A stretch of 64,000 nt of DNA from Halobaculum halobium (GTDB lineage: Archaea > Halobacteriota > Halobacteria > Halobacteriales > Haloferacaceae). Location: positions 2,170,001 through 2,234,000 of the forward strand of contig NZ_CP126158.1 in NCBI RefSeq assembly GCF_030127145.1, written 5' to 3'. The notes beneath the pieces were generated by a model, which saw only the letters and a program-made list of their open reading frames with translations, was not told where the DNA came from and did not search any database. This document shows, piece by piece, positions 1-64,000 of this stretch (positions within the stretch are counted from its first letter, which is position 1; each line of letters opens with the position of its first letter). The position numbers and the translations under genes were made by a program.

Positions 1-56
1 TCGACGAGTTCGTCGTCGACTCGCTGGTCGCCGACGGCGTCGACTCCGACGACTGA
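1..56 (+). CDS. 3' end of a protein-coding gene (partial)
   Basis: The third reading frame is open from the window edge to a TGA at 54-56 and encodes the acidic tail DEFVVDSLVADGVDSDD. Acidic C-termini are normal in haloarchaea. Too little is present to name a function. It converges with the DUF35 gene on the other strand, and the 44 bases between them hold nothing I recognise. Confidence 0.4.
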   Translation, partial: DEFVVDSLVADGVDSDD

Positions 57-100
57 TCGGTCTCCCCCGGCACGACCGCCTGCTCCCCGTGCGCTCGCGC

Positions 101-513
101 TCACTCGTCGATCACCCGCAGCCGCGGCTGTCTCTCGTCGTCGCCGTCGCGGAGGTCGAACGCCCCCGCGAACGCGACGCGGTCGCCGACGGCCGCCTCG
201 CCGTCGACCTGCGCGATCAGACGCACGCCGTCGAAGTCGGCCAGCGCGAGCCGATTCGGCGCTCGAACGTCGCCGGGCGTCACCTCGACGCGGGTCACGG
301 CCCGCACCGCTCCTCACCGAGTTCCGCAGTCGCGTGCGACGACGGCTCGCTCCCGCAGTCGGGGCACTGCGGCTTGGTGTAGTACCAGCGGCGCCCGCAC
401 TCGCGACAGCCGAACGCGCGGTCGGCCGGTGGATCGCCGTCGCGGTCGTCGGCTCCCGCCCCCGATCCGCAGTCGTCGGCCCTCGTCCCCGGCCCGCGGT
501 CGTGCCCGCTCAT
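101..513 (-). pseudogene. DUF35 zinc-ribbon/OB-fold partner protein, frameshifted
   Basis: The gene reads as two overlapping frames. The first (513 to 295, 72 residues) holds the rubredoxin-like zinc ribbon, CRECGRRWYYTKPQCPDCG. The second (307 to 101) holds the OB-fold half beginning TRVEVTPGDVRAPNRL. DUF35 proteins normally carry both halves in one chain of about 130-140 residues, bind thiolase-fold enzymes and help present acyl-CoA. Adding one G to the run at 301-303 joins the frames into one normal DUF35 protein, so a sequencing error is likelier than a true split. The ATG at 513 overlaps the thiolase stop (ATGA), so the two are translationally coupled. A genuine two-gene arrangement with a GTG start at 307 cannot be excluded. 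Confidence 0.75.
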
Positions 514-1664
514 GCTTCGAGCATCGTGCAAACGCTGTTGTTCCCGAACCCGGCGACGTTGATCGCGAGCCCCCGCGCGGCCCCGTCGACGCGCCGCTCG
601 TCGGAGAGGTCGCCGCGCAACTGCCACACGAGTTCGACGATCTGTGAGATCCCGGTCGCCCCCAGCGGGTGGCCGCGGGCCTTCAACCCGCCTCCGGGGT
701 TCACCGGAAGCGCGCCGTCCAGCGCCGTCTCCCCGTCCATCGTCGCCTCCCATGCGGTCCCGGGCTCGTAGAAGCCCAGTTCCTCCAGTTCGATCAGCTC
801 CAGCACGGTGAACGCGTCGTGGATGCACGCCACGTCCACGTCGTCGGGGGTGACGCCCGCGGCGTCGAACAGGCGCTCGCCGGCAACCCGGACGCTCTCG
901 ATGGCCAGCGGGTCCGGCCGCTCGGCGACCGGGTGGGTACCGGTCGCGCTCGCGTGGGCCGTCACTCGGACGGCGTGATCGGTGTCGGCAACGGAATCGC
1001 CGCGCATCACGACGACCGCGGCCGCGCCGTCGCTCATCGGGCAGCAGTCGTACAGCCTGAGCGGCTCGGCGACGACCGGCGAGTCGAGCGCCTCCCCGAC
1101 GGCGACTTCGCGGCGGAACTGCGCGACCTCGTTGGCGACGGCGTTGCGGTGGTTCTTGGCAGCGACGGCCGCCAGCGCCTCCCGCGGAGCGTCGTAGCGG
1201 TCGAGGTACGCGCCGGCCGCCAGCCCGCCGAACGACGGGAGCGTGAGCCCCTGCGCGTACTCGCGGGAGTGCGTGAGCCTGCTGATGGCGTCGGTCACCC
1301 GGGAGGTGTCGGCGGCGGACATCCGCTCGGCGCCGACGACGAGCGCGACCTCCGAGGCGCCGCTCGCGACCGCCTCGATCCCGCGGTGGACCGCTGTCGC
1401 GCCGGTCGCGCTCGTGTTCTCGACGCGGTCGGCGCTGACGCCCTCGATCCCGAGCGCACCCGCGAGGGCGTTCGCGATCCCCGACTGTTGGCCCAGCGCC
1501 TCCGCCAGCGCGGTGCCCGCGTGCAGGGAGGTCACGTCGGAGCAGTCGACGCCGGCGTCGTCGACCGCTCGCCGGCACGCAGCCGCCGCCAGGTCGACGA
1601 GCGGGCGGTCGTCGGCGGACGTGAATCGAGTCATGCCGACGCCGGGCAACGCGATCTGATACAT
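510..1664 (-). CDS. Thiolase-fold protein (SCP2-thiolase/Ltp-like) without catalytic cysteines
   Basis: The 384 residues span the full two-domain thiolase fold. The GHPLGATG loop near the C-terminus keeps the conserved histidine. The nucleophile motif, normally a cysteine in a C-A-S-G context, reads ENTSATGAT, placing Ser85 where Cys belongs. The HDCF-type motif of SCP2 thiolases reads HDAF, and the glycine-rich C-terminal loop is NVAGFGNN. Claisen-type thiolysis through a cysteine is therefore unlikely. Cysteine-less thiolase-fold proteins paired with DUF35 partners are known as Ltp-type retro-aldolases in actinobacterial steroid degradation. This gene lies between a CoA-transferase (1-base overlap) and a DUF35 gene (ATGA overlap), so an acyl-CoA aldolase or a non-catalytic carrier is a fair inference. 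The substrate is unknown. Confidence 0.85.
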   Translation of the reverse strand: MYQIALPGVGMTRFTSADDRPLVDLAAAACRRAVDDAGVDCSDVTSLHAGTALAEALGQQSGIANALAGALGIEGVSADRVENTSATGATAVHRGIEAVASGASEVALVVGAERMSAADTSRVTDAISRLTHSREYAQGLTLPSFGGLAAGAYLDRYDAPREALAAVAAKNHRNAVANEVAQFRREVAVGEALDSPVVAEPLRLYDCCPMSDGAAAVVVMRGDSVADTDHAVRVTAHASATGTHPVAERPDPLAIESVRVAGERLFDAAGVTPDDVDVACIHDAFTVLELIELEELGFYEPGTAWEATMDGETALDGALPVNPGGGLKARGHPLGATGISQIVELVWQLRGDLSDERRVDGAARGLAINVAGFGNNSVCTMLEA

Positions 1665-2950
1665 TAGCTGTCGTCGCTGCCGTCGCCGTCCGCTCCGGTC
1701 GCGTCGTCGCTGTCCGCGGCGTCGGCATCGCCGAAGATCCCCGCCGCCTCCAGTTCGTCGAGTTCCGCCTCGGAGTAGCCCAGCTCCGCGAACACCTCGC
1801 GGTTGTGCTCGCCGAGCAGCGGCGGCGCCCGGTCGAAGCCGCTCTCGCCGTTGGCGAACTTCAGCGGGTGCTCGATCACCGGTATCTCACCTAACTCTGG
1901 GTGTTCGATCTCCGAGACGGCGCCGCGGGCGTCGACCTGCGGGTTGTTCAGCGCCTCCTCGACCTCGTACACCGGGCCGGCGGGGACGCCGCCCTCCTCG
2001 GCGATGATCTCGATCCACTCGTCGGTCGTCTTCTCGGTGAGCGTCGCCTCGATCTCGGCTTCGAGGGCGTCCTGGTGTTCGACGCGGTCGGCGTTCTGCG
2101 CGAACCGGTCGTCCGCCGGGAGGTCCTCGCGGTCGATCACCGCACACAGTTCGTGCCACAGCTTCTCGTTGAGGATGCAGACGTTGATGTACCCGTCCTC
2201 CGTCTCGAACGTCTGATAGGGGGCGAGGACGGGGTCCTTCGTCCCCATGCGCCTGGGCTCCTCGTCGGCGAAGACCATGCCGGCCTGCTTCGTGAGCCAC
2301 GGCAGCGTCGCCTCCAACATTCCCAGATCGATGTACTCGCCCTCGCCCGTCTGTTCGCGGCGGTACAGCGAGGCCATCGCGCCGAAGCCCGCCCACATCC
2401 CCGTGATCAGGTCGGTCATCGGGACGCCGACCTTCACCGGCTGGCGACCCTCCTCGCCGGTGACGCTCATCAGGCCGCTCATCCCCTGGATGAGCAGGTC
2501 GTACCCCGAGCGCTTCGCCCAGGGGCCGGTCTGCCCGAACGCGGATATCGCGAGGTAGATGAGTTGGTCGTTGTACTCAGAGAGCGTGTCGTAGTCGATG
2601 TCGAGCCGCTCGGCGGTGCCCGGGCGGTAGTTCTGGACGACCACGTCGGCGTGCTCGACCAACTCGTAGAACGCCTCCTTGGCGCGGTCGTTCTTCAAGT
2701 CGAGTTCGAGGCTCTGCTTGCCGTAGTTCACCGTCCAGTAGTAGGGCGACTCGCCTTGGATGAACGGCGGCCCCGAGTGACGGATCGCGTCGCCGTACCC
2801 CGGCTGTTCGACTTTGATCACCTCCGCCCCGAGGTTGGCGAGCATCGCCGAGCTGAACCCGCCGGTCACGAACGTCGATAGATCGAGGACCTTCACGCCC
2901 TCCAGCATCTTCCCCTGCGTCGATGGTGAATCGGTGTCGGTGTCGGACAT
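1664..2950 (-). CDS. CaiB/BaiF (class III) CoA-transferase
   Basis: The 428-residue protein begins with the family's N-terminal nucleotide-binding segment (LEGVKVLDLSTFVTGG, LGAEVIKVEQP). It carries the catalytic aspartate in GYDLLIQGMSG (Asp151), which forms the covalent acyl/CoA intermediate in this family. Class III enzymes move CoA between carboxylic acids in the cytoplasm. The acid pair cannot be read from sequence, although succinyl-CoA is a frequent donor. The last 30 or so residues are an acidic halophilic tail. It is the first gene of the operon with the thiolase-like and DUF35 genes, so it probably activates the acid that they act on. A TTTACC/GGTAAA inverted repeat lies 52-67 bases upstream of the start. 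Confidence 0.9.
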   Translation of the reverse strand: MSDTDTDSPSTQGKMLEGVKVLDLSTFVTGGFSSAMLANLGAEVIKVEQPGYGDAIRHSGPPFIQGESPYYWTVNYGKQSLELDLKNDRAKEAFYELVEHADVVVQNYRPGTAERLDIDYDTLSEYNDQLIYLAISAFGQTGPWAKRSGYDLLIQGMSGLMSVTGEEGRQPVKVGVPMTDLITGMWAGFGAMASLYRREQTGEGEYIDLGMLEATLPWLTKQAGMVFADEEPRRMGTKDPVLAPYQTFETEDGYINVCILNEKLWHELCAVIDREDLPADDRFAQNADRVEHQDALEAEIEATLTEKTTDEWIEIIAEEGGVPAGPVYEVEEALNNPQVDARGAVSEIEHPELGEIPVIEHPLKFANGESGFDRAPPLLGEHNREVFAELGYSEAELDELEAAGIFGDADAADSDDATGADGDGSDDS

Positions 2951-3001
2951 TGTGGTGTTCCGTCCTGCGGAGCGTCCGCAGCGTCGTCGCCTCCCGTTTC
3001 G

Positions 3002-3017
3002 TTTACCGCTCGGTAAA
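3002..3017. promoter_or_regulatory. Inverted repeat upstream of the CoA-transferase operon
   Basis: The sequence tttaccgctcggtaaa has perfect 6-base arms around a 4-base centre. It lies in the 119-base spacer in front of the CoA-transferase, at about -52 to -67 from its ATG, where an archaeal repressor could block the promoter. No regulator gene is adjacent, so the assignment is by position and symmetry only. Confidence 0.35.
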
Positions 3018-3069
3018 GGTTTCGGCGACCGTTCACACGCGTCGTAGATCGGTCAGCGGGCGCTCTGCG

Positions 3070-4356
3070 TTACCGCTCTAGGTGCCACGCGGCACCGAGC
3101 GCCTCGGCGATCGGCGTCGGGTCGGCGACGTGGACGACTCGCAGCGATCGGTTCGCGTTCGCGTCGTCGTCGTTCACCTCCTCGGGATCGGGCACCGTCA
3201 GACCGATATCGGACCCGGGATCGTCGTCGGCGCCGTCGACGGCCAGCGTCCGGGTGTCGAACGCGCGGTCGACCGGGTCGCGCTCGACGCTCGCATCGGT
3301 CACGGCGGTGCCCTCGAGCCGCGCTCGCGGCTCGCTGAGCAGGCGATCGTACACCACGAGTACGCCGTCGTAGGCGCGGTACTCGACGGTTCCGTAGGCG
3401 AGATATCGCCCGGCGGCCCGGACCCCGACGAACGCGAGCAGCGCGAGGGCGGGCCAGGGCATCAGCGACCACGCCCCGATGCCGGCGAAGAAGCCGACGC
3501 CGCCCCACGCCACGAGCACCGCGCTCGACAGCGAGTACGTGAGCCCGCGGAACGCCGCGTCGGCGACGGCGACGCGACGAGGCGGCCGCACGGTCGCGAG
3601 CGGGTCGCCATCCGGCACCGCGACCGGTTCGGGGTCGATCTCCGTCTCGGCGCTCCCGTAGAGCCGGTAGAACCACCCGCGCCGCTCGGGGTCGCGCTCG
3701 ATCTGGAGCGTCCGGACGTCGAACGCAAACTTGCCCAGGACGACGAGTCCGAGCACGGCGTCGCCGGCGAGGCCCGACCCCGCGAGCCCCCCGGCGACGA
3801 ACACGAGCGCTCCGACGGCGAACAGGTGCATGAACGGGCCCAGGAGCACCGACCGCGGGGAGTGATCGCGGTACCCGCCGCCGCGGAAGTAGTCCGCCCA
3901 CGTTTCGTACCCGCGCCCGGCGACCACGGCCAGCCCGCCCAGCAGCAGCTGTCCGGCCACGGCGTCGGTGATCGTTGGATCCGGCAGCGCGAACACGACG
4001 AACGCGACGACCGTCTCCAGCGGGGCGAGGACGCACGCGGTCACGACCAGCGTCGGGAGGTTCCGGAGGTACACCGGCGGGAACGGTCCGGGGAGCGCGA
4101 TCGCTCCGCGCGCGGTCTGGAACGGCCCGAACAGCCGCGAGTCGTCGTCGAGCGCGTTGTTCGGTCGCTTGGCCGCGAAGGGTATCTTCGGGATCGCCCA
4201 CCAGACGCCGGCGATCACGTCGAGGGCGAACACGCCCAGCAGGACCGTCGTCGACCACCCGAGCGCGAGGACGCCGATCGGGGTGAGGAGGTTCGACGCG
4301 AGCACCGCGATGGGACCGGATCGCGAGATGGAGCGATCGGAGCGGCCGGATCGCAC
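3070..4356 (-). CDS. DUF6498-like multi-pass membrane protein
   Basis: The 428-residue protein starts with a run resembling the DUF6498 N-terminus (IAVLASNLLTPIGVLALGW) and has about seven hydrophobic segments in its first 320 residues. These are interrupted by a polar loop with the W-YRLYGS region. After the last helix comes a soluble segment (YGTVEYRAYDGVLVVYDRL) that resembles a small PH-like membrane-associated fold. The tail is strongly acidic. DUF6498 proteins have no established function. The gene stands alone: the CoA-transferase lies 119 bases downstream and a DUF2249 gene is upstream on the same strand. Family assignment is by eye and moderate. Confidence 0.6.
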   Translation of the reverse strand: MRSGRSDRSISRSGPIAVLASNLLTPIGVLALGWSTTVLLGVFALDVIAGVWWAIPKIPFAAKRPNNALDDDSRLFGPFQTARGAIALPGPFPPVYLRNLPTLVVTACVLAPLETVVAFVVFALPDPTITDAVAGQLLLGGLAVVAGRGYETWADYFRGGGYRDHSPRSVLLGPFMHLFAVGALVFVAGGLAGSGLAGDAVLGLVVLGKFAFDVRTLQIERDPERRGWFYRLYGSAETEIDPEPVAVPDGDPLATVRPPRRVAVADAAFRGLTYSLSSAVLVAWGGVGFFAGIGAWSLMPWPALALLAFVGVRAAGRYLAYGTVEYRAYDGVLVVYDRLLSEPRARLEGTAVTDASVERDPVDRAFDTRTLAVDGADDDPGSDIGLTVPDPEEVNDDDANANRSLRVVHVADPTPIAEALGAAWHLER

Positions 4357-4441
4357 ACACGGCGGTCACCGCGGACCGGCAAACGTGCTGTGGTTCGTCT
4401 CGAACCCGAGAGGCGGAAACGAGCGGGAGGAGCGTGCCCGG

Positions 4442-4675
4442 TTATTCCTTCGGGAGCCGTGCGACGAACTCGCCGGGACCGCGCTGTTCGACCTCGTAGC
4501 CGTCGGCGTCGAAGTCGTCGACCTCGGCGTCGAACTCGTAGAACAGCGGCTGCGGGTCGTGGTCGTTTACCAGTTCCAGCGACTCGCCGGCGTCGAGGTC
4601 GGCGAACGCGTCGTGGATGGTCGGGTGGCGCTTCGCGGGCGGGATGTCACGAACGTCGAGCGTCTCTGCTGGCAT
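4442..4675 (-). CDS. DUF2249 domain protein
   Basis: I chose the ATG at 4675, which gives 77 residues beginning MPAETLDVRDIPPAKRHP, because this is where the domain begins. An in-frame start farther upstream adds a basic, non-halophilic stretch. The protein is essentially one DUF2249 domain, a small alpha/beta fold related to the TusA/SirA family. Typical signs are LDVRDIPP at the N-terminus and LELVNDHDPQPLFYEF in the middle. Haloarchaeal DUF2249 genes often lie near denitrification, hemerythrin or redox genes, but their biochemistry is not established. A second DUF2249 gene follows 71 bases upstream on the same strand, so this looks like a tandem pair. Confidence 0.75.
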   Translation of the reverse strand: MPAETLDVRDIPPAKRHPTIHDAFADLDAGESLELVNDHDPQPLFYEFDAEVDDFDADGYEVEQRGPGEFVARLPKE

Positions 4676-4746
4676 GTGCTCTCCCGTCGGAGCGCAGGCG
4701 AGGTAGCCTTCCCCCCGAACGTCTTCGGATCCGCTCCGGTGGTCAG

Positions 4747-5031
4747 TCACTCGCGTTCGACGGTGACGCGCCACTCGTTCTCGCCCGCCCGCGTGGCCCG
4801 GTAGGTGAACCCCAGTCGATCGAGTTCCGCATACAGCGGCTCGGGCTCGAAGCTGTTGACGATTACCAGTGTCCCGTCGCCCTCGAGGTCGGCCAGCGCG
4901 CTCGTGATGGGCTCGAACGGCGGCGCGTCGGTCTCGCGCACGTCGAGCACGCGGGGTGCGTCGGCGTCGATGGCGGATCCGGCCTCAGTTCCGGCGCTGG
5001 TACCGTCGGCATCGGTGTCGGCGTGGGCCAT
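4747..5031 (-). CDS. DUF2249 domain protein (second copy)
   Basis: The 94-residue protein starts at the ATG at 5031 (MAHADTDADG). A linker of about 25 acidic, low-complexity residues precedes a DUF2249 domain (VLDVRETDAPPFEPI, LVIVNSFEPEPLYAEL). It resembles the neighbour at 4442-4675 in the core and differs in the extended N-terminus, so the two are probably ancient paralogues. The gene is divergent from halorhodopsin across a 329-base spacer, so the two transcription units could share control. Function is unknown. Confidence 0.75.
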   Translation of the reverse strand: MAHADTDADGTSAGTEAGSAIDADAPRVLDVRETDAPPFEPITSALADLEGDGTLVIVNSFEPEPLYAELDRLGFTYRATRAGENEWRVTVERE

Positions 5032-5311
5032 GCTCGGTCGTTCGCGACGGACCGGATTGGTCGTTCGGCCGATGATGTTCGCCCCGGGCGGTCGCCAACG
5101 CCGTGGCCGAGCGGTCGAACTCACGCGACGGATAGCATGGCCGTCGGCGACGAAGTTGACGTGGGATGACGTTCGCCGCGCCGGCATCGACCGGGTCGCT
5201 GTGGGTCCGCCCGGGAACTCCGACCGCGACCCGGCAGCCTCGGCTGGCGTCTGCGCTCGCAAACGAGCCGTTCGGAGCCGGCGGCGTTCGCGGACGGGTC
5301 CGGGCGAATCG

Positions 5312-5319
5312 TCTATTTC
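5312..5319 (+). promoter_or_regulatory. Candidate TATA box of the halorhodopsin gene
   Basis: The sequence tctatttc lies about 45 bases before the halorhodopsin ATG at 5361. A start site 25-27 bases downstream would leave a leader of roughly 20 bases. The rest of the 329-base divergent spacer (5032-5360) is GC-rich and shows no other gene or obvious operator. Confidence 0.4.
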
Positions 5320-5360
5320 CAGTGACAGATTCATGTAGTTCCCGCCCGTACCACGATCGC

Positions 5361-6191
5361 ATGTCGATAGCAGTCGCAACTCCGAACGGCGGACTCCCGT
5401 TGCAGGTAACACAGTCAGAGGTGTTCTCCCGGATCCAAGGTGACGTGCTGTTGAGTTCCTCGCTCTGGGCGAATATCGCGCTCGCGGGGCTGTCCGCGCT
5501 CCTGTTCGTGTACATGGGACGACGGGTGTCCTCGCCCAGGGCGAAGCTGATCTGGGGGGCGACCCTGATGATCCCGCTGGTGTCGATCTCCAGTTACACG
5601 GGCCTCGTCTCCGGGCTCACGGTGGGACTGATCGAGATGCCCGCTGGCCACGCGCTCGCCGGCGAGGAGGTGCTGAGCCAGTGGGGGCGATACCTCACGT
5701 GGGCGCTGTCGACGCCGATGATCCTCCTCGCGCTCGGCCTGCTCGCCGACGTCGACGAGGGGAGCCTGTTCACGGTCATCGCCGCAGACATCGCCATGTG
5801 TATCACCGGGCTGGCGGCCGCACTCGTCACCTCGTCGTACCTCCTGCGGTGGGTGTTCTATCTGATCAGCTGTGCGTTCTTCGCGGTGGTGCTGTACGCC
5901 CTGCTGACCGAGTGGGCCAGCGCCGCGACCGCCGCGGGAACCGGCGAGATCTTCGACACCCTGCGGGCGTTGACGGTCGTACTGTGGCTCGGCTACCCGA
6001 TCGTGTGGGCGCTCGGCGTCGAGGGGTTCGCCGTCATCCAGTCGGTCGGACTCACCTCGTGGGCGTACTCGGGGCTGGACATCCTTGCGAAGTACGTGTT
6101 CGCGTTCCTGCTGCTGCGGTGGGTCGCGGCCAACGAGGGAACCGTCGCCGCTCCCAGCACTGCCCCGAGTACGGCTCCCGCCGACGACTGA
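5361..6191 (+). CDS. hop: Halorhodopsin (light-driven chloride pump)
   Basis: The 276-residue protein has seven transmembrane helices. Helix C reads RYLTWALSTPM: Thr113 replaces the proton-acceptor aspartate of bacteriorhodopsin and Ser117 follows, the T-S-A pattern of chloride pumps. The proton-donor aspartate of helix D is Ala124. Retinal binds Lys244 in DILAKYVFAF, with Asp240 as part of the counter-ion complex. Helix C to helix F, including WLGYPIVWALGVEG, closely matches known halorhodopsins, so sensory or proton-pumping rhodopsins are excluded. The protein imports chloride across the cytoplasmic membrane on illumination, supporting osmotic and energy balance. It is monocistronic as far as the sequence shows, and no retinal-synthesis or bop-regulator gene is adjacent. 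The tail is Ala/Ser/Thr/Pro-rich. Confidence 0.97.
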   Translation: MSIAVATPNGGLPLQVTQSEVFSRIQGDVLLSSSLWANIALAGLSALLFVYMGRRVSSPRAKLIWGATLMIPLVSISSYTGLVSGLTVGLIEMPAGHALAGEEVLSQWGRYLTWALSTPMILLALGLLADVDEGSLFTVIAADIAMCITGLAAALVTSSYLLRWVFYLISCAFFAVVLYALLTEWASAATAAGTGEIFDTLRALTVVLWLGYPIVWALGVEGFAVIQSVGLTSWAYSGLDILAKYVFAFLLLRWVAANEGTVAAPSTAPSTAPADD

Positions 6192-6429
6192 TCGGTAAGC
6201 CTCGACGGCCCCCGACGCCCCGTGTGGCGTACGCCCGCTGTTTTCTGGACGCGCCCGCGCTACCGCGTTCCGGCGGTGGTCTCCGTTTCTCGTCCGGGCG
6301 CGACGCCCAGTGCCTTCCGTCCGGACAAATCCGACCGACAGCCCCGGAGACGGCGGCCGCGACGTTCGCTACCCCGGGGCCCCGCGGCCCGAGGGAAGGT
6401 TCAGGCGCTCGCGCCACGTCGGACCGACC

Positions 6430-6873
6430 GTGACGACGATCAGCGAGACGTACATCGAGAACCGGGAGCGTATCCAACCGAACGACACGAACAACTACGA
6501 CACGGCCCACGGCGGGAACGTCGCGAAGTGGATGGACGAGGTCGGCGCGATGTCGGCGATGCGTCACGCGGGCGAGACGTGCGTCACCGCCCGGATCAAC
6601 AGCCTCGACTTCGAGCGACCGATCCCCCGCGGCGACGTCTGCGTCATCGAGTCGTACGCGTACGCGACTGGACGAACCTCGATCCGCGTTCGACTGCGCG
6701 CGTTCCGCGAGGACCCGCGGACCGGCGACCGCGAGCGAACGACCGAGTCGTACTTCGTGTTCGTCGCGGTCGACGACGAGATGCGCCCGACGCCGGTTCC
6801 GGACCTGCGGGTCGGCGGTGACCGGTGTCGCGAACTCCGCGACGAGGCGCTCGCGGGCGAGAACAACGGGTAG
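6430..6873 (+). CDS. Hotdog-fold acyl-CoA thioesterase (YciA/ACOT type)
   Basis: I placed the start at the GTG at 6430, giving 147 residues from MTTISETYIENRERI. The upstream open frame is basic and non-halophilic. One hotdog domain is visible, with the YciA/BFIT-type helix NVAKWMDEVGAMSAMRHA and the strand segments ARINSLDF and VCVIESYAYATGRTSI. The aspartate in KWMDEVG is the usual catalytic or activating acid. Enzymes of this family hydrolyse acyl-CoA to free acid and CoA in the cytoplasm. It stands alone between halorhodopsin and the pilus operon; the 238 bases before it hold no recognised gene. Confidence 0.85.
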   Translation: MTTISETYIENRERIQPNDTNNYDTAHGGNVAKWMDEVGAMSAMRHAGETCVTARINSLDFERPIPRGDVCVIESYAYATGRTSIRVRLRAFREDPRTGDRERTTESYFVFVAVDDEMRPTPVPDLRVGGDRCRELRDEALAGENNG

Positions 6874-6924
6874 GGTAGGCAGCAAACGCATTCCGACTCC
6901 CTTCAGCCGCTCGACTCCGTTCGC

Positions 6925-7455
6925 TCAGCCGACCGCAAGCACGGCGGTCATCGACGCGCTGCCCTCGGGTTCGGTCACGCGCACGTCGAACCCGACCGCG
7001 AGTAGGGTCGTCTCGCCTGCGCGCTCTTGCACGACGACGCCGTCGACCGCCTCGCAGGCACCGAACGCGCGATTCGGGCCACGCGGGCAGTTCGCGGTCG
7101 CCCACGCCGTCGCCGCTGTCCCGTTTCGAGTCACGTCGACGGCGACCGTCTCCGAGAGCCGGGCGGTCTCGATCCCGCGCACGTCGGCGGCGAGCGCGCC
7201 GTCGAACGCCGCGACCGCCCGCTCGCGCTCGCTCCACTGATAGCCACTGACAGCGGTCGAGGCGCTCGTCACCGCTCGATCGAGCGCTCGAAGCGCGTCC
7301 TCGCCCGGCGTGTCGCGGTCGGCGGTCGCAGCCACGTCCGGGTGTGCGCCGAGCGTGAGGTACGCGAGCGCCATCGGAACCAGCGCGGCGGCGGCGACGG
7401 CCGCCGCGAGTAGCACCAACTGTGCGCGGTTGCGCCGTCCGGTTCGGTCGCTCAC
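6925..7455 (-). CDS. Pilin-like membrane protein of the pilus operon (DUF7261-like)
   Basis: The GTG at 7455 overlaps the stop of the preceding gene (GTGA) and gives 176 residues. After about ten basic residues comes one hydrophobic helix (AQLVLLAAAVAAAALVPMAL), preceded by an NRAQ motif of the kind seen across this cluster. The rest is an extracellular-type domain with one cysteine pair (CPRGPNRAFGAC). It resembles the haloarchaeal DUF7261 family found only beside TadA/TadC-type genes. It is the last gene of the operon. Role inferred: minor pilin or surface subunit of the system. Confidence 0.7.
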   Translation of the reverse strand: MSDRTGRRNRAQLVLLAAAVAAAALVPMALAYLTLGAHPDVAATADRDTPGEDALRALDRAVTSASTAVSGYQWSERERAVAAFDGALAADVRGIETARLSETVAVDVTRNGTAATAWATANCPRGPNRAFGACEAVDGVVVQERAGETTLLAVGFDVRVTEPEGSASMTAVLAVG

Positions 7456-7934
7456 GCGTACCACACCCACAGCACGACTTCACCGCCGGCAGTCGCGACC
7501 GACGCGCGACCGGTTGCCACGCCGTTCGGTCGCTCGAATCCGACCGCGCCGTGCGGCGTCTCCACGCGAAACAGGAGGTTGTCTCCGAGGATCCGACGCA
7601 CCCGGTCTCGCAGCGCGCCGCGCTCGCGCTCGAACGCCGCCGGCGATCGGCTCACCTCACCGAGTCGCGTGTCGCCGACGTGTCTCGGCGGCTCCTCGGT
7701 GAGCACGGTCCCGGCGTCGGCGGCGTACGCGTCGAGTTGCGCCTCCGCGGTCCCCGGCGCGGGCAGCGCCAGTCCGAACGACGCCGCGACCGCAAGCAGG
7801 AACGCGACGCCGACGGCGGCCTCGACGACGGGAAGCGAGAGTTGGGCGCGATCGCCGCTGGCCGCGCGCACCCGGTCCGCGCGACGCGCCCGGTCCATCG
7901 TTCGACTCGGTGCTCGGCGTTCCTCCTCACGCAT
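7452..7934 (-). CDS. Pilin-like membrane protein of the pilus operon (DUF7262-like)
   Basis: The 160-residue protein has a basic N-terminus, then GDRAQLSLPVVEAAVGVAFL leading into one transmembrane helix, followed by a soluble domain of about 100 residues without cysteines. It overlaps the preceding gene by 8 bases and the next by 4. The one-helix-plus-globular-domain layout and its place in the run suggest a pilin-like subunit of the DUF7262 family. No class III signal-peptide cleavage motif is certain. Confidence 0.7.
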   Translation of the reverse strand: MREEERRAPSRTMDRARRADRVRAASGDRAQLSLPVVEAAVGVAFLLAVAASFGLALPAPGTAEAQLDAYAADAGTVLTEEPPRHVGDTRLGEVSRSPAAFERERGALRDRVRRILGDNLLFRVETPHGAVGFERPNGVATGRASVATAGGEVVLWVWYA

Positions 7935-8611
7935 CGACCGTCACCTCCAGGGTCGCCTTTCGGATGCGCTCCGGGGCGGTGGTCACCTCGACCGGTCCGG
8001 TCGCGTTCGCGTCGAACGAGAGCGTGAGCGTCTCCGATCGGCTCACGGACACTGTTTCAGCACCGCGGAGTCCACCCGGTCGATGGAGGAGAACCCGTCC
8101 GTTCGCGCGAACCGTCTCCACGTCCGCCTCGCCGAAGGCGAGCCGCACGCGGTCGGTTCGCCGCGGGAGCGTCACCGCGCTCTCGGCGGCGACGGTTCGG
8201 GTGCGCTCGTCGACCGCCGAGACGAGAACGATCCGGCGGAACGAACTGCCGTCGGTCGGATCGCCACGGTCGACGACCGCTCGACCGTCGAGACGAACGA
8301 CGAATGTGGTGTCCGTCAGCGGCGGCACGAGCGCGACCAGTCGCTCGACGGTGAGCGCATCGAGCGCACTGGCGTTCAGAACGTTCTCGCGGCGGGTCAT
8401 CGGCGAGTCGGCGGCTGTCAGTCGCTCGGCGCCAGCGACCGCCGCGCGCCGCTCCCCGGCTGGCGGTCGGCGCCCGCGAGCGCCCCTCAGCGAGGCCCAG
8501 CGTCACGCCGACCGTCGCCGTGAGGACGATCAACGCGGCGATGAGCGCCACGAGGTTCGCCTGTCCGCGACCGGTCGACGGCGTGCGCGAGTTCCGGACC
8601 GACTCAGTCAT
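7927..8611 (-). pseudogene. Pilin-like membrane protein (DUF7263-like), two frameshifts
   Basis: The N-terminal helix (ATG at 8611, GRGQANLVALIAALIVLTA) and the C-terminal domain (TADSP... MTRRENVLNASAL onward, ending at 7927) lie in different frames. A short middle piece, ALAGADRQPG, lies in the third frame. Adding one base to each of two C4 runs (8483-8486 and 8454-8457) restores a continuous protein of about 228 residues with ALAGADRQPGERRAAVAG in the join. The start overlaps the upstream stop in ATGA, as throughout the operon, so the gene is probably intact in the organism. If the shifts are real, the operon lacks this subunit. Confidence 0.75.
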
Positions 8612-9096
8612 CGACTCACCAACTCGACTGACACGTGGTCTGTTTCGCCGACGATCCGTAGGACAGTCTCGGCGCCGCTTCGCCACGTGCCGCTCACTGA
8701 CGAAACGCGCTCGGGGAGCGCGAGCCGAACAGTCCCGTCGACTGACGGGTTCGGGTGATCGAGGCGTAGCACCTCGCCCGCGGCGACGACCCGGTAGCCC
8801 GACCCGCGGATCGTCGCCGGAAGCTCCACGCGTCGCTCGACGTGCACCGACGCGGCGGGTGGCGGAACGGCACGCTCGACGTCCGTCGCCGCGCCGGCGA
8901 GCGCCCGGTCGCCGACGCGATCGGCCGCGGCGTCGCGGTAGTCGGGGACGGCGCCGCCGAACAGCGCCGTCGACAACCCGCCGACGAACAGCACGACGAG
9001 CCCGATCTCAAGCGTCTTCGCGACGATGGGCGTCACCGCACGATCGCAGCGACGACCGCCGCCGGCCGACGTGTCGCCCAGACCTCGCCCGGTCAT
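8608..9096 (-). CDS. Pilin-like membrane protein of the pilus operon (DUF7266-like)
   Basis: The 162-residue protein has the characteristic DRAVTPIVAKTLEIGLVVLF start of the DUF7266 family, with one transmembrane helix near residues 20-42. About 115 mostly beta-predicted residues without cysteines follow. Start and stop both overlap neighbours by 4 bases. Inferred role: structural subunit or assembly factor of the same pilus-type system. Confidence 0.7.
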   Translation of the reverse strand: MTGRGLGDTSAGGGRRCDRAVTPIVAKTLEIGLVVLFVGGLSTALFGGAVPDYRDAAADRVGDRALAGAATDVERAVPPPAASVHVERRVELPATIRGSGYRVVAAGEVLRLDHPNPSVDGTVRLALPERVSSVSGTWRSGAETVLRIVGETDHVSVELVSR

Positions 9097-9842
9097 CGCC
9101 CCGCCTCCGCGTGTACTCGGTGGACGACGAGGTGTAACTCACGGGTTCCCGGAAAGCGGGCGACGACGCTGTCGACGCCGTCTCCGTCGAAGTCGCGGGT
9201 ACTCGTGGTCGCCCCGCGGCGCTCGAAGAACGCCCGCCACGGTCGCGGCGTGGCGGTCTCGACGGCTATCTGCCACTCGCCGTCGCCGTAGGCGCTGCGA
9301 TCGTGGGTCACGCGCGTCGACAGGGGAACGCGCCCGCCGCCGGCGTACGAGAAGCGCGCGTCGCCGAGGACGGCGACGCCGGCGACGGCCGTCCCGGCTG
9401 ACGTTGCAAGCGGCGGGTCGGCGTCCATGACGGCGTTCCCCGGTGGACCGCGGACGACCGCGCCGGCGACGAACGCCACACGGTGGCCGTGGCTCGACCA
9501 GACCACGCCGCCCGCCTCCACGCGCCGAACCTCGCCGCTGGCGTTCAGTACTCTGACCGTCCGGTTCACCGTGTGCAAGCGTCCGTCGCTGTAGGAGACG
9601 GTGCCGCGGTGGTGGCCGGTTACTTCGACCGGCGAGAGTGCAGCGTCGAGGTCCGCTGAGACGCGGCCGGCGTCGACACCTGCGGCGTTCGACTCCACGA
9701 CGGTGCCGACGGTCGCCGTGAGGCCGGCCATCGAGACCGCGGTGATCCCGAGTAGCAGCGCGACCCCGATAACGTGCGACTGCCCGCGGCGGGCGCGGCG
9801 ACCGCCGTCTCGCCCGGAACCGTCGCTGTCGCCGGGGATCAC
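9093..9842 (-). CDS. Pilin-like protein of the pilus operon (DUF7289-like)
   Basis: The 249-residue protein begins with an arginine-rich stretch, then RRGQSHVIGVALLLGITAVS and a single helix. This is the most pilin-like N-terminus in the cluster, comparable with the archaeal type IV pilin 'H domain'. The remaining 200 residues form a soluble domain with an N-glycosylation-type motif (NRT) and VSYSDGRLH. It is immediately downstream of the TadC-like gene (4-base overlap). It is the best candidate for the major subunit, but no processing site is proven. Confidence 0.7.
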   Translation of the reverse strand: MIPGDSDGSGRDGGRRARRGQSHVIGVALLLGITAVSMAGLTATVGTVVESNAAGVDAGRVSADLDAALSPVEVTGHHRGTVSYSDGRLHTVNRTVRVLNASGEVRRVEAGGVVWSSHGHRVAFVAGAVVRGPPGNAVMDADPPLATSAGTAVAGVAVLGDARFSYAGGGRVPLSTRVTHDRSAYGDGEWQIAVETATPRPWRAFFERRGATTSTRDFDGDGVDSVVARFPGTRELHLVVHRVHAEAGR

Positions 9843-11764
9843 AGTAACCCCGCGACTGCGAACACCACGTAACAGACACCCACGAGCGCGCCGGAGTGCA
9901 GCAGCACCGCGTAGCCGCCGCGACCGGCCGCGCCCGCGAACAGCCCCGACGAGAGAACCGTCGCCTGCGCGACCACGTAGAATCGGTGCCGGTCCCGTTC
10001 GGGATCGACGGCGGTCGGGTCCAGCGCGCCGCCGCCGGTCGACAGCGACGCCAGGTCGGCGAACCCGTCGAGGACGGTGAGGTTCACCGCGACGACGATC
10101 CCGACCACGAGCAGTGCGGTCGTCCAGCCGACGGCGACGTAGACGAACATGTTTGCGCGGAGTGCGCGCTTCTCGTGGTACAGCCGGCCGACCTCGGCCT
10201 GGAGCGTCTCGAACACCGCGTCCGCGTCGCTGCCGGCGTCGAGCGCACCCGAGACGAGTCCGATCGTCTGTGCGGACAGCGGCGTCCCGACGCGTTCGGT
10301 GAACCGCTGCAGCGCCCCGATCCGTACGTCCTCCTCGCGCCCGCCACCGATCCCGAGCGCGAACGCGAGGTCGGCGACGTCCGGGTCCAGTTGGCCGAGG
10401 TCGACGTTCTCGGCCGCGTGTTCGACCGCCGCAGCCAGCGGTTCCCCGAGAGCGACGCGGCCGGCGACGGCGTGCACGAAGTCGCTGATCTCGCGGTCTT
10501 TCGCGTCGTCGATCCGGCCGCGACGGAGCGCCACTCCGCCCACGGGAACGGCGTAGGCAGCGTACGCGAGGAGCGCGGCGTTCGCCGCGTCGACGCCGTT
10601 CACGAGCAGCACGCCCAGCGCGACGACTCCAAGCGGTACGAGCGCGACGGCGGCGCTCGCGGGATTTGTCGGCACCGACCGCAGCAGCGCCAACGGGTCT
10701 CGCGGGGGCGCGTAGCTCGCCCGTTGATCCGCGGGACGGAGGTCAGCGACGAACGCGGCCGCTCCGGCGCCGAAGACGAGGACGGCCCCTGCGGCCCCGT
10801 ACACCGCGATCGCGCGTCTGCTGGCCGTTCCCAGCGGCGTCGTGATCTCCGCCGATAATCCGGGCGTGAGCACGCTCATCACCGTGAGGACGATGACGAG
10901 CAGTGCGGGGAGCACGAGCAACACCACGAACAGCTCCGCGACGAGTTCCATCATGTCCGCGTTGCGCTTGCGCGTCTGTTCGCTCCGGTGCCCGAGCATT
11001 CGCGACTCCAGCGTGAGGTAGCCGGCCAGCGCGTCGTCTCCCTGCGCGGCGTGCTCGCGGAACTTCAACAAGAACGGCGCGAGCGCGTCGCGCGACGGGG
11101 TATCGCGAGCGACCCGGCCGATCCCCTCGTTCAGACTCCCCGTGAGCGACGCGGTGGTGAGCGCGGCGCGGATCGAGACGGCGGTCTCGCCGTAGGCGTC
11201 GTTGTCGGCGACGCGCCGCAGCATTGCCCGCGGTCCGTCGCTCCCCGACGACAGCGCCGTGAGGAACCGCGCCGCCCCCGGAAGCGTTCGTTCGATTCCG
11301 TTTCGGCGCGCCTTCATGCGCCACCGAAGGCGAGCACCGGCCAGCCGGATCGTCGCGTACTTGGCGGCGGTCCCCGCGAGCCCGGCGACCGCGGCGGCGA
11401 CGTACAGCGGTGGGACCGTGCCGACGCCGAGAAGGCTGTCGCCGACTGCCGTGACGAGACCCGCGAGGGGCGCCGGCACAGCGGAGACGACCGGGAGCGC
11501 CCAGGCGGTGACGACCGCGCACGCGACCCACGAAAGCCCGTACGCCCGCGCGACGTACACGTCGAAGCTCGTCGACATCGCCGCTCCCCGGTGTCGCTTT
11601 CGATCGGCGGCGTGTCGTCGAGCGTCCGCGTGACGAGAGAACAGCGTGTACAACGCGCGATCGAGCACAGAGAGATCGTTCCCGCCGTCGACTCCGACGC
11701 TCGCACGGGGTGACGCCCCAGGTTCGCGCTGCGATGTTCCGTCGGCGGCGGCCACCTCTCTCAT
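9839..11764 (-). CDS. tadC: Type II secretion/TadC-like membrane assembly protein
   Basis: The 641-residue integral membrane protein contains two GspF/T2SF-type domains. Each has a cytoplasmic helical bundle (FLTALSSGSDGPRAMLRRV, and later FVHAVAGRVALGEPLAAAVE) followed by hydrophobic helices. It anchors pilus assembly in the membrane and works with the ATPase encoded just upstream. I kept the long start at 11764. The first 60 residues contain LDRALYTLFSRHADARRHAA, which looks like family sequence, and the ATG overlaps the ATPase stop. It belongs to the archaeal FlaJ/PilC/TadC superfamily. The absence of archaellin genes argues against an archaellum. Confidence 0.88.
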   Translation of the reverse strand: MREVAAADGTSQREPGASPRASVGVDGGNDLSVLDRALYTLFSRHADARRHAADRKRHRGAAMSTSFDVYVARAYGLSWVACAVVTAWALPVVSAVPAPLAGLVTAVGDSLLGVGTVPPLYVAAAVAGLAGTAAKYATIRLAGARLRWRMKARRNGIERTLPGAARFLTALSSGSDGPRAMLRRVADNDAYGETAVSIRAALTTASLTGSLNEGIGRVARDTPSRDALAPFLLKFREHAAQGDDALAGYLTLESRMLGHRSEQTRKRNADMMELVAELFVVLLVLPALLVIVLTVMSVLTPGLSAEITTPLGTASRRAIAVYGAAGAVLVFGAGAAAFVADLRPADQRASYAPPRDPLALLRSVPTNPASAAVALVPLGVVALGVLLVNGVDAANAALLAYAAYAVPVGGVALRRGRIDDAKDREISDFVHAVAGRVALGEPLAAAVEHAAENVDLGQLDPDVADLAFALGIGGGREEDVRIGALQRFTERVGTPLSAQTIGLVSGALDAGSDADAVFETLQAEVGRLYHEKRALRANMFVYVAVGWTTALLVVGIVVAVNLTVLDGFADLASLSTGGGALDPTAVDPERDRHRFYVVAQATVLSSGLFAGAAGRGGYAVLLHSGALVGVCYVVFAVAGLL

Positions 11765-14085
11765 CGGCGACCCTCTCCCGTCGATCCGGACTCCGAATCG
11801 GTCGTCTCGTTCGCTCGCTCGCGGCCGCGGTGACGGCCGCCATCGGTTACGGGCTCCCCGTCGTCGGCGCGTGAGCGGTTCGCCTCGCTGTCGCGGCCGG
11901 TCGTCTCCCGACGGACGCGCTCGACGGTCGCCGCCTCGTCGGTGCGCAGGTCCGCGAGGAAGTCGAACGTCTCCTCGACGTCGGTCACGTTCTCGCGAAC
12001 GAGGTACCGAACGTACCGGTGCTTCCGGTGAAATTCCCGCTCGACGGCGTCGACCGTCCGGTCCGTCCGGTCGGCGATCCCGTGGAACACGCGGTGGTCG
12101 AGACGCCGCGTCGCGTCGCCGAGGTCGGGGTGATCGTACGCGAACGCGAACTCGCCGTCCGGGTCGCGGTCGAGCACGCGGTTCCAGCCGACCGCGGCCC
12201 CGTCCTTCTCGACGACGCCGCCCGCGCCCGCACAGTCGGCGAACGCGTCACCGTCGCACAGTTCGATCGCCTCGCTGACGTAGCGGTCGCCGCCGGCGTC
12301 GTGCGGGAAGACGACGAGGTCGATCTCCCCGAGGAGATACGGGGGAAGCCCCTGTTCGATGACCCGATTGACGAGCGCGTCCACGTCGTCGGCGTGGGTG
12401 GTGCCGAGCACACCGTGACCCGTGTTGAGGCTCTCGCCGAACGTCTCGAACGATTCGGCCGTGTTCACCTCGGCGATCACTTCCACGTCCGGATTGAGGT
12501 AGTTCGTCTCGGTCATCAGGTCTGCCATCGTCACGCGCTTGAACTCGTTCTCGTGCTCGCGCGTCGTCAGCGAGATCCCCGTCTCGTGGGGGAGCGACAC
12601 CTCGCGGCTCCCCTCGTCGATGGAGACCGGCCGTGCGTCGAAGGGGATGAACGGGGTGTGAGCGTTCATCAGCGTCGTCTTTCCGGCGCCGGTCGGCCCC
12701 GAGAAGAGGACGACGCCGCGGTGTTCGTACAACATCCACAGGAGCGTGACGAGCTCCGTCGGGAGCGTGTCAGTGTTCACGAGATCCACAGGCGTGTGCG
12801 GGTCGCCCGACTGCTTGCGTACCGAGAGGTGCGGGCCACCACTGGAGATCACCGGAAGCGCGACCGCACAGCGGATCGTGTCGGGAACGCCGTCGAGGTC
12901 GACGTTCACCTTGGCGCTGGGGTTCGAGGCGTTCAGCTCCGTCCCGTCGAGCGCGGCGAGTTGGGTGACGACGTTGACGAACTCCGTCTCGGAGTCGAAC
13001 GAGAGGTTCGTCGGCACGCGCCCATCGGCGCTCACCCCGGCTCGCGGGACGACCTTCACGCGCTCGCCGACGCGGTTCGCCTCCACGTCCTCGAGGTGGG
13101 GATCACGAAGCGGGATCGTGAGCACGCCCTGGCCGACGTAGTCGCGGAGGACGTAGTAGACGAGGTCCGCGAGTCGGTCCGGGGCGTACCGCGAGTCGAC
13201 CGGCGGCACCGCCAGGTCGTACTCGGCGAGGGCAGCCCGCATCCGATAGGCGGTCGCATCGAGCCACGCGCGCGTGTCCCTGGCGGTGAGCCGGCGTGAG
13301 AGAAACCGCCGAGCCCGTTCGCGAACGAACGCCGCGCGGTCCTCGACGACTTCCGTCGCGGTCGTCTCCCAGACGCGCTCTTTGCACTCGGCGATGAGTT
13401 CTTCGTCACCCGGAAGCAGCGGTGGCTCGCGGACGGCGTACTTCGTCGCGAAGCGGTCGTCCCCCAGCAGCCGGTCGCGGTACACCGCGACCTCGACGGC
13501 GAACCCCTCGAACGACACCTCGTAGGTGCGCAGGCGTTCGCTGGCGACGCGACCGACGTACAACGCGCTGACCGGCACGTCCGTGACGGCCGGGGCGAAC
13601 TCGCGCGTGTGGACGACCACTCGCCCGTCCTCGCCGCTCACGTCGGCGACCTCGACCCGGTCGTCGAGCGCCATCGGCGTCACCCGCCCGAGCAGGCGAA
13701 ACTCCCGGAGGGTGTGGTAGTCGACCCGCCGGCGCAACGCCGGCGTCGCGTCGACGAGCCTGTCGAGGGCGCGCTGGTACTTCGGCTCGAAGCCGGCGTC
13801 CGCGCGCTCGACGGCGCCCGCTCGGGTGAGCGGTCGGCGGTGCTGTCCCGCGTCGAAGCGATCTGCGACGGCCTCGCACGCGCGTTCGCCGGCGACGCCG
13901 AGGCTCGGCTCTCGCGTCTCGTAGCTGAACTCGCTGCCCGCGACGTCGCATCGCTCGCGGACGGTGGCGACGACGCCCGGATACGACTCGTACTGCGCAC
14001 GCACGTCGGGTGCGTACCACGCGTCGACGGAGTCGGGCGGTTCGGGCGCCGGAACGGTCGGCCGGCGGTCCGTCGGATCGGTCAT
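11761..14085 (-). CDS. tadA: Type II/IV secretion system ATPase (TadA/PilB-like)
   Basis: The 774-residue ATPase powers the pilus-type system in the cytoplasm. The N-terminal 400 residues form the membrane- and partner-binding region. The RecA-like core follows with Walker A GPTGAGKTT (about residue 465), an Asp-box region around SIDEGSREV, Walker B VEVIAEVN and the histidine box GHGVLGTTHADD. The last 80 residues are charged and poorly conserved. It is the first gene of a seven-gene operon whose members all overlap by 4-8 bases. A strong TATA box centred 26 bases before its ATG points to a leaderless message for the whole operon. Confidence 0.92.
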   Translation of the reverse strand: MTDPTDRRPTVPAPEPPDSVDAWYAPDVRAQYESYPGVVATVRERCDVAGSEFSYETREPSLGVAGERACEAVADRFDAGQHRRPLTRAGAVERADAGFEPKYQRALDRLVDATPALRRRVDYHTLREFRLLGRVTPMALDDRVEVADVSGEDGRVVVHTREFAPAVTDVPVSALYVGRVASERLRTYEVSFEGFAVEVAVYRDRLLGDDRFATKYAVREPPLLPGDEELIAECKERVWETTATEVVEDRAAFVRERARRFLSRRLTARDTRAWLDATAYRMRAALAEYDLAVPPVDSRYAPDRLADLVYYVLRDYVGQGVLTIPLRDPHLEDVEANRVGERVKVVPRAGVSADGRVPTNLSFDSETEFVNVVTQLAALDGTELNASNPSAKVNVDLDGVPDTIRCAVALPVISSGGPHLSVRKQSGDPHTPVDLVNTDTLPTELVTLLWMLYEHRGVVLFSGPTGAGKTTLMNAHTPFIPFDARPVSIDEGSREVSLPHETGISLTTREHENEFKRVTMADLMTETNYLNPDVEVIAEVNTAESFETFGESLNTGHGVLGTTHADDVDALVNRVIEQGLPPYLLGEIDLVVFPHDAGGDRYVSEAIELCDGDAFADCAGAGGVVEKDGAAVGWNRVLDRDPDGEFAFAYDHPDLGDATRRLDHRVFHGIADRTDRTVDAVEREFHRKHRYVRYLVRENVTDVEETFDFLADLRTDEAATVERVRRETTGRDSEANRSRADDGEPVTDGGRHRGRERANETTDSESGSTGEGRR

Positions 14086-14106
14086 TACGGCTCGTGCTTC
14101 GTAGTC

Positions 14107-14115
14107 GTATTTAAT
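14107..14115 (-). promoter_or_regulatory. TATA box of the pilus operon
   Basis: On the minus strand the sequence reads tattaaata inside an AT-rich block (14104-14140), with purines and a-rich BRE-like bases upstream. Its centre is about 26 bases from the ATPase ATG at 14085. That is the archaeal TATA-to-start-site distance, so transcription would begin at or next to the start codon. Confidence 0.65.
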
Positions 14116-14219
14116 ACTTTATTTTCAGAAATAATATGTGGCGTGGCGGTACGAGTCTCGATGACGCGCCAGCCCTGCAGTGAGCCCGAACAGGTATCGG
14201 CCGCTACGACGGCGCTGCC

Positions 14220-14330
14220 TTCCGACAGCTGGACCAGGAGATCGACACCGAGGACGCGCACGACCACGTGGCCGACGGCGTCGCCGACAACGAAGGAGTC
14301 CTCTTGATGAAGAGCGACGCCGCTGCCGGC
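14220..14330 (+). pseudogene. Remnant of a monothiol glutaredoxin gene
   Basis: Frame 3 reads FRQLDQEIDTEDAHDHVADG followed by VADNEGVLLMKSD. This aligns with residues 3-34 of the glutaredoxin at 25867-26283 (PMDQGIDAEEAHERTTDA, IADNEVVLFMKGS). The similarity stops just before the CGYS active site, and no continuation is visible in any frame. No start codon or promoter fits the piece. It lies between the pilus promoter and the 3' end of the phosphotransferase gene, so it is a decayed duplicate or transferred copy. This is protein-level similarity judged by eye. Confidence 0.65.
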
Positions 14331-14358
14331 GGACGGACCGGTCGTCCGCAGTCGAGGG

Positions 14359-15345
14359 TCAACGCGTGCGTGCCAGTGCGGTACGATGGAAGCTGATGGC
14401 CGCCTCCCGGTCGAGTTCGGGGTACATCGGGTTCGTCACCGTGCCGGTCGAGTCGACTGCGCTATCCGCGATGGCAAGCGCTCGAGAGAGCGGATCGATG
14501 TCGGGGGACCGGCGCACGGTCTCGTAGCCGGCCCGAAACGCCGCTCGCTCCGCGCTCGGGTCGTCGAGGTACCAGTCGACGACGAGGTACTCGACCTTCG
14601 CGACGGCGAGCGCGGCCGGCGCCACCATCGGCGACTCCCAGTCCAGCACCGCGGCGACGCCGCCCTCGTCGACGAGGGCGTTCCCCGGCCGGAGGTCCCA
14701 CGGGAACAACACCGGTTCGGACGCCCGCCCGGCCGCGTCCCGCACGGCGTCTGCCGCGGCCTCGTCCAGTCGTCGCCGGATCCGGGCGGCCACCGCGTCG
14801 AACGCCGGCGGGAGTCGGTCGAGCGCGGCGCGTCCGTAGTCCCTGATCCACGCGACCGGCTCCGTGTGTTCGTGAACCGCGAGCGCGGACACCCCCGTCT
14901 CCGTCGGCCACTCGTCGGCCGCCCACTCCTCTCCCGTCGGCTCCACGTCTCCGAAGCTACCGAAGGTGGCGGCGGCGTGGACCTCCCCCAGGTACTGCCC
15001 GAAGGCACGAGCGATCTCGCGCCGTCGCACGGTGTCGAGACTCGCGAACCGCTCGTGGAGGTCGTCACCGCGCACCAGTTCGGAGATCATGTACGCGACC
15101 TCGCCGGCGACACCACCGGCGAGCACCGTCGGCACGGGGATCGACGTCGCCTCGCCGATCGTCATCGTCACGGCCGCCTCCGACCGGAGCGCGTCGACGT
15201 CGCCACCGGTCTGCACGACGACCGCTTGGTCGTCCGCAAACTCGACCACGGAGGTCGTCTTGCGGTTCCCGCGCGGAACCGGTGAAACGGACGCGACGTG
15301 TCGTTCGGGGAACGCTCGCCGTACGGCCGCCCTCGGGTCAGTCAC
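14359..15345 (-). CDS. Aminoglycoside-phosphotransferase (APH) family protein
   Basis: The GTG at 15345 overlaps the upstream HAD stop by 8 bases and gives 328 residues. The APH/choline-kinase fold is clear: an N-lobe with TTSVVEFADDQAVVVQ, a hinge ISELVRGDDLHERF, and the catalytic loop FPWDLRPGNALVDEGG with its aspartates, then AVLDWESP, the DFG-equivalent metal site. In haloarchaea such kinases usually act on small hydroxyl substrates rather than antibiotics. The substrate is unknown. Coupling to a HAD phosphatase suggests a shared small-molecule phosphorylation step. Confidence 0.85.
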   Translation of the reverse strand: MTDPRAAVRRAFPERHVASVSPVPRGNRKTTSVVEFADDQAVVVQTGGDVDALRSEAAVTMTIGEATSIPVPTVLAGGVAGEVAYMISELVRGDDLHERFASLDTVRRREIARAFGQYLGEVHAAATFGSFGDVEPTGEEWAADEWPTETGVSALAVHEHTEPVAWIRDYGRAALDRLPPAFDAVAARIRRRLDEAAADAVRDAAGRASEPVLFPWDLRPGNALVDEGGVAAVLDWESPMVAPAALAVAKVEYLVVDWYLDDPSAERAAFRAGYETVRRSPDIDPLSRALAIADSAVDSTGTVTNPMYPELDREAAISFHRTALARTR

Positions 15346-16027
15346 CCGTCTCACCCGAGCACCCCAGAACGGTCTCGAACGCGTCGAGCGAATCGAGCGT
15401 CCACGTCGGGGAGTACCCCTCGTCGTCGGCGTCCGGATCGGGCCGGAGCCAGACGGAGTCCAGCCCGGCGGTGAAGGCACCGGCGACGTCGTACTTCAGG
15501 GAGTCTCCGACGTAGACGGCGTCCGCCGGCGCGACGTCGAGTGCCCCGAGCGCGCGGTCGAACGGCTCCGCGTGGGGCTTCCGGCGCGGGAGGTCCCCGG
15601 CGTACACGACCGTGTCTAACCGGTCGGCGAGTTCGAGCGTCTCGACCTTCGACGACTGCCTGCTCTGGGGGCCGTTCGTCACGAGTCCGGTTCGGGCCGT
15701 CTCGGCGGCCCGGCCGATGGCTGCCTTCGCGCCGGGTACGAACTCGACGGCGGCGTGATCGATGGCATCGAGGAGGCCCGTCGACAGCGCCACCGGGTCG
15801 ACTTGCCGGTCGTGGATCGTCGCCAACCTGGCGAATCCCGTCGCGAGATACCCGACGTGGTCGTCGGGGTCCGGCGGACCGTCCAGCAGTTGCCAGAGGG
15901 CGGCCGGCTCGCCGAACGGCTCGGTCCCGACCGACTCGAAGGCCGCCTCGTACGCCGTCGTCACGTCCCCGGTCGGGCGGCAGAGCGTCCCGTCGAGGTC
16001 GAAGAGAACGGCCTCGTATCTGTTCAC
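15338..16027 (-). CDS. HAD-superfamily phosphatase
   Basis: Starting at the GTG at 16027 (VNRYEAVLFDLDGTL) the protein has 229 residues. Motif I is DLDGT, motif II TNGPQS, motif III the lysine in LPRRKPHAEPF and motif IV GDSLKYD. A helical cap lies between motifs I and II. It hydrolyses a phosphoester of unknown identity in the cytoplasm. It precedes the APH-family kinase with overlapping start and stop, so both are one transcription unit. The upstream 219 bases are a divergent promoter region shared with a methyltransferase. Confidence 0.88.
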   Translation of the reverse strand: MNRYEAVLFDLDGTLCRPTGDVTTAYEAAFESVGTEPFGEPAALWQLLDGPPDPDDHVGYLATGFARLATIHDRQVDPVALSTGLLDAIDHAAVEFVPGAKAAIGRAAETARTGLVTNGPQSRQSSKVETLELADRLDTVVYAGDLPRRKPHAEPFDRALGALDVAPADAVYVGDSLKYDVAGAFTAGLDSVWLRPDPDADDEGYSPTWTLDSLDAFETVLGCSGETGD

Positions 16028-16246
16028 GTCCGTGACTTCGGCCGACCGGATATACCTGTTCGGTCGGCGGTCGGGGTCGGGGACCGCTTCCGTGCGGCGC
16101 CGAGGCTCGACTCGTGGGGCTGCTCGTCGCCGCGTTCGCCTTCGACATGATGATCGCGCGGGTCGCGCCGGCGCGGTGAGGCGGACCGCCGCGTCGGGGC
16201 CCGCGGTCGGGATCGAACCTTTGTCGACCGCGCCCGTCTCGAGGAC

Positions 16247-16855
16247 ATGGCGCGGATGGATCCCGAGGCGGTGATGCGCGCGTGGGACGAAGTGGCCGCG
16301 ACGTACGCGCGGCGGCGCGACCCGGACGGCTCCGACGCCGCGCTGATCGACGACCTCCTCGCGGCCCTGCCCGCGGAGCCGCTGGTGCTCGACGTTGGCT
16401 GTGGCGACGGCGCTCGCACGCTCGCGAATCTCCCCGGCGACGCGGTCGGCCTCGACGTCTCGCGGGCGGGGCTGATCCTCGCGCGCGAGCGTGTTCCCGG
16501 GAGTCGACTGGTCCACGGCGAGATGAGCAGCCTGCCGATCCAAACCGATGGGGTCGACGGGGTCACGGCCTACCACGCCGTCTTCCACGTTCCGCGGGAG
16601 AACCACCCGACGGTGTACCGCGAACTCGCCCGAGTGCTCCGCCCCGGTGGCCGCCTGCTGATGACCCTGCCGGGCGGCCGCTACGAGACGGTTCGCCGGG
16701 GATGGATGGGCGGGGAGATGTTCTTCTCGACGCCCGGTCGGGAGACGACGCTCCGGCAGTTGCGGGACGCGGGGTTCCGGGTCGACCGGACCGTCACCGC
16801 CGATGACCCCCTCGGGAGCGGCACCGAGTTCGTCTTCGCAGCCAGGGAGGAGTGA
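16247..16855 (+). CDS. Class I SAM-dependent methyltransferase
   Basis: The 202-residue protein carries motif I VLDVGCGDGART, motif II around AVGLDVSRAG, and the post-II segment VTAYHAVFHV, then LRPGGRLLMTLPGG. The layout (VMRAWDEVAATYARRR at the N-terminus, small cap) resembles the Trm9/ALKBH8-like group, but no substrate-specific feature is visible. It is divergent from the HAD/APH operon and has no partner downstream. Confidence 0.85.
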   Translation: MARMDPEAVMRAWDEVAATYARRRDPDGSDAALIDDLLAALPAEPLVLDVGCGDGARTLANLPGDAVGLDVSRAGLILARERVPGSRLVHGEMSSLPIQTDGVDGVTAYHAVFHVPRENHPTVYRELARVLRPGGRLLMTLPGGRYETVRRGWMGGEMFFSTPGRETTLRQLRDAGFRVDRTVTADDPLGSGTEFVFAAREE

Positions 16856-17162
16856 CCGCTCGTTGGGGCGCGTCGACAGCGATGGCCAGCCTCGATAGCC
16901 GGCGGTGCCGTCCTGCGCCGGTAATCGATCACGGCGGTGTCCGATCATCACCGCTCTTGTGTCCACAAGTTGGTACAGTACGCGAGCGCGGCTCTCGTCC
17001 GCACACCAGGACGCGAAGCGTCTTGGAGACGGGCGTGAATCCGACACACGTCGAATACCGAAGTCGTCACCGGACGACGTGTAGTGGCATTCTCATAATT
17101 CAATAAACATGTATGATATTCATCAACCGCGAGCGCGGAGTATCGTAGACGAGGAGAATACG
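16856..17162 (+). other. Intergenic stretch without a recognised gene
   Basis: These 307 bases are GC-rich up to about 17080 and then AT-rich (attcaataaa, gatattcat). The AT-rich end presumably holds the promoter of the DUF2892 gene. An ATG at 17109 would add 18 residues to that gene, but it sits too close to the AT-rich block to be the better start. No hairpin or repeat stands out. Confidence 0.4.
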
Positions 17163-17441
17163 ATGAACAAGAATGTCGGCGGCATCGATCGCATCGCCCG
17201 TCTCATACTCGGCCCCATCCTGGTCTTGGCGGGAATCGCTGGCTACGCCGGCTTGCTCGCTCTCGCAGTCGGCCCGCTACCCCAAGCACTCACCGCGATA
17301 CTCGTGTTCCTCATCGGGGCGATTCTGCTTGTCACCGGACTCGTCCAGAAGTGTCCGCTGAACCGGCTTCTGGGACTCGACACGTACCGCCAAAAGAAAC
17401 GCGGCAAGTCCGAAGAACAGGCGATTATCGACCAGCGGTAG
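17163..17441 (+). CDS. DUF2892 (YgaP-like) small membrane protein
   Basis: The 92-residue protein starts MNKNVGGIDRIARLILG, the standard DUF2892 opening, followed by two transmembrane helices (residues 12-33 and 36-60). A KCPLNRLLGLDTYR motif follows, whose cysteine-proline segment is conserved in this family. In bacteria the domain anchors rhodanese-type sulfur-transfer proteins, but here it stands alone. The C-terminus is basic (KKRGKSEEQ), which is unusual for a haloarchaeal protein. The base composition is lower in GC than the neighbours. Confidence 0.85.
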   Translation: MNKNVGGIDRIARLILGPILVLAGIAGYAGLLALAVGPLPQALTAILVFLIGAILLVTGLVQKCPLNRLLGLDTYRQKKRGKSEEQAIIDQR

Positions 17442-17713
17442 CTGCGTCTATTCGCTCCGTGGCGGTACTGCCCAGAGATGGCCAGTGAGGGCTCGATTGG
17501 AGGTCGCTTCTACTCCGGTGGTCACTCAGGTGGGCTCGAAGCTCGCGACGAAGATATCTGCTGTCTCTGACGATATGCTGGACCAGTTCTGGGTAGTAGC
17601 TGCGGATTTCAAGGGATCCGGAGCAGCGACTCCGACCTCGGTTCCCGCGACCGAGACGGGCGCCGACTGCGATCGCCGGCGGCGTTTTATGATACCGGCG
17701 CCTCCTGAGAAAC

Positions 17714-17896
17714 GTGCTCGGAATCCGGTACTTCTCGTGCGACCGGTGCGGGCTCGTTCACTCGGACCTCGATGAGCCGGCACGCTGTGCGCGCTGTGCC
17801 AGCGATGGATTCACACCGGTCACCGCCGACCGCGGGCGAGACGAATCTTCCGCCGACGCAGCGTACTTCGCCGGATCGATGATCGACGACGACTGA
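17714..17896 (+). CDS. Small zinc-finger protein
   Basis: The GTG start gives 60 residues: MLGIRYFSCDRCGLVHSDL, then RCARCASDGF and an acidic tail. Two CxxC knuckles 17 residues apart form a likely four-cysteine zinc site. The motif attt-like box ttttatga at 17686-17693 is about 25 bases before the GTG, matching a leaderless transcript. Small proteins of this type are abundant in haloarchaea and mostly uncharacterised. It converges with the DUF2237 gene. Confidence 0.6.
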   Translation: MLGIRYFSCDRCGLVHSDLDEPARCARCASDGFTPVTADRGRDESSADAAYFAGSMIDDD

Positions 17897-17921
17897 CCGT
17901 CGCGTTCGCCCGCCGGCGGTC

Positions 17922-18332
17922 TCACTCGGCGTCGACGGCGTGCTCTCGGAGCGTCTCCAGCGGGACGTCCTCCAGCACCGCCTCGTTCGTCGCCGCGAGC
18001 ACGACCGGCGGCGCGACGCCGGCGGCTCGCGCCTCCTCCCAGCGGGGCAAACAGAGACACCACCGGTCACCGTCGGACAGGCCCGGAAAGCCCAGATCCG
18101 GCCGCGGGGTGATCAGGTCGTTCCCCCGGTCGCGAGCGTACCGAAGGAACTCGTCGGTGACGACCGCGCACACTTCGTGGCGCCCCGGGTCCCGGACGAG
18201 GTGGCGGCAGTGACCGTCGCGCAGATAGCCGGTCTCGGGGTCGCTGCTACACGTCTGGAGCGGTCCCCCGAGCACGTTCCCCTCGGGATCGTCTGGATCG
18301 GTCCCGCTGCCATTCGTCTGTGGATCGGTCAT
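17922..18332 (-). CDS. DUF2237 family protein
   Basis: The 136-residue protein shows the whole DUF2237 pattern: NVLGGPLQTCSSDPETGYLR, DGHCRHLVRDPGRHEVCAVV, TDEFLRYARDRGNDL and DRWCLCLPRWEEA, with several conserved cysteines. The family is widespread in bacteria and haloarchaea, and its function is unknown. The first 16 residues are a halophilic extension. It is a single gene. Confidence 0.88.
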   Translation of the reverse strand: MTDPQTNGSGTDPDDPEGNVLGGPLQTCSSDPETGYLRDGHCRHLVRDPGRHEVCAVVTDEFLRYARDRGNDLITPRPDLGFPGLSDGDRWCLCLPRWEEARAAGVAPPVVLAATNEAVLEDVPLETLREHAVDAE

Positions 18333-18423
18333 CTCAGATGAACGAACGGACGGGACGATGAAAAGACCGCGGCGATCGGACCCAGAGCGGTCGGGCGCCG
18401 GCCACGGCCCCCCGATCTCTCGC

Positions 18424-19485
18424 TCAGAACTCGTCGATCACCGGGATCCCCTCGGTCCCGAAGTCGGTCATCGCCGCCAGCTTGTCGTTCACGTCGTCCA
18501 GCGACACGGTCTCGCTGATGACGGCGCTGGGGTCGAGCTTGTCGCGGGCGACCATCCGGAAGATCTCGTCGTAGCGCGTCGGCGGCAGGCCCAACGAGCC
18601 GACGAACTCGATCTCATTCATGACCATCGCGTCGGTCGGGAGTCCCACCATCCCCTCTTCTTCGGAGGTGGTGAGCCCGATCTGCACGTGCGTGCCGCGC
18701 GTCCCGAGGCTGAGCACGGAGTTGCGGCACGTCTCGGCGATGCCGAGGGCGTCGACGGAGACGTGGCAGCCGCCGCCAGCGAGCGCCTGCACAGCCCCGG
18801 GTACGTCGTCGGCGTCGCCGGCGTTGACCGTCTCGGCGGCGCCCAGTTCCTCGGCCTTCGAGAGCTTGTCGTCGTCGAGGTCGACGGCGACGACGTTCGC
18901 ACCGAGGGCGTCGGCGATGTGGACCGCCGAGAGGCCCACCCCGCCGACGCCGTGGACGGCGACCCAGTCGCCCGCCTCCACGGGCGCCCGATGAGCCAGC
19001 CCGTGGAAGGCAGTCATGAACCGGCAGCCCAGCCCCGCCATGTCGACGGAGCCGACGCCGTCGGGGAGATGGACGAGGTTGTGGTCGGCCGCCGGGACGT
19101 GAACCAGCTCGGCGAAGGCGCCGGGAACCGGCTCAACGAACCCCAGCGGCATCGGGTTCTCGCAGGTGTTCCCGTGACCGGTTCGACACTGCATGCACGT
19201 GCCGTCGCCGAGGTTGAACGGGACGGCGACGTGGTCGCCCTCGGCGAAGTTCGTCACGTCCTCGCCGACGGCGGTGACACGGCCCGCCGGCTCGTGGCCC
19301 AGGATCTGCCCGGGCTGGGGTTGAATGCCCAGCCAGTCCCAATCGCCCTGCCAGCCGTGCCAGTCCGACCGACAGATCCCGCACGCCTCGACCTCGACGA
19401 CCACGCCCTTCGGCTGCGGTTCGGGATCGTCGACCTTGGTTACGTCGAGCGGTTCTCCGTGTTCGCGCAGGACTGCTGCTCGCAT
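18424..19485 (-). CDS. Zinc-dependent alcohol dehydrogenase (MDR family)
   Basis: The 353-residue enzyme has an N-terminal catalytic domain with zinc ligands in CGICRSDWHG and GHEPAG, and a reduced structural-zinc loop CMQCRTGHGNTC. A Rossmann domain follows with VHGVGGVGLSAVHIA and the acidic residue VDLDDDK after beta-2, which favours NAD(H). It oxidises an alcohol or reduces an aldehyde; the substrate is not evident. It is monocistronic, with an inverted repeat 14-28 bases before the ATG that could be its operator. Confidence 0.88.
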   Translation of the reverse strand: MRAAVLREHGEPLDVTKVDDPEPQPKGVVVEVEACGICRSDWHGWQGDWDWLGIQPQPGQILGHEPAGRVTAVGEDVTNFAEGDHVAVPFNLGDGTCMQCRTGHGNTCENPMPLGFVEPVPGAFAELVHVPAADHNLVHLPDGVGSVDMAGLGCRFMTAFHGLAHRAPVEAGDWVAVHGVGGVGLSAVHIADALGANVVAVDLDDDKLSKAEELGAAETVNAGDADDVPGAVQALAGGGCHVSVDALGIAETCRNSVLSLGTRGTHVQIGLTTSEEEGMVGLPTDAMVMNEIEFVGSLGLPPTRYDEIFRMVARDKLDPSAVISETVSLDDVNDKLAAMTDFGTEGIPVIDEF

Positions 19486-19498
19486 GACACGTGATCGT

Positions 19499-19513
19499 TG
19501 GTGACAATCACCA
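19499..19513. promoter_or_regulatory. Inverted repeat upstream of the alcohol dehydrogenase
   Basis: The sequence tggtgacaatcacca is a perfect 6-base inverted repeat with a 3-base centre, placed 14-28 bases before the dehydrogenase start codon. A protein bound here would cover the transcription start. The remaining spacer to 19686 shows nothing else. Confidence 0.3.
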
Positions 19514-19686
19514 TAGCTGTTCTTGTCAGTTGACTCGCTCGGCGGGGCTAGTCGACCGGCTATCAGGTGCCTCTACGACAGTCACGTCGGGCTGGCGGGT
19601 GCTGTCGGAGAGTTATCTCTCGTCGAGCGGAACGAGCGAGCGGATCGCGCGGTCGCCGGCAGTCAACGCGAGCGGGTCGTCGCGAC

Positions 19687-22374
19687 TCACGCGACCGGGA
19701 GGTCGAGCGCGATCACTGTGCCGTCTTCGTCGGCCGATACCAGCCGCAGATCACCGCCGTGCATATCGGAGACCCACTTTACCAGCCACAAGCCCAAGCC
19801 GGACGCGTGTTGCAGTTGCGTTATCTCGTGGTCGCCGGCGACGACCGTCCACTCCGCTTCGGGGATCCCCGGCCCGTCGTCGGCGACCGCGATCCGGACC
19901 GTGTCCTCGTCCACATCCACCACCCGGATCTCGACCGTCGAGTCCGGCCCCGGCGTGCCGAATTCGACAGCGTTGTCGAGCAGTTCCGTGACGGCCCGGT
20001 GGATCGCACCGTCGTACGGGACGGAGCCGGCGACCTCGACGGCGACCCGAACGTTCGTCTCCGGTGCGATCGACTCGGCGAGCTGGCTGAGCTCGTCCTC
20101 GATCGCCGCCGGCGACTCCGGTCGCTGCTCGGCCTCACCGTCGCCGTTTCGGAGCGTCCGCTGGATCGCCTGTGCCGTCTCGCTCGTCTCGACGAGCGAC
20201 CGGCTCGCCTCCTCGATCTTCGCTGCGTGCTCCGCCGCGGCCTCGGGGCTGTCCGCCGTCCGGACCAGTCCCGCCCGACCGAGGATGACGTTCGTCTGGT
20301 TTCGGAGGTTGTGCCGCAACAGCCGATGGAGCACCCGTAGGTGGGTTTCCTGCTGTTTGACCTCCGTGACGTCGGTCAGCACGACGAACGCTCGCTCGGT
20401 GCCGTCGTCACGGTAGGGAACGTTTCTGAGTAGGTAGTAGCGACGGCCGTGAGGCGTCTGAACCTCGATCTCTCGTTCGATCGCGCCGTCGGCGGCGCCG
20501 AGCCCAGCGAGGGCGTCCGCGATCGCCGTGGGGATCGACGAACGGACCGCTGACAGCGGCGCGTCCTGGAGCGTCGAGCCGTCGGTGTCGGTCAGCGCGA
20601 CGAAGCGGTCGTTGACCGCGCGGACCGTGGCCTCGGCCCCCTCGAAGCTCACCTCCAAGAGCGGATCGGTGAGCGTCTCGAACAGTTCAGCGAACCGGCG
20701 ACGCTGCCGCGAGGCCTCCGCTCTCGCCGTCCGGAGCTCGCGGATGTCCTGGACGGTTCCGACGACACCGTCGGCGCCGACGGCGTCGATCGAAGAGACG
20801 GTTATCCGAGCGGGGATCGCTTCGCCCCCGCGTGAGATCAACTCCGTCTCCATCGCCATCGACGCGGCGTCGGCCGCCGGATCGAGGAGGTCGTCTGCGG
20901 CCGCATTCTCCGAGAGCACGGCGGTTACGTGCGTCCCCACGAGTTCCGACCGGGTCGTCCCGAGCGTCTCCGCGAGCGACTCGGTGACGATCGTGAACTC
21001 GCCCTCGTGATCCAGCGTGAACAGCATGTCGTCTGCGGCCTCCACAGCGGCCTGATAGCGACGGCGCTCCCGGTCTTGATCGACGCGGTCGAAGACCGAC
21101 CCCGCCGTCGCTGCAAGCAGTTCGAGGAACCGCTGTCCGTCGCTCGAGAACACTCCGCCGCTGCGGTGGCCGACGCTCAGGGTGCGCGTGTCGCCGATCG
21201 GGAGGTACGTCCCAGCCGCGTCCAGATCGGGGTCGATGTGGTCGAGGTCGTCGCTTCTGACGGTGCGCTTGTCGGTGAACGCCGTCCCGACGGGGCCCTC
21301 GTCGGAGTCGTACCGCGGGCGGTCCCCCAGTTGTTCGCGGACGGCGTCTGGGACCGCGACCGGCACGAGCTCGTCGGTCTCTGGATCGTGCTCTCGGACG
21401 ACGGCGCTCTCGGCCTCGATCGTGTTCATGGCCACGCCGACGACCCGCTCGGCGACGCCCGCGGCCGTCGTCTCGCCGACCATTCCCTGGGTCGCCCGCA
21501 GGAGGTTGTTCAGGATTCGCTCCCGCCGACGCTGCTGGCTCACGTCGCGGAGCGTCCCGACGGTGCCGGAGAACGAGCCGTCCTCGTGGGGTCGAAGCGT
21601 CATCCGGTCCGTGCAGGGCACCCGACGGCCGTCCTTCCTGACGAGTTCGACGTCGAGCTTCGCGATCGACAGGTCGCCGTCCTCGTCTCCGGAGTAGTCT
21701 CTGAGCAGGTCTCGGAGCGCGTCTTCCGCCTCCTCGACCGTCTCGTCGTCCTTGATCCGATGGACCGACGACCCCACTAACTCTTCCTGTTCGTATCCCG
21801 TCATCTCGCACAGCGCGTCGTTGACGAACGTGAACCGTCCGTCTTCGTCGAGAATGTACACCGCGTCGCCGACGGTCTTGACGAGGTACTCGTAGAGGGC
21901 ACCATCGTAGTCGAGGCCGGCGGGCGTCGCGGGCTCGTCGCCTCCCGGTTCACGTTCCACCGCCACCGGCCGCCCGTCTTCGGGGGTCGCGCCCGCGTCG
22001 CCGGGCGAGGAGAGCCGCTTGAGCTTCGCCGCGAGCAGGTCGACGTCGTCTCCGGGCTCCCAGACGACCGCGTCCGTGGCGCCCGCATCGATAGCCGCTC
22101 CGGCAACCCGCGGCTCCGGAGTCACCCAGACGACCGGTCGGTCGACGCCAACCGGGATGCGTTCGGCCTCAGTCGCGAACACGACGGCTGGCGCGTCCGC
22201 ATTCCCGACCGTGTCGCCGCCGAGTTCGCCGAGTTCCCGGAGGGCGTCAAGCGGAACGCCGGCGTCCGTCGAGAGGGTGGCTACCGCTGCTTCGAGCGCC
22301 TCGAGCCGGTCACAGAACCCGTCCCCGTAGTACGGACTGACCGTCTGCGCTTCGGTACGGGTTCGGTCTACCAT
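19687..22374 (-). CDS. Multi-sensor histidine kinase (PAS-GAF-PAS-PAS-HisKA-HATPase)
   Basis: From the ATG at 22374 the protein has 895 residues. The first 130 look like a degenerate receiver-type domain without a clear phospho-aspartate (VVWVTPEPRVAGAAIDAGAT). PAS 1 follows (YILDEDGRFTFVNDALCEMT), then a GAF domain (about 285-430) and two more PAS domains near 440-560 and 570-690. The H-box is LLRHNLRNQTNVI, with the phospho-histidine in RHNLRN. N, G1 and G2 boxes of the ATPase are ELLDNAVEFG, DDGPGIP and GLGLWLVKW. No transmembrane helix is seen, so it senses cytoplasmic signals, possibly redox or light through PAS cofactors. No cognate regulator is adjacent; the HalX regulator at 28316 is the nearest. 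Confidence 0.92.
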   Translation of the reverse strand: MVDRTRTEAQTVSPYYGDGFCDRLEALEAAVATLSTDAGVPLDALRELGELGGDTVGNADAPAVVFATEAERIPVGVDRPVVWVTPEPRVAGAAIDAGATDAVVWEPGDDVDLLAAKLKRLSSPGDAGATPEDGRPVAVEREPGGDEPATPAGLDYDGALYEYLVKTVGDAVYILDEDGRFTFVNDALCEMTGYEQEELVGSSVHRIKDDETVEEAEDALRDLLRDYSGDEDGDLSIAKLDVELVRKDGRRVPCTDRMTLRPHEDGSFSGTVGTLRDVSQQRRRERILNNLLRATQGMVGETTAAGVAERVVGVAMNTIEAESAVVREHDPETDELVPVAVPDAVREQLGDRPRYDSDEGPVGTAFTDKRTVRSDDLDHIDPDLDAAGTYLPIGDTRTLSVGHRSGGVFSSDGQRFLELLAATAGSVFDRVDQDRERRRYQAAVEAADDMLFTLDHEGEFTIVTESLAETLGTTRSELVGTHVTAVLSENAAADDLLDPAADAASMAMETELISRGGEAIPARITVSSIDAVGADGVVGTVQDIRELRTARAEASRQRRRFAELFETLTDPLLEVSFEGAEATVRAVNDRFVALTDTDGSTLQDAPLSAVRSSIPTAIADALAGLGAADGAIEREIEVQTPHGRRYYLLRNVPYRDDGTERAFVVLTDVTEVKQQETHLRVLHRLLRHNLRNQTNVILGRAGLVRTADSPEAAAEHAAKIEEASRSLVETSETAQAIQRTLRNGDGEAEQRPESPAAIEDELSQLAESIAPETNVRVAVEVAGSVPYDGAIHRAVTELLDNAVEFGTPGPDSTVEIRVVDVDEDTVRIAVADDGPGIPEAEWTVVAGDHEITQLQHASGLGLWLVKWVSDMHGGDLRLVSADEDGTVIALDLPVA

Positions 22375-22576
22375 CTGCCGGAGTGGGGCCTCACTACCAC
22401 TTGAAGCATTCGTGTGACGGAGCGTGGCGAGCCCATCGCCGGGAGCGTCGGCGTGACTCCCTCGAGTGGCCCCCGCAGACGACAAGCGAGGGCGCACCGG
22501 CGGCGACGCAGTGCCGGGCCTTGGGGGCGGTCTTGGCCCGAACACCGAAGTGCCCGCCCGCACGATTCGTCGGACG

Positions 22577-23215
22577 ATGCCCTCCCTACTGGAGCGACTG
22601 CTCGGTGAGGACACGCCCGACGAACAGGTCGATCTCGAATCGCGCCAGGAAGCCGCCGACGAGGCGCTCCGGGCGGCGGTCGACCGCGCAGGGAACCCGG
22701 TCGAAGACTGCGGCGTCACCGCCGTCGCGGTCGTCAACGAGGGTCCCGACGGTCAGCCGGTCGTCGTCCCCGTCGCGCGCTTCTCGCTCGGCGAGGACGT
22801 CGAGACCCCGGACCGCGACCTCGCGTGGGACCTCGTCGGCGAGGCTGCCGCGGCGATGCGCGAGCCGTTCGGTGACGTGTTCGTCCGTCACTACGACGTG
22901 CAGTTCACCTTCGACGGGGACGAGCTGTTCGAGGCCGAGGAGTGTCGGCGCGTGCTGCTCTCGACCGACCTCGCGGACCGCTACGGGACGGACCCGAGCT
23001 TCTCGGCCGGGGACCTCCGCGCCGCCGTCGAGGCGGCCGACGACATCGACGACGAGGTCGCCCCCGTCGCGTGGGGCGAACCGGTCGACTACAGCCGGAG
23101 CGACGACGCCGCGGTCGTGGTCGCGGGGACGGCCGCCGCGACGGCCGCGAGCGCGAGCGCCGCCAGTTGCGCGGGCGCCGGCGCGGCAGCGGGCGCGGGT
23201 GGCGGCGCCTGCTGA
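22577..23215 (+). CDS. Conserved-looking haloarchaeal protein of unknown function
   Basis: The ATG at 22577 gives 212 residues. The first 170 are acidic, soluble and without transmembrane helices (LLERLLGEDTPDEQVDLES, VVVPVARFSLGEDVETPD). The last 45 change abruptly to an Ala/Gly/Ser-rich hydrophobic run with cysteines, ending GAGGGAC at the stop. The tail could be a membrane-associated helix or a lipidation-like signal, but that is conjecture. The gene precedes the ABC exporter by 92 bases on the same strand. I do not recognise the family. Confidence 0.6.
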   Translation: MPSLLERLLGEDTPDEQVDLESRQEAADEALRAAVDRAGNPVEDCGVTAVAVVNEGPDGQPVVVPVARFSLGEDVETPDRDLAWDLVGEAAAAMREPFGDVFVRHYDVQFTFDGDELFEAEECRRVLLSTDLADRYGTDPSFSAGDLRAAVEAADDIDDEVAPVAWGEPVDYSRSDDAAVVVAGTAAATAASASAASCAGAGAAAGAGGGAC

Positions 23216-23307
23216 CCGTCGCAACGCGATCGACCGCTGGTCGCCCGGCGCCGTCGCCCGCCCGTTCCGCCGCACTGCTTATTCTCGCGCCGCCGCTAGC
23301 TCCTCCG

Positions 23308-24459
23308 ATGCCACCGACAACGCCCTCCGATCTCCCCTCGGACGGCACGCCCGCGCTCTCCGTCGAGGGACTCTCGAAGCGCTTCGGCGCCGGGGCCGAC
23401 GCCGTCCGCGCGGTCGACGACGTCTCGTTCGCGATCGAGCGCGGGTCGGTCGTGGGGCTGCTCGGTCCCAACGGCGCCGGCAAGACGACGCTGATCAAGT
23501 CGGTGCTCGGGACGGTGCTCCCCGACGAGGGGACCGTCCGCGTCCTCGGCCGCGACGTGACCGACGGGCGGCGGGCGGCCTACGCGGACGTGGGCGCGAT
23601 GCTGGAGGGCGCCCGAAACGACTACTGGCGGCTGACGGTCAGAGAGAACCTCCGCTACTTCGCGACGATCGGCGGCGTCGCCCCCGACTCGGTCGCCGAC
23701 CGTCACGAGCGACTGCTCGACCGGCTCGACTTGGCGGACAAAGCGGACACGCCGGTCCGCGAGCTGTCCCGCGGGATGAAACAGAAGGTGTCGTTGGCGA
23801 GCGTGCTCGCGGGCGACGCGGAGCTGGTGTTCCTCGACGAGCCGACGCTCGGTCTCGATGTGGAGGGCTCCCGGACGCTCAGGCGGGAGATCCGCCGGCT
23901 CGCCGAGGAGGAGGACCTCACGGTCGTCGTGAGCAGCCACGACATGCGCGTCATCGAGGACGTTTGCGACCGCGTGATCGTCATGTCGGAAGGGTCGGTC
24001 GTTGCCGACGACGCCGTCGAGCGACTGCTCGGGGCCGTCGACGACTCCCGCCTCCGGATCGCGAGCACGGACCTCTCGCCGTCGACGATCGACGACCTGC
24101 GCGACCGGTTCGACGTCGCCGACGCGGACGCGGCCGCCGACCCGCCGACCGTGGAGGTGCGGACCGACGGCGACGCCGTGTACGATCTGTTCGACGCGCT
24201 GCGCGCGGCTGACGTGACGCTCGACGGGATCGACACCGTCGAGCCCAGTCTGGAGGACGTGTTCGTGCAACTGACCGGCGCGGACGCCGAGGGTTCGCGG
24301 GGACCCGGTTCGGACGAGGAACGCGGGCGGGCGGCTGGCCGACTGGCGGCCGCGGTCGGCGACGGCGGGGGTCGACGTGACGGCAACCGACGCCGCTGGC
24401 GACCCGCCGACGGACGCGTCAACCGCCGCCGCCGGAGACGCATCCCCGGCCGGCGATAG
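23308..24459 (+). CDS. ABC transporter ATP-binding protein
   Basis: The 383-residue protein has a complete nucleotide-binding domain: Walker A GPNGAGKTT, a Q-loop replaced by VGAMLEGARN (the usual Q is not evident), signature LSRGMKQK, Walker B LVFLDEPTLGLD and H-loop SSHD. The first 310 residues and the extension ending SLEDVFVQLTG match the DrrA/CcmA exporter family. The last 33 residues (GGRRDGNRRRW onward) are arginine-rich and unlike a haloarchaeal protein. One extra G in the G5 run at 24367-24371 would instead end the protein at a TGA overlapping the permease GTG. The true protein is therefore probably about 357 residues. Confidence 0.9.
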   Translation: MPPTTPSDLPSDGTPALSVEGLSKRFGAGADAVRAVDDVSFAIERGSVVGLLGPNGAGKTTLIKSVLGTVLPDEGTVRVLGRDVTDGRRAAYADVGAMLEGARNDYWRLTVRENLRYFATIGGVAPDSVADRHERLLDRLDLADKADTPVRELSRGMKQKVSLASVLAGDAELVFLDEPTLGLDVEGSRTLRREIRRLAEEEDLTVVVSSHDMRVIEDVCDRVIVMSEGSVVADDAVERLLGAVDDSRLRIASTDLSPSTIDDLRDRFDVADADAAADPPTVEVRTDGDAVYDLFDALRAADVTLDGIDTVEPSLEDVFVQLTGADAEGSRGPGSDEERGRAAGRLAAAVGDGGGRRDGNRRRWRPADGRVNRRRRRRIPGRR

Positions 24460-25261
24460 TCCGCCCCCGGCTGGCGACGACCCGCGGCCGGCGACGTTCC
24501 TCGACCTCGCTCGGGCGGTCCTCTACCGAGAGTTCCTGATCTTCCTTCGGTATCCGGCGAACGCGATCGGGGGGATCGTCATCTCCCTGGTGTTCTTCGG
24601 GCTGTTGTTCTTCGGCGGGCGGCTCCTGGCGGGGCAGGCGCTCGCGGACTCGCTGTCGGGGATCATCGTCGGCTACTTCCTGTGGACGCTGGCGGTGGGC
24701 GCGTACTCCTCCGTGTCCAACGACATCTCCAGCGAAGTTCAGTGGGGGACCTTGGAACGACACGTCACCACGCCGTTCGGGTTCGCGCCCGTCGCGCTGC
24801 TCAAGGGGGTCGCGAAGGTGGTCCGAACGTTCCTCACCTCCGCAGTCGTGCTGGCGGTGATGCTCGTCATGACGGGAACGTCACTGCAGATCGCGCCCGT
24901 GACGGTCGTCGTCATCGCGGGCCTGGCGATCGTCTCCGTGTTGGGGCTCGGATTCGCCGCAGGCGGCGTCACCGTGTTGTACAAGCGGGTCGGCAACTGG
25001 CTGAACCTCCTGCAGTTCGGCTTCGTTGTGCTCGTCTCCGCGCCGGTGTTCGATCAGCCGTGGCTGCGGGCGCTGCCGCTGGCCCACGGGAGCGCGATGC
25101 TCCAGCGGGCGATGGTCGACGGCGTCCGCCTGTGGGAGTTTCCGCTCGCGGATCTCGCGCTGCTGATCGGCGTCGCCGTCGGCTACCTGGCGGGCGGCTA
25201 CGTCGTCTTCCACTACGCGACTCGACGGGCGCGCCGCCTCGGCGTGCTCGGTGACTACTGA
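24377..25261 (+). CDS. ABC-2 type transporter permease
   Basis: The GTG at 24377 gives 294 residues. An Ala/Pro/Asp-rich N-terminus of about 45 residues precedes six transmembrane helices, typical of ABC-2 permeases (FLRYPANAIGGIVISLVFFG, SSVSNDISSEVQWGTLERH). It forms the membrane channel for the ATPase encoded just before it, so the pair is an exporter of unknown cargo. The two genes overlap by 83 bases as sequenced. They overlap by only 4 bases if the homopolymer correction in the ATPase gene is right. Confidence 0.88.
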   Translation: MTATDAAGDPPTDASTAAAGDASPAGDSPPPAGDDPRPATFLDLARAVLYREFLIFLRYPANAIGGIVISLVFFGLLFFGGRLLAGQALADSLSGIIVGYFLWTLAVGAYSSVSNDISSEVQWGTLERHVTTPFGFAPVALLKGVAKVVRTFLTSAVVLAVMLVMTGTSLQIAPVTVVVIAGLAIVSVLGLGFAAGGVTVLYKRVGNWLNLLQFGFVVLVSAPVFDQPWLRALPLAHGSAMLQRAMVDGVRLWEFPLADLALLIGVAVGYLAGGYVVFHYATRRARRLGVLGDY

Positions 25262-25308
25262 TCGGGCGCAACGTTCAGGCTCGCTCGGCCACTCACTGTC
25301 GACAACCC

Positions 25309-25839
25309 GTGGCGCCCGATCCCGACAGCGACACCGCGGACGGCACCGACGCACACACTCCTGTCCACACTGACGCCGATGACTCCCGGAGTGAGCCCGA
25401 CCGGAGCGTGTTCTCCGGCGGAACGCTCTCGGATCTGTTCGTCAACGCGGTCCCGGTCGCGATGCTCGTTGCGTTCGTCGTCGGGTTCGGGGTGCTCGCC
25501 CCCGGCAACCTCGACTCCGACCCGCTTCTCGGCTTTCACGCCGCGCTGATCGCCGGCGTCGTCCTCGTCAGCGCCGTCGCCGCCCGTGCCGTCGTCGCCG
25601 GCGGCGGCGACCTCGACGGCGACCGCGAGATCGACCTGTACGACCCGGACGAACGCGACGACGCGGGCGACGGCCCGGGCGACCGCGACGGGGAGCGCGA
25701 TCCAGCGGACAGCGACGACGACGGTGGCGACGGTCCCGTGCCGGACGACCCAGCCGGCACGGGCCACTCCGCCGGTTCCGGCGACGCTGACAGCACTGGC
25801 GACTCCCGCGACGACGGGCTCCCTCGCCACAACCCCTAA
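25309..25839 (+). CDS. Small membrane protein with acidic tail, unknown
   Basis: The GTG start gives 176 residues. About 40 acidic residues precede two hydrophobic helices (VNAVPVAMLVAFVVGFGVLA and LGFHAALIAGVVLVSAVAAR). A low-complexity Asp/Gly-rich tail of about 70 residues follows. No family is recognised. It begins 48 bases after the ABC permease on the same strand and could be cotranscribed. The composition of the tail means homology will be hard to detect outside haloarchaea. Confidence 0.6.
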   Translation: MAPDPDSDTADGTDAHTPVHTDADDSRSEPDRSVFSGGTLSDLFVNAVPVAMLVAFVVGFGVLAPGNLDSDPLLGFHAALIAGVVLVSAVAARAVVAGGGDLDGDREIDLYDPDERDDAGDGPGDRDGERDPADSDDDGGDGPVPDDPAGTGHSAGSGDADSTGDSRDDGLPRHNP

Positions 25840-25866
25840 CCCGGTCGCGCCGGTACGGACAGTACC

Positions 25867-26283
25867 ATGACCTTCGACCCGATGGACCAGGGAATCGACG
25901 CCGAGGAGGCGCACGAGCGCACGACCGACGCGATCGCCGACAACGAGGTGGTGTTGTTCATGAAGGGGAGCCCTCGGATGCCCCAGTGCGGCTACTCGAA
26001 GCGCGCGATCGGGCTGATCAGCCAGTACCGCGACGACGTGGCGACGGTGGACGCCCTCGCGAACCTCGACGCCTTCCGCGAGGCCCTGGAGGCCGAGAGC
26101 GGCTGGGAGACGATCCCGCAGACGTTCGTCGACGGCGAGTTCGTCGGCGGCAGCGACATCCTCGCGGAACTGGACGAGCGGGGCGAACTCGCGGAGACGC
26201 TCAACGCGGACGCTGACGCCGGTACAGACGCCGACGCAGCCGTCGACGGCGACGGAGAGACGGCGACGGACGCACCGTTCTAA
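25867..26283 (+). CDS. Monothiol glutaredoxin (Grx4/GrxD-like)
   Basis: The 138-residue protein contains a full monothiol glutaredoxin domain. The active site is CGYS (Cys41) instead of the usual CGFS, and the family signs WETIPQTFVDGEFVGGSDI bind glutathione in bacteria. Haloarchaea use gamma-glutamylcysteine, so the partner thiol may differ. Likely role: iron-sulfur cluster carriage or redox control in the cytoplasm. The last 25 residues are an acidic repeat-like tail. A decayed copy of the first 32 residues lies at 14220-14330. Confidence 0.9.
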   Translation: MTFDPMDQGIDAEEAHERTTDAIADNEVVLFMKGSPRMPQCGYSKRAIGLISQYRDDVATVDALANLDAFREALEAESGWETIPQTFVDGEFVGGSDILAELDERGELAETLNADADAGTDADAAVDGDGETATDAPF

Positions 26284-26301
26284 CCCCGTTCGTCTCCTCC
26301 G

Positions 26302-28143
26302 TCAGATGCCCCAGATGACGGCGATACCGGCGGTTGCGACGACCGCGAGGAGCAACTGGAGCGGGCCGCCCACCCGCAGGAAGTCTGTGAACTCGTAGCC
26401 GCCGGGGCCGTACACCATGAGGTTCGTCTGGTAGCCGACGGGCGTCATGAACGAGGTCGCGGACGCGAACATCACCGCCAGGAGGAACGCGAACTCGTTG
26501 GCGCCGAGGCGAGCGGCCGTGGTGACGCCGACCGGGATCAGCAACACCGCCGTCGCTACCGGCGTGATGACGCTGGCGAGGACGCCGGCGATCGCGTACA
26601 GGAGGAACAGCACGCCGATCGGCGGGAGGACCTCGCCGGTCGCGACGAGAAACGCCGAGACGGCGGCTGCCCCGCCCGTGGACTCGAGCGCGATCCCGAG
26701 CGGGATGACGCCCGCCAGCAGAAAGATGACGTTCCACGAGACGGCGTCGTACGCGTCGCCGCTCGTCAGACACCCGGTGACGACCATCGCGACGACGCCG
26801 GCCAGTGCTGCGATCACGATCGGGAGCACGTCGAGGGCGGCGAGCGCGACGACGCCGCCGAGAATGCCGACGGCGATCGGCGTCTTCGGGGACAGCGGCG
26901 CGATCTCGTCGATGTCAGCGGTCGCCAAGCGGTCGAGGGCGCGCTCGTCGGCGACGACGAGGTCGCCGGTGTCGGTGAAATATCGGATCGACGCGGGCGT
27001 CGTCCGAACGAGCAGCAAATCGCCGGCCTGTAGGGTGCGGTCACGGAGGTCGGTGCGGAACAAGGTACTGCCGCGGCGGACGGCGAGTACGCTCGTCTCG
27101 TGATACTCGTGGAGGCCGGTCTCGGCGACGCTCTCTCCGACGAACGGCGAGCGCTCCGGGACCACCGCCTTCGCGAGTACTCCGTCGGTGGCCGTCGACT
27201 CGAACGTGTCCTCGGTCACCGATTCGCGGACTCGCTGTCCGAGGTTCGCCTCCTCGCGGAACCGGTTCACCGCCTGCAGTGAGCCGTGCACGACGATCGC
27301 GTCGCCCGCTTCGATGACACGATCCGAGTGCGGGCCGGCGTACGCCTCGCCGTCCCGGCGAACCTGCAGGATACGGACCTCCGGGTGCGCGCCGTCGAAC
27401 TTCTCGACGGACGCGCCGACGGCGGGTGACTCCGGTCGGACGGACATGAACGTGAGGTACTCCTCGAGATCGAACTCCGAGACGGGGTCGCTGTCGACCG
27501 GAACGCGAGCGGGCGTGAGCCGCCAGCCGACGGTCAGCAGGTATATCAGGCCGACGGCGAGCAGTACGACGCCGAGCCCCGTGAACTCGAACATCCCGAT
27601 GCCGTCGCGACCGTCGATGAGGAGGCGTGCGAAGTCGCTGGCGAGGATGTTCGTCGACGTCCCGATGAGCGTGAGCGTGCCGCCGAGGATGGCCGCGTAC
27701 GACAGCGGGAGAAGCAACTTCGAAGGACTGAGATTCGACTTCTCGGCGAGGCCGGTGACCATGGGGATGAAGACGGCGACGACGGGCGTGTTGTTCACGA
27801 ACCCCGCGATCGGACCGGTCGTGCAGACGGTCGCGACGAGCGCACGGAACTCCCGCCCGGCGGTGAACTCCGCGAGGTAGACGCCGAGGCGCTCGACGAC
27901 GCCCGTGTTCTGGACGCCCGCGCTGAGCATGTACATCGCGATGATCGTGACCGTCGCGGGGTTCGCGAACCCCGAGATCGCCTCCCGCGTGCCGACGCCG
28001 GTCCACGGTTCGAGGATGACGAGCGCGGCGACGACGCCGATCGCGGTGACGTCGTTCGGAACGACCTCGGTGAGAAACGCGACCAGCACAGCGAGAATAA
28101 GGAGAAAGACGACAGTGATCCCCGAGATCTCGACGATCGGCAT
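26302..28143 (-). CDS. SLC13/DASS-type ion or anion transporter with RCK_C domains
   Basis: The 613-residue protein has about twelve transmembrane helices in two halves. Each half contains an arsenite/citrate-transporter-type re-entrant motif (FVNNTPVVAVFIPMV in the first, SFMTPVGYQTNLMVYGPGGY in the second). Between them, about residues 205-390, lie two TrkA C-terminal (RCK_C) domains with LQVRRDGEAYAGP and LAVRRGSTLFRTD. This is the arrangement of SLC13-permease/TrkA-C proteins that carry dicarboxylates, sulfate or related anions with sodium. The substrate cannot be told. It converges with the glutaredoxin gene, 18 bases apart. Confidence 0.9.
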   Translation of the reverse strand: MPIVEISGITVVFLLILAVLVAFLTEVVPNDVTAIGVVAALVILEPWTGVGTREAISGFANPATVTIIAMYMLSAGVQNTGVVERLGVYLAEFTAGREFRALVATVCTTGPIAGFVNNTPVVAVFIPMVTGLAEKSNLSPSKLLLPLSYAAILGGTLTLIGTSTNILASDFARLLIDGRDGIGMFEFTGLGVVLLAVGLIYLLTVGWRLTPARVPVDSDPVSEFDLEEYLTFMSVRPESPAVGASVEKFDGAHPEVRILQVRRDGEAYAGPHSDRVIEAGDAIVVHGSLQAVNRFREEANLGQRVRESVTEDTFESTATDGVLAKAVVPERSPFVGESVAETGLHEYHETSVLAVRRGSTLFRTDLRDRTLQAGDLLLVRTTPASIRYFTDTGDLVVADERALDRLATADIDEIAPLSPKTPIAVGILGGVVALAALDVLPIVIAALAGVVAMVVTGCLTSGDAYDAVSWNVIFLLAGVIPLGIALESTGGAAAVSAFLVATGEVLPPIGVLFLLYAIAGVLASVITPVATAVLLIPVGVTTAARLGANEFAFLLAVMFASATSFMTPVGYQTNLMVYGPGGYEFTDFLRVGGPLQLLLAVVATAGIAVIWGI

Positions 28144-28315
28144 ACTCGGCGAGATTCGCCTCAGTCTCTTTATTCGATCGGCTCGCTCCGGTCGGAGCGG
28201 ACCGTCTGATTCTCAGTACTAATATCTCGGTGGGTGCCTATTTGTGGGACGGACGTGCCAACTAGTCCATGGCTTCACGTATGACCGATCCGACACGACG
28301 GAGTTCACAGCGGCC

Positions 28316-28861
28316 GTGAGCGACGACGCGAACGTGACTGTCCTCCTCGTCGACGACGAGATGGCGCTGGTATCGCTATACAGCGCGTACCTCGAGTCCC
28401 GATACGAGGTCAGGACGGCGACGGACGGCGAGCAGGCGCTGTCCGTCGCTGACGACTCGGTGGACGTGGCGCTGCTGGATCGACGGATGCCGGGGATGAA
28501 CGGCGACGACGTGCTCCAGGAGTTGCGCGCGGCCGATATCGACTGTCGCGTGGCGATGCTCACCGCGGTCGAGCCGACGGCTGCCATCGTCGACATGCCG
28601 TTCGACGACTACCGAGTCAAGCCGGTCGATCAGTCGGAGCTGATCGGGCTCGTCGAGGTGCTGGTCGAACGGGCGTCGTACGACGAACGAAGCCAGGAGT
28701 TCTTCGCGCTCGCGTCGAAGAAGGCGGCGCTGGAGATCGCTGGCGAGACCTCGACGGACGCGTACGCGTCGCTGCAGGAGGACATCGAGGCGGTGCGCGC
28801 CGACCTCGACGAGCAGCTCGATGCGGTCGGTGCGGAGGCGGCGTTCGCCGACCTGGACTGA
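28316..28861 (+). CDS. HalX-type response regulator
   Basis: I started it at the GTG at 28316 (VSDDANVTVLLVDDE), giving 181 residues. The receiver domain has the acidic pair in LVDDE, phospho-acceptor Asp55 in VALLDRRMPGMNG, threonine in MLTAVEP and lysine in YRVKPVD. The C-terminal 60 residues form the HalX domain, a helical region specific to haloarchaea (EFFALASKKAALE). There is no DNA-binding domain, so output is probably through protein contacts or the HalX segment. The kinase partner is unknown; it is a single gene with a ctaatatc TATA-like box at 28218. Confidence 0.92.
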   Translation: MSDDANVTVLLVDDEMALVSLYSAYLESRYEVRTATDGEQALSVADDSVDVALLDRRMPGMNGDDVLQELRAADIDCRVAMLTAVEPTAAIVDMPFDDYRVKPVDQSELIGLVEVLVERASYDERSQEFFALASKKAALEIAGETSTDAYASLQEDIEAVRADLDEQLDAVGAEAAFADLD

Positions 28862-28972
28862 CCGAGGGGCGCACGGGCGGTGCTCGTGGCCGTCCGTTCG
28901 TCCGGAGCGATCGACTGACGCCGCGACGACCGCCCCGCAGCTATTTCAGGCGACCTGTCGACTGCACAACTG

Positions 28973-30007
28973 ATGGTCTCGCCCGGGCTCGCCGTCCCTA
29001 CCGTCACGTTCGTCGTCGCACTCGCGGTGCTGTTGGCCGCATCGGACGCGTTCGTCTCGGCTGCCGAGCGCGTCGGCCTCGCGGCCGGAGCCTCGCCGTT
29101 CATCGTCGGCGCGACGGTCGTCGCCGGCGGCACCTCGCTGCCGGAACTCGTGGCGTCCACGCTCGCGGTCCGTGCGGGCGCGCCGGAGATCGTCGTCGGG
29201 AGCGTCGTCGGGTCGAACGTCGCGAACATCCTCTTAGTGCTCGGCGCTGTCGCCGTCGTCGGCCGTAGCTTCCGGGTGAACCGCGAACTCATGCGCGTCG
29301 ATCTCCCGTTGTTGATGGCTTCCGCGGCCTTTCTGGTGGTGACCATCCTGACCGGGCCGTTCGTCTGGTACGAAGGGCTGATCGGACTAGTCGGCGTGGC
29401 GGCGTACGTCCACTTCACGCTCTCGGAGGAGCGACGCCTCGACGAGGTCGTCGAGGAGATCGTCTCAGAACACGCCGCGGGCGACGCGCCCGTCGAGGCG
29501 ACTCCCGGCGCGGTGTCTGCCGGTGAGCGAACCGCCGCGGAGGCCGCCGCCGAGACGACGGTCGGGCTCAAAACGTACGCAACGCTGGCGGTGAGCGTCG
29601 CGGTCGTGTTCGTCTCCGCCGACCAGCTCGTCGGATCGATCCTGTCGATCGCGGCGGCCCTCGACATCGGCGCGGAACTCGTCGCCGTCACGGCGGTCGC
29701 GATCGGCACGTCGCTGCCGGAGATCGCCGTCAGCGTAGCCGCGGTGCGCCGCGGCGCCGTCGAGATCGCGGTCGGCAACGTCCTCGGATCGAACGTGTTC
29801 AACAGCTTCGCCGTGATGGCCGTCCCGAGCCTGATCGCGCCCGTCACCGTTCCCGAGAGCGTCCGGGGGTACGCGCTCCCGGTGATGGTGCTCGCGACGA
29901 TGCTGTACTACTTCATCACGCAAGACCGCGAGCTCACCGTCTGGGAAGGCGTCGTGCTGTTGGTGTTGTACGCGGCGTTTCTCGCGAACCTCGCCACGGT
30001 CACGTAG
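28973..30007 (+). CDS. Sodium/calcium exchanger family protein (CaCA)
   Basis: The 344-residue membrane protein has about ten helices in two inverted halves. The two alpha repeats are GGTSLPELVASTLAVRAG with GSVVGSNVANI, and AIGTSLPEIAVSVAAVRRG with NVLGSNVFNSF. The conserved glutamates in SLPE bind the cations. It extrudes calcium, or another cation, using the sodium gradient. A charged loop of about 60 residues separates the halves. A UspA gene follows 66 bases downstream on the same strand. Confidence 0.92.
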   Translation: MVSPGLAVPTVTFVVALAVLLAASDAFVSAAERVGLAAGASPFIVGATVVAGGTSLPELVASTLAVRAGAPEIVVGSVVGSNVANILLVLGAVAVVGRSFRVNRELMRVDLPLLMASAAFLVVTILTGPFVWYEGLIGLVGVAAYVHFTLSEERRLDEVVEEIVSEHAAGDAPVEATPGAVSAGERTAAEAAAETTVGLKTYATLAVSVAVVFVSADQLVGSILSIAAALDIGAELVAVTAVAIGTSLPEIAVSVAAVRRGAVEIAVGNVLGSNVFNSFAVMAVPSLIAPVTVPESVRGYALPVMVLATMLYYFITQDRELTVWEGVVLLVLYAAFLANLATVT

Positions 30008-30072
30008 CGATGGTCACCACGTTTCGGGAACCGTCCACTGGAACCAATCTGTTGGGTCGCGTCGGTGGTCGC

Positions 30073-30504
30073 ATGTACGACCGGATCCTGGTTCCCACCG
30101 ACGGAAGCACCGCGGTCGACGCCGCGATCGAGCGGGCGATCGATCTCGCCGAGACGTACGACGCGACGCTGCACGCGCTCGCGGTCGTCGAGCCGATCTA
30201 CACGGTCAACGAGGGGCTCGGGTCGGTCTATGACACGCTCGAAGCCGGGGCGCGGGAGTCGATCGACGAGATCGCAGAGCGCGCCGAGCCGGCCGACGTG
30301 ACGACGGTGACCGCGCTGCGGACCGGCGTTCCCCACCGCGAGATCCTCGAATACGTCGACGACGAGGGGATCGACCTCGTCGTCATGGGGACGCACGGCC
30401 GCACGGGATTGGGTCGCTACCTGCTCGGCAGCGTCACCGAGAAGGTCGTCCGCCTCTCGGACGTGCCGGTGCTCACGGTCCGTCACCGGACGGACGGGGA
30501 GTGA
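30073..30504 (+). CDS. Universal stress protein (UspA family)
   Basis: The ATG at 30073 gives 143 residues, one UspA domain. The strand ILVPTDGST and the ATP-binding motif GTHGRTGLGRYLLGSVTEKV are intact, so it belongs to the nucleotide-binding type. It acts in the cytoplasm as a stress-linked dimer. Its position after a cation exchanger recalls the frequent pairing of UspA with transporters in haloarchaea, but regulation of the exchanger is only an inference. Confidence 0.92.
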   Translation: MYDRILVPTDGSTAVDAAIERAIDLAETYDATLHALAVVEPIYTVNEGLGSVYDTLEAGARESIDEIAERAEPADVTTVTALRTGVPHREILEYVDDEGIDLVVMGTHGRTGLGRYLLGSVTEKVVRLSDVPVLTVRHRTDGE

Positions 30505-30671
30505 CGACCGCCGCCTCGGGCCCCTCTGCCGATCTCGCCCGAGCAATTATACCGACGTAGCACTTGGTACTGAAGATGACAGCACACGACGCAGTACGGA
30601 TCGCGCCCGCTCGGGGCCCGGCCGTCGGCCCTACCAGGACGGTCCACGCCCCGACGGAGGCGTGGTGACTC

Positions 30672-31793
30672 GTGACGGGACGGACGGTCTACTTCACCGG
30701 CCCCCGTGAGGTGACGGTGCGGGAGACGAGCGTACCCGACCCGGGGTCGGGCGAGGTCGCCGTCGAGGCGACGGTGTCTGCGATCAGCCCCGGAACGGAA
30801 CTGTTGTTGTACCGCGGCGAGATGAACCCCGAAACGGCCGTCGACGAAACGCTCCCGTCGCTGTCGGGGTCGTTCTCGTACCCCTTCGCGTACGGCTACG
30901 CGACCGTCGGCACCGTGACCGCGGTCGGGCCGGACGTCGACGACGCCTGGCGCGGCGAGACGGTGCTGGCGTTCCACCCGCACGCCAGCGAGTTCGTCGC
31001 GGACGTCGACGCGGTGAGCCGCGTTCCAGACGGAATCCCGCCCGAGCAGGCGGTGTTCCTTCCGAACGTCGAGACCGCGGTGACGCTGGCGCTCGACGGC
31101 GAGCCCGCGATCGGCGAGCGCGCGGTCGTCTTCGGGCAGGGGGTGATCGGCCTGTTGACGACGGCGCTGCTGTCGTCGTTCCCGCTCGCGGAGTTGGTGA
31201 CCGTCGAGACGCTCGCGAGCCGACGCGACCGCTCGGAGGCGGTGGGTGCCGACCGGAGCGTCGACCCCGGCGCCGTCGATCCCGCGTCCCTGTTCGCGGA
31301 CGGGCCGGGCGACGGCCGGACGGCCGGTGCGTCCGCGAGTCAGGAGCCGGATCCGGAGTCTACTCCCGTTTCCGCGTCGCCGTCGACGCCGGCGGGCGAC
31401 CGCGACGAGTCGTGGTCACCCGACCGAGCCGACCTGACGTACGAGCTGTCCGGGAACCCGGCGGCGCTCAACGACGCCGTCGACGCGACGGGCTATGACG
31501 GCCGCATCGTCGTCGGGTCGTGGTACGGCACCAAACCGACCGAGCTGTCGCTGGACGGGCGATTCCACCGCAGTCGGATCGAGATCCGCGCCAGCCAGGT
31601 GAGCACGCTCGCGCCCGAACGGCGTGGCCGGTGGACCGTCGGGCGCCGCCTGGCGACGGCGTGGCGTCGCCTCCGCGATATCGAGACCGAGCGGCTCGTC
31701 ACCCATCGACTCCCGATCGCCGAAGCGCCCGACGCGTACGATCTCCTCGATCGGCGTCCCGAATCGACGGTGCAGGTGTTACTGACGTACTGA
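30672..31793 (+). CDS. Zinc-less alcohol-dehydrogenase-like (MDR) oxidoreductase
   Basis: The GTG at 30672 gives 373 residues of the medium-chain dehydrogenase fold. The usual catalytic-zinc cysteine is absent (SAISPGTELLLYRGEMN) and no structural-zinc cysteine loop is present. The cofactor loop is VFGQGVIGLLTTALL. An insertion of about 50 Asp/Ser/Pro-rich residues (FADGPGDGRTAGASAS onward) lies in the cofactor domain and is probably a surface loop. Related haloarchaeal genes often lie beside pterin- or queuosine-type genes, but none is here. Reaction unknown. Confidence 0.8.
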   Translation: MTGRTVYFTGPREVTVRETSVPDPGSGEVAVEATVSAISPGTELLLYRGEMNPETAVDETLPSLSGSFSYPFAYGYATVGTVTAVGPDVDDAWRGETVLAFHPHASEFVADVDAVSRVPDGIPPEQAVFLPNVETAVTLALDGEPAIGERAVVFGQGVIGLLTTALLSSFPLAELVTVETLASRRDRSEAVGADRSVDPGAVDPASLFADGPGDGRTAGASASQEPDPESTPVSASPSTPAGDRDESWSPDRADLTYELSGNPAALNDAVDATGYDGRIVVGSWYGTKPTELSLDGRFHRSRIEIRASQVSTLAPERRGRWTVGRRLATAWRRLRDIETERLVTHRLPIAEAPDAYDLLDRRPESTVQVLLTY

Positions 31794-31940
31794 GGGGTGT
31801 CGAGGCGGACAGCGGCGAACTGCGGCGGATCGACGACAGCCTGCCGGCGGATCGCCGATCGATCGACGGACGGCGTTCGGCACCGACCGTGGCGTTCCGT
31901 CGAAATCCCTTAACCCAGGCACGCGCTATCGGATCACATC

Positions 31941-32938
31941 GTGGACAGACGGACGCTGGCCACCGCGGCGCTGGCCCTCCTCGCGGTGCTCGCGCTCGGT
32001 GTCGCCGCCGCGACCCTCGACTCGGCGACGACGACGAGCGCCAGCGGTGGGTTCGGCGCAGGCACCGCCCCTGACGACGCTGGCATCGGCGAGGACAGCG
32101 ACGGCGCCGTCGACCTCGGCGGGGACGAGCCGTCCGGCGAGGCGCGCCTCCAGGTGCGCGTCTGCGTCGAGTTCCTCACCCGACCGGGGGTGCAGCTCGC
32201 CCTCCTCGCGGGTGTCGGACTGTTCCTCGCGTCGATGTACCGAACGACCAGATCCTGGCTCATCAGCGGGCTGTTCGTCGCGGCCGCGCTGTTCCCGCTG
32301 GGCGTGTTGTACCTCGCGCTCGTCTCCTGCGGGTCGAGCCCGACGGCGGTGGCTATCGGCGCTACCGAGTCGGTCGTCGAGAACGCCTCGCTGCTCCCCT
32401 CGGGCGGGGGCTCCGCGGGCGCCAACGCCGCCGGAGAGGCCGTCTCCGCGCCGACCGCCATCGTCGGACTGCTGCTCGTAGTCGCCATCCTCGGGAGCGT
32501 CTTCCTGCTGTTCGTCTCCACCGGCGACGACGAGGGCGAACTCGCCGGGGAGCCGCCGGAGCCACCGGCCCCGAGCGGCGGCGCGAGGTGGGCGCTCGGG
32601 CGGGCGAAGCCGCGGACAGGTTAGAGTCGGACGCCGACTTGGAGAACGAGGTGTACCGCGCGTGGCGCGAGATGACGGGCGCGCTGGCGGTCGACAACCC
32701 CCGGTCGACGACGCCCGCGGAGTTCGCGGTCGCCGCCGTCGACGCCGGGATGGATCGCGACGACGTCGACACGCTCACCGATCTGTTCGAGGCGGTGCGC
32801 TACGGCGCCGAACCGGTGACTCCCGAACGCGAGCGCGAGGCCGTCGACGCGCTCCGGCGAATCGAGGAGACGTACGCCGACGGCGACTCCCTCGATAGCG
32901 CCGCCGACGGCGCGAACAGCGGGGGTGACAAACGGTGA
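31941..32938 (+). pseudogene. DUF4129 membrane protein, frameshifted
   Basis: The first frame (31941-32624) gives a signal-anchor helix, an acidic loop, three more helices and a charged linker ending in PPEPPAPSG. The DUF4129 domain (ADRLESDADLENEVYRAWRE, STTPAEFAVAAVDAGMD) lies in another frame, 32588-32938. Haloarchaeal DUF4129 proteins carry both in one chain of about 330 residues. Adding one C to the run at 32569-32572 joins them. A separate GTG start at 32588 is possible but would free a helix-less fragment. The gene heads a cluster with DUF7269, DUF58 and DUF7519 genes, which together with MoxR is linked to cell-surface or protease-type complexes of unknown function. Confidence 0.78.
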
Positions 32939-33675
32939 GGGCGTCAGCCGCGCTCGGCGTCGCCGCCGTCGCGTTCGGCTTCGTGGTGGTCGCACAGCGG
33001 GGGCTCGCCGGGTTGTTCGACCTGACGTACGTGTTCGTCACCGGCGCGGGCGTGCTCGCGCTCGTCCAGGGGCTCCGGTACGCGAACGACGCGCGGACCG
33101 CCGAGCACCGCGCGGTCGAGACGGGCGACCCGGAGGACCGCTACGAGGTGCCCGCCCCCGGCGACGACGACGACGAGCTGATCACCCGTCGGGGCTACTC
33201 CCGCGCCAGCATCAAGCGCCGCCGGGAGTTCCACCGTCACCTCCGCCAGGTCGCCGAGGAGACGCTGCGGGCCCGCGGTGACTTCGCCGACAGCGAGGTG
33301 GCGACCGCCATCGACGACGGCGGCTGGACCGACGACCCCGTCGCCGCGTGGTTCCTCGGGGCCGACGTGCCGCAGCCGCCGGGGGCGCGCCTGCGGCGCC
33401 TCCTCGGCACGGACGCGGAGTTCCGATACGGGGTCGTCCACACCGTCGACGCGCTGGTGGCCGCAAGCACCGGCGCGAGCGTCGACACCAAGGCCGGCGC
33501 TCGAGTCGGTGGCGAGTCCGGCGGCGCCGACGGCGCCCGTGACGCTGCGTCCGATGCCGCGGGAGGCAAACGCGGCCGCCGCAGCGCGGCCCGCCACCTC
33601 CTCGCCGGCGCCCGCCGGGCGGGTCGCCGCCGCGTCGCGTCCGCCCGCGATACGCTGGCGGAGGTGCGCCGGTGA
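32935..33675 (+). CDS. DUF7269-like membrane protein
   Basis: The 246-residue protein starts at a GTG that overlaps the DUF4129 stop. Two hydrophobic segments lie at residues 3-20 and 28-47, followed by a charged cytoplasmic region (ELITRRGYSRASIKRRREFH). The C-terminal 60 residues are alanine- and arginine-rich. The position between DUF4129 and DUF58 fits DUF7269, a haloarchaeal family known only from this cluster. Inferred role: membrane scaffold for the DUF58/MoxR system. Confidence 0.7.
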   Translation: MRASAALGVAAVAFGFVVVAQRGLAGLFDLTYVFVTGAGVLALVQGLRYANDARTAEHRAVETGDPEDRYEVPAPGDDDDELITRRGYSRASIKRRREFHRHLRQVAEETLRARGDFADSEVATAIDDGGWTDDPVAAWFLGADVPQPPGARLRRLLGTDAEFRYGVVHTVDALVAASTGASVDTKAGARVGGESGGADGARDAASDAAGGKRGRRSAARHLLAGARRAGRRRVASARDTLAEVRR

Positions 33676-33796
33676 GCGGTCGCTCGTCGCGAGGCGGCGA
33701 CGCACGCGAGGAATCGACGGGCGCGAACGGTCGCAACGTCGATCCGCTCGGGAAGATCCGCCCGAAGGGGTCGTTCCGACGGGCCGGTGGACGGGG

Positions 33797-35032
33797 ATGG
33801 CCGCGCTGGCGCTCGTTCCCGTCGGCCTCGGGGTGCTGCTTCGGCACCCGCCGCTCGTGCTCGTCGGGGCGATCGGCGTCGCGTTCGCGGCGTACGCCCG
33901 CGGCGACGCCGCGCCGGACCTCGACGTGGCGGTCGAACGGGAGCTCTCGGACCCGACTCCCGACCCCGGCGACGAGGTGACGGTGACGCTGCGCGTTCGC
34001 AACGACGGCGACGGCGTGCTCTCGGATCTCCGCGTGGTCGACGGCGTCCCCGCGGCGCTCGCGACCGACGGGCCCGCCCGGCTCGGCACCGCGCTGCGAC
34101 CGGGGCGGACGGCGACGCTCTCCTACCGTGTGACGGCGATCCGCGGCGTCCACGAGTGGGACCCCGTCCACGTGCTCGCGCGCAACCCCAGCGGGTCCAG
34201 AGAGCGCGACGCCCGGCTCGACGCCGAGGGCGCGACGGCAGTCCGCTGTGCCCCCGAGCTGGAGGCGACGGCGTCGCTGCCGCTGCGAGGGCTCACGACC
34301 GTCTACTCGGGGCGGGTGCCCACGGACGTGGGCGGCTCGGGGATCGAGTTCCACTCGACCCGGGAGTACCGCCACGGCGACCCGGCAAAGCGGGTGAACT
34401 GGGCGCGCTACGCCCGGACTGGCGAGCTCTCGACGCTGGAGTTCCGCGAGGAGCGCGCGGCGACGGTCGTCGTCTGCGTCGACGCCCGCGAGGAGGCGTA
34501 CCTCGCGCCCGACGCCGAGTCGCCCAACGCCGTCGAGCGGAGTGTCGAGGCGGCCTCGCAGGCGGTGCCCGCGCTGCTCGACAGCGGCGACCGCGTCGGC
34601 GTCGCGGCGTTCGCGCCCGGCGACTGCCGGCTCGACCCCGGCGTCGGCGACGAGCACGCCGCCCGCGCCCGCGAGCTACTGGCGACGCATCCCGCGTTGG
34701 CGCCGACGCCGACCGACGAGCGCTTCCTGCCGACCACGTGGGTCCGTCGCTTCCGACGGTGGCTGCCCGCGGACGCGCAGGTGCTGTTCTGCACACCGCT
34801 ACCCGACGACTACGCGGTCACGGTCGCCCGGCGGCTCGACGCGTACGGTCACGCGGTCACGGTGATCTCGCCGGACCCGACCGTCGACGACACGCCGGGC
34901 CATCGACTCGCGGACGTCGAGCGGGCGAACCGCGTCTCGCGGCTCCGGTCGGCGGGCATCCGCGTGCTCGACTGGGGCGAGGAGTCGCTGGCGACCGAGT
35001 TGGAACGCGCCGACGCGCGGTGGTCGCGGTGA
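33797..35032 (+). CDS. DUF58 domain protein
   Basis: As sequenced the frame can start at the ATG at 33797 (MAALALVPVGLGVLLRHPPL), giving 411 residues. Two helices come first, then a beta-sandwich-like region, then the DUF58 von Willebrand-like domain with DVGGSGIEFHSTREYRHGDP and KRVNWARYARTGELSTLEF. A longer start at the GTG at 33672 overlaps the upstream stop in GTGA but lies in another frame. One extra G in the run at 33767-33770 joins it, giving about 453 residues. DUF58 proteins work with MoxR ATPases as chaperone-like partners; the moxR gene is 515 bases downstream. Confidence 0.85.
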   Translation: MAALALVPVGLGVLLRHPPLVLVGAIGVAFAAYARGDAAPDLDVAVERELSDPTPDPGDEVTVTLRVRNDGDGVLSDLRVVDGVPAALATDGPARLGTALRPGRTATLSYRVTAIRGVHEWDPVHVLARNPSGSRERDARLDAEGATAVRCAPELEATASLPLRGLTTVYSGRVPTDVGGSGIEFHSTREYRHGDPAKRVNWARYARTGELSTLEFREERAATVVVCVDAREEAYLAPDAESPNAVERSVEAASQAVPALLDSGDRVGVAAFAPGDCRLDPGVGDEHAARARELLATHPALAPTPTDERFLPTTWVRRFRRWLPADAQVLFCTPLPDDYAVTVARRLDAYGHAVTVISPDPTVDDTPGHRLADVERANRVSRLRSAGIRVLDWGEESLATELERADARWSR

Positions 35033-35522
35033 CAGTCACCAGAAAGCCGCCGAAACTGGGGGTCGCGCTCGCGGCGCTGTCGGCGGCCGTCGGCGCGTCG
35101 GCCCTGGGACTCGTTTCGCCCGCGGGGGCGGCGTCGCGGCCGCGGGCGTCGCGCTCGTCGTCGTCGGGACACTCGTCGGCTCCCGTCGCGTGCTCGGCGC
35201 GGGTGCGACGGGGATCGCGACCGGGACGCTGCTGGCCGGGTGGGTCGCCGCCGCCGGCCCGGGACCGCTGCTGGTCGGCGGGCTCGCGGCGGCGCTGTCG
35301 TGGGACCTGGGCGAGCACGCGGTCGGCCTCGGTGAGCAACTGGGTCGCGAGACGGATGCGACCCGGAACCTCGCCACGCACGCGGCCGCCTCCGTCGCGG
35401 TCGGCGCCGTCGCGAGCGCGGTGGCGTTCGGCGTGTACGTCGCGGCCGCGGGCGGGCAGCCGGTCGTCGCGCTCGTGTTCCTCCTCGTGGGGGCGATCGC
35501 CCTCGTGAGCGCGGTGCGGTGA
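35029..35522 (+). pseudogene. DUF7519-like membrane protein, frameshifted
   Basis: The GTG at 35029 overlaps the DUF58 stop. The first frame reads TRKPPKLGVALAALSAAVGA to LGLVSPAG; the second, to 35522, continues as GVAAAGVALVVVGTLVGSRR and the rest. One more G in the G5 run at 35124-35128 restores a protein of about 164 residues with four to five helices (VLGAGATGIATGTLLAG, VALVFLLVGAIALVSAV). This matches the haloarchaeal DUF7519 family, always found at the end of this cluster. Function unknown. Confidence 0.75.
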
Positions 35523-35546
35523 GAACGGGAGACAGCGTCGGTCGTG

Positions 35547-36521
35547 CTACTCCGCGGTTCCGGGGTCCGCGTCGCGGACGGTTGGAACCTCGATGCGGTC
35601 CAAGACCGCACGGAGCACGTCGGCTTTCGCCACGTCGTCGACTTTCGCGTCCGGCGTGAGCACCAGCCGGTGTGCGAGCACCGGCGTCGCCACGCGCTTT
35701 ACGTCGTCGGGCGTGACGAACTCGCGCCCGGTCAGCGTCGCCGACGCACGACTCGCCTCGAAGAGCCGCTGGGTGCCCCGGGGCGACACGCCGACCTCGA
35801 CGCGGCGGTCCTGTCGAGTCGCGCGCGTCACAGCCGCGATGTACTCCAGGATATCGTCGTGGACGCGGACTGACTCGGGCGCCTCGCGGGCGCCGAGCAC
35901 CCGGGTCTCGTCGAGCACCGTCTCGACGCTGGGATCCTGTTCGGCGCGGCCGGCGCGCCGGCGCAGGAGTTCGACTTCGCCGTCGAGATCGGGGTATCCC
36001 ATCGCGGTCTTCACGGCGAAGCGATCGAGTTGCGCCTCCGGCAGCGGGAAGTTGCCGGCCTGCTCGACTGGATTTTGGGTCGCGATGAGGAAGAACGGCT
36101 CCGGGAGCTCGTAGGTGGTGCCGTCGACGGTCACCTGCTCCTCCTCCATCGCCTCCAGCAGCGCCGCCTGCGTCTTCGGCGGCGCGCGGTTGATCTCGTC
36201 GGCGAGGACGACGTTCGCGAAGATCGGCCCCTCGGAGAACTCGAACTCCCCGGTACCCTCGTCGTACACGGTCGTACCGGTCACGTCCGACGGGAGGAGG
36301 TCGGGTGTGAACTGGACGCGCGAGAACGACAGCCCCAGCGCCGTCGCCATCGACCGCGCGGTGAGTGTCTTCCCGGTGCCGGGCACGTCTTCGATGAGCA
36401 CGTGGCCCCGTGAGAGCAACCCGATGAGGATGTCCTCGAAGAAGGCGTCCTCGGCGATAATCGCGGCGCGGAGGGTGTCGAGCACGTCCGTACAGGCCGC
36501 GCTCGCGTCGGGAACGTCCAT
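35547..36521 (-). CDS. moxR: MoxR-family AAA+ ATPase
   Basis: The 324-residue protein has Walker A DVPGTGKTLTA, Walker B LADEINRAPPKTQAALLEAM, sensor I ATQNPVEQ and an arginine-rich C-lobe (SPRGTQRLFEASRA). MoxR ATPases act as chaperones or remodelers, commonly with DUF58 proteins. It is on the opposite strand to the DUF4129-DUF58 cluster, convergent and 24 bases away, so the genes are co-localised but not cotranscribed. Its own promoter region abuts the tRNA-Ser gene. Confidence 0.93.
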   Translation of the reverse strand: MDVPDASAACTDVLDTLRAAIIAEDAFFEDILIGLLSRGHVLIEDVPGTGKTLTARSMATALGLSFSRVQFTPDLLPSDVTGTTVYDEGTGEFEFSEGPIFANVVLADEINRAPPKTQAALLEAMEEEQVTVDGTTYELPEPFFLIATQNPVEQAGNFPLPEAQLDRFAVKTAMGYPDLDGEVELLRRRAGRAEQDPSVETVLDETRVLGAREAPESVRVHDDILEYIAAVTRATRQDRRVEVGVSPRGTQRLFEASRASATLTGREFVTPDDVKRVATPVLAHRLVLTPDAKVDDVAKADVLRAVLDRIEVPTVRDADPGTAE

Positions 36522-36630
36522 ACTCGCTTGGGGCGTTCGACCGGCAAGAAGCCTCGGGGTTCGGGGCGTAGTGGCACACCGTCGATCGAACCGAAACGGT
36601 TTACAGGCTGACCGCCCGACCTGAGAGTGA

Positions 36631-36715
36631 GCCGAGGTAGCCTAGCCTGGCCAAGGCGGCAGATTCGAAATCTGCTGTCCATTCGGACTCGGGAGTTCAA
36701 ATCTCTCCCTCGGCG
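36631..36715 (+). tRNA. tRNA-Ser (CGA anticodon)
   Basis: The acceptor stem gccgagg/cctcggc closes an 85-base cloverleaf. The anticodon stem-loop is gcaga-ttcgaaa-tctgc, with anticodon CGA. A long variable arm is present, as in class II serine tRNAs. The T arm is gggag-ttcaaat-ctctc. No CCA is encoded after the discriminator base and no intron is seen. A tttaca box lies about 30 bases upstream. Confidence 0.93.
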
Positions 36716-36766
36716 CTTCTGAGGCGAGCAACACGACGAGCACCGCGAAGCGTGTGCGAGTCGATA

Positions 36767-36826
36767 GTGCGGACGTCGAACGACGCCCGGAGAAATGTGC
36801 GGACGTCGAACGACGCCCGGAGAAAT
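36767..36826 (+). repeat. Perfect tandem duplication of 30 bases
   Basis: Two identical 30-base units (36767-36796 and 36797-36826), each beginning gtgcggacgtcg, stand head to tail 51 bases after tRNA-Ser. No gene is found in the stretch 36716-37086 that contains them; its end lies against the peroxiredoxin stop. The unit has no internal dyad. This looks like a recent slippage or recombination event, or a tandem protein-binding site. Confidence 0.75.
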
Positions 36827-37086
36827 CTGGGGAGGGAGTGGAGCGAGTGGACTGACCGTAGTTACCGCTCTCAACACCGACGATACGGCGTGAGCGTCTC
36901 GGTTGCGGCGGTCTGTGGCGATCTGACGGTCGCGGACTGATCTCGACCCATACACTTCTACTCGCGATATCGAATCGACTTCGGCCGCCACGACTGTCGC
37001 CTCGTCCCCGTCACGTCCGAGCGTTTCGGCGGCACCGCTGGGCGTCGGGCACCCCAGGAGTATCGAACGCGAAGCCGCTCGCCGGT

Positions 37087-37566
37087 TCAGGCGTCCTCGA
37101 CGGCCGCCAGCAACTCCTCGTAGTCCGGTTCGTTCGTGGGATCGTCGGCGACCCAGCCGTACGCCACGTCGCCGGCCTCGTCGATGACGTACGCCGCGCG
37201 GTTGGCGACGCCGTACAGGCCGAGGTCGGGGATGTCCATCGCGAGGCCGTACGCTTCGATGGCGTCGCCGGCCATGTCGCTGACGAGGTCGAACTGAAGG
37301 TCGTACTCGTCGGCGAACGCGCCCAGCGAGAACGCCGAGTCGGCGCTGACGCCGAACAGCGTCGCGCCTGCGGCCGCGAACTCGTCGTGGTGCTCCCGCA
37401 GGGCGACCATCTCGTTGGAGCACGGCGGCGTGAACGCCCCCGGGAAGAATGCGAGCACGACCGGCCCGTCGCCGAGGTGCTCCGCGAGGTCGAACGACTC
37501 GTGGTCGCTGCCCCTGTACGTCGCAGTGAACGTCGGCGCGGTGTCGCCTTCGGATACCATGTCCAC
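37087..37566 (-). CDS. Peroxiredoxin (AhpC/TSA family)
   Basis: The 159-residue protein has the peroxidatic motif FPGAFTPPCSNEM with Cys49, with the usual threonine before it. No second cysteine occurs near the C-terminus, so it works as a 1-Cys enzyme or with a partner thiol. It reduces hydrogen peroxide and organic peroxides in the cytoplasm. The start is at the ATG at 37566; a second ATG three codons in is equally plausible. It is a single gene. Confidence 0.92.
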   Translation of the reverse strand: MDMVSEGDTAPTFTATYRGSDHESFDLAEHLGDGPVVLAFFPGAFTPPCSNEMVALREHHDEFAAAGATLFGVSADSAFSLGAFADEYDLQFDLVSDMAGDAIEAYGLAMDIPDLGLYGVANRAAYVIDEAGDVAYGWVADDPTNEPDYEELLAAVEDA

Positions 37567-37632
37567 TGATCCAACCGCCGCGCGGGTACTAAATCCTCCT
37601 CGGTTGTGCAGCGGACGGCTCCGGCGGACTCG

Positions 37633-37962
37633 TCACTCCCCGCCGTCGGCGTACGCGTCGAGGGTCCCCGGCTCGCCCTCGTCGCCACCGCGGAGGCGTC
37701 GCCGTCGCTTGTCGTACGCCCCGTCGAGGGAGAGGAGCTGGCGCTGGCGGGAGACGAGGTACCCGTCGACGTCGCTGTTGTCGTCGGGGTGGGCGGCGTG
37801 GATCCACACCGGTCGGTCGGCGCCCGTCGAGAGACCCTCGGCCCACGCCTCCGCGGCGCCGCGGTCGCCGAATTCCCGGCGTGCGCCCCCGTACAGCACG
37901 GCGTGGCCCACTGCCGCGTTGGCCTTGCGCGCGGACGGCTTCACCTCCACGACGTAGCTCAC
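37633..37962 (-). CDS. Haloarchaeal protein of unknown function
   Basis: The 109-residue protein begins MSYVVEVKPSARKANAAVGH and is soluble, with a central tryptophan-bearing segment (AEAWAEGLSTGADRPVWIHAA) and an arginine-rich stretch before an acidic end. No family, helix or metal motif is recognised. It is separated by 66 bases from peroxiredoxin on the same strand, so joint transcription is possible. Confidence 0.5.
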   Translation of the reverse strand: MSYVVEVKPSARKANAAVGHAVLYGGARREFGDRGAAEAWAEGLSTGADRPVWIHAAHPDDNSDVDGYLVSRQRQLLSLDGAYDKRRRRLRGGDEGEPGTLDAYADGGE

Positions 37963-38052
37963 GCAGGGGAATTAGGCCGCATCCGATAAATACTCCCGGA
38001 GATCCGACGCCCCCGAGGTTCTGAGTCGATTCGGGACGGACCGCCGCTCCGC

Positions 38053-38418
38053 TCACAACAGGTGCGAGAAGTTCCACAAGCCGATCAGTCCGAACCACGT
38101 CGCGCAGCCGAGATACACCGTCGCGCGCAGGCCCGGGACGTACCAGTCGGGCGTTTCGCCGTCGACGAACCGGTCGATGAGGACCCCCGACTCCGCCAGC
38201 AGGCCGACGGCGACCATCGTGACCGCGGTGAGCACTGCCATCCCCTGCACGGGGCCGAGCCACGCCATCAGCGCGCGCGAGAGCGGCACCGACTCGCGCA
38301 CGGAGTCCGAGAGCCGGAGCACGACGACGGTCGAGACGGCGTCGAGCCCCTTCCCGACGAGCAGCGCCCCCGCCAGTGTCGCTCGGCGCATGGCTGCGAC
38401 AATGCGGTGATCCGACAT
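38053..38418 (-). CDS. Small membrane protein, unknown
   Basis: I chose the ATG at 38418 (MSDHRIVAAMRRATLAGALL), giving 121 residues. A longer frame start would run into the DUF192 gene. Four hydrophobic segments are present (LAGALLVGKGLDAVSTVVVL, LGPVQGMAVLTAVTMVAVGL, LRATVYLGCATWFGLIGLW). No family recognised. It lies 31 bases after DUF192 on the same strand. Confidence 0.55.
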   Translation of the reverse strand: MSDHRIVAAMRRATLAGALLVGKGLDAVSTVVVLRLSDSVRESVPLSRALMAWLGPVQGMAVLTAVTMVAVGLLAESGVLIDRFVDGETPDWYVPGLRATVYLGCATWFGLIGLWNFSHLL

Positions 38419-38449
38419 AACGGTACCCGCCGCGGGCGCGACGCTGTCG

Positions 38450-38830
38450 CTACTCGACCACGTCGACGGTGTCTCCGGGTTCGACATCGTCGGCGGCCCC
38501 CGCCGGCAGTTCGATGATCGTGTCGGCAGTACCCCAGCCGAGCCCGACCCACGGTCGGAGCCGCTTCACCTTCGTCACCTCGCGGCCGACGAGCCAGACG
38601 GCGTCGATGGCGAACGGAACGAACAGCATGTGGAGACTCCGCGAATCGGTCCCGTCGAATCGGAACACGAGCGCGTAGTCGTCGGGCACCGACCGCCGGA
38701 ACATCAGGCCCCGCGCCTGCGAGACGAACGACTCGGCCATCTCGACCTCGTCGGCGAGCACGTGCTCTTGCGGCGCCGACGGATCGTCGTCTTCGGGATC
38801 GACGGCCCCAGACCGGTGGATCACTCGCAC
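38450..38830 (-). CDS. DUF192 family protein
   Basis: The GTG at 38830 gives 126 residues beginning VRVIHRSGAVDPEDD. The DUF192 domain shows AESFVSQARGLMFR, the central LHMLFVPFAIDAVWLV, and TIIELPAGAADDVEPGDTV at the end. The family is a small beta-barrel found in archaea and bacteria, without a settled function. No signal peptide is predicted here, unlike the secreted versions. Confidence 0.85.
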   Translation of the reverse strand: MRVIHRSGAVDPEDDDPSAPQEHVLADEVEMAESFVSQARGLMFRRSVPDDYALVFRFDGTDSRSLHMLFVPFAIDAVWLVGREVTKVKRLRPWVGLGWGTADTIIELPAGAADDVEPGDTVDVVE

Positions 38831-38921
38831 GGGGCGTGTTGGACGGGCCGACAGTATGAACGTATCCGTTTGCCCGACCAGTGTGTGAGCCGGCTGTGCC
38901 GCGCAGTCACCTTTTGTGAGA

Positions 38922-38946
38922 TGATCCGGTGCATTGCACCGGATCA
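38922..38946. promoter_or_regulatory. Long perfect inverted repeat in AT-rich spacer
   Basis: Two 12-base arms, tgatccggtgca and tgcaccggatca, flank one base. The element sits in a 253-base intergenic stretch (38831-39083) that is unusually AT-rich after about 38950. It lies 92 bases before the DUF192 start and 138 bases before the rubrerythrin-like gene, so it could serve either promoter. No adjacent regulator gene is seen. Confidence 0.45.
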
Positions 38947-39050
38947 GTACACTTACTCGCCTAATACGTGTTCTCAGAAGATCACTGAATAGCACTATAA
39001 TCGTCAGACGGTACTACGAAACGGAGAATATACGACTCGAGTGACCGTGG

Positions 39051-39060
39051 TACTTAATAT
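39051..39060 (+). promoter_or_regulatory. TATA box of the small rubrerythrin-like gene
   Basis: The sequence tacttaatat lies 24-33 bases before the ATG at 39084, the archaeal distance for a leaderless start. An imperfect inverted repeat (gtgtgt, acacac) sits between box and ATG and could be an operator. Confidence 0.55.
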
Positions 39061-39083
39061 CGTGTGTAAAGTTAACACACTGT

Positions 39084-39227
39084 ATGCGTCAAGACCCGTA
39101 CCAAACCGGTACGATGCGCGTCTTCGAGTGTCGGGAGTGCTCGGTGCGCGTCGAGGCGGCGCACAGTCCGGGATCGTGTCCCGAATGCGGCGGCGACCTG
39201 CAGGACATCAGCGTCCCGCGGGAGTGA
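39084..39227 (+). CDS. Rubrerythrin-like zinc-ribbon protein (47 residues)
   Basis: The frame encodes MRQDPYQTGTMRVFECRECS, then CPECGGDLQDISVPRE before the TGA at 39225-39227. The knuckles CRECS and CPECGG, 15 residues apart, form a rubredoxin/rubrerythrin-like four-cysteine site that binds zinc or iron. Proteins of this size and pattern are common and conserved in haloarchaea, often in several copies per genome. The function is unknown, with redox or binding roles proposed. A leaderless promoter fits its start. It is followed 33 bases later by the HNH-like gene. Confidence 0.75.
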   Translation: MRQDPYQTGTMRVFECRECSVRVEAAHSPGSCPECGGDLQDISVPRE

Positions 39228-39260
39228 GCGTTTTTTGCTGCGCGCGACCCGAGGCCCGGT

Positions 39261-39824
39261 ATGGAGCGGACGCCAGACGGGTCACCGGTCGGCGTCGATA
39301 ATCCGTACGAGTTCGCCGGTCGCTGCGATCACCTGACGAGCGACGGGCGCTGCCGGTTCGCGCTCGAACGCGCGGGCGACGACCCCGATTTCGCCGCGGG
39401 CCGCCGCCGCGCGGACTACGCGTGCGTCGCCGCCGCCGAGGACGCGGACTGGCGCGACTGTCCGCACTACCGATCGACGACCGACGCCAAGGAGTGCGTG
39501 CGGTGCGGGCTGGAAGAGGTCCGCATCGCCCACGACGAGCGCCGGCCGCTCGTCGAGGAGCACCACCTCTCGTACGGCGGGGGAGCGAGCATCGCCGACG
39601 GCGCGCGAGAACCGGGAGACGGCGAGCCGGATCGGAGCCCGTCACACGAGATAACGGTGGGCCTGTGCCGGTGGTGTCACACGAAGGTTCACCGCTCGTT
39701 CGCCCGCGTCGACGACGACGCGAGCCCGGATCCGGAAGCGGTCGCCGAGCGCGAGAGCCGCCGGAGCGACGAACTCGGCGAACTGGGCTTCTCTTCGGCC
39801 AGCGAGCGCTACGGCGACGAGTGA
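39261..39824 (+). CDS. Zinc-binding HNH-like protein (DUF7097-like)
   Basis: The 187-residue protein has a cysteine-rich N-terminus (GRCDHLTSDGRCRFAL, DYACVAAA) and a later CVRCGLEEVRIAHDERRPL followed by EEHHLSYGG and GLCRWCHTKVHRSF. The last four elements resemble an HNH/McrA zinc fold: two CxxC pairs and a histidine cluster. Catalytic activity is not proven. DUF7097 is my best family guess. It is the second gene after the rubrerythrin-like one, both on the plus strand. Confidence 0.65.
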   Translation: MERTPDGSPVGVDNPYEFAGRCDHLTSDGRCRFALERAGDDPDFAAGRRRADYACVAAAEDADWRDCPHYRSTTDAKECVRCGLEEVRIAHDERRPLVEEHHLSYGGGASIADGAREPGDGEPDRSPSHEITVGLCRWCHTKVHRSFARVDDDASPDPEAVAERESRRSDELGELGFSSASERYGDE

Positions 39825-39908
39825 GTCGTCAGTCGTTGAAATACGCACGTCTGTGCATCCCAAGGCGTGAAGCGGGTCGCTTTTCACCACGTCCGCGCAA
39901 CCCACGGT

Positions 39909-40463
39909 ATGAGCGAGCCGCGCATCGTGGTCATCGACAACCACGGACAGTTCACGCACTTGGAGGGCCGGGCGCTTCGCGACGTGGGCGTCGACACCGA
40001 GATCCTCGACAACGACACCGACCCCGCCGAGATCGACGCCGACGGGCTCGTCCTCTCGGGCGGCCCGAGCATGGACCGGGTCGGCCGGTGTCGCGAGTAT
40101 CTCGAACTGGGCGTTCCCGTCCTCGGCATCTGCTTGGGGCTGCAGTTCATCGCGGAAGAGCTGGGTGGGCGCGTCGAGTCGGGCGAGTACGGCGGCTACG
40201 CCGACGTGGACGTTCGGATCTTGGACGACGAAGATCCCCTCGTCGGATCGCTTGCTCCCGAAACCCGGACGTGGGCCAGCCACGCCGACGAGGTCGTCGA
40301 GGCGCCTGACGGGTTCGCGGTCACCGCCGATAGCGACGTCTGCGGCGTCGAGGCGATGAGCGACACCGACCGCGACCTGTACGGGGTCCAGTGGCACCCT
40401 GAGGTGAGCCACACCGAGCGCGGGCAGGAGGTCTTCGAGAACTTCGTCGCGATCTGCGAGTAG
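39909..40463 (+). CDS. guaA1: GMP synthase, glutamine amidotransferase subunit
   Basis: The ATG at 39909 gives 184 residues (MSEPRIVVIDNHGQFTHLEG). The class I glutaminase nucleophile is Cys75 in LGICLGLQF, and the His-Glu pair is in VQWHPEVSHT. In archaea GMP synthase is split; this subunit supplies ammonia to the separate ATP-pyrophosphatase subunit, converting XMP to GMP in the cytoplasm. The partner subunit is not in the window. The absence of the synthetase domain and the length of about 185 residues support the split form. Confidence 0.93.
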   Translation: MSEPRIVVIDNHGQFTHLEGRALRDVGVDTEILDNDTDPAEIDADGLVLSGGPSMDRVGRCREYLELGVPVLGICLGLQFIAEELGGRVESGEYGGYADVDVRILDDEDPLVGSLAPETRTWASHADEVVEAPDGFAVTADSDVCGVEAMSDTDRDLYGVQWHPEVSHTERGQEVFENFVAICE

Positions 40464-40624
40464 CGGGGTCGCTTCTCCGATCCGGACTGTCGTCCTGCGA
40501 TCGTGTTGACCGGGTCGCGTGCGCACCGAGATGTGCCGGCGTGTTATCGGTCCGCGTCCGGCGGTCGACGCGACGAGTGCGCCTGCTTTTTATCGGCGGG
40601 TCGCGTTCGTCACCGTCAACGCGT

Positions 40625-42556
40625 ATGACTGCGACCCAGAGTAACCTCGCCGGCCTCTCGCGGTTCATCTTCCGCGCGCCGTCGTGGTACACGTCGGTCG
40701 CGTTCGCGCTCCTGCTGGCGGCAGTGGCCGGCGTCGGCGCGTTCGAGCGTCCGGAGACGTCGGTCGTGTGGCGCGGCGTGCTGTTCGTCGGACGCGACGC
40801 CTGGGAGGGTGTGTTCTTCATCGGGATCCCCACGATCGTCGCCGGGCTCGGCACCGCGTGGGTCGATCGGCTCGTCGGCGGGAAACTCACCCCGAACCGG
40901 TCGTCGCTGCTCGCGCTGGTGTGTGAGGTCGTCATCGTCGCCTTCCTCGCCGTGGGCGGGCTGGTGGCGTATCTGACCCCGCTGTCTCAGCGGTTCGTCT
41001 TCGACGTGCTCGTCGTCGCGCTGGCGTCGGTGTTCGCTATCCGGCTGCTGGTGATCGTGGCCGTCTCGCGGTCGTCGCTTCCGGTCGCGGCGGTACCCGC
41101 CAGCATCCAGACGGCCACGGCCGCGGTGCTGCTGTTCGTGTACAGCGGCACGCTCCGTCTGCTGGAGGTGGGCGGGCCGCTCCTCGACACGTTCCTCATG
41201 CCGTATCTCGCTCGGCCGGAGGAGGCGCCCTCGGAGCTGTCGGCGATCAGCCCGGACCACTTCCTGGTGCTCGGGCTCACCTGCGCGCTGTACGCCGGCG
41301 CCGTGTGGACGTTCCTCTACGTCGTCGACCGACCGTGGCGCAACACGCTCGGCGTCTCGGTCCTCGACTTCCTCCAGGGGTTCATCGGGCACGTCGCCGA
41401 GGGGAGCCGCGAACTGGAGGGATTCTTCGAACAGCTCGGTGAGGAGGCGGTCGTCCCCGTGACGGTGCTGTCGATCCGCACGCCCGACGGCGACGAGAAG
41501 GCCCGATGGGTGCTCCCGATGATCCACCCCGGCCCGATGGGCGAGATCGGCGGCGGCAACCTCCCGGTTCGCGTCGCCGCCGCGACCGACGGCCTGGCGT
41601 TCCCGCCGCACGCGACCGCCGGCCACGACTTCAACCTCGTCACCGAGCGCGAGGTCGACACCGTCGTCGAGGCGGCCGACCGCGCTCTCGGGCGACTGAC
41701 CTACTCCCCGGCGGCGACAGAGAGCGTCCGCACCACGGCCGGCGAGGCGTCGCTGTTGGGGCAGGCGTTCGACGACGACGCGCTGCTCGTCTCGACGTTC
41801 GCGCCCGGCTTCGCGGACGACGTGGAGTACGCCGTCGGGCTCTCGACGGCCGCGGAGGCGCGCACCGAGGGACTCGACGACGTGCTGCTCGTCGACGCGC
41901 ACAACTCCAACAACGGGCTGGACGGCCCCGACCTGGGCCACGTCACTCCGGGGTCGACCCGCTCGTTCGACATGATGCAGGCGGCGCGCCGCGCCGGCGA
42001 GCGCCTCGCGGTGGCGCCCCGCGGCGACCTCTCGGCGGGCGTCGCCTGGGAGCGAACCGAGTGGACGCCCGAAGAAGGGATCGGTCCGCTGGGGGTCCGC
42101 GCGATGGTGACCGAGGTCGACGCGGACGGCGACAGCGATCCGCAGACCACCGCGTACGTGCTCGTCGACGGCAACAACATGGAGCCCGGCCTGCGCGGCC
42201 ACCTCGTCGACGCCGTCGTCGACGCGGTCGACGCCGACGAGGCGGAGGTGATGACGACAGACACCCACATCGTCAACACCGTGGAGGCGGACAATCAGGT
42301 CGGCGCAGCCCTCGACCGCGGCGCGCTCACCGACGTGGTCGTCGACGTGGCCGAACGGGCGGCCGCCGATACCGAGTCCGTCGAGGCGGGGATGGCGACC
42401 GAGCACGCCGAGGTGACGGTGTTCGGCAACGACCGCACCGAGTCGCTCGCGAGCCACGCCAACGCGGCCGTGTCGATGGGCGGCGCGCTCGCGGCGGCGG
42501 TCATCCTTGCGTCGCTGGCCATCTCGGTGCTGCTGTTCTTCGTCACCGGCGCGTGA
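40625..42556 (+). CDS. DUF2070 family membrane protein
   Basis: The ATG at 40625 gives 643 residues. The first 240 contain six or seven transmembrane helices. The rest is a large soluble domain with the family motifs MIHPGPMGEIGGGNLP, DAHNSNNGLDG and VDGNNMEPGL, and a final helix (GALAAAVILASLAISVLLFF) at the end. DUF2070 is an archaeal family of unknown activity. The conserved His, Asp and Asn residues suggest a metal-binding hydrolase-like domain on the cytoplasmic side; that is inference. It is a single gene. Confidence 0.9.
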   Translation: MTATQSNLAGLSRFIFRAPSWYTSVAFALLLAAVAGVGAFERPETSVVWRGVLFVGRDAWEGVFFIGIPTIVAGLGTAWVDRLVGGKLTPNRSSLLALVCEVVIVAFLAVGGLVAYLTPLSQRFVFDVLVVALASVFAIRLLVIVAVSRSSLPVAAVPASIQTATAAVLLFVYSGTLRLLEVGGPLLDTFLMPYLARPEEAPSELSAISPDHFLVLGLTCALYAGAVWTFLYVVDRPWRNTLGVSVLDFLQGFIGHVAEGSRELEGFFEQLGEEAVVPVTVLSIRTPDGDEKARWVLPMIHPGPMGEIGGGNLPVRVAAATDGLAFPPHATAGHDFNLVTEREVDTVVEAADRALGRLTYSPAATESVRTTAGEASLLGQAFDDDALLVSTFAPGFADDVEYAVGLSTAAEARTEGLDDVLLVDAHNSNNGLDGPDLGHVTPGSTRSFDMMQAARRAGERLAVAPRGDLSAGVAWERTEWTPEEGIGPLGVRAMVTEVDADGDSDPQTTAYVLVDGNNMEPGLRGHLVDAVVDAVDADEAEVMTTDTHIVNTVEADNQVGAALDRGALTDVVVDVAERAAADTESVEAGMATEHAEVTVFGNDRTESLASHANAAVSMGGALAAAVILASLAISVLLFFVTGA

Positions 42557-42751
42557 CGAGCGGTCGCTCGCCTCCGCCCGCCTCACCTCTGGACAGCGGC
42601 GTCGGCCCCGCAGCGTTCCGACGACGGAGCCGATCTCGGTTGCCTATCCTCCGACGGCGGCGGCGATTTCGCCAGCCCACCCTCCGAGGGCGGCGATCTC
42701 CTTGGCCTCCGCGTCGATCGTCTCCGGCGGCGTCGAATCGCCGAACGACGA

Positions 42752-43359
42752 TCACGGACCGTGGACGGCCGACAGCCCGTCGACAGCGTCGAGGTAGCGC
42801 CCGCCGGCGTCGACGACGGCGCCGTCGACGGCGTCGTCGCAGCCGACGTGCGCGAGGCCTGCGACCTCGACACCGAGGGCGTCGGCGACGCGTTCGAACG
42901 CCCGTCGGTCCGGCTTGCGCCACCCGCAGGCGACGCTCGTCACAACGGCGTCGAAGTCGTCGCGGGCGAGGTCCGAGCGCACGAGCACTCGCCCGACCAA
43001 CTCCGGCACCGCGCAGTTCACGAGCAGACCGACCGGTCCGTTCTCGCGTGCGCGAGCGACCGAATCGACCGCCCTCTCTCGGGTTCGAACCGACGGATCG
43101 AACGCGGCGACGACGGCCCGCCGGGCCGCGTTGTGTGGCGCGTCGACGCCGCGGGAGGCGAGCGTGCGGCTCACGTGCGCCGGAAGCGGAACCTCCGCGC
43201 CAGCGGGGCGTCGATGTGGGTCTCACGGTAGGCGGCGGTCCAGTCGTCGGGCACGTCGACGCCGCGAGCCCGCAGCTCGTCGCCCACGGCCGCGGCCGGG
43301 TCCGACGGGAGGTCGGCTTCGACGAGCGTGTCGAACAGTGCGAACGAGGTGGCGGACAC
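42752..43359 (-). pseudogene. HAD-superfamily hydrolase, frameshifted
   Basis: The N-terminal part from the GTG at 43359 (VSATSFALFDTLVEADLPS) carries motif I as FDTLVEAD. The remainder (SRTLASRGVDAP onward, with VGLLVNCAVPEL, CGWRKPDRRAFE and HVGCDDAVDG) is in another frame and ends at 42752. One more C on the minus strand in the run at 43205-43208 joins them as APAGAEVPLPAHVSRTLAS, giving about 202 residues. Motif IV reads GCDDAVD rather than GDD, which is a little unusual. It is probably intact in the organism. Substrate unknown. Confidence 0.75.
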
Positions 43360-43627
43360 GATCCGCTCTCGGCTCTGGTCGGTCAAGAACGCACCGACGA
43401 GGCCGCCGACCCGACGGATCCGATCGGCGGCCCGTGCGGGCGATCAGCGAATTTTGTATCGCGGTATGTGCTGTACGATTGGACCGTGTCTGCTGGTTGG
43501 GCGGTCTCCGGTGGCCTCCAGAAATATCGGAGTCGATCGCCGCTTGCGCGCGGTTCGCCCGCCCGGTCGACGCTCTCGACGCGATGACGCGCGGCGGAAC
43601 GGGTCGAGGCGTCCCACCCGCGGCGCG

Positions 43628-43930
43628 TCACCCGGACCTCGGCGTCACCAGGTCCGAGACGGACACGTCGGGGCCGGCCGGTTCCGGTAGCGGGAGGTGC
43701 GACTCCAGTCTCCGGTACTCGTAGGCGAGGGCGGGCACCGCCATCAGGCCGACCGTCCCGGCGACAGCGACGTACTCCCCGTACCGGGCGTGCACGGCGG
43801 CGATGGCGAGCCACGCCGCGCTCCATGCGAGCACTGTGCTGGCGATCACGACCTCGACCACCACGGTCACGGCGCTCGGGAGTCGGTCCCCGAGGGTCGA
43901 CCGTGCGTCGGCAGTCGATGTCAGTGTCAC
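43628..43930 (-). CDS. Small two-helix membrane protein, unknown
   Basis: The GTG at 43930 gives 100 residues with two hydrophobic helices (AVTVVVEVVIASTVLAWSAA and YVAVAGTVGLMAVPALAYEY) and no signal or family motif. It stands in a 630-base stretch between the HAD gene and the M24 peptidase. The 268 bases between it and the HAD gene (43360-43627) show no other gene. Confidence 0.5.
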   Translation of the reverse strand: MTLTSTADARSTLGDRLPSAVTVVVEVVIASTVLAWSAAWLAIAAVHARYGEYVAVAGTVGLMAVPALAYEYRRLESHLPLPEPAGPDVSVSDLVTPRSG

Positions 43931-44018
43931 GTCCGGCCGGCGCTGTGTGTCGGCTGACGGAAAAGCGTGGGGCGCGCTTTCGACGCTGAAAGCGTCTCGG
44001 AAACGGGGCTCTGCGAAT

Positions 44019-45203
44019 CTACCGGATAATGTTCGACTCCAGGTCCCGCGGGAAGTAGGTCAGCCACTCGGTGCCGTTCTCGGTGACGGCGATGGTGTCG
44101 GAGTGACGATAGCCGTACTCGTCGGTGTAGATCCCTGGTTCGATGGTGTAAATCTGCCCGGGTGCCATCGTTTCGTCGCCCTCGTCGACGTGGTCGTAGT
44201 CGTCCCAGCCGCGGTCGATGTACGGCGGCTCGTGGCCCCCGAGGCCGATGTTGTGGCCGACGTGGTGCTGGGCGGTGTCTTCGATCCCCTGCTCGAGGAA
44301 GTAGTCGTGGACCGCCTCGTCGACGCCGGCGATAGACTGGCCGGGCCCGAGCGCGCCGATAGCGATGTCCTGCGCCTCCACCATCAGCTCGAAGTAGTGG
44401 ACCTGCTCGTCGCTCGGTTCGCCGACGAACATCGTCCGTTCCAGCTCGGAGTGATACCCATCGATGTTCGCCGACGCGCCCGTTATCAGCACGTCGCCCT
44501 CGGAGAGGCGCTCGTTGGGGGTGTGCCCGTGAGGAAGGGCGGTCTCGCTCCCGGAGATGTAGCCGGCGTGGACGGGCCCCGACCCCCGGGTCCGCACGGC
44601 GTAGCGATCCCCGAGCGTGTCGAGCATCGCGCGCGAGGCGTCGGTCGTCGCGTTCTGGCTCACCGTCACCGGATGAGCGCCGACCTCGGTGTAGTCCGCG
44701 AGGTAGCGGTGCGCCAGGTTCGCCCACTTCGCCGATTCGCGCACGAGGTCGACCTCGGCGTCGGTCTTCTCCCACCGCATCCGATCGACCCACGACTGGC
44801 TCTCCACCTCGACGAACTCCGAGAGCGCGGGCCCCTCGTAGCCCATCACCCCGGGCGCACCGTCGGCGTCGCTGACGACCGACTCTGCGCCCATCCCTTC
44901 CAGCATCTCGGCGGCCGTTTCGATGGGGTTGCCCTGCGGGTAGTCGAAGTAGTGATGGACCGCGTCGATCCGGGGGTTCGGCTCCACGCGCTCGACCTCC
45001 AGCCGTGGGACGGTGACCTCCAGCCCGTCTTGGGTCACCGCGAGGACGACCGGCCGTTCGGTCTGGATGTGGTGAAACCCGGAGAGGTACTCGATGCTCG
45101 TCGCGTTGAAGAACGTCGCCGCGTCCGCGTCGGTGTCCGCGAGCCGCCCGCGTACCTCCGCGAGCCGCGCGTCGAACTCCGATTCGGGGAGCTTCGTCGC
45201 CAT
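44019..45203 (-). CDS. M24 (Xaa-Pro peptidase/creatinase-type) protein
   Basis: The ATG at 45203 gives 394 residues: an N-terminal creatinase-like domain (FFNATSIEYLSGFHHIQTER) and a pita-bread catalytic domain. Metal-site regions are HHVGHNIGLGGHEPP and IYTIEPGIY, which keep His and Glu. The first aspartate pair is altered: the segment usually DAG reads TGA (LITGASANIDGYH), and the next aspartate is Glu in HSELERT. Similar changes are seen in creatinase and DddP-like relatives. It may therefore not be a dinuclear metallopeptidase. A tatatatt box lies at about 45276 on the minus strand upstream. Confidence 0.85.
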   Translation of the reverse strand: MATKLPESEFDARLAEVRGRLADTDADAATFFNATSIEYLSGFHHIQTERPVVLAVTQDGLEVTVPRLEVERVEPNPRIDAVHHYFDYPQGNPIETAAEMLEGMGAESVVSDADGAPGVMGYEGPALSEFVEVESQSWVDRMRWEKTDAEVDLVRESAKWANLAHRYLADYTEVGAHPVTVSQNATTDASRAMLDTLGDRYAVRTRGSGPVHAGYISGSETALPHGHTPNERLSEGDVLITGASANIDGYHSELERTMFVGEPSDEQVHYFELMVEAQDIAIGALGPGQSIAGVDEAVHDYFLEQGIEDTAQHHVGHNIGLGGHEPPYIDRGWDDYDHVDEGDETMAPGQIYTIEPGIYTDEYGYRHSDTIAVTENGTEWLTYFPRDLESNIIR

Positions 45204-45346
45204 AGCAGCCGGATTCGACGCGTACGGCATAAGCGTCCGGAAACCGGTTCCGGGTGCTACTGTGCCCAAGAATTCAAGTATATATTCTATGCTGCGATAC
45301 GAAATCGAGTTTGACCGCGATGGCCGAGCGTCGACGGACCGCCCCG

Positions 45347-46408
45347 TCAGTCGGAACTCACCGCGCTCCCGTCACCTTCGGCCTCGATGCTCCCCAACTC
45401 GGGCGCGTTGTCTTCTCCGCGGGCCTCGCGGACCTTGCCGGCGACGACCGCCAGCGCGTAGATCGCGACGGCGACGAGGACGATGACGCCGCCGGCTGTC
45501 GCCTCGCCGTAGTACGCCGCGCCGATGCCGAGCAGCACCGCGAGTTCGGCGAGCACGACCGACACGAGCAGCGATTCGCTGAAGCTGCGCGACACCTGCG
45601 AGGCGCCCGCCACCGGGACGACCAGCATCGCGGCGACGAGGATCACGCCCATAATCTGCATCGCGCCGACGACGACGAGAGCGGTGAGCATCACCACCAC
45701 GCGGTTGTACCAGGTGACGGGGATGCCCGACACCTCGGCGGCCGTCTCGTCGAAGGTGACGTACAGCAGTTGGTTCCGCGTGAGCGCGACGGTGCCGACG
45801 ATGATCGCGAACAGCACCAGCAGGATGGCGGCGTTCTCCGCGGAGACTGTCGAGAGGTTGCCGAACAAGTACTGGTTGATCCCGACGGCGAGCCCGCCTG
45901 CGTTGAGGCTGATCAGCACCGTCCCGAGCGCGAAGCCGGTCGAGAGGACGATCGCCATCGACACGTCGTTGTAGGCGTCGGTCACCTCCGAGATGACCTC
46001 GATGAGCAGCGCGGCGATCACCGCGACGACGACAGCCGTGAGGTACGGGGAGACGCCGAGGCTGAGCACGCCGTTGAGGAACAGCCCGACGGCGACGCCT
46101 GCGAAGGCGGTGTGCGCGAGCGCGTCGCCGATCAGTGCGAGTTGCCGGTGGACGAGGAACGTCCCGATGAGCGGCGCCATCACGCCGATGCACAGCCCGA
46201 CGAGGATCGCGCGATGCATGAAGCCGTACTGGAGCAGTTCCAGCCCGGTGACATCGCCCAGCACAGTCATCAGGAGCGACCAGAGTTCGAGCAGGACGTA
46301 GATCGGCGCGAGCACCGGATCGAGCGCGCTACCGCCCGATTGCAACGGAGCAATCGAGCGACCCGCGAGTGCGACCGCGCCGGCACCAGTCGCGAGCGGT
46401 AGCGTCAT
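45347..46408 (-). CDS. znuB: Metal ABC transporter permease (ZnuB-like)
   Basis: The 353-residue protein has nine to ten transmembrane helices and the ABC-3 family motif (LVHRQLALIGDALAHTAFAG) that contacts the ATPase. It carries zinc or manganese across the membrane. It is the last gene of an operon with the ATPase and the binding protein, and its start overlaps the ATPase stop by 4 bases. Confidence 0.9.
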   Translation of the reverse strand: MTLPLATGAGAVALAGRSIAPLQSGGSALDPVLAPIYVLLELWSLLMTVLGDVTGLELLQYGFMHRAILVGLCIGVMAPLIGTFLVHRQLALIGDALAHTAFAGVAVGLFLNGVLSLGVSPYLTAVVVAVIAALLIEVISEVTDAYNDVSMAIVLSTGFALGTVLISLNAGGLAVGINQYLFGNLSTVSAENAAILLVLFAIIVGTVALTRNQLLYVTFDETAAEVSGIPVTWYNRVVVMLTALVVVGAMQIMGVILVAAMLVVPVAGASQVSRSFSESLLVSVVLAELAVLLGIGAAYYGEATAGGVIVLVAVAIYALAVVAGKVREARGEDNAPELGSIEAEGDGSAVSSD

Positions 46409-47226
46409 TCGCCGCCTCCGCGGAAGCTGACTGCGGTGCCGAACGCCCGAGCGAGCGCGTCGCTGTGGACGAACTCGTCGGTCGGGCCGTCGAAGTACAC
46501 CTCCCGGTTCAAGCAGACGACCCGCGCCGCGTGGTCGGTGACCGCGCCGAGGTCGTGTTCGATGAGCAGCACGGTGATGCCGTCGTCGTTGAGCGACTCG
46601 AGCAGCGCGTAGAACGCCTCAACCGACTCTGCGTCGACGCCCACGGTCGGCTCGTCGAGCACGAGGAGGTCGGCCTCGCCCGCCAGCGCCCGGGCGATGA
46701 AGGCGCGCTGGCGCTGGCCGCCCGAGAGCTTCGTGATCCGTCGGTCGGCGAAGTCTGCCATCCCGACGGTCGCGAGCGCGTCGTCGACGATTCGCCAGTC
46801 GTCGGCCGACAGGAAGCCGAAGCCGACGTGCGGGAACCGCCCCATCTTCACCACCTCGCGGACGGTGATCGGCATCTCCTTGGCCGCGCTCGCGTGCTGG
46901 GAGACGTACCCGACGCGCTGCCCGTCGTCGAACTGGTGGGCCGGCTCGCCGAACAGCCGAGCGTCGCCTTCGTCGGGTCGCAGCAGTCCGAGCATGAGCT
47001 TCATGAGCGTCGACTTGCCCGAGCCGTTTGGGCCGACGACGGCCACGTACTCGCCTGAGTTGATGGTGAGCGAGGCGTCTTCGACCACCGACGCCGACGT
47101 GTAGCCGAAGCTGACGGTCGAGAGATCGATGACGGGCCTGCGAGCGGCGTCGCCGCCGGTGCCGTTGTCGGCGGCTGTCACCGGTTCCGAAGTCCCCGAG
47201 TCCGCGACCGAGTCGACTCGAGTCAC
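46405..47226 (-). CDS. znuC: Metal ABC transporter ATP-binding protein (ZnuC-like)
   Basis: The GTG at 47226 overlaps the binding-protein stop and gives 273 residues. Nucleotide-binding motifs are complete: Walker A GPNGSGKST, Q-loop GYVSQHASA, signature LSGGQRQRA, Walker B LLVLDEPTVGVD and switch IEHD. The N-terminal 30 residues are a haloarchaeal acidic extension. It energises import of zinc or manganese with the adjacent permease and lipoprotein. Confidence 0.92.
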   Translation of the reverse strand: MTRVDSVADSGTSEPVTAADNGTGGDAARRPVIDLSTVSFGYTSASVVEDASLTINSGEYVAVVGPNGSGKSTLMKLMLGLLRPDEGDARLFGEPAHQFDDGQRVGYVSQHASAAKEMPITVREVVKMGRFPHVGFGFLSADDWRIVDDALATVGMADFADRRITKLSGGQRQRAFIARALAGEADLLVLDEPTVGVDAESVEAFYALLESLNDDGITVLLIEHDLGAVTDHAARVVCLNREVYFDGPTDEFVHSDALARAFGTAVSFRGGGE

Positions 47227-48311
47227 TCGAAGTTCCTCCACTCGGCGTCCCAGCCGTCGTAGCCGGCCTCTTCCGGTGGCGTGTTGCCGAGGACGACGTC
47301 GAAGGTGGGCATGTTGATGTTGTACGCGATCTCCTCGTAGCCCCAGTCGTTCTCGACCCAATCCTCGCGGACGCCAGCGTACGGGGTCACCGGGTAGTAC
47401 GCCTCCACGTCGGTCTCGGCGATCAGTTGCTTCGCGGGCCGCCGGGTCTCGAAGACGCCAGCGCCGATGTAGCGGATGTCGTTCTCGTCGATGACGCGCT
47501 TGGCGTCGGTGATGTCGGACGGCTTCACGTCGCCGCTGGCCGCGAGGTTGACGACGAGCGGGCGCATCTGCACGCCGTAGCGGTCGGCGATGTACTGGAA
47601 CGCGTTGTGCGCGGCCAACTGGACCACGTCGCGTTCGGCGGCCTCGAAGATCGTCTGGTAGTCCGCGTCGATCCGGTCCAAGACGGCCGATTTGTACGTC
47701 TCCGCGTTGTCGCGGAGAGCGTCCTCGTGATCGGGCGCGAGGGCGACGAGGCCCTCGGCGATGTTGTCGACGGCGATCTTCGCGCGTCGCGGGTCGAGCC
47801 AGAAGTGAGGGTCCCTCCCGCGGCCCTCGCCGACGCCCTCCTCGTCGCGGTCGAGGCTCTCCGCGAGGGGGACGAGTTCGACGCCCTCCCGCACGTTGAT
47901 CAACTGGGTGTCGACGTCGTCGTCTTTCAGCGTCTGAATTGCTCGATCGGCCCACGGCTGGAAGTCCTCGCCGACGTGGATGAACGCGTCCGCGTCGACG
48001 ATCTGTCTGGTGATGGTCGCGTTCGGCTCCCACCCGTGACCGTGCAGGCCGGTCGGAACGAGATTCCGGACGGTAACTGGCGTACCGGCGGCGATCTTTC
48101 TGCCAAAATCGTAGAAGCTGAAGAACGACGCCACCGCGACCGGCCCGTTCGCCCCGCCGTCGGTTCCCGATCCTGTGCGTCCGTCGCGTCCGCTACCGGC
48201 CGCGCCGCCGAGACAGCCAGCCGATCCGGCCGCGAGGAGGCCCGCTCCGCCCGCGAGAACCCGCCGTCTGGTCGCACCCGGCGAACCCGCCGGGTCACGT
48301 GTGTCGGTCAT
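47223..48311 (-). CDS. znuA: Metal-binding lipoprotein of the importer (ZnuA-like)
   Basis: I started it at the ATG at 48311 (MTDTRDPAGSPGATRRRVL); a GTG two codons earlier is possible. A Tat signal with twin arginines and the lipobox AGSAGC places lipidated Cys33 outside the membrane. The cluster-9 solute-binding fold follows, with metal ligands in GLHGHGWEPN, DPHFWLDP and AAHNAF. The His-rich loop of true ZnuA proteins is missing, so zinc versus manganese specificity is open. A 16-base palindrome lies 55-70 bases upstream. Confidence 0.9.
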   Translation of the reverse strand: MTDTRDPAGSPGATRRRVLAGGAGLLAAGSAGCLGGAAGSGRDGRTGSGTDGGANGPVAVASFFSFYDFGRKIAAGTPVTVRNLVPTGLHGHGWEPNATITRQIVDADAFIHVGEDFQPWADRAIQTLKDDDVDTQLINVREGVELVPLAESLDRDEEGVGEGRGRDPHFWLDPRRAKIAVDNIAEGLVALAPDHEDALRDNAETYKSAVLDRIDADYQTIFEAAERDVVQLAAHNAFQYIADRYGVQMRPLVVNLAASGDVKPSDITDAKRVIDENDIRYIGAGVFETRRPAKQLIAETDVEAYYPVTPYAGVREDWVENDWGYEEIAYNINMPTFDVVLGNTPPEEAGYDGWDAEWRNFE

Positions 48312-48365
48312 ACTCACTCGGAGATGGTGCTCCGAACGGTATAGTTGTTCCGAACGAATCTAAAG

Positions 48366-48381
48366 ATTAGACTAGTCTAAT
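48366..48381. promoter_or_regulatory. DtxR-type palindromic operator candidate
   Basis: The sequence attagactagtctaat is a perfect 16-base palindrome. It resembles the ttag...ctaa boxes of DtxR/IdeR/MntR-type metal repressors, which haloarchaea possess. It ends one base before the aldo-keto reductase stop codon and lies upstream of znuA, at the edge of the importer promoter. Control of metal uptake is the natural reading; the regulator is not in the window. Confidence 0.6.
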
Positions 48382-49368
48382 TCACCACCGCTGGTGCACG
48401 TGTTCGGCGACCTGGTCCTCGTACACGTCGCGGACACGCCCGTGGAGTCGGTGATCGAGCGGGTCGAAGTCGGCGGCGGCGACGTTGCTCTCGACGTGCT
48501 CGGGCGTCGTCGACCCCGGGATGACCGTGGAGACGGCGTCGAAATCGAGGATCCACCGGAGCGTAAACTGCGCGAGCGACATCTCCTCGGGCACGTGCGG
48601 CTCCAGCGCCTCGACGGCGTCGACGCCGACGTCAAGCGGGACGCCGGCGAACGTCTCGCCCACGTCGAACGCGTCGCCGTCGCGGTTGAAGTTGCGGTGG
48701 TCGTTCTCGGGGAACTCGGCGTCGCGGCCGATCGTGCCCGTGAGCAGCCCTGACGCCAGGGGAACGCGCACGATCACGCCGACGTCCCTGCGGTTCGCCT
48801 CCTCGAACAGGAGCTCCGCGGGGCGCTGCCGGAACGGATTGAAGACCACTTGGACGGTCTCGACGCCGGGGTACTCGAGCGCCTTCAGCCCCTCCTCGAC
48901 GCGCTCGACGCTGACGCCGTAGTTCGCGATTTTCTCGCGTGCCCGCAGGTCCGCGAGCGCGTCGAACACGTCGGGCTCGTAATACACGTCGGTCGGCGGG
49001 CAGTGCAGTTGGAGCAGATCGAGGGTGGCCGCCCCGAGGTTCTCCCGAGAACGATCGACGAACCGCTCGAGGTTCTCTGCCGTGTAGCCGTCTGCCGTGT
49101 GCGGGTCGAGGCGGCGGCCGGCTTTCGTCGCGACCGTGACTTCGTCGCGGTTGTTGCGCTCGTCGATGACGTGCCGGATATGGCGTTCGCTGCGACCGTC
49201 GCCGTACACGTCGGCCGTGTCGAGGAAGTCGACGCCGGCGTCGAGCGCCGTCCGAACGGTCTCGCGTCCCGCCTCGGCGGACACGTCGCCCCAGTCGCCG
49301 CCGATGTTCCACGTGCCGAGACCGACCTCGGTCACCGATCCCACGCCGCCGAGTTCGCGGTGGTGCAT
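48382..49368 (-). CDS. Aldo-keto reductase
   Basis: The ATG at 49368 gives 328 residues of the (beta/alpha)8 AKR fold. The catalytic tetrad has Asp in DFLDTADVYGDG with Tyr, Lys in VATKAGRR and His in LLQLHCPPTD. The C-terminal NADPH-binding loop is STVIPGSTTPEHVESN. It reduces carbonyl compounds. The gene is upstream of znuA on the same strand but is separated by the palindrome and its own promoter. It is divergent from cdrL. Confidence 0.9.
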   Translation of the reverse strand: MHHRELGGVGSVTEVGLGTWNIGGDWGDVSAEAGRETVRTALDAGVDFLDTADVYGDGRSERHIRHVIDERNNRDEVTVATKAGRRLDPHTADGYTAENLERFVDRSRENLGAATLDLLQLHCPPTDVYYEPDVFDALADLRAREKIANYGVSVERVEEGLKALEYPGVETVQVVFNPFRQRPAELLFEEANRRDVGVIVRVPLASGLLTGTIGRDAEFPENDHRNFNRDGDAFDVGETFAGVPLDVGVDAVEALEPHVPEEMSLAQFTLRWILDFDAVSTVIPGSTTPEHVESNVAAADFDPLDHRLHGRVRDVYEDQVAEHVHQRW

Positions 49369-49530
49369 ACGCACGTCATCGGCGGCGACGTGTAAGACGG
49401 CTTGGGCCGCGACACCGCCGACCGCGCCCCGGAGTCCGACTCCGCCGGTCACACGTCCGTCAGACGTGCGGCGGTACTCGCCGCGATCCGTGGGGTAGAT
49501 TGATATGGGTCCTGTCGAAATGGCCCGGGT

Positions 49531-50217
49531 ATGAGTAAGATAACCTTCCGCGCGGACGCGGACCTCGTCGACCGCCTCGAGGAGCTCGAGGGGTCGAAGA
49601 GCGAGGTCATGCGGGAGGCGCTCCGCGAGTACCTCGACGCCACCGAGGCGCGGAGCGACGACGCCGTCGACGCCGACGGTGGCGGCCGGACGGCGTCCGG
49701 AACCGACGCGAGGAGTTCGCTCGACGACGCGCTCGCGGCCCGCGTCGACGAGCTGGTGACGGCCCGGCTCGACGCGGAGTTCGGCGAGCGCAGCCGTGGA
49801 CCCGGTGGGTCCGCGGATCGATCCCATGTGTTCGGGGCCCTGAACGCCGCTGAGGACCGCGTCCCGTCGGTGAACCTCACGGTGACCGTCGACGGCGGGG
49901 GGGCGACGGTCGAGGGGCCCACGGGTGCAGAGCAGCCGAGGGTACCGGAGGCGGACCGGGCGATGACAGCGAACGAGCGATCGGGTTCGGAGGCGAGCCC
50001 CGCGAGCGAGACGGGTGCGGCGTCGGACACCGAGTCGCGGAGCTGCGCGCAGTGCGGCGGGGACGTGTCCGACGATCACGTGTTCTGTCCGAACTGCGGA
50101 GAGAAGGCGACCCGGCGGCTGTTCTGTGAGTGCGGCGACGAGGTCCGCTCCGACTGGGGCTTTTGCCCCGGCTGCGGCCGTCGGACGCCGGCCGCAGACG
50201 TGCTCGACGCGCCGTAA
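49531..50217 (+). CDS. cdrL: CdrL-like regulator: ribbon-helix-helix plus zinc ribbons
   Basis: The 228-residue protein starts with a ribbon-helix-helix DNA-binding domain (SKITFRADADLVDRLEELEG, SEVMREALREYL). An acidic, disordered middle of about 110 residues follows, then a C-terminal double zinc ribbon with CAQCGGDVSDDHVFCPNCG and CECGDEVRSDWGFCPGCG. It lies directly before cdrS and ftsZ2, where CdrL is placed in other haloarchaea. There it is reported to bind the cdrS promoter and regulate cell division. The name rests on domain order and position. Several GTAAGAC sites surround the gene. Confidence 0.85.
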   Translation: MSKITFRADADLVDRLEELEGSKSEVMREALREYLDATEARSDDAVDADGGGRTASGTDARSSLDDALAARVDELVTARLDAEFGERSRGPGGSADRSHVFGALNAAEDRVPSVNLTVTVDGGGATVEGPTGAEQPRVPEADRAMTANERSGSEASPASETGAASDTESRSCAQCGGDVSDDHVFCPNCGEKATRRLFCECGDEVRSDWGFCPGCGRRTPAADVLDAP

Positions 50218-50432
50218 GACACCGCGTCGATTCCGTGATTCGCGTCGACCGGCGTAAGACAATTCGACCGCGCCGGTCATACAACCGCCGGTATATTTAT
50301 ATACAAACGGTATATTGGTAGTGGTGCGTAAGACGGCTTGTCTTACAGGCGAGGTCGGAGCGGGGAAACTCCGGCAGCCGACCTGTGAGGGCACGTACGT
50401 GCGTGTCGTCGTCTTACCGGGGGAATGATACA
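50214..50432 (+). promoter_or_regulatory. Control region and structured leader of cdrS-ftsZ2
   Basis: The 215 bases between cdrL and cdrS are packed with dyads. gtaagac occurs at 50214, 50254 and 50328 and its complement gtcttac at 50340 and 50411; the pair 50328/50340 forms a 7-base inverted repeat. A palindromic TATA cluster (gtatatttatatac, 50291-50304) precedes a second box tatattgg (50311-50318). Downstream, aggtcgg/ccgacct (50352-50384) can form a hairpin and gcacgtacgtgc (50391-50402) is a palindrome. If transcription starts near 50335 the message has a leader of about 90 bases, long for a haloarchaeon. Purine-rich ggggg before the ATG may serve as ribosome site. Confidence 0.6.
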
Positions 50433-50624
50433 ATGGAGCGTGTGACACTACGAATCCCGAAACAGCAGATCGAGGAGGTCGAACAGATGGTCGAGACGGG
50501 GGAGTTCCCGAATCGCAGCGAGGCGATTCGGTCCGCCGTCCGCGACATGCTCAACGAGCAGGCCGACACGTCCGGCGAGCGCACGCGCGGCGAGCGCAGT
50601 AAGCGCAGCTGGGCCAAGGTGTAA
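50433..50624 (+). CDS. cdrS: CdrS: short ribbon-helix-helix cell-division regulator
   Basis: The ATG at 50433 gives 63 residues: a single ribbon-helix-helix domain ([38 protein letters not shown]) with a basic tail. In Halobacterium and Haloferax, CdrS is a small transcription factor that controls division genes and is cotranscribed with ftsZ2, the gene that follows here after two bases. An ATG upstream in frame would add 16 residues unlike any RHH protein, so the shorter start is preferred. Confidence 0.9.
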
Positions 50625-50626
50625 CG

Positions 50627-51832
50627 ATGCAGGACATCGTTCAGGACGCGCTCGCGAACGCGGAGGCCGAGCAGCGCGACATGTCTGAGGTCGCCGACGA
50701 CGACGACGAGTTCGGGGAGCCCCGGATCGTCATCGTCGGCGCGGGCGGCGCGGGGAACAACACCATCAATCGGCTGTACAACATCGGCGTCGACGGCGCG
50801 GAGACCGTCGCGATCAACACCGACAAGCAGCACCTCAAGATGATCGAGGCCGACACGAAGATCCTCGTCGGCAAGTCCCTGACGCAGGGGCTGGGCGCGG
50901 GGGGCGACCCCTCGATGGGCGAGCGCGCCACCGAGATGGCGCAGGGCACGATCAAGGAGGTGCTCGGCGACGCGGACCTCGTGTTCGTCACCGCCGGCAT
51001 GGGCGGCGGGACGGGCACCGGCGCGGCGCCGGTCGTCTCGAAGATCGCCAAAGAGCAGGGCGCCATCGTCGTCGGGATGGTGTCGACGCCGTTCAACGTC
51101 GAGCGCGCCCGCACGGTGAAAGCCGAGGAGGGCCTGGAGAACCTCCGCAACGAGGCCGACTCGATCATCGTCCTCGACAACAACCGGCTCCTCGATTACG
51201 TCCCGAACCTGCCGATCGGGAAGGCGTTCTCGGTGATGGACCAGATCATCGCCGAGACGGTCAAGGGCATCTCCGAGACCATCACCCAGCCGTCCCTGAT
51301 CAACCTGGACTACGCGGACATGTCCACGATCATGAACCAGGGCGGCGTCGCGGTGATGCTCGTCGGGGAGACCCAGGACAAGAACAAGACCCAAGAGGTC
51401 GTCAACGACGCGATGAACCACCCGCTGCTGGACGTCGACTACCGCGGCGCGTCCGGCGGGCTGGTCCACATCACCGGCGGCCCGGACCTCACGCTGAAGG
51501 AGGCCGAGGGCATCGCCGACAACATCACCGAGCGCCTCGAGGCGAGCGCGAACGTGATCTGGGGCGCCCGCATCCAGGAGGAGTACAAGGGCAAGGTCCG
51601 CGTCATGGCCATCATGACCGGCGTCCAGAGCGCGCAGGTGCTGGGCCCGAGCACCCAAAAGCAGGCCGACAAGTCGCGCGCGTCCATCGAGGGCGGGCCG
51701 GCCGACGACGTCGACTTCGACGCGAAGTCGAACGCCAAGAGCGCCCAGAACGGGCAGGAAGCGGCCTGGCAGTCCGACGGCGGTCGCAAACAGCAGAGCG
51801 AGCGGAACAACGGCCTCGACGTCATCCGCTGA
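50627..51832 (+). CDS. ftsZ2: Cell-division GTPase FtsZ (FtsZ2)
   Basis: The 401-residue protein carries the tubulin/FtsZ signature GGGTGTG near residue 127, an N-terminal [18 protein letters not shown], and the synergy-loop region ([17 protein letters not shown]) with the catalytic aspartate. The C-terminal tail is acidic and polar. It polymerises at midcell; haloarchaea have two division FtsZs, and position after cdrS marks this one as FtsZ2, needed for constriction. The two genes are separated by two bases, so they are cotranscribed. Confidence 0.95.
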
Positions 51833-51966
51833 CCGCGACACCGGTCAGCGCGTCGGCGTCATCTCATCTGGAACCGATCGCGGCGACAGCGGGACGATCC
51901 CAACGGGACGGCAACGGAACCCGGATCGGCGGTGTTCCGGCCGACGCGACGTGCGCTTCGTTTCCG

Positions 51967-51972
51967 TTTTTT
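51967..51972 (+). terminator. T-rich terminator candidate after ftsZ2
   Basis: A run of six T residues (ttccgttttttcac) lies 135 bases after the ftsZ2 stop in an otherwise GC-rich convergent spacer. Short T tracts are the usual archaeal termination signal. No strong hairpin is needed or seen. The remainder of 51833-52051 shows nothing else. Confidence 0.45.
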
Positions 51973-52051
51973 CACGTCTCACCAGCGACGACGGTGACCG
52001 ACTCGTTTACCGACGCAGGCCGTGCGCTCGACGGGTTCGGCCGGACGCCCG

Positions 52052-53035
52052 TTATGACGCCTCGATCGCGTCGACCAGTTCGCACTTGCGACAGACGTCG
52101 CGGGCGGTCTTGGACCCGCAGTTCTCGCACGGTGACAGCCCCGGAGCGGCTTCGTCTGCGTCGTCACCCTCGTCGCGGTACTCTCCGGCGAGCACGCCCG
52201 ACAGTTCTTGGTAGCCCGCCATGATCGAGTGACGCACGCCAGGGTGTCGCTCCTCCATGTCGAGCAGGAGCTGCTGGATTTCGCCGCGGTACGCCTCGCT
52301 GGCGTGCGGACATTCGGCCATGTGCGACGGGAGGTCCCGGAGGTGACAGTACAGGGCGACCTCCTTCTCGGGCACGTCGCGCAGGGGCTTCGCGCGCGGG
52401 ACGAAGTGGTCGCTCTCGCGGCGCTCGGGGAAGGGACCGATGGAGGCGTCGAAGTGCTTGGCCATCTGTGCCACGTCGCCCTCGAAGAAGTTCATCAGCG
52501 CCGTCTGCGCCTCGTCGTCGAGGTTGTGCCCCGTGAGGAGCTTGTCGGCGTCCAGCTCCTCAGCGTGCGTCTCCAGCAGGTCCCGCCGGAACACGCCGCA
52601 GTACGCGCAGGCGGCCATGTTCTCGGGGTCGTCCTCGACCACGTCGTCCATGCGGACGCCCAACTCCTCCTCGTAGCTGACGACCTCGTGGCGCATGTCG
52701 AGGTCCGCGGCGAGCGCTTCACACGCCTCAAGCGATTCGTCGCGGTACCCCTCGATCCCCTCGTGGATGGAGAGGGCGACCAGTTCGATGCGCGGGTCGT
52801 CGGCGAACGTCTCGTCGAGGATCGTCGCCAGAACGACGCTGTCTTTCCCGCCGGACAGGCCGATCACCCAGCGTTCGGGGTCGTCTGGCGTCGCGCCGTC
52901 CGGAAGCAGGTCGTCCTCGCGGACGCGCCGCCGGACGCGACGCTCGACCGACTCCCGGAAGTGCGACTCACAGAGATGTGCCCCGGAGTAGGCGGCGTGC
53001 ATCACCGCGTCGGCGCCGCACCTGTCGCAGTTCAT
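52052..53035 (-). CDS. ncsA: tRNA 2-thiolation protein (NcsA/Ctu1/TtuA family)
   Basis: The 327-residue protein has an N-terminal zinc finger (MNCDRCGADA with HLCESH) and the PP-loop SGGKDS at residues 61-66. An internal CAYCG region and a C-terminal zinc ribbon (CENCG, CRKC) follow. It adenylates and thiolates wobble uridine-34 of tRNA, using a SAMP-type sulfur carrier in haloarchaea. It is convergent with ftsZ2 and divergent from the DUF4442 gene. Confidence 0.93.
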   Translation of the reverse strand: MNCDRCGADAVMHAAYSGAHLCESHFRESVERRVRRRVREDDLLPDGATPDDPERWVIGLSGGKDSVVLATILDETFADDPRIELVALSIHEGIEGYRDESLEACEALAADLDMRHEVVSYEEELGVRMDDVVEDDPENMAACAYCGVFRRDLLETHAEELDADKLLTGHNLDDEAQTALMNFFEGDVAQMAKHFDASIGPFPERRESDHFVPRAKPLRDVPEKEVALYCHLRDLPSHMAECPHASEAYRGEIQQLLLDMEERHPGVRHSIMAGYQELSGVLAGEYRDEGDDADEAAPGLSPCENCGSKTARDVCRKCELVDAIEAS

Positions 53036-53181
53036 TAGCGGCGAGTTGCGGCGGCGCGGGCATACCCGTTTCGCACGGCGGCGGGTGCACTCACGCGGTT
53101 CGGCGTCGCGAGCGCGCCTCGTCCCGTTCCGCGCGGTCGTCGACGGACAGCCTCAACACCGGCCCCCACAGACGGCGGTGT

Positions 53182-53643
53182 ATGACGCGACTCGACCGGC
53201 TCCGGGCGTGGCTGTTCCGCCTGGGATTCTCCTACTACCCGTCGTACTGGATGACCGGGGCGACGGTCACGTCGCTCGCGCCGGACTTCTCGTCGGCCGA
53301 GATCGAACTCCCGCTCACGTGGCGCACTCGAAACGGCATGGGAACCCTCTTCGGCGGCAGCATGTACGGCGCGGTCGACCCGGTGTACGTGGTCCTGCTG
53401 CAGCGCCGCCTCGGCGACGGCTTCACCGTCTGGGACAAGGCCGCCGAGATCCGGTTCCGGAAGCCCGGGCGGTCGACCCTGACGGCGACAGTCGGGGTGC
53501 CCGACGAGGAGGTGCGCGACATCCGTGAGTCGCTCGCGCCCGGCGAGTCGTGCGACCGCGTGTACGAGGTGGAACTCGTCGACAGCGAGGGGACGGTCCA
53601 CGCCGAAATCGAGAAGACCGTCTACGTCCGGCGCGACGGGTGA
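53182..53643 (+). CDS. DUF4442 hotdog-fold protein
   Basis: The ATG at 53182 gives 153 residues. The hotdog core is PLTWRTRNGMGTLFGGSMYG, with AVDPVYVVLLQRRLGDGFTV following. The N-terminal 40 residues hold a tryptophan-rich amphipathic segment (LRAWLFRLGFSYYPSYWMTG). DUF4442 proteins are putative acyl-CoA or thioester-binding enzymes without known activity. It is divergent from ncsA over about 146 bases. Confidence 0.85.
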   Translation: MTRLDRLRAWLFRLGFSYYPSYWMTGATVTSLAPDFSSAEIELPLTWRTRNGMGTLFGGSMYGAVDPVYVVLLQRRLGDGFTVWDKAAEIRFRKPGRSTLTATVGVPDEEVRDIRESLAPGESCDRVYEVELVDSEGTVHAEIEKTVYVRRDG

Positions 53644-53693
53644 CGCCGCCGCGGACGCGTAAGACGCTTTGTCGCGGGCGACCCACTCGGGGT

Positions 53694-54341
53694 ATGGAGC
53701 GAGAGGCGGCCCTCGACCGCGTGGAGGCGATCATCGACGCCGTCGACGAGGGGCCGATGCCGGTTCCGGTCCGCGAGGTGTGGGTGTACGGCGACGTGGC
53801 GCTCGGCTTGGACCCGATCGACCGACTGGACGTGTACGTCACAAAGGACTTACTGATGCGCAGTGGGGACGCCGACGCGGCCGCGGAGTTCGAGCGGTCC
53901 CACGGCCTCAAGGGCGTCGGAAAGTCGATTTCAGCGGAGTGGGCTCGTGCGCACCCCGAACACCTCCGTGGGAACGACAACGGGTACGCGGCCCCCGAGA
54001 AGTGCCTCGCGGCACAGCTGCTTCCCGAGGACGAACCGATTCACCTGGAGGTGTGTAACGCGCCGTTCGACCAGAACGTGAAACAGCGGTTGCGGGGGGC
54101 GCTCGACCGCGGGGCGTACGAGCAGGTGCTCGACCCGCGCGGGGTCCAACTGTACGGCGAGGGGCAGCGGGCGACCGAGACGATGGCGAAGCTCCGGAAC
54201 GGGGAGCTTCCATTCCCGACGCTGTCGGGGGCGCTTGAAATGCTCGGCGTCGACGAGGCGACGGCCGGGGAGGTCGTGGACGCCGTGGAGTCGTACCGCG
54301 ATCGCCAGGAGGGATCGACCGTCCGCGGCGACGTGGTCTAA
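53694..54341 (+). CDS. DUF7095-like protein
   Basis: The 215-residue protein starts MEREAALDRVEAIIDAVDEG. The segment PVREVWVYGDVALGLDPIDR recalls the glycine-serine helix of nucleotidyltransferases, and DRLDVYVTKD may supply two acids, but the GS motif itself is absent. HLEVCNAPFDQNVKQRLRGA follows in the second half. DUF7095 is my best family guess; the biochemistry is unknown. A gtaagac motif lies 29-35 bases before the ATG. The gene is on the same strand as DUF4442, 50 bases after it. Confidence 0.65.
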   Translation: MEREAALDRVEAIIDAVDEGPMPVPVREVWVYGDVALGLDPIDRLDVYVTKDLLMRSGDADAAAEFERSHGLKGVGKSISAEWARAHPEHLRGNDNGYAAPEKCLAAQLLPEDEPIHLEVCNAPFDQNVKQRLRGALDRGAYEQVLDPRGVQLYGEGQRATETMAKLRNGELPFPTLSGALEMLGVDEATAGEVVDAVESYRDRQEGSTVRGDVV

Positions 54342-54377
54342 TCGAGAGGGGGAATCGCCGCCGCGGGCCGCGCGTCC

Positions 54378-55235
54378 TCACACTCGTCCGACGGTCACGT
54401 CGAACGGAACCCGCTCGACGCGCTCGTACTCGCGGTCGCGCGCCTGCCGCGCCGCCTCCCGGCCCATCTCGCGCCACCGATTCCGGAGGTCGTCGTAGCC
54501 GCCGCCGTCGCCGCCGTCGAGCGCGCGGCGCAGTTCCGGCTCGTGGTCGGCGAGGCCGGCGCCGCTGGCCTTCCTGGTGATCCCCGTGAGGTCCGCCTGT
54601 GAGTACGGCGGGTCGACGCGCTTCTCGTGGCGGTAGCGCCGCGCGCGGACGTCGGACAGCCCCGCGTCGGCGAACAGGTCGCGCACGCGGTCACCCATCG
54701 CCACGTCTGTCTCGACGCCGGCGATGTACGCCTCGCGGACCCGGGCTTCGAGGCCGGCCTCGGCGTCGACGGTCGAGGAGACGTCCACGTCGGCGTTGTC
54801 GGGTTCGACGGCCGCGACGAGCCCCGAGGAGACGCGGGCGAACTCCCGCACCGCCGCCGCGGGATCGGGGAGGTTGATCAGGAGGGCCTGGCAGACCACG
54901 AGGTCGAACGCGTCGTCCGGGAACGGGAGCCGGGTCGCGTCGCCGGCGGCGTAGTCGATTCGGGAAGGGGTGTCGCGGTCGGCGTCGGTCGCTCCGTCTC
55001 GGTCGGCGTCAGTCGACGCTCGGCGGGCGCTGGCGAGGAGGTCGCGGTCGGCGTCGACGCCGACGACCGCGGCCTGCGGCGCCTCCTCGGCGAGCACGCG
55101 GGTGAGCTCACCCGTCCCGCAGCCCGCGTCGAGGACCCGCTGTCGGCCGGCGAGGTCGAGGGGCGCGAGCGCCTCGCGCGACTCCCACATCCCGCGACGC
55201 GTGCGTTCGAGGTAGTCGGCTGAGAATCGGCGCAT
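54378..55235 (-). CDS. Class I SAM-dependent methyltransferase
   Basis: The ATG at 55235 gives 285 residues. Motif I is VLDAGCGTGELTRVL, motif II AVVGVDADRDLL, and the post-II region is LVVCQALLINLPDPAAAVRE. A low-complexity acidic loop (STDADRDGATDADRDT) is inserted after motif II, typical of a halophilic surface. The C-terminal segment with GITRKASGAGL is not diagnostic. Substrate unknown. It converges with the DUF7095 gene. Confidence 0.88.
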   Translation of the reverse strand: MRRFSADYLERTRRGMWESREALAPLDLAGRQRVLDAGCGTGELTRVLAEEAPQAAVVGVDADRDLLASARRASTDADRDGATDADRDTPSRIDYAAGDATRLPFPDDAFDLVVCQALLINLPDPAAAVREFARVSSGLVAAVEPDNADVDVSSTVDAEAGLEARVREAYIAGVETDVAMGDRVRDLFADAGLSDVRARRYRHEKRVDPPYSQADLTGITRKASGAGLADHEPELRRALDGGDGGGYDDLRNRWREMGREAARQARDREYERVERVPFDVTVGRV

Positions 55236-55338
55236 GCCAGTGGCTGGTGCGTGTGTGGTGAGGGGAGGCCGAGTAGTTGGCGGATCGGCGATGGGCCGCG
55301 CAGCGGCATTCATGCGTGATGCGCACGTACTACCGCGA

Positions 55339-56201
55339 ATGGACCACGAGACACAGCGAGACCGAGCCGAGCGGTTTCGCGCGCTCCACACCGACACCGA
55401 CGCCGGCCCGCTCGTCCTCCCGAACGCGTGGGACGCCGGCAGCGCCATCGTCTTCGCGGACGCCGGATTCGACGCCGTCGGAACCACGAGCGCGGGGATC
55501 GCCGCCTCGCTCGGCGTCCCGGACGGGGAGCGCCTCCCGCGCGCCGAGATGCTCGACGCCGTCGAGCGCGTCGCGAGCGCGGTCGCGGCGCCGGTGAGCG
55601 CCGACATCGAGGCCGGCTACGGCGACACGCCCGCCGCGGTGGCCGACACGGTCGCGGCGACCGTCGAGGCCGGGGCCGTCGGCGTCAACCTCGAGGACGG
55701 AACCGGCGACCCCGACGACCCGCTGGCGCCGGCCGAAGATCACGCCGCCGTGATCCGGGCCGCGCGGGGGCAGCCGACGACGCCGGCGTACCGATCGTCG
55801 TCAACGGTCGCACCGACGTGTTCTGGCTCGGCGTCGGCGACGAGGCCGACCGGCTCGACCGCGCCGTCGAGCGCGCGAACGCCTACGCCGAGGCGGGGAG
55901 CGACTGCCTGTTCGTGCCCGGCGTCTCCGACGTCCAGACGATCCGCGCGCTCGTCGACCGCCTCGACGCGCCGCTGAACGTCCTGGGGGGACCGGGGGCG
56001 GCGTCGATCGACGCGCTGGCGGAGGCGGGGGTGGCTCGGGTGTCGATCGGGTCGGGACCGATGCGCGCGGCGCTCGGACTGGTTCGCGAGATCGCGACGG
56101 AGCTCCGCGAAGAGGGCACCTACGAGTCGATGGCCGGCGGGATCCCGTACGACGAGTTGAAATCGATGCTGGAGGCCGAGTCCACCGAGCGCGAGGCGTG
56201 A
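55339..56201 (+). pseudogene. Isocitrate lyase/PEP mutase family protein, frameshifted
   Basis: The first frame (ATG at 55339, to about 55770) covers the N-terminal barrel half with LVLPNAWDAGSAIVFADAGF, DIEAGYGDTP and VNLEDGTGD, the metal and catalytic loop. The second (to 56201) continues VPIVVNGRTDVFWLG, FVPGVSDVQTIRALVDRL and the C-terminal helices. One more G in the G5 run at 55766-55770 joins them as IRAARGAADDAGVP, giving about 287 residues. This subfamily often acts on 2-methylisocitrate, oxaloacetate or phosphonates; the nucleophile Cys of isocitrate lyase is not seen. Substrate open. Confidence 0.8.
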
Positions 56202-56277
56202 GTGATCGCGCGATCGAACCCGGGACGGGGCCCGGCCGGTACCACGTCGAGGCGGGTCGACCGCCGTCGACCCTCAG

Positions 56278-57807
56278 TCAGACTGACTCCTCGAGGTCGT
56301 ACAGGTCGCCGTACTTCGTCGTGACGTAGTCGACGAAGTAGTCGGCGGTGAAGTCCTCGCCCGTGGCCTCGCGCACCAGGTCGTTCGTCTCGTAGCGGGA
56401 GCCGTGCTCGTGGACGTTCTCGCGGAGCCACGTCTGCAGCGCCTCGAAGTCGCCGTCGCGGACCGTCCCGTAGATGTTCCCGATGTCGTCCTCGGCGGCG
56501 TTGAACAGCTGGCTGGCCATCACCGACCCCAGCGAGTACGTCGGGAAGTAGCCGAAGTTGCCGTGGCTCCAGTGGATGTCCTGCAGGCAGCCGTTCGCGT
56601 CCGTCTCGGGGCGGATGCCGAGGTACTCCTCGTACTTGTCGTTCCAGACCTCCGGCACGTCCTCGACGTCCAGCTCTCCGGAGATGAGCGCCCGCTCGAT
56701 CTCGAAGCGGATGACGATGTGGAGGTGGTAGGTAAGCTCGTCAGCCTCGACGCGGATGAGGTTGTCCTCGTATACCTGGTTCGCCGACTCGTACGCCTCT
56801 CGGGCGGTCGCGTCGGTGTCGAACCGTTCCGCGAACTTCGGCGTCACCAGCTCCCAGAACGCCGGCGAGCGGCCGACGTGGTTCTCCCACAGCCGCGACT
56901 GGCTCTCGTGGACCGACAGGTCGCGGGACTCCCCCAGCGGCGTGCCGAACTGCTCCTCGGGCAGCCCGAGGTTGTAGAACGCGTGGCCGAACTCGTGGAC
57001 CGTCGCCATCAGGCCGCCCAGCGGGTCCGACTCGTCGTACCGCGTGGTGACGCGGCAGTCGTACACGTTGCCGGAGGTGAACGGGTGGGTCGAGGGATCG
57101 AGTCGCCCGCGGTCCCAGTCGTACCCGAGCGTCGAGAGCACGTCCCGCGAGAGGTCCTCTTGAGCGTCTTCGGGAAACGCCCCGTCGAATGCGTCGGTGG
57201 TCACGTCCGCGTCGCTCGTGCGGATCTCGTCGATCATCGGGACGAGCGTCTGCTTCAAGGTCTCGAGGATCTCCTCGGCCCGCTCCAGCGACAGGCAGGG
57301 CTCGTAGTCCTCGAACAGCACCTCGTAGGCGTCGCGGTCGGGGTCGATGTGCTCGGCGTACTCGCGCTTCAGCTCGACCAGCGTCTCCAGATACGGCGCG
57401 AACTGATCGAAGTCGTCCTCGGCTCGGGCCTGCTCCCACGCGCCCAGCGCTTCGGTCGAGGTCTCGGAGATCTCCTCGACGAGCTCGGTCGGCACCGCGT
57501 CGGCGCGCTCGAACTCGCGGCGCATCTCGCGCAGTTGCGCGGTCTGGCCCTCGTCGAGATCCAGCGATTCGACCTCGTCGAGCAGCTCGGCCGTGCGGTC
57601 GTCGGTGAGCAGCTCGTGGCTCAGCGACGAGAGCACCGACAGCTGCTTCGAGCGGGCGGGCGTGCCGCCCTCGGGCATCATCACCTGCTGGTCCCAGCCG
57701 AGGACGCCCGCGGCGCCCTGCACGCCGTTGATCCGTTCGAATCGCTCCACTAGTTCGGCGTACGCGTCGGCCGTCTCGGCCGGTTCTCCGCTCGCGTCAG
57801 TAGCCAT
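56278..57807 (-). CDS. Carboxypeptidase M32 (thermostable carboxypeptidase 1 type)
   Basis: The 509-residue protein is all-helical. It contains the zinc motif TVHEFGHAFY near residue 271, the third ligand in the following ESQSRLWENHVGRS segment, and family signs PHPFTSGN-like DPSTHPFTSGNV and IRVEADELTYHLHI. It removes C-terminal residues from peptides in the cytoplasm. It is divergent in neighbourhood from the M20 gene, both on the minus strand, 63 bases apart. Confidence 0.93.
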   Translation of the reverse strand: MATDASGEPAETADAYAELVERFERINGVQGAAGVLGWDQQVMMPEGGTPARSKQLSVLSSLSHELLTDDRTAELLDEVESLDLDEGQTAQLREMRREFERADAVPTELVEEISETSTEALGAWEQARAEDDFDQFAPYLETLVELKREYAEHIDPDRDAYEVLFEDYEPCLSLERAEEILETLKQTLVPMIDEIRTSDADVTTDAFDGAFPEDAQEDLSRDVLSTLGYDWDRGRLDPSTHPFTSGNVYDCRVTTRYDESDPLGGLMATVHEFGHAFYNLGLPEEQFGTPLGESRDLSVHESQSRLWENHVGRSPAFWELVTPKFAERFDTDATAREAYESANQVYEDNLIRVEADELTYHLHIVIRFEIERALISGELDVEDVPEVWNDKYEEYLGIRPETDANGCLQDIHWSHGNFGYFPTYSLGSVMASQLFNAAEDDIGNIYGTVRDGDFEALQTWLRENVHEHGSRYETNDLVREATGEDFTADYFVDYVTTKYGDLYDLEESV

Positions 57808-57870
57808 CGCGCAAACCTTGCCGCCGGGCGCTTTTCAACTATCCGTTCGGCGAGTCCGGGCGCTCTCGGC

Positions 57871-59019
57871 TCACGCGAACGCGTCCGCGCCGTCCGCGAC
57901 GCCGCGGTAGATCCGATAGCAGCGGTCGAGCACCGCCCACGAGACGCTCTCGGTGTCGGTGTGTGCCTCCCCGGACTCGGCGGCGCCGCAGATCACGCAG
58001 GCGGTCCCCGCGTCCGCGAGCCACCCGGCGTCGGTCGCGTGCGGTTTCACCACGTGCTCGGGCGTTCCCGACTGGGCGTCGCGGGCGGCCGCGAGCACGG
58101 CGTCGGCGAAGTCGTCGTCCGAGCAGGCCATCGGCGGGAGATCCTGTTCGACGCGCCACTCGACGCCCGCGATCGATTCGGCGCGTTCGAGCGGGGCGCG
58201 CTCGCCGGGCACGGTCCGCTCGTCGATCGTCACCTCACAGCGGTCCGGCACCACGTTCCACGCGCTCCCGCCGTCGATCTCGGTGACCGCGACGCTGCCC
58301 CGTACCGGCTCGCCCATGACCGTGGTCTCGGGGAAGTCCAGTTCGCGGACCACGTCGACGGCGTCGCAGGCGCGGTAGACGGCGTTGACGCCCTCCTCGG
58401 GGATGCTCGCGTGTGTGCTCTCGCCGGCGGCGACGAGCGTGCTCGCGCGCCGGCCCTTGTGCGCGACGACCACGTCCGTGACGCCCGCGCCAGAGTAGTC
58501 CGTCGAGCCCTCGCCGACGACGGCGAACTCGGGGGCGAAGCCGTCCTCGATGGCCGCGCGGGCGCCGACGCCGCCCAGTTCTTCTCCGACGAACGAGGCG
58601 AGGCACAGTTCCACCCCGTCGGGGTCGGCGTCGCGGAAGGCGCACATCGCGGCGGCGACGGCGCCTTTCATATCGGCGCTCCCGCGGCCGTACAGCCGGC
58701 CGTCGCGCTCCTCGAGCACGAACCGCTCCTCGCCGTCGTCGCCGACGGTCGTCTGGGACTCCGCCGGCGGCACCACGTCGTGGTGGCCGACGAGCGCGAC
58801 CGTCGGCGCCTCGGGGTCGCCCGTGCGGGCGAAGACGTTGCCGTGCTCGTCGCGCTCGACGGTGTCGTCAGTCTCCGCGCGCAGCCACGACTCGATGGCG
58901 TCGCCGGCGGCGGTCGCGTCGTCGTGGCTCGGGATCGACACCAGTTCTCGCGTGAGGGCGCGGAGCCCCGGCGGTCGCTCGTCGCGGTCGGCGCCAGCGG
59001 CGGCGTCGTGGTCGCTCAT
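57871..59019 (-). CDS. M20-family peptidase/deacylase (ArgE/DapE type)
   Basis: The ATG at 59019 gives 382 residues. Metal ligands are seen in VALVGHHDVVPP, GRGSADMKGAVAA, FVGEELGGVGARAA (with the catalytic glutamate pair) and VVGEGSTD. A lid domain lies between about residues 185 and 300. The enzyme hydrolyses an N-acyl amino acid or a peptide; the exact substrate is not visible. It lies upstream of the M32 gene on the same strand and is divergent from the PIN-ATPase gene. Confidence 0.9.
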   Translation of the reverse strand: MSDHDAAAGADRDERPPGLRALTRELVSIPSHDDATAAGDAIESWLRAETDDTVERDEHGNVFARTGDPEAPTVALVGHHDVVPPAESQTTVGDDGEERFVLEERDGRLYGRGSADMKGAVAAAMCAFRDADPDGVELCLASFVGEELGGVGARAAIEDGFAPEFAVVGEGSTDYSGAGVTDVVVAHKGRRASTLVAAGESTHASIPEEGVNAVYRACDAVDVVRELDFPETTVMGEPVRGSVAVTEIDGGSAWNVVPDRCEVTIDERTVPGERAPLERAESIAGVEWRVEQDLPPMACSDDDFADAVLAAARDAQSGTPEHVVKPHATDAGWLADAGTACVICGAAESGEAHTDTESVSWAVLDRCYRIYRGVADGADAFA

Positions 59020-59198
59020 ACCTCGCCGGGGGAGCGGCGCGAGCATAACTCCGGCGTCGAGGGCCCGGACCGACGACAGCGGATGGGAGCGATGTCGCTG
59101 GCGATGCGGATCGGCCGTGGCCCCGACGCGTGCGTCCCACCCTTGCGGTGGTCACCGCGTGCAAGCAGTCTTAAACGGCTCGCGGCCGCACGACCGAT

Positions 59199-61088
59199 AT
59201 GAACGTCGTGCCGGACACGAGCGCGGTCATCGACGGCCGCGTGTCGGAGCGCGTCGCGGACGGGGACTACCACGGGGCGACTGTCTACGTCCCGGAGGCC
59301 GTGGTCGGCGAACTGGAAGCGCAGGCCAACGCCGGCTACGACACCGGCTGGGACGGGCTCGCCGAACTCCAGCGGATCGCCGAACTCGCCGACGAGGGGG
59401 CCATCACCGCCGAGTTCGTCGGTCGCCGCCCCACCGTCGCCGAGCAGGAGGGCGCCGGGGAGGGCGACATCGACGCCCTGATCCGCGAGTTGGCGGTCGA
59501 ACACGACGCCGTGTTGCTCACTTCCGACTTCGTGCAGGCGGAGACGGGGAAGGCGACCGGCCTCGACGTGCAGTACGTCGAGCCGGTCCCCCGCGGCGTC
59601 ACCCAGGACGACGGGCTCGACATCGAGCGCTTCTTCACCGAGGACACGATGTCGGTTCACCTCAAGACCGGCACCCACCCGAAGGCCAAGCGCGGCGACA
59701 TCACCGACCTCCGCTACGTCCACATCGACGAGGTCGACGGGCCCAGCGACGAGGAGCAGATGGCCGCGTGGGCCGACGAGATCGAGGCGACCGCGCGGGC
59801 GTCGAACCAGGGATTCATCGAGCTGTCTGAGCCGGGAATGACGATCGTCCAGTACCGCAACTACCGGATCGCGGTCGCGCGCCCGCCGTTCGCGGACGCC
59901 ATCGAGATCACGGCGGTCCGGCCGATCGCGAAGACGACGCTCGACGACTACGAGTTCGCCGACGAACTGCGCGATCGCTTCACCGAGCGCCAGCGCGGCG
60001 TGCTCATCGCCGGCGCGCCCGGCGCCGGGAAGTCGACGTTCGCGCAGGCGGTCGCGGAGTTCCTCAACGACAGCGACTACGCGGTGAAGACGATGGAGAA
60101 GCCGCGCGACCTACAGGTGAGCGAGGAGATCACCCAGTACACCGCGCTCGGCGGCGACATGGCGAACACGGCGGACTCGCTGCTGCTCGTCCGCCCGGAC
60201 TACACCATCTACGACGAGGTGCGCAAGACCCACGACTTCGAGGTGTTCGCGGACATGCGCCTCGCGGGCGTCGGGATGGTCGGCGTCACCCACGCGACGC
60301 GCGCCATCGACGCGCTCCAGCGGCTCGTCGGCCGCGTTGAACTCGGGATGATCCCGCAGGTCGTCGACACCGTCGTGTTCATCGAGGCCGGCGCGGTCGA
60401 CACCGTCTACGACGTGACGACGCAGGTGAAGGTTCCCGAGGGCCTCACCGCCGAGGACCTCTCGCGGCCGGTGATCCAAGTTGTCGACTTCGAAACCGGC
60501 ACGCCGGAGTACGAGATCTACACGTTCAACAACCAGGTCGTCACGGTACCGCTCGACGGCGCCGACGGCGGGGGCGGCGAGACCGGCGTCGGCCGCATCG
60601 CCAAACAGGAGATCGAACGCGAGATCCGATCGGTCGCCCGCGGCCACGTCGACGTGGAGCTCAAGGGCCAGAACGACGCCGTCGTCTACGTCGAGGAAGA
60701 CGACATCAGCTACGTGATCGGCAAGGGCGGCGGCCGGATCACCGACATCGAGAACCGACTCGGCATCGACATCGACGTGCGCACCCACGCCGATCGTCCC
60801 GGGGGCGCGGGCGGCGACGACGCCGGAGCTGCGGGTGCGGGCGCCCCCGGCTCGACGCCGAAGCCACAGGGGGAGGTCGTCCAACCGGAGATCACGAGTC
60901 GCCACGTCGTGATCCGGATGGACGAGCACGTCGGCGAGACCGTCGAGGTCCGCGCGGACGACGAGTACCTGTTCACCGCGACCGTCGGTCGCGGCGGCGA
61001 CATCCAGGTCTCGCGGGGGAGCGCCATCGCCGAGGAACTGGAGGACGCCATCGACCGCAAGCAGGCGATCACCGTCGTCCCCGCCTGA
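59199..61088 (+). CDS. PIN-domain/PilT-like ATPase/KH protein
   Basis: The 629-residue protein combines three parts: an N-terminal PIN domain (MNVVPDTSAVIDGRV with catalytic acids, LLTSDFVQAE), a PilT/VirB11-like ATPase with Walker A AGAPGAGKST and Walker B LVRPDYTIYDE, and a KH domain near residue 510 (VIGKGGGRITDIENRLGIDI). An OB-like end follows. Such archaeal PINc/VapC-type ATPases probably process or unwind RNA. A glycine/alanine-rich linker separates the last two parts. It is a single gene. Confidence 0.9.
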   Translation: MNVVPDTSAVIDGRVSERVADGDYHGATVYVPEAVVGELEAQANAGYDTGWDGLAELQRIAELADEGAITAEFVGRRPTVAEQEGAGEGDIDALIRELAVEHDAVLLTSDFVQAETGKATGLDVQYVEPVPRGVTQDDGLDIERFFTEDTMSVHLKTGTHPKAKRGDITDLRYVHIDEVDGPSDEEQMAAWADEIEATARASNQGFIELSEPGMTIVQYRNYRIAVARPPFADAIEITAVRPIAKTTLDDYEFADELRDRFTERQRGVLIAGAPGAGKSTFAQAVAEFLNDSDYAVKTMEKPRDLQVSEEITQYTALGGDMANTADSLLLVRPDYTIYDEVRKTHDFEVFADMRLAGVGMVGVTHATRAIDALQRLVGRVELGMIPQVVDTVVFIEAGAVDTVYDVTTQVKVPEGLTAEDLSRPVIQVVDFETGTPEYEIYTFNNQVVTVPLDGADGGGGETGVGRIAKQEIEREIRSVARGHVDVELKGQNDAVVYVEEDDISYVIGKGGGRITDIENRLGIDIDVRTHADRPGGAGGDDAGAAGAGAPGSTPKPQGEVVQPEITSRHVVIRMDEHVGETVEVRADDEYLFTATVGRGGDIQVSRGSAIAEELEDAIDRKQAITVVPA

Positions 61089-61324
61089 GCGCGTCGCGGG
61101 CGCTGGGGCTCTTCTGTGCTCTCGGGGCTGACACCGGGACTCACTGTCCGCCAGCGCGCGCCGCCGAGTCACGGTATTTCGCGTGTCGACGCGCGGTCGT
61201 CGTCACCGCATGCGCCGGAGTGGATCCGCCATCCGGGTTCAAGATTCGCGAGCGGTTCAGACGGAGAGCGTCGCTCGACGGACGGATGCCGGCGTGAGAA
61301 GGCGCGTCGACTCTGTCGTCGGCG

Positions 61325-61606
61325 TTACTCCGCGCAGCAGGCTTCGCGACCGCCGTCGGCCTCAGCCTTCTGGGGGGCGTCGAGTCGGTAGAGGTTCTGT
61401 CGAGCGTCGGCGAAGTAGACGTCCTCGTCGACGATCCCGATGTTTTCGAGCCGTTCGAGTGCGTAGCGGACGGTCCGCGCAGACAGCATCGACTCCTCGA
61501 CGATGCCTTTCTGTGTCAACGGTCCGTTGTACTCGAGTACTTTGAACACGAGCTTCGCGCTGGGAGGGAGATCATCGAGGGACTCCTCGTCGGTTCCGGC
61601 CATCAT
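61325..61606 (-). CDS. Winged-helix transcriptional regulator
   Basis: The ATG at 61606 gives 93 residues; the second ATG at 61603 is equally likely. The wHTH is clear: LPPSAKLVFKVLEYNGPLT, recognition helix LSARTVRYALERLENIG and a wing with IVDEDVYFADARQNLYRL. The C-terminus ends in ACCAE, with a vicinal cysteine pair that could sense redox or metal; that is inference. It is divergent from the EMC6-like gene, and an inverted repeat lies between them. Confidence 0.85.
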   Translation of the reverse strand: MMAGTDEESLDDLPPSAKLVFKVLEYNGPLTQKGIVEESMLSARTVRYALERLENIGIVDEDVYFADARQNLYRLDAPQKAEADGGREACCAE

Positions 61607-61638
61607 TACGAATCGAAACACGGAGTGCTCATAAAGGT

Positions 61639-61659
61639 ACACCGAACATTATTCGGTGT
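61639..61659. promoter_or_regulatory. Inverted repeat between the wHTH regulator and the EMC6-like operon
   Basis: Arms acaccgaa and ttcggtgt, 8 bases each and perfect, flank a 5-base centre (catta). The element is 33-53 bases before the regulator start and about 60 bases before the EMC6-like start. It is a strong candidate operator for autoregulation and for control of the divergent genes. Confidence 0.55.
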
Positions 61660-61718
61660 CTCTGCTCGGCCATCGGCCAAGCGAACCCCTTTTGTCGCCG
61701 GCTGGCGGACCTACGGCC

Positions 61719-62036
61719 ATGGCTACGGAAACAGCTTCGGGGCTCTCCGATCACCTGCGCGGGGTGACCGTCACCACCGTCGCGTGTTTGGCGGGGATCG
61801 CCGCGGCGCTCGTCTCCGCCTCGCTCCCGGTCCTCGGGGTCGGCGTCGACGCCGCGACGAACCGGCTCGCGCTCCTGGTGGTCGCGGCCGCGGTCTTCGT
61901 GCAGATACCGCTGCTGAAGATCCTCGGGGTCGAAATCGAGGACTTCGGCATCAAGGACAACCTCTACGTGGCGTTCATGACCTTCACGCTGTGGTTCATC
62001 TCCTACGGCGTCATCCTCTCGGCAAACCTCCGATAG
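61719..62036 (+). CDS. EMC6-like membrane protein (archaeal)
   Basis: The ATG at 61719 gives 105 residues with three hydrophobic helices (VTTVACLAGIAAALVSASLP, LALLVVAAAVFVQIPLLKIL, LYVAFMTFTLWFISYGVILS) and a charged loop GVEIEDFGIKDN. The size and pattern match archaeal EMC6-like proteins, relatives of a subunit of the eukaryotic membrane-protein insertase. It sits immediately before ABCE1, whose ATG follows the stop directly, so they are cotranscribed. Confidence 0.75.
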   Translation: MATETASGLSDHLRGVTVTTVACLAGIAAALVSASLPVLGVGVDAATNRLALLVVAAAVFVQIPLLKILGVEIEDFGIKDNLYVAFMTFTLWFISYGVILSANLR

Positions 62037-63866
62037 ATGGCCGACGACAGCATCGCGGTCGTCGACCTCGATCGGTGCTCGCCCGACCGGTGTAACTACG
62101 AGTGCGCGAACTTCTGTCCGCCCAACCGCACCGGGAAGGACTGCATCGTCGAGCGCGGCGACCACTACGCGGAGGACGAACCGTACGATGGCGGTCCCGA
62201 CCAGGTGTGGATATCCGAGGAGATCTGCCTGGGCGAGACGTGCGGCATCTGCGTCGAGAAGTGTCCCTTCGACGCCATCGAGATCATCAACCTCCCCTCC
62301 GAACTTGAGAACGATCCGGTCCACCGCTATGGCGACAACGCGTTCGGGCTGTACGGGCTGCCGGTGCCCGAGGCCGGCAACGTGACGGGGATCCTCGGTC
62401 CCAACGGGATCGGGAAGTCGACGGCGGTGAAGATGCTCTCGGGCGAGCTTGTCCCGAATCTCGGCGCCCATGCCGAGGAGGCGAACTGGGACGCGGTCCT
62501 GGAGCGGTTCAAGGGGACGGAGCTGCAGAACTACATCGAGCGCGTCATCGACGGCGAGGTCACCGTGGCACGCAAGCCGCAGTACGTCGATCAGATCCCC
62601 AAGCAGTTCGACGGCAACACCCGCGAGTTGCTGGAGCGCACCGACGAGCGCGGCGTGCTCGACTCGCTCGTGGAGCGGCTCTCGATCGGGCCGGTGATGG
62701 ACCAGGACATCGACTCCATCTCCGGCGGGGAGCTCCAGCGCGTCGCGCTGGCGGCGACGCTCGCGCGCGACGCGGACTTCTACTTCCTCGACGAGATCAC
62801 GCCGTATCTGGACATCGGCCAGCGGATGACCGCCGCGCGGCTCATCCGCGAACTCGCCGACGACGGCGACCGCTCGATGATGGTCGTCGAGCACGACCTC
62901 GCGATCTTAGACCTGCTGGCGGACACGCTCCACGTCACCTACGGCGAGCCGGGTGCGTACGGTGTCGTCACCGACCCCAAGTCCACCCGCAACGGCATCA
63001 ACGAGTACCTGAAGGGGTATCTCGACAACGAGAACATGCGGATCCGACCGGACTCGATCACCTTCGATCAACACGCGCCCCGCGAGATCACGCGCTCGCA
63101 GGTGCTGTTCGAGTACCCCGACCTCGCAAAGTCGTACGGCGACGGGGAGTTCTCGCTGGAGATCGACGGGGGCGCCGTCCACGAGTCGGAGGTGCTGGGC
63201 ATCGTCGGCCCGAACGGGATCGGGAAGTCGACGATGGCGAAGCTGTTCGCCGGGCAGTTGGAGCCCGACGAGGGCGCCCTCGACGTCGACCTCGACATCG
63301 CCTACAAGCCGCAGTACATCGAGATCGACCAGCCGATTCGCGTCGACGCGTTCCTCTCGTCGATCGCCGACGACTTCGGCTCCTCCTACTGGGACACCGA
63401 GATCGCGCGCCCGCTCCAGCTCAATCCGATCATGGAGCAGAACCTCACCGACCTCTCTGGCGGGGAGCGCCAGCGCGTCGCCATCGCGGCGTGCCTCTCG
63501 GAGGACGCCGACCTCTACCTCCTTGACGAGCCGTCGGCCCACCTCGACGTGGAACAGCGCGTGCAGGCGACGACCGCTATCCGCCGGTACGCCGAGAACC
63601 ACGACGCGACGGTAATGGTCATCGACCACGACATCTACATGATCGACCTACTCGCCGACCGGCTCATGGTGTTCGACGGCGAGCCGGCGGTGAAGGGACA
63701 CGCGACCCAGCCACAGGAGATGCGCTCGGGGATGAACGAGTTCCTCGGCGACCTCGACATCACGTTCCGCCGCGACGAGCGGACGGGTCGCCCCCGGATC
63801 AACAAGCCCGGATCGCAACTCGACCGCCAGCAGAAGCGCGACGGCGAGTACTACTACTCCGGGTAG
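62037..63866 (+). CDS. Ribosome-recycling ABC protein ABCE1 (Rli1)
   Basis: The 609-residue protein starts with a ferredoxin-like domain with two [4Fe-4S] sites (CSPDRCNYECANFCP and CLGETCGICVEKCP). Two ABC domains follow, with Walker A GPNGIGKST twice, signatures SGGELQR and SGGERQR, and Walker B motifs FYFLDEITPYLD and LYLLDEPSAHLD. It splits ribosomes after termination in the cytoplasm. Length and architecture are standard for archaea. It lies one base after the EMC6-like stop. Confidence 0.96.
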   Translation: MADDSIAVVDLDRCSPDRCNYECANFCPPNRTGKDCIVERGDHYAEDEPYDGGPDQVWISEEICLGETCGICVEKCPFDAIEIINLPSELENDPVHRYGDNAFGLYGLPVPEAGNVTGILGPNGIGKSTAVKMLSGELVPNLGAHAEEANWDAVLERFKGTELQNYIERVIDGEVTVARKPQYVDQIPKQFDGNTRELLERTDERGVLDSLVERLSIGPVMDQDIDSISGGELQRVALAATLARDADFYFLDEITPYLDIGQRMTAARLIRELADDGDRSMMVVEHDLAILDLLADTLHVTYGEPGAYGVVTDPKSTRNGINEYLKGYLDNENMRIRPDSITFDQHAPREITRSQVLFEYPDLAKSYGDGEFSLEIDGGAVHESEVLGIVGPNGIGKSTMAKLFAGQLEPDEGALDVDLDIAYKPQYIEIDQPIRVDAFLSSIADDFGSSYWDTEIARPLQLNPIMEQNLTDLSGGERQRVAIAACLSEDADLYLLDEPSAHLDVEQRVQATTAIRRYAENHDATVMVIDHDIYMIDLLADRLMVFDGEPAVKGHATQPQEMRSGMNEFLGDLDITFRRDERTGRPRINKPGSQLDRQQKRDGEYYYSG

Positions 63867-63956
63867 ATCTCGACTGGACTGCTCGACGTCCGGTTCCCGT
63901 TCTCCGTCGGATGATCGGCCGTGCCGATGGCGGTGCCGCTCAGTCCGCCCTCCTAT

Positions 63957-64000
63957 CTACTCGCGCTTGTACTCCTTGCGGTACCCTTTGAACTCCGTGC
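63957..64000 (-). CDS. 3' end of a minus-strand gene (partial)
   Basis: The minus strand at the window edge reads TEFKGYRKEYKRE followed by TAG at 63957-63959. The peptide is basic, unusual for this genome. Only about 14 residues are available and the family cannot be told. The 90 bases between it and ABCE1 hold nothing recognisable. Confidence 0.35.
   Translation of the reverse strand, partial: TEFKGYRKEYKRE

Follow-up and report, generated by a model that had tools for sequence, protein, structure and literature searches.

The promoter of the cell-division operon cdrS-ftsZ2 of Halobaculum halobium carries repeated copies of the word GTAAGAC, which we take, with a probability of about 0.75, to be a multi-site operator controlling this promoter, with CdrL as the most likely binder, repressing or capping the operon. 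The sequence-only reading had suggested that CdrL, CdrS or some other regulator of division binds these sites. This proposal is supported by the presence of the word in 127/127 haloarchaeal cdrS promoters and of one palindrome per genome, and both the ChIP literature and the different word of CdrS favor CdrL over CdrS.

GTAAGAC boxes at the cdrL-cdrS-ftsZ2 locus

The analyzed stretch of H. halobium DNA (the window) spans 64,000 nucleotides. Inspection of its sequence confirmed all six GTAAGAC sites listed earlier (49392+, 50214+, 50254+, 50328+, 50340− and 50411−), as well as the 13-mer GTAAGACGGCTTG proposed to precede both cdrL and cdrS, which was found at 49392 and 50328. The 50328+/50340− pair, overlooked in the first reading, builds a perfect palindrome, GTAAGAC-N5-GTCTTAC. 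The features of the locus are as follows.

49392..49398, + strand: GTAAGAC box (TGTAAGACG) preceding the cdrL ATG by 139 bp, next to the start of a divergent aldo/keto reductase gene
49531..50217, + strand: cdrL, with an N-terminal ribbon-helix-helix and a C-terminal double zinc ribbon (Pfam RHH_1 and DZR above cut-off)
50214..50220, + strand: GTAAGAC box (CGTAAGACA) overlapping the cdrL stop codon
50254..50260, + strand: GTAAGAC box ahead of the TATA element, 74 bp from where the palindrome begins
50292..50303, + strand: TATA element (TATATTTATATA) of the cdrS-ftsZ2 promoter, as read from the sequence
50328..50346, no strand: GTAAGAC-GGCTT-GTCTTAC, the core palindrome, which coincides with or closely follows the predicted start of transcription
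50411..50417, − strand: GTCTTAC box within the 5' leader of cdrS, 22 bp ahead of its ATG
50433..50624, + strand: cdrS, ribbon-helix-helix regulator (MERVTLRIP; Pfam RHH_1)
50627..51832, + strand: ftsZ2, two bases after cdrS (Pfam Tubulin and FtsZ_C)

Transcription of cdrS-ftsZ2 is predicted to start at ~50325-50330; a TATA box and a 5' UTR have been reported for the H. volcanii cdrS gene (PMC8406309). CdrS shows 100% identity to its counterparts in H. gomorrense and H. saliterrae, and the box at the cdrL stop codon occupies the same place in three other Halobaculum loci. Members of the Halobaculum/Halobonum clade (L014-L018) have a box upstream of cdrL, at 74-169 bp from the gene, which was seen in none of the other lineages examined; this extra copy may have added a lineage-specific autoregulation of cdrL. 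Besides, Haloferax elongans (L111) harbors a further gene resembling ftsZ2 (82% identity to the query), whose flanks contain neither cdrS nor a GTAAGAC or GTCAGAC box.

The chance rate assumed initially, one 7-mer per 8 kb, proved too high, as dinucleotide shuffling of the window yielded 2.46 GTAAGAC per 64 kb and the whole Halobaculum genome (3,459,201 bases) holds 50 copies, compared with 95 of the reversed control word. This genome-wide count, which could have revealed an equally frequent word, thus left the proposal standing. Clustering is indeed far from chance, since five of the six sites lie within 204 bp, with a probability of ~1e-10 at genome density when all copies are considered. 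The window also contains a seventh copy at 53659+, beyond the six first listed. It reads CGTAAGACGCTT (53659-53665) and lies ~32 bp before a DUF7095 gene (53691-54341), the orthologue of which is preceded by GTAAGAC at ~35 bp in two other Halobaculum species (L239 and L240), making this gene a possible second target in the genus.

Conservation and geometry of the array in Halobacteria

The region was then compared across other haloarchaea, using 80 named cdrS loci spread over Halobacteria and further loci that together yielded 127 distinct 250-bp upstream sequences. GTAAGAC occurred in every one of them, totaling 572 copies (~4.5 per 250 bp), with at least three copies in 125/127. It ranked first among 7-mers by every count, and the closest runners-up were shifts of the same word. 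Forward copies are preceded by Y in 98% of cases and followed by R in ~99%, which renders the consensus YGTAAGACR. The usual layout with respect to the cdrS ATG comprises a box at about −170, the palindrome at about −104 to −130, a forward copy at about −50 in most loci and an inverted copy at about −22, the latter being found between −19 and −32 in 79/80 loci. The boxes therefore form a short word repeated near a promoter, above chance and kept across species, as expected of a multi-box protein operator. Three deep-branching small-genome haloarchaea (L145-L147) keep the palindrome and the upstream box and lack the leader boxes, in place of which they have in common a GCGTGTGACA...TCACGCG-like hairpin upstream of cdrS.

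The palindrome starts 32-35 bp past the start of the TATA element in 104/119 loci, an arrangement in which it would coincide with, or closely follow, the predicted transcription start. Its spacer measures 4 bp in 89 of these 119 loci, so that the core boxes are 11 bp apart, and 5, 2, 3 or 6 bp in 21, 6, 2 and 1 loci, respectively. In most Halobacteria, 51-53, 61-65 or 73-74 bp separate the upstream box from the palindrome, and the orientation of this box varies between lineages. These wider spacings (52, 62-65 and 74) could fit whole helical turns, but the apparent 10.5-bp phasing in the class is dominated by one distance.

A perfect palindrome with a gap of 0-30 bp occurs only once in the Halobaculum genome, where no near-match elsewhere had fewer than 2 mismatches. 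N5 palindromes with up to 3 mismatches numbered 28, exactly as for the reversed control (28), which argues against a second operator of this form in the genome. With spacers of 3-7 bp, the palindrome was identified in 374/391 Halobacteria genomes, almost always exactly once; it is thus as genome-specific as CdrL binding, which maps to one locus. Two genomes (G240 and G363) have two palindromes each. Of the 17 exceptional genomes, 14 retain an altered array and three (G348, G230 and G362) show no cdrS locus in the assembly. Family f9 has an N2 spacer, genus g17 has GTCATAC as one arm, and ATCTTAC or GTGAGAC arms occur elsewhere; genus g3 displays three direct repeats, GTATGAC-N3-GTAAGAC-N3-GTATGAC, in 10-bp steps.

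A further copy of the box is encoded within cdrL itself. The tripeptide RKT appears in 48/80 CdrL genes, within the otherwise unconserved linker preceding the zinc ribbon (e.g., in L043, at about −439 from the cdrS ATG). Among 55 RKT coding sequences, 50 read CGTAAGAC[A/G] and 5 read CGTAAAACG, and none uses CGC, CGG or CGA for Arg. This Arg is always CGT though CGT accounts for only 146/1654 Arg codons in ftsZ2 (9%), which ruled out a conserved peptide as the origin of the internal copy. GTAAGAC, flanking Y and R included, therefore appears to be under selection as DNA within the cdrL coding sequence.

The likely CdrS word and the outgroup arrays

ChIP-seq of H. volcanii CdrS revealed 18 sites with a symmetric motif, including those upstream of ftsZ1 (−50), dacZ (−47) and hisB/HVO_2987 (−76/−42), and the cdrS promoter is absent from these targets (PMC8406309); panA, psmB and cdc48d also belong to them. 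The list was obtained with plasmid-borne, FLAG-tagged CdrS (PMC8406309), and might have missed the own promoter of CdrS. As the published motif is available only as a figure, we inspected the related Haloferax targets for the word. The ftsZ1 upstream regions carry GTC[A/G]GAC-N4-GTCTGAC, sometimes with GTCGGAC, centered ~58 bp before the ATG. A search with GTCNGAC-N4-GTCNGAC returned ftsZ1 and, unprompted, hisB (identified by Pfam IGPD; centered 79 bp before the ATG) in several Haloferax, and the reversed control gave no hits. Similarly, a single GTCAGAC box is located ~48 bp before the dacZ ATG in 7/7 Haloferax examined. Since the ChIP targets ftsZ1, hisB and dacZ all carry GTCAGAC or a one-base variant, this is most likely the word that CdrS reads. 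It differs from GTAAGAC by one base, and both words share the 11-bp step. The boxes of the window do not match it, having A rather than C as third base in all copies. The corresponding sites of Halobaculum are more degenerate, that is, GTCTGAC-N4-GCAAGAC at ftsZ1 and GCAAGAC-N4-GCATGAC or GCACGAC at dacZ. GTCNGAC palindromes were also noticed upstream of a conserved MGLTCRLLGHSYGD protein and a P-loop ATPase-like gene in Haloferax (L217, L218 and L223) and Halobaculum (L220), and these genes are candidate further CdrS targets.

As outgroups, we took 20 loci from non-Halobacteria of this phylum, in which ftsZ2 follows cdrS and the locus lacks a CdrL-like gene. Their cdrS promoters contain 36 copies of GTCAGAC, distributed over 19/20 loci, versus a single copy of GTAAGAC. 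When one mismatch was allowed, pairwise distances between boxes were exact multiples of 11 bp in 111/128 cases; the outgroup arrays thus have a fixed helical spacing. In one sample of genomes, the GTAAGAC palindrome was found in 31/33 Halobacteria and in 1/164 others; in the sole genome outside the class (G451, with an N2 spacer) it is not at cdrS. CdrL is reported to be confined to Halobacteria (PMC7439475). Hence, the GTAAGAC operator is present with CdrL and absent without it, CdrL absence having been checked at the outgroup cdrS loci and taken from that publication for whole genomes, and this amounts to one evolutionary contrast. Together, the outgroup GTCAGAC arrays and the confinement of CdrL to Halobacteria indicate that the array is older than CdrL and that its word changed when CdrL arrived.

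CdrL as the likely reader of the operator

In Halobacterium salinarum, CdrL ChIP-seq produced one reproducible peak, upstream of cdrS-ftsZ2 (PMC7439475). This only reproducible peak makes CdrL the best candidate binder, and the once-per-genome palindrome matches it, with an agreement that holds at the promoter-region level and a peak that comes from another genus. CdrL and the boxes are universal together in Halobacteria, the contrast with the outgroups being one evolutionary event. Binding of CdrL to the exact boxes and the stoichiometry of its dimers are presumed here, as is CdrL repression of cdrS-ftsZ2; the published cdrL deletion carried second-site mutations (PMC7439475). Our working model is that one CdrL dimer would sit on each box, with two dimers nucleating on the palindrome where transcription begins and further dimers occupying the leader boxes as well as the one that precedes the TATA element. 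Dimers on both sides of the TATA element would bracket the basal factors, and such bracketing would repress or cap expression of the division operon.

The boxes could instead be bound by CdrS itself, in a probably ancestral autoregulation of cdrS-ftsZ2 that tolerates both GTAAGAC and GTCAGAC. CdrS sites indeed have the same geometry, two 7-mers 11 bp apart, with one base different, and CdrS is the obvious candidate reader of the GTCAGAC arrays in the cdrS promoters of outgroups devoid of CdrL. However, the 18 H. volcanii targets omit the cdrS promoter despite its 4-5 perfect boxes in Haloferax, and the two words are strictly separate, with 572 GTAAGAC versus 21 GTCAGAC in haloarchaeal cdrS promoters. 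Given that its targets carry GTCAGAC and its own promoter is off the target list, we regard CdrS as an unlikely reader. Even lower is the probability that we assign to a mixed CdrS-CdrL dimer on each asymmetric box, in which CdrS would read the GTC/GAC half and CdrL the changed GTA/TAC half. This reading accommodates that GTC-N-GAC is two-fold symmetric and GTA-A-GAC is altered in one half only, along with the one difference at the presumed DNA-facing strand, Arg3 in CdrS versus Lys3 in CdrL; nonetheless, CdrS ChIP-seq did not report the cdrS promoter and the two proteins are not known to associate. Symmetric ribbon-helix-helix dimers, such as the omega repressor, do read asymmetric boxes, which further counts against mixed dimers. 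Because the tie of the boxes to CdrL is indirect, some other DNA-binding protein might also be envisaged, but CdrL is adjacent, universal in Halobacteria and has its only reproducible ChIP peak at the cdrS promoter, to which the palindrome is likewise nearly unique, rendering such a protein very improbable.

Equally remote is an explanation at the RNA level, whereby the repeats would be the arms of hairpins in the cdrS leader, acting as a riboregulator or processing signal. The box arms are complementary, the leader folds better than its shuffles (z −3.3) and the segment between the boxes forms hairpins of its own (mean z −2.1). Against this, some boxes are located ahead of the TATA element, within cdrL or before that gene, the orientation of the upstream box differs by lineage, the word is invariant instead of covarying, and an Rfam search gave no match. 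Moreover, direct repeats that cannot pair replace the palindrome in G014, G314 and G317 (L134-L136), which ruled out the hairpin as the conserved feature and identifies a DNA site as the conserved property. The leader between the boxes (50347-50410 in the window) does form stable hairpins in many lineages, with the mean z of −2.1 given above, and neither an RNAalifold consensus nor an Rfam match was obtained for this segment; a structured leader may exist alongside the DNA operator.

With CdrL as the preferred reader, the outgroup arrays invite an account of how the two words diverged. In all 128 haloarchaeal and all 20 outgroup loci, CdrS starts with M-x-R-[VI]-T-[LI]-R, and it aligns with NikR at the presumed DNA-facing strand. 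The equivalent CdrL strand, KITFR, has Lys at position 3, the first R of CdrS, in every CdrL examined, deepest branches included. In ribbon-helix-helix proteins, alternate residues of the N-terminal strand face DNA. The Lys3/Arg3 difference, placed beside the one-base difference between the boxes, is at most suggestive of a link in specificity, as it reflects one event. We tentatively propose, at slightly less than even odds, a hand-over in which CdrS, prior to the rise of Halobacteria, repressed or tuned its own operon via two-fold symmetric GTCNGAC boxes at 11-bp steps; with the arrival of CdrL, GTCAGAC would have become GTAAGAC at this single promoter, CdrL, with Lys for Arg, would have taken cdrS-ftsZ2, and CdrS would have kept ftsZ1, dacZ and hisB. 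In Halobacteria, each box would thus have exchanged C for A in only one of its halves. If true, one base per box insulates two related archaeal cell-division regulators, an example of how such proteins can be kept apart while a major class of archaea emerges.

Comparison with known systems

The cdrL-cdrS-ftsZ2 unit and the CdrL ChIP peak were already known. The unit described in Hbt. salinarum (Darnell et al. 2020, PMC7439475) has the same gene order, with the CdrL peak upstream of cdrS; the main text of that work offers no motif (0 occurrences of the word), and the boxes, the palindrome and their cross-species conservation are added by the present analysis. The H. volcanii CdrS regulon (Liao et al. 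2021, PMC8406309) is alike in its 18-bp symmetric two-box geometry, and its ftsZ1, dacZ and hisB targets were recovered here with GTCAGAC boxes, but it differs in the box itself, GTCAGAC rather than GTAAGAC, and in that the cdrS promoter is not a target. Our search of the open-access literature found nothing relevant on GTAAGAC with archaea; neither the precise boxes and their near-universal occurrence nor the palindrome unique to each genome turned up in it, and the same holds for the word of CdrS, the older GTCAGAC array with its 11-bp step and the proposed hand-over. Little is known of how archaea control their division, and in the literature searched CdrL had a ChIP peak without a defined site. 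The present analysis supplies boxes that are exact and near-universal, a palindrome found once in the genome, a candidate word for CdrS and a one-base/one-residue specificity hypothesis. Bacterial tandem ribbon-helix-helix operators, that is, the met boxes of MetJ, those of Arc and NikR, and the omega repressor heptads, consist of ~7-8 bp boxes in direct or inverted orientation, helix-phased and bound by small dimers. Compared with them, the cdrS array is set apart by its archaeal promoter, its cell-division target, the zinc-ribbon tail of CdrL and the presence of two ribbon-helix-helix proteins whose apparent words are one base apart.
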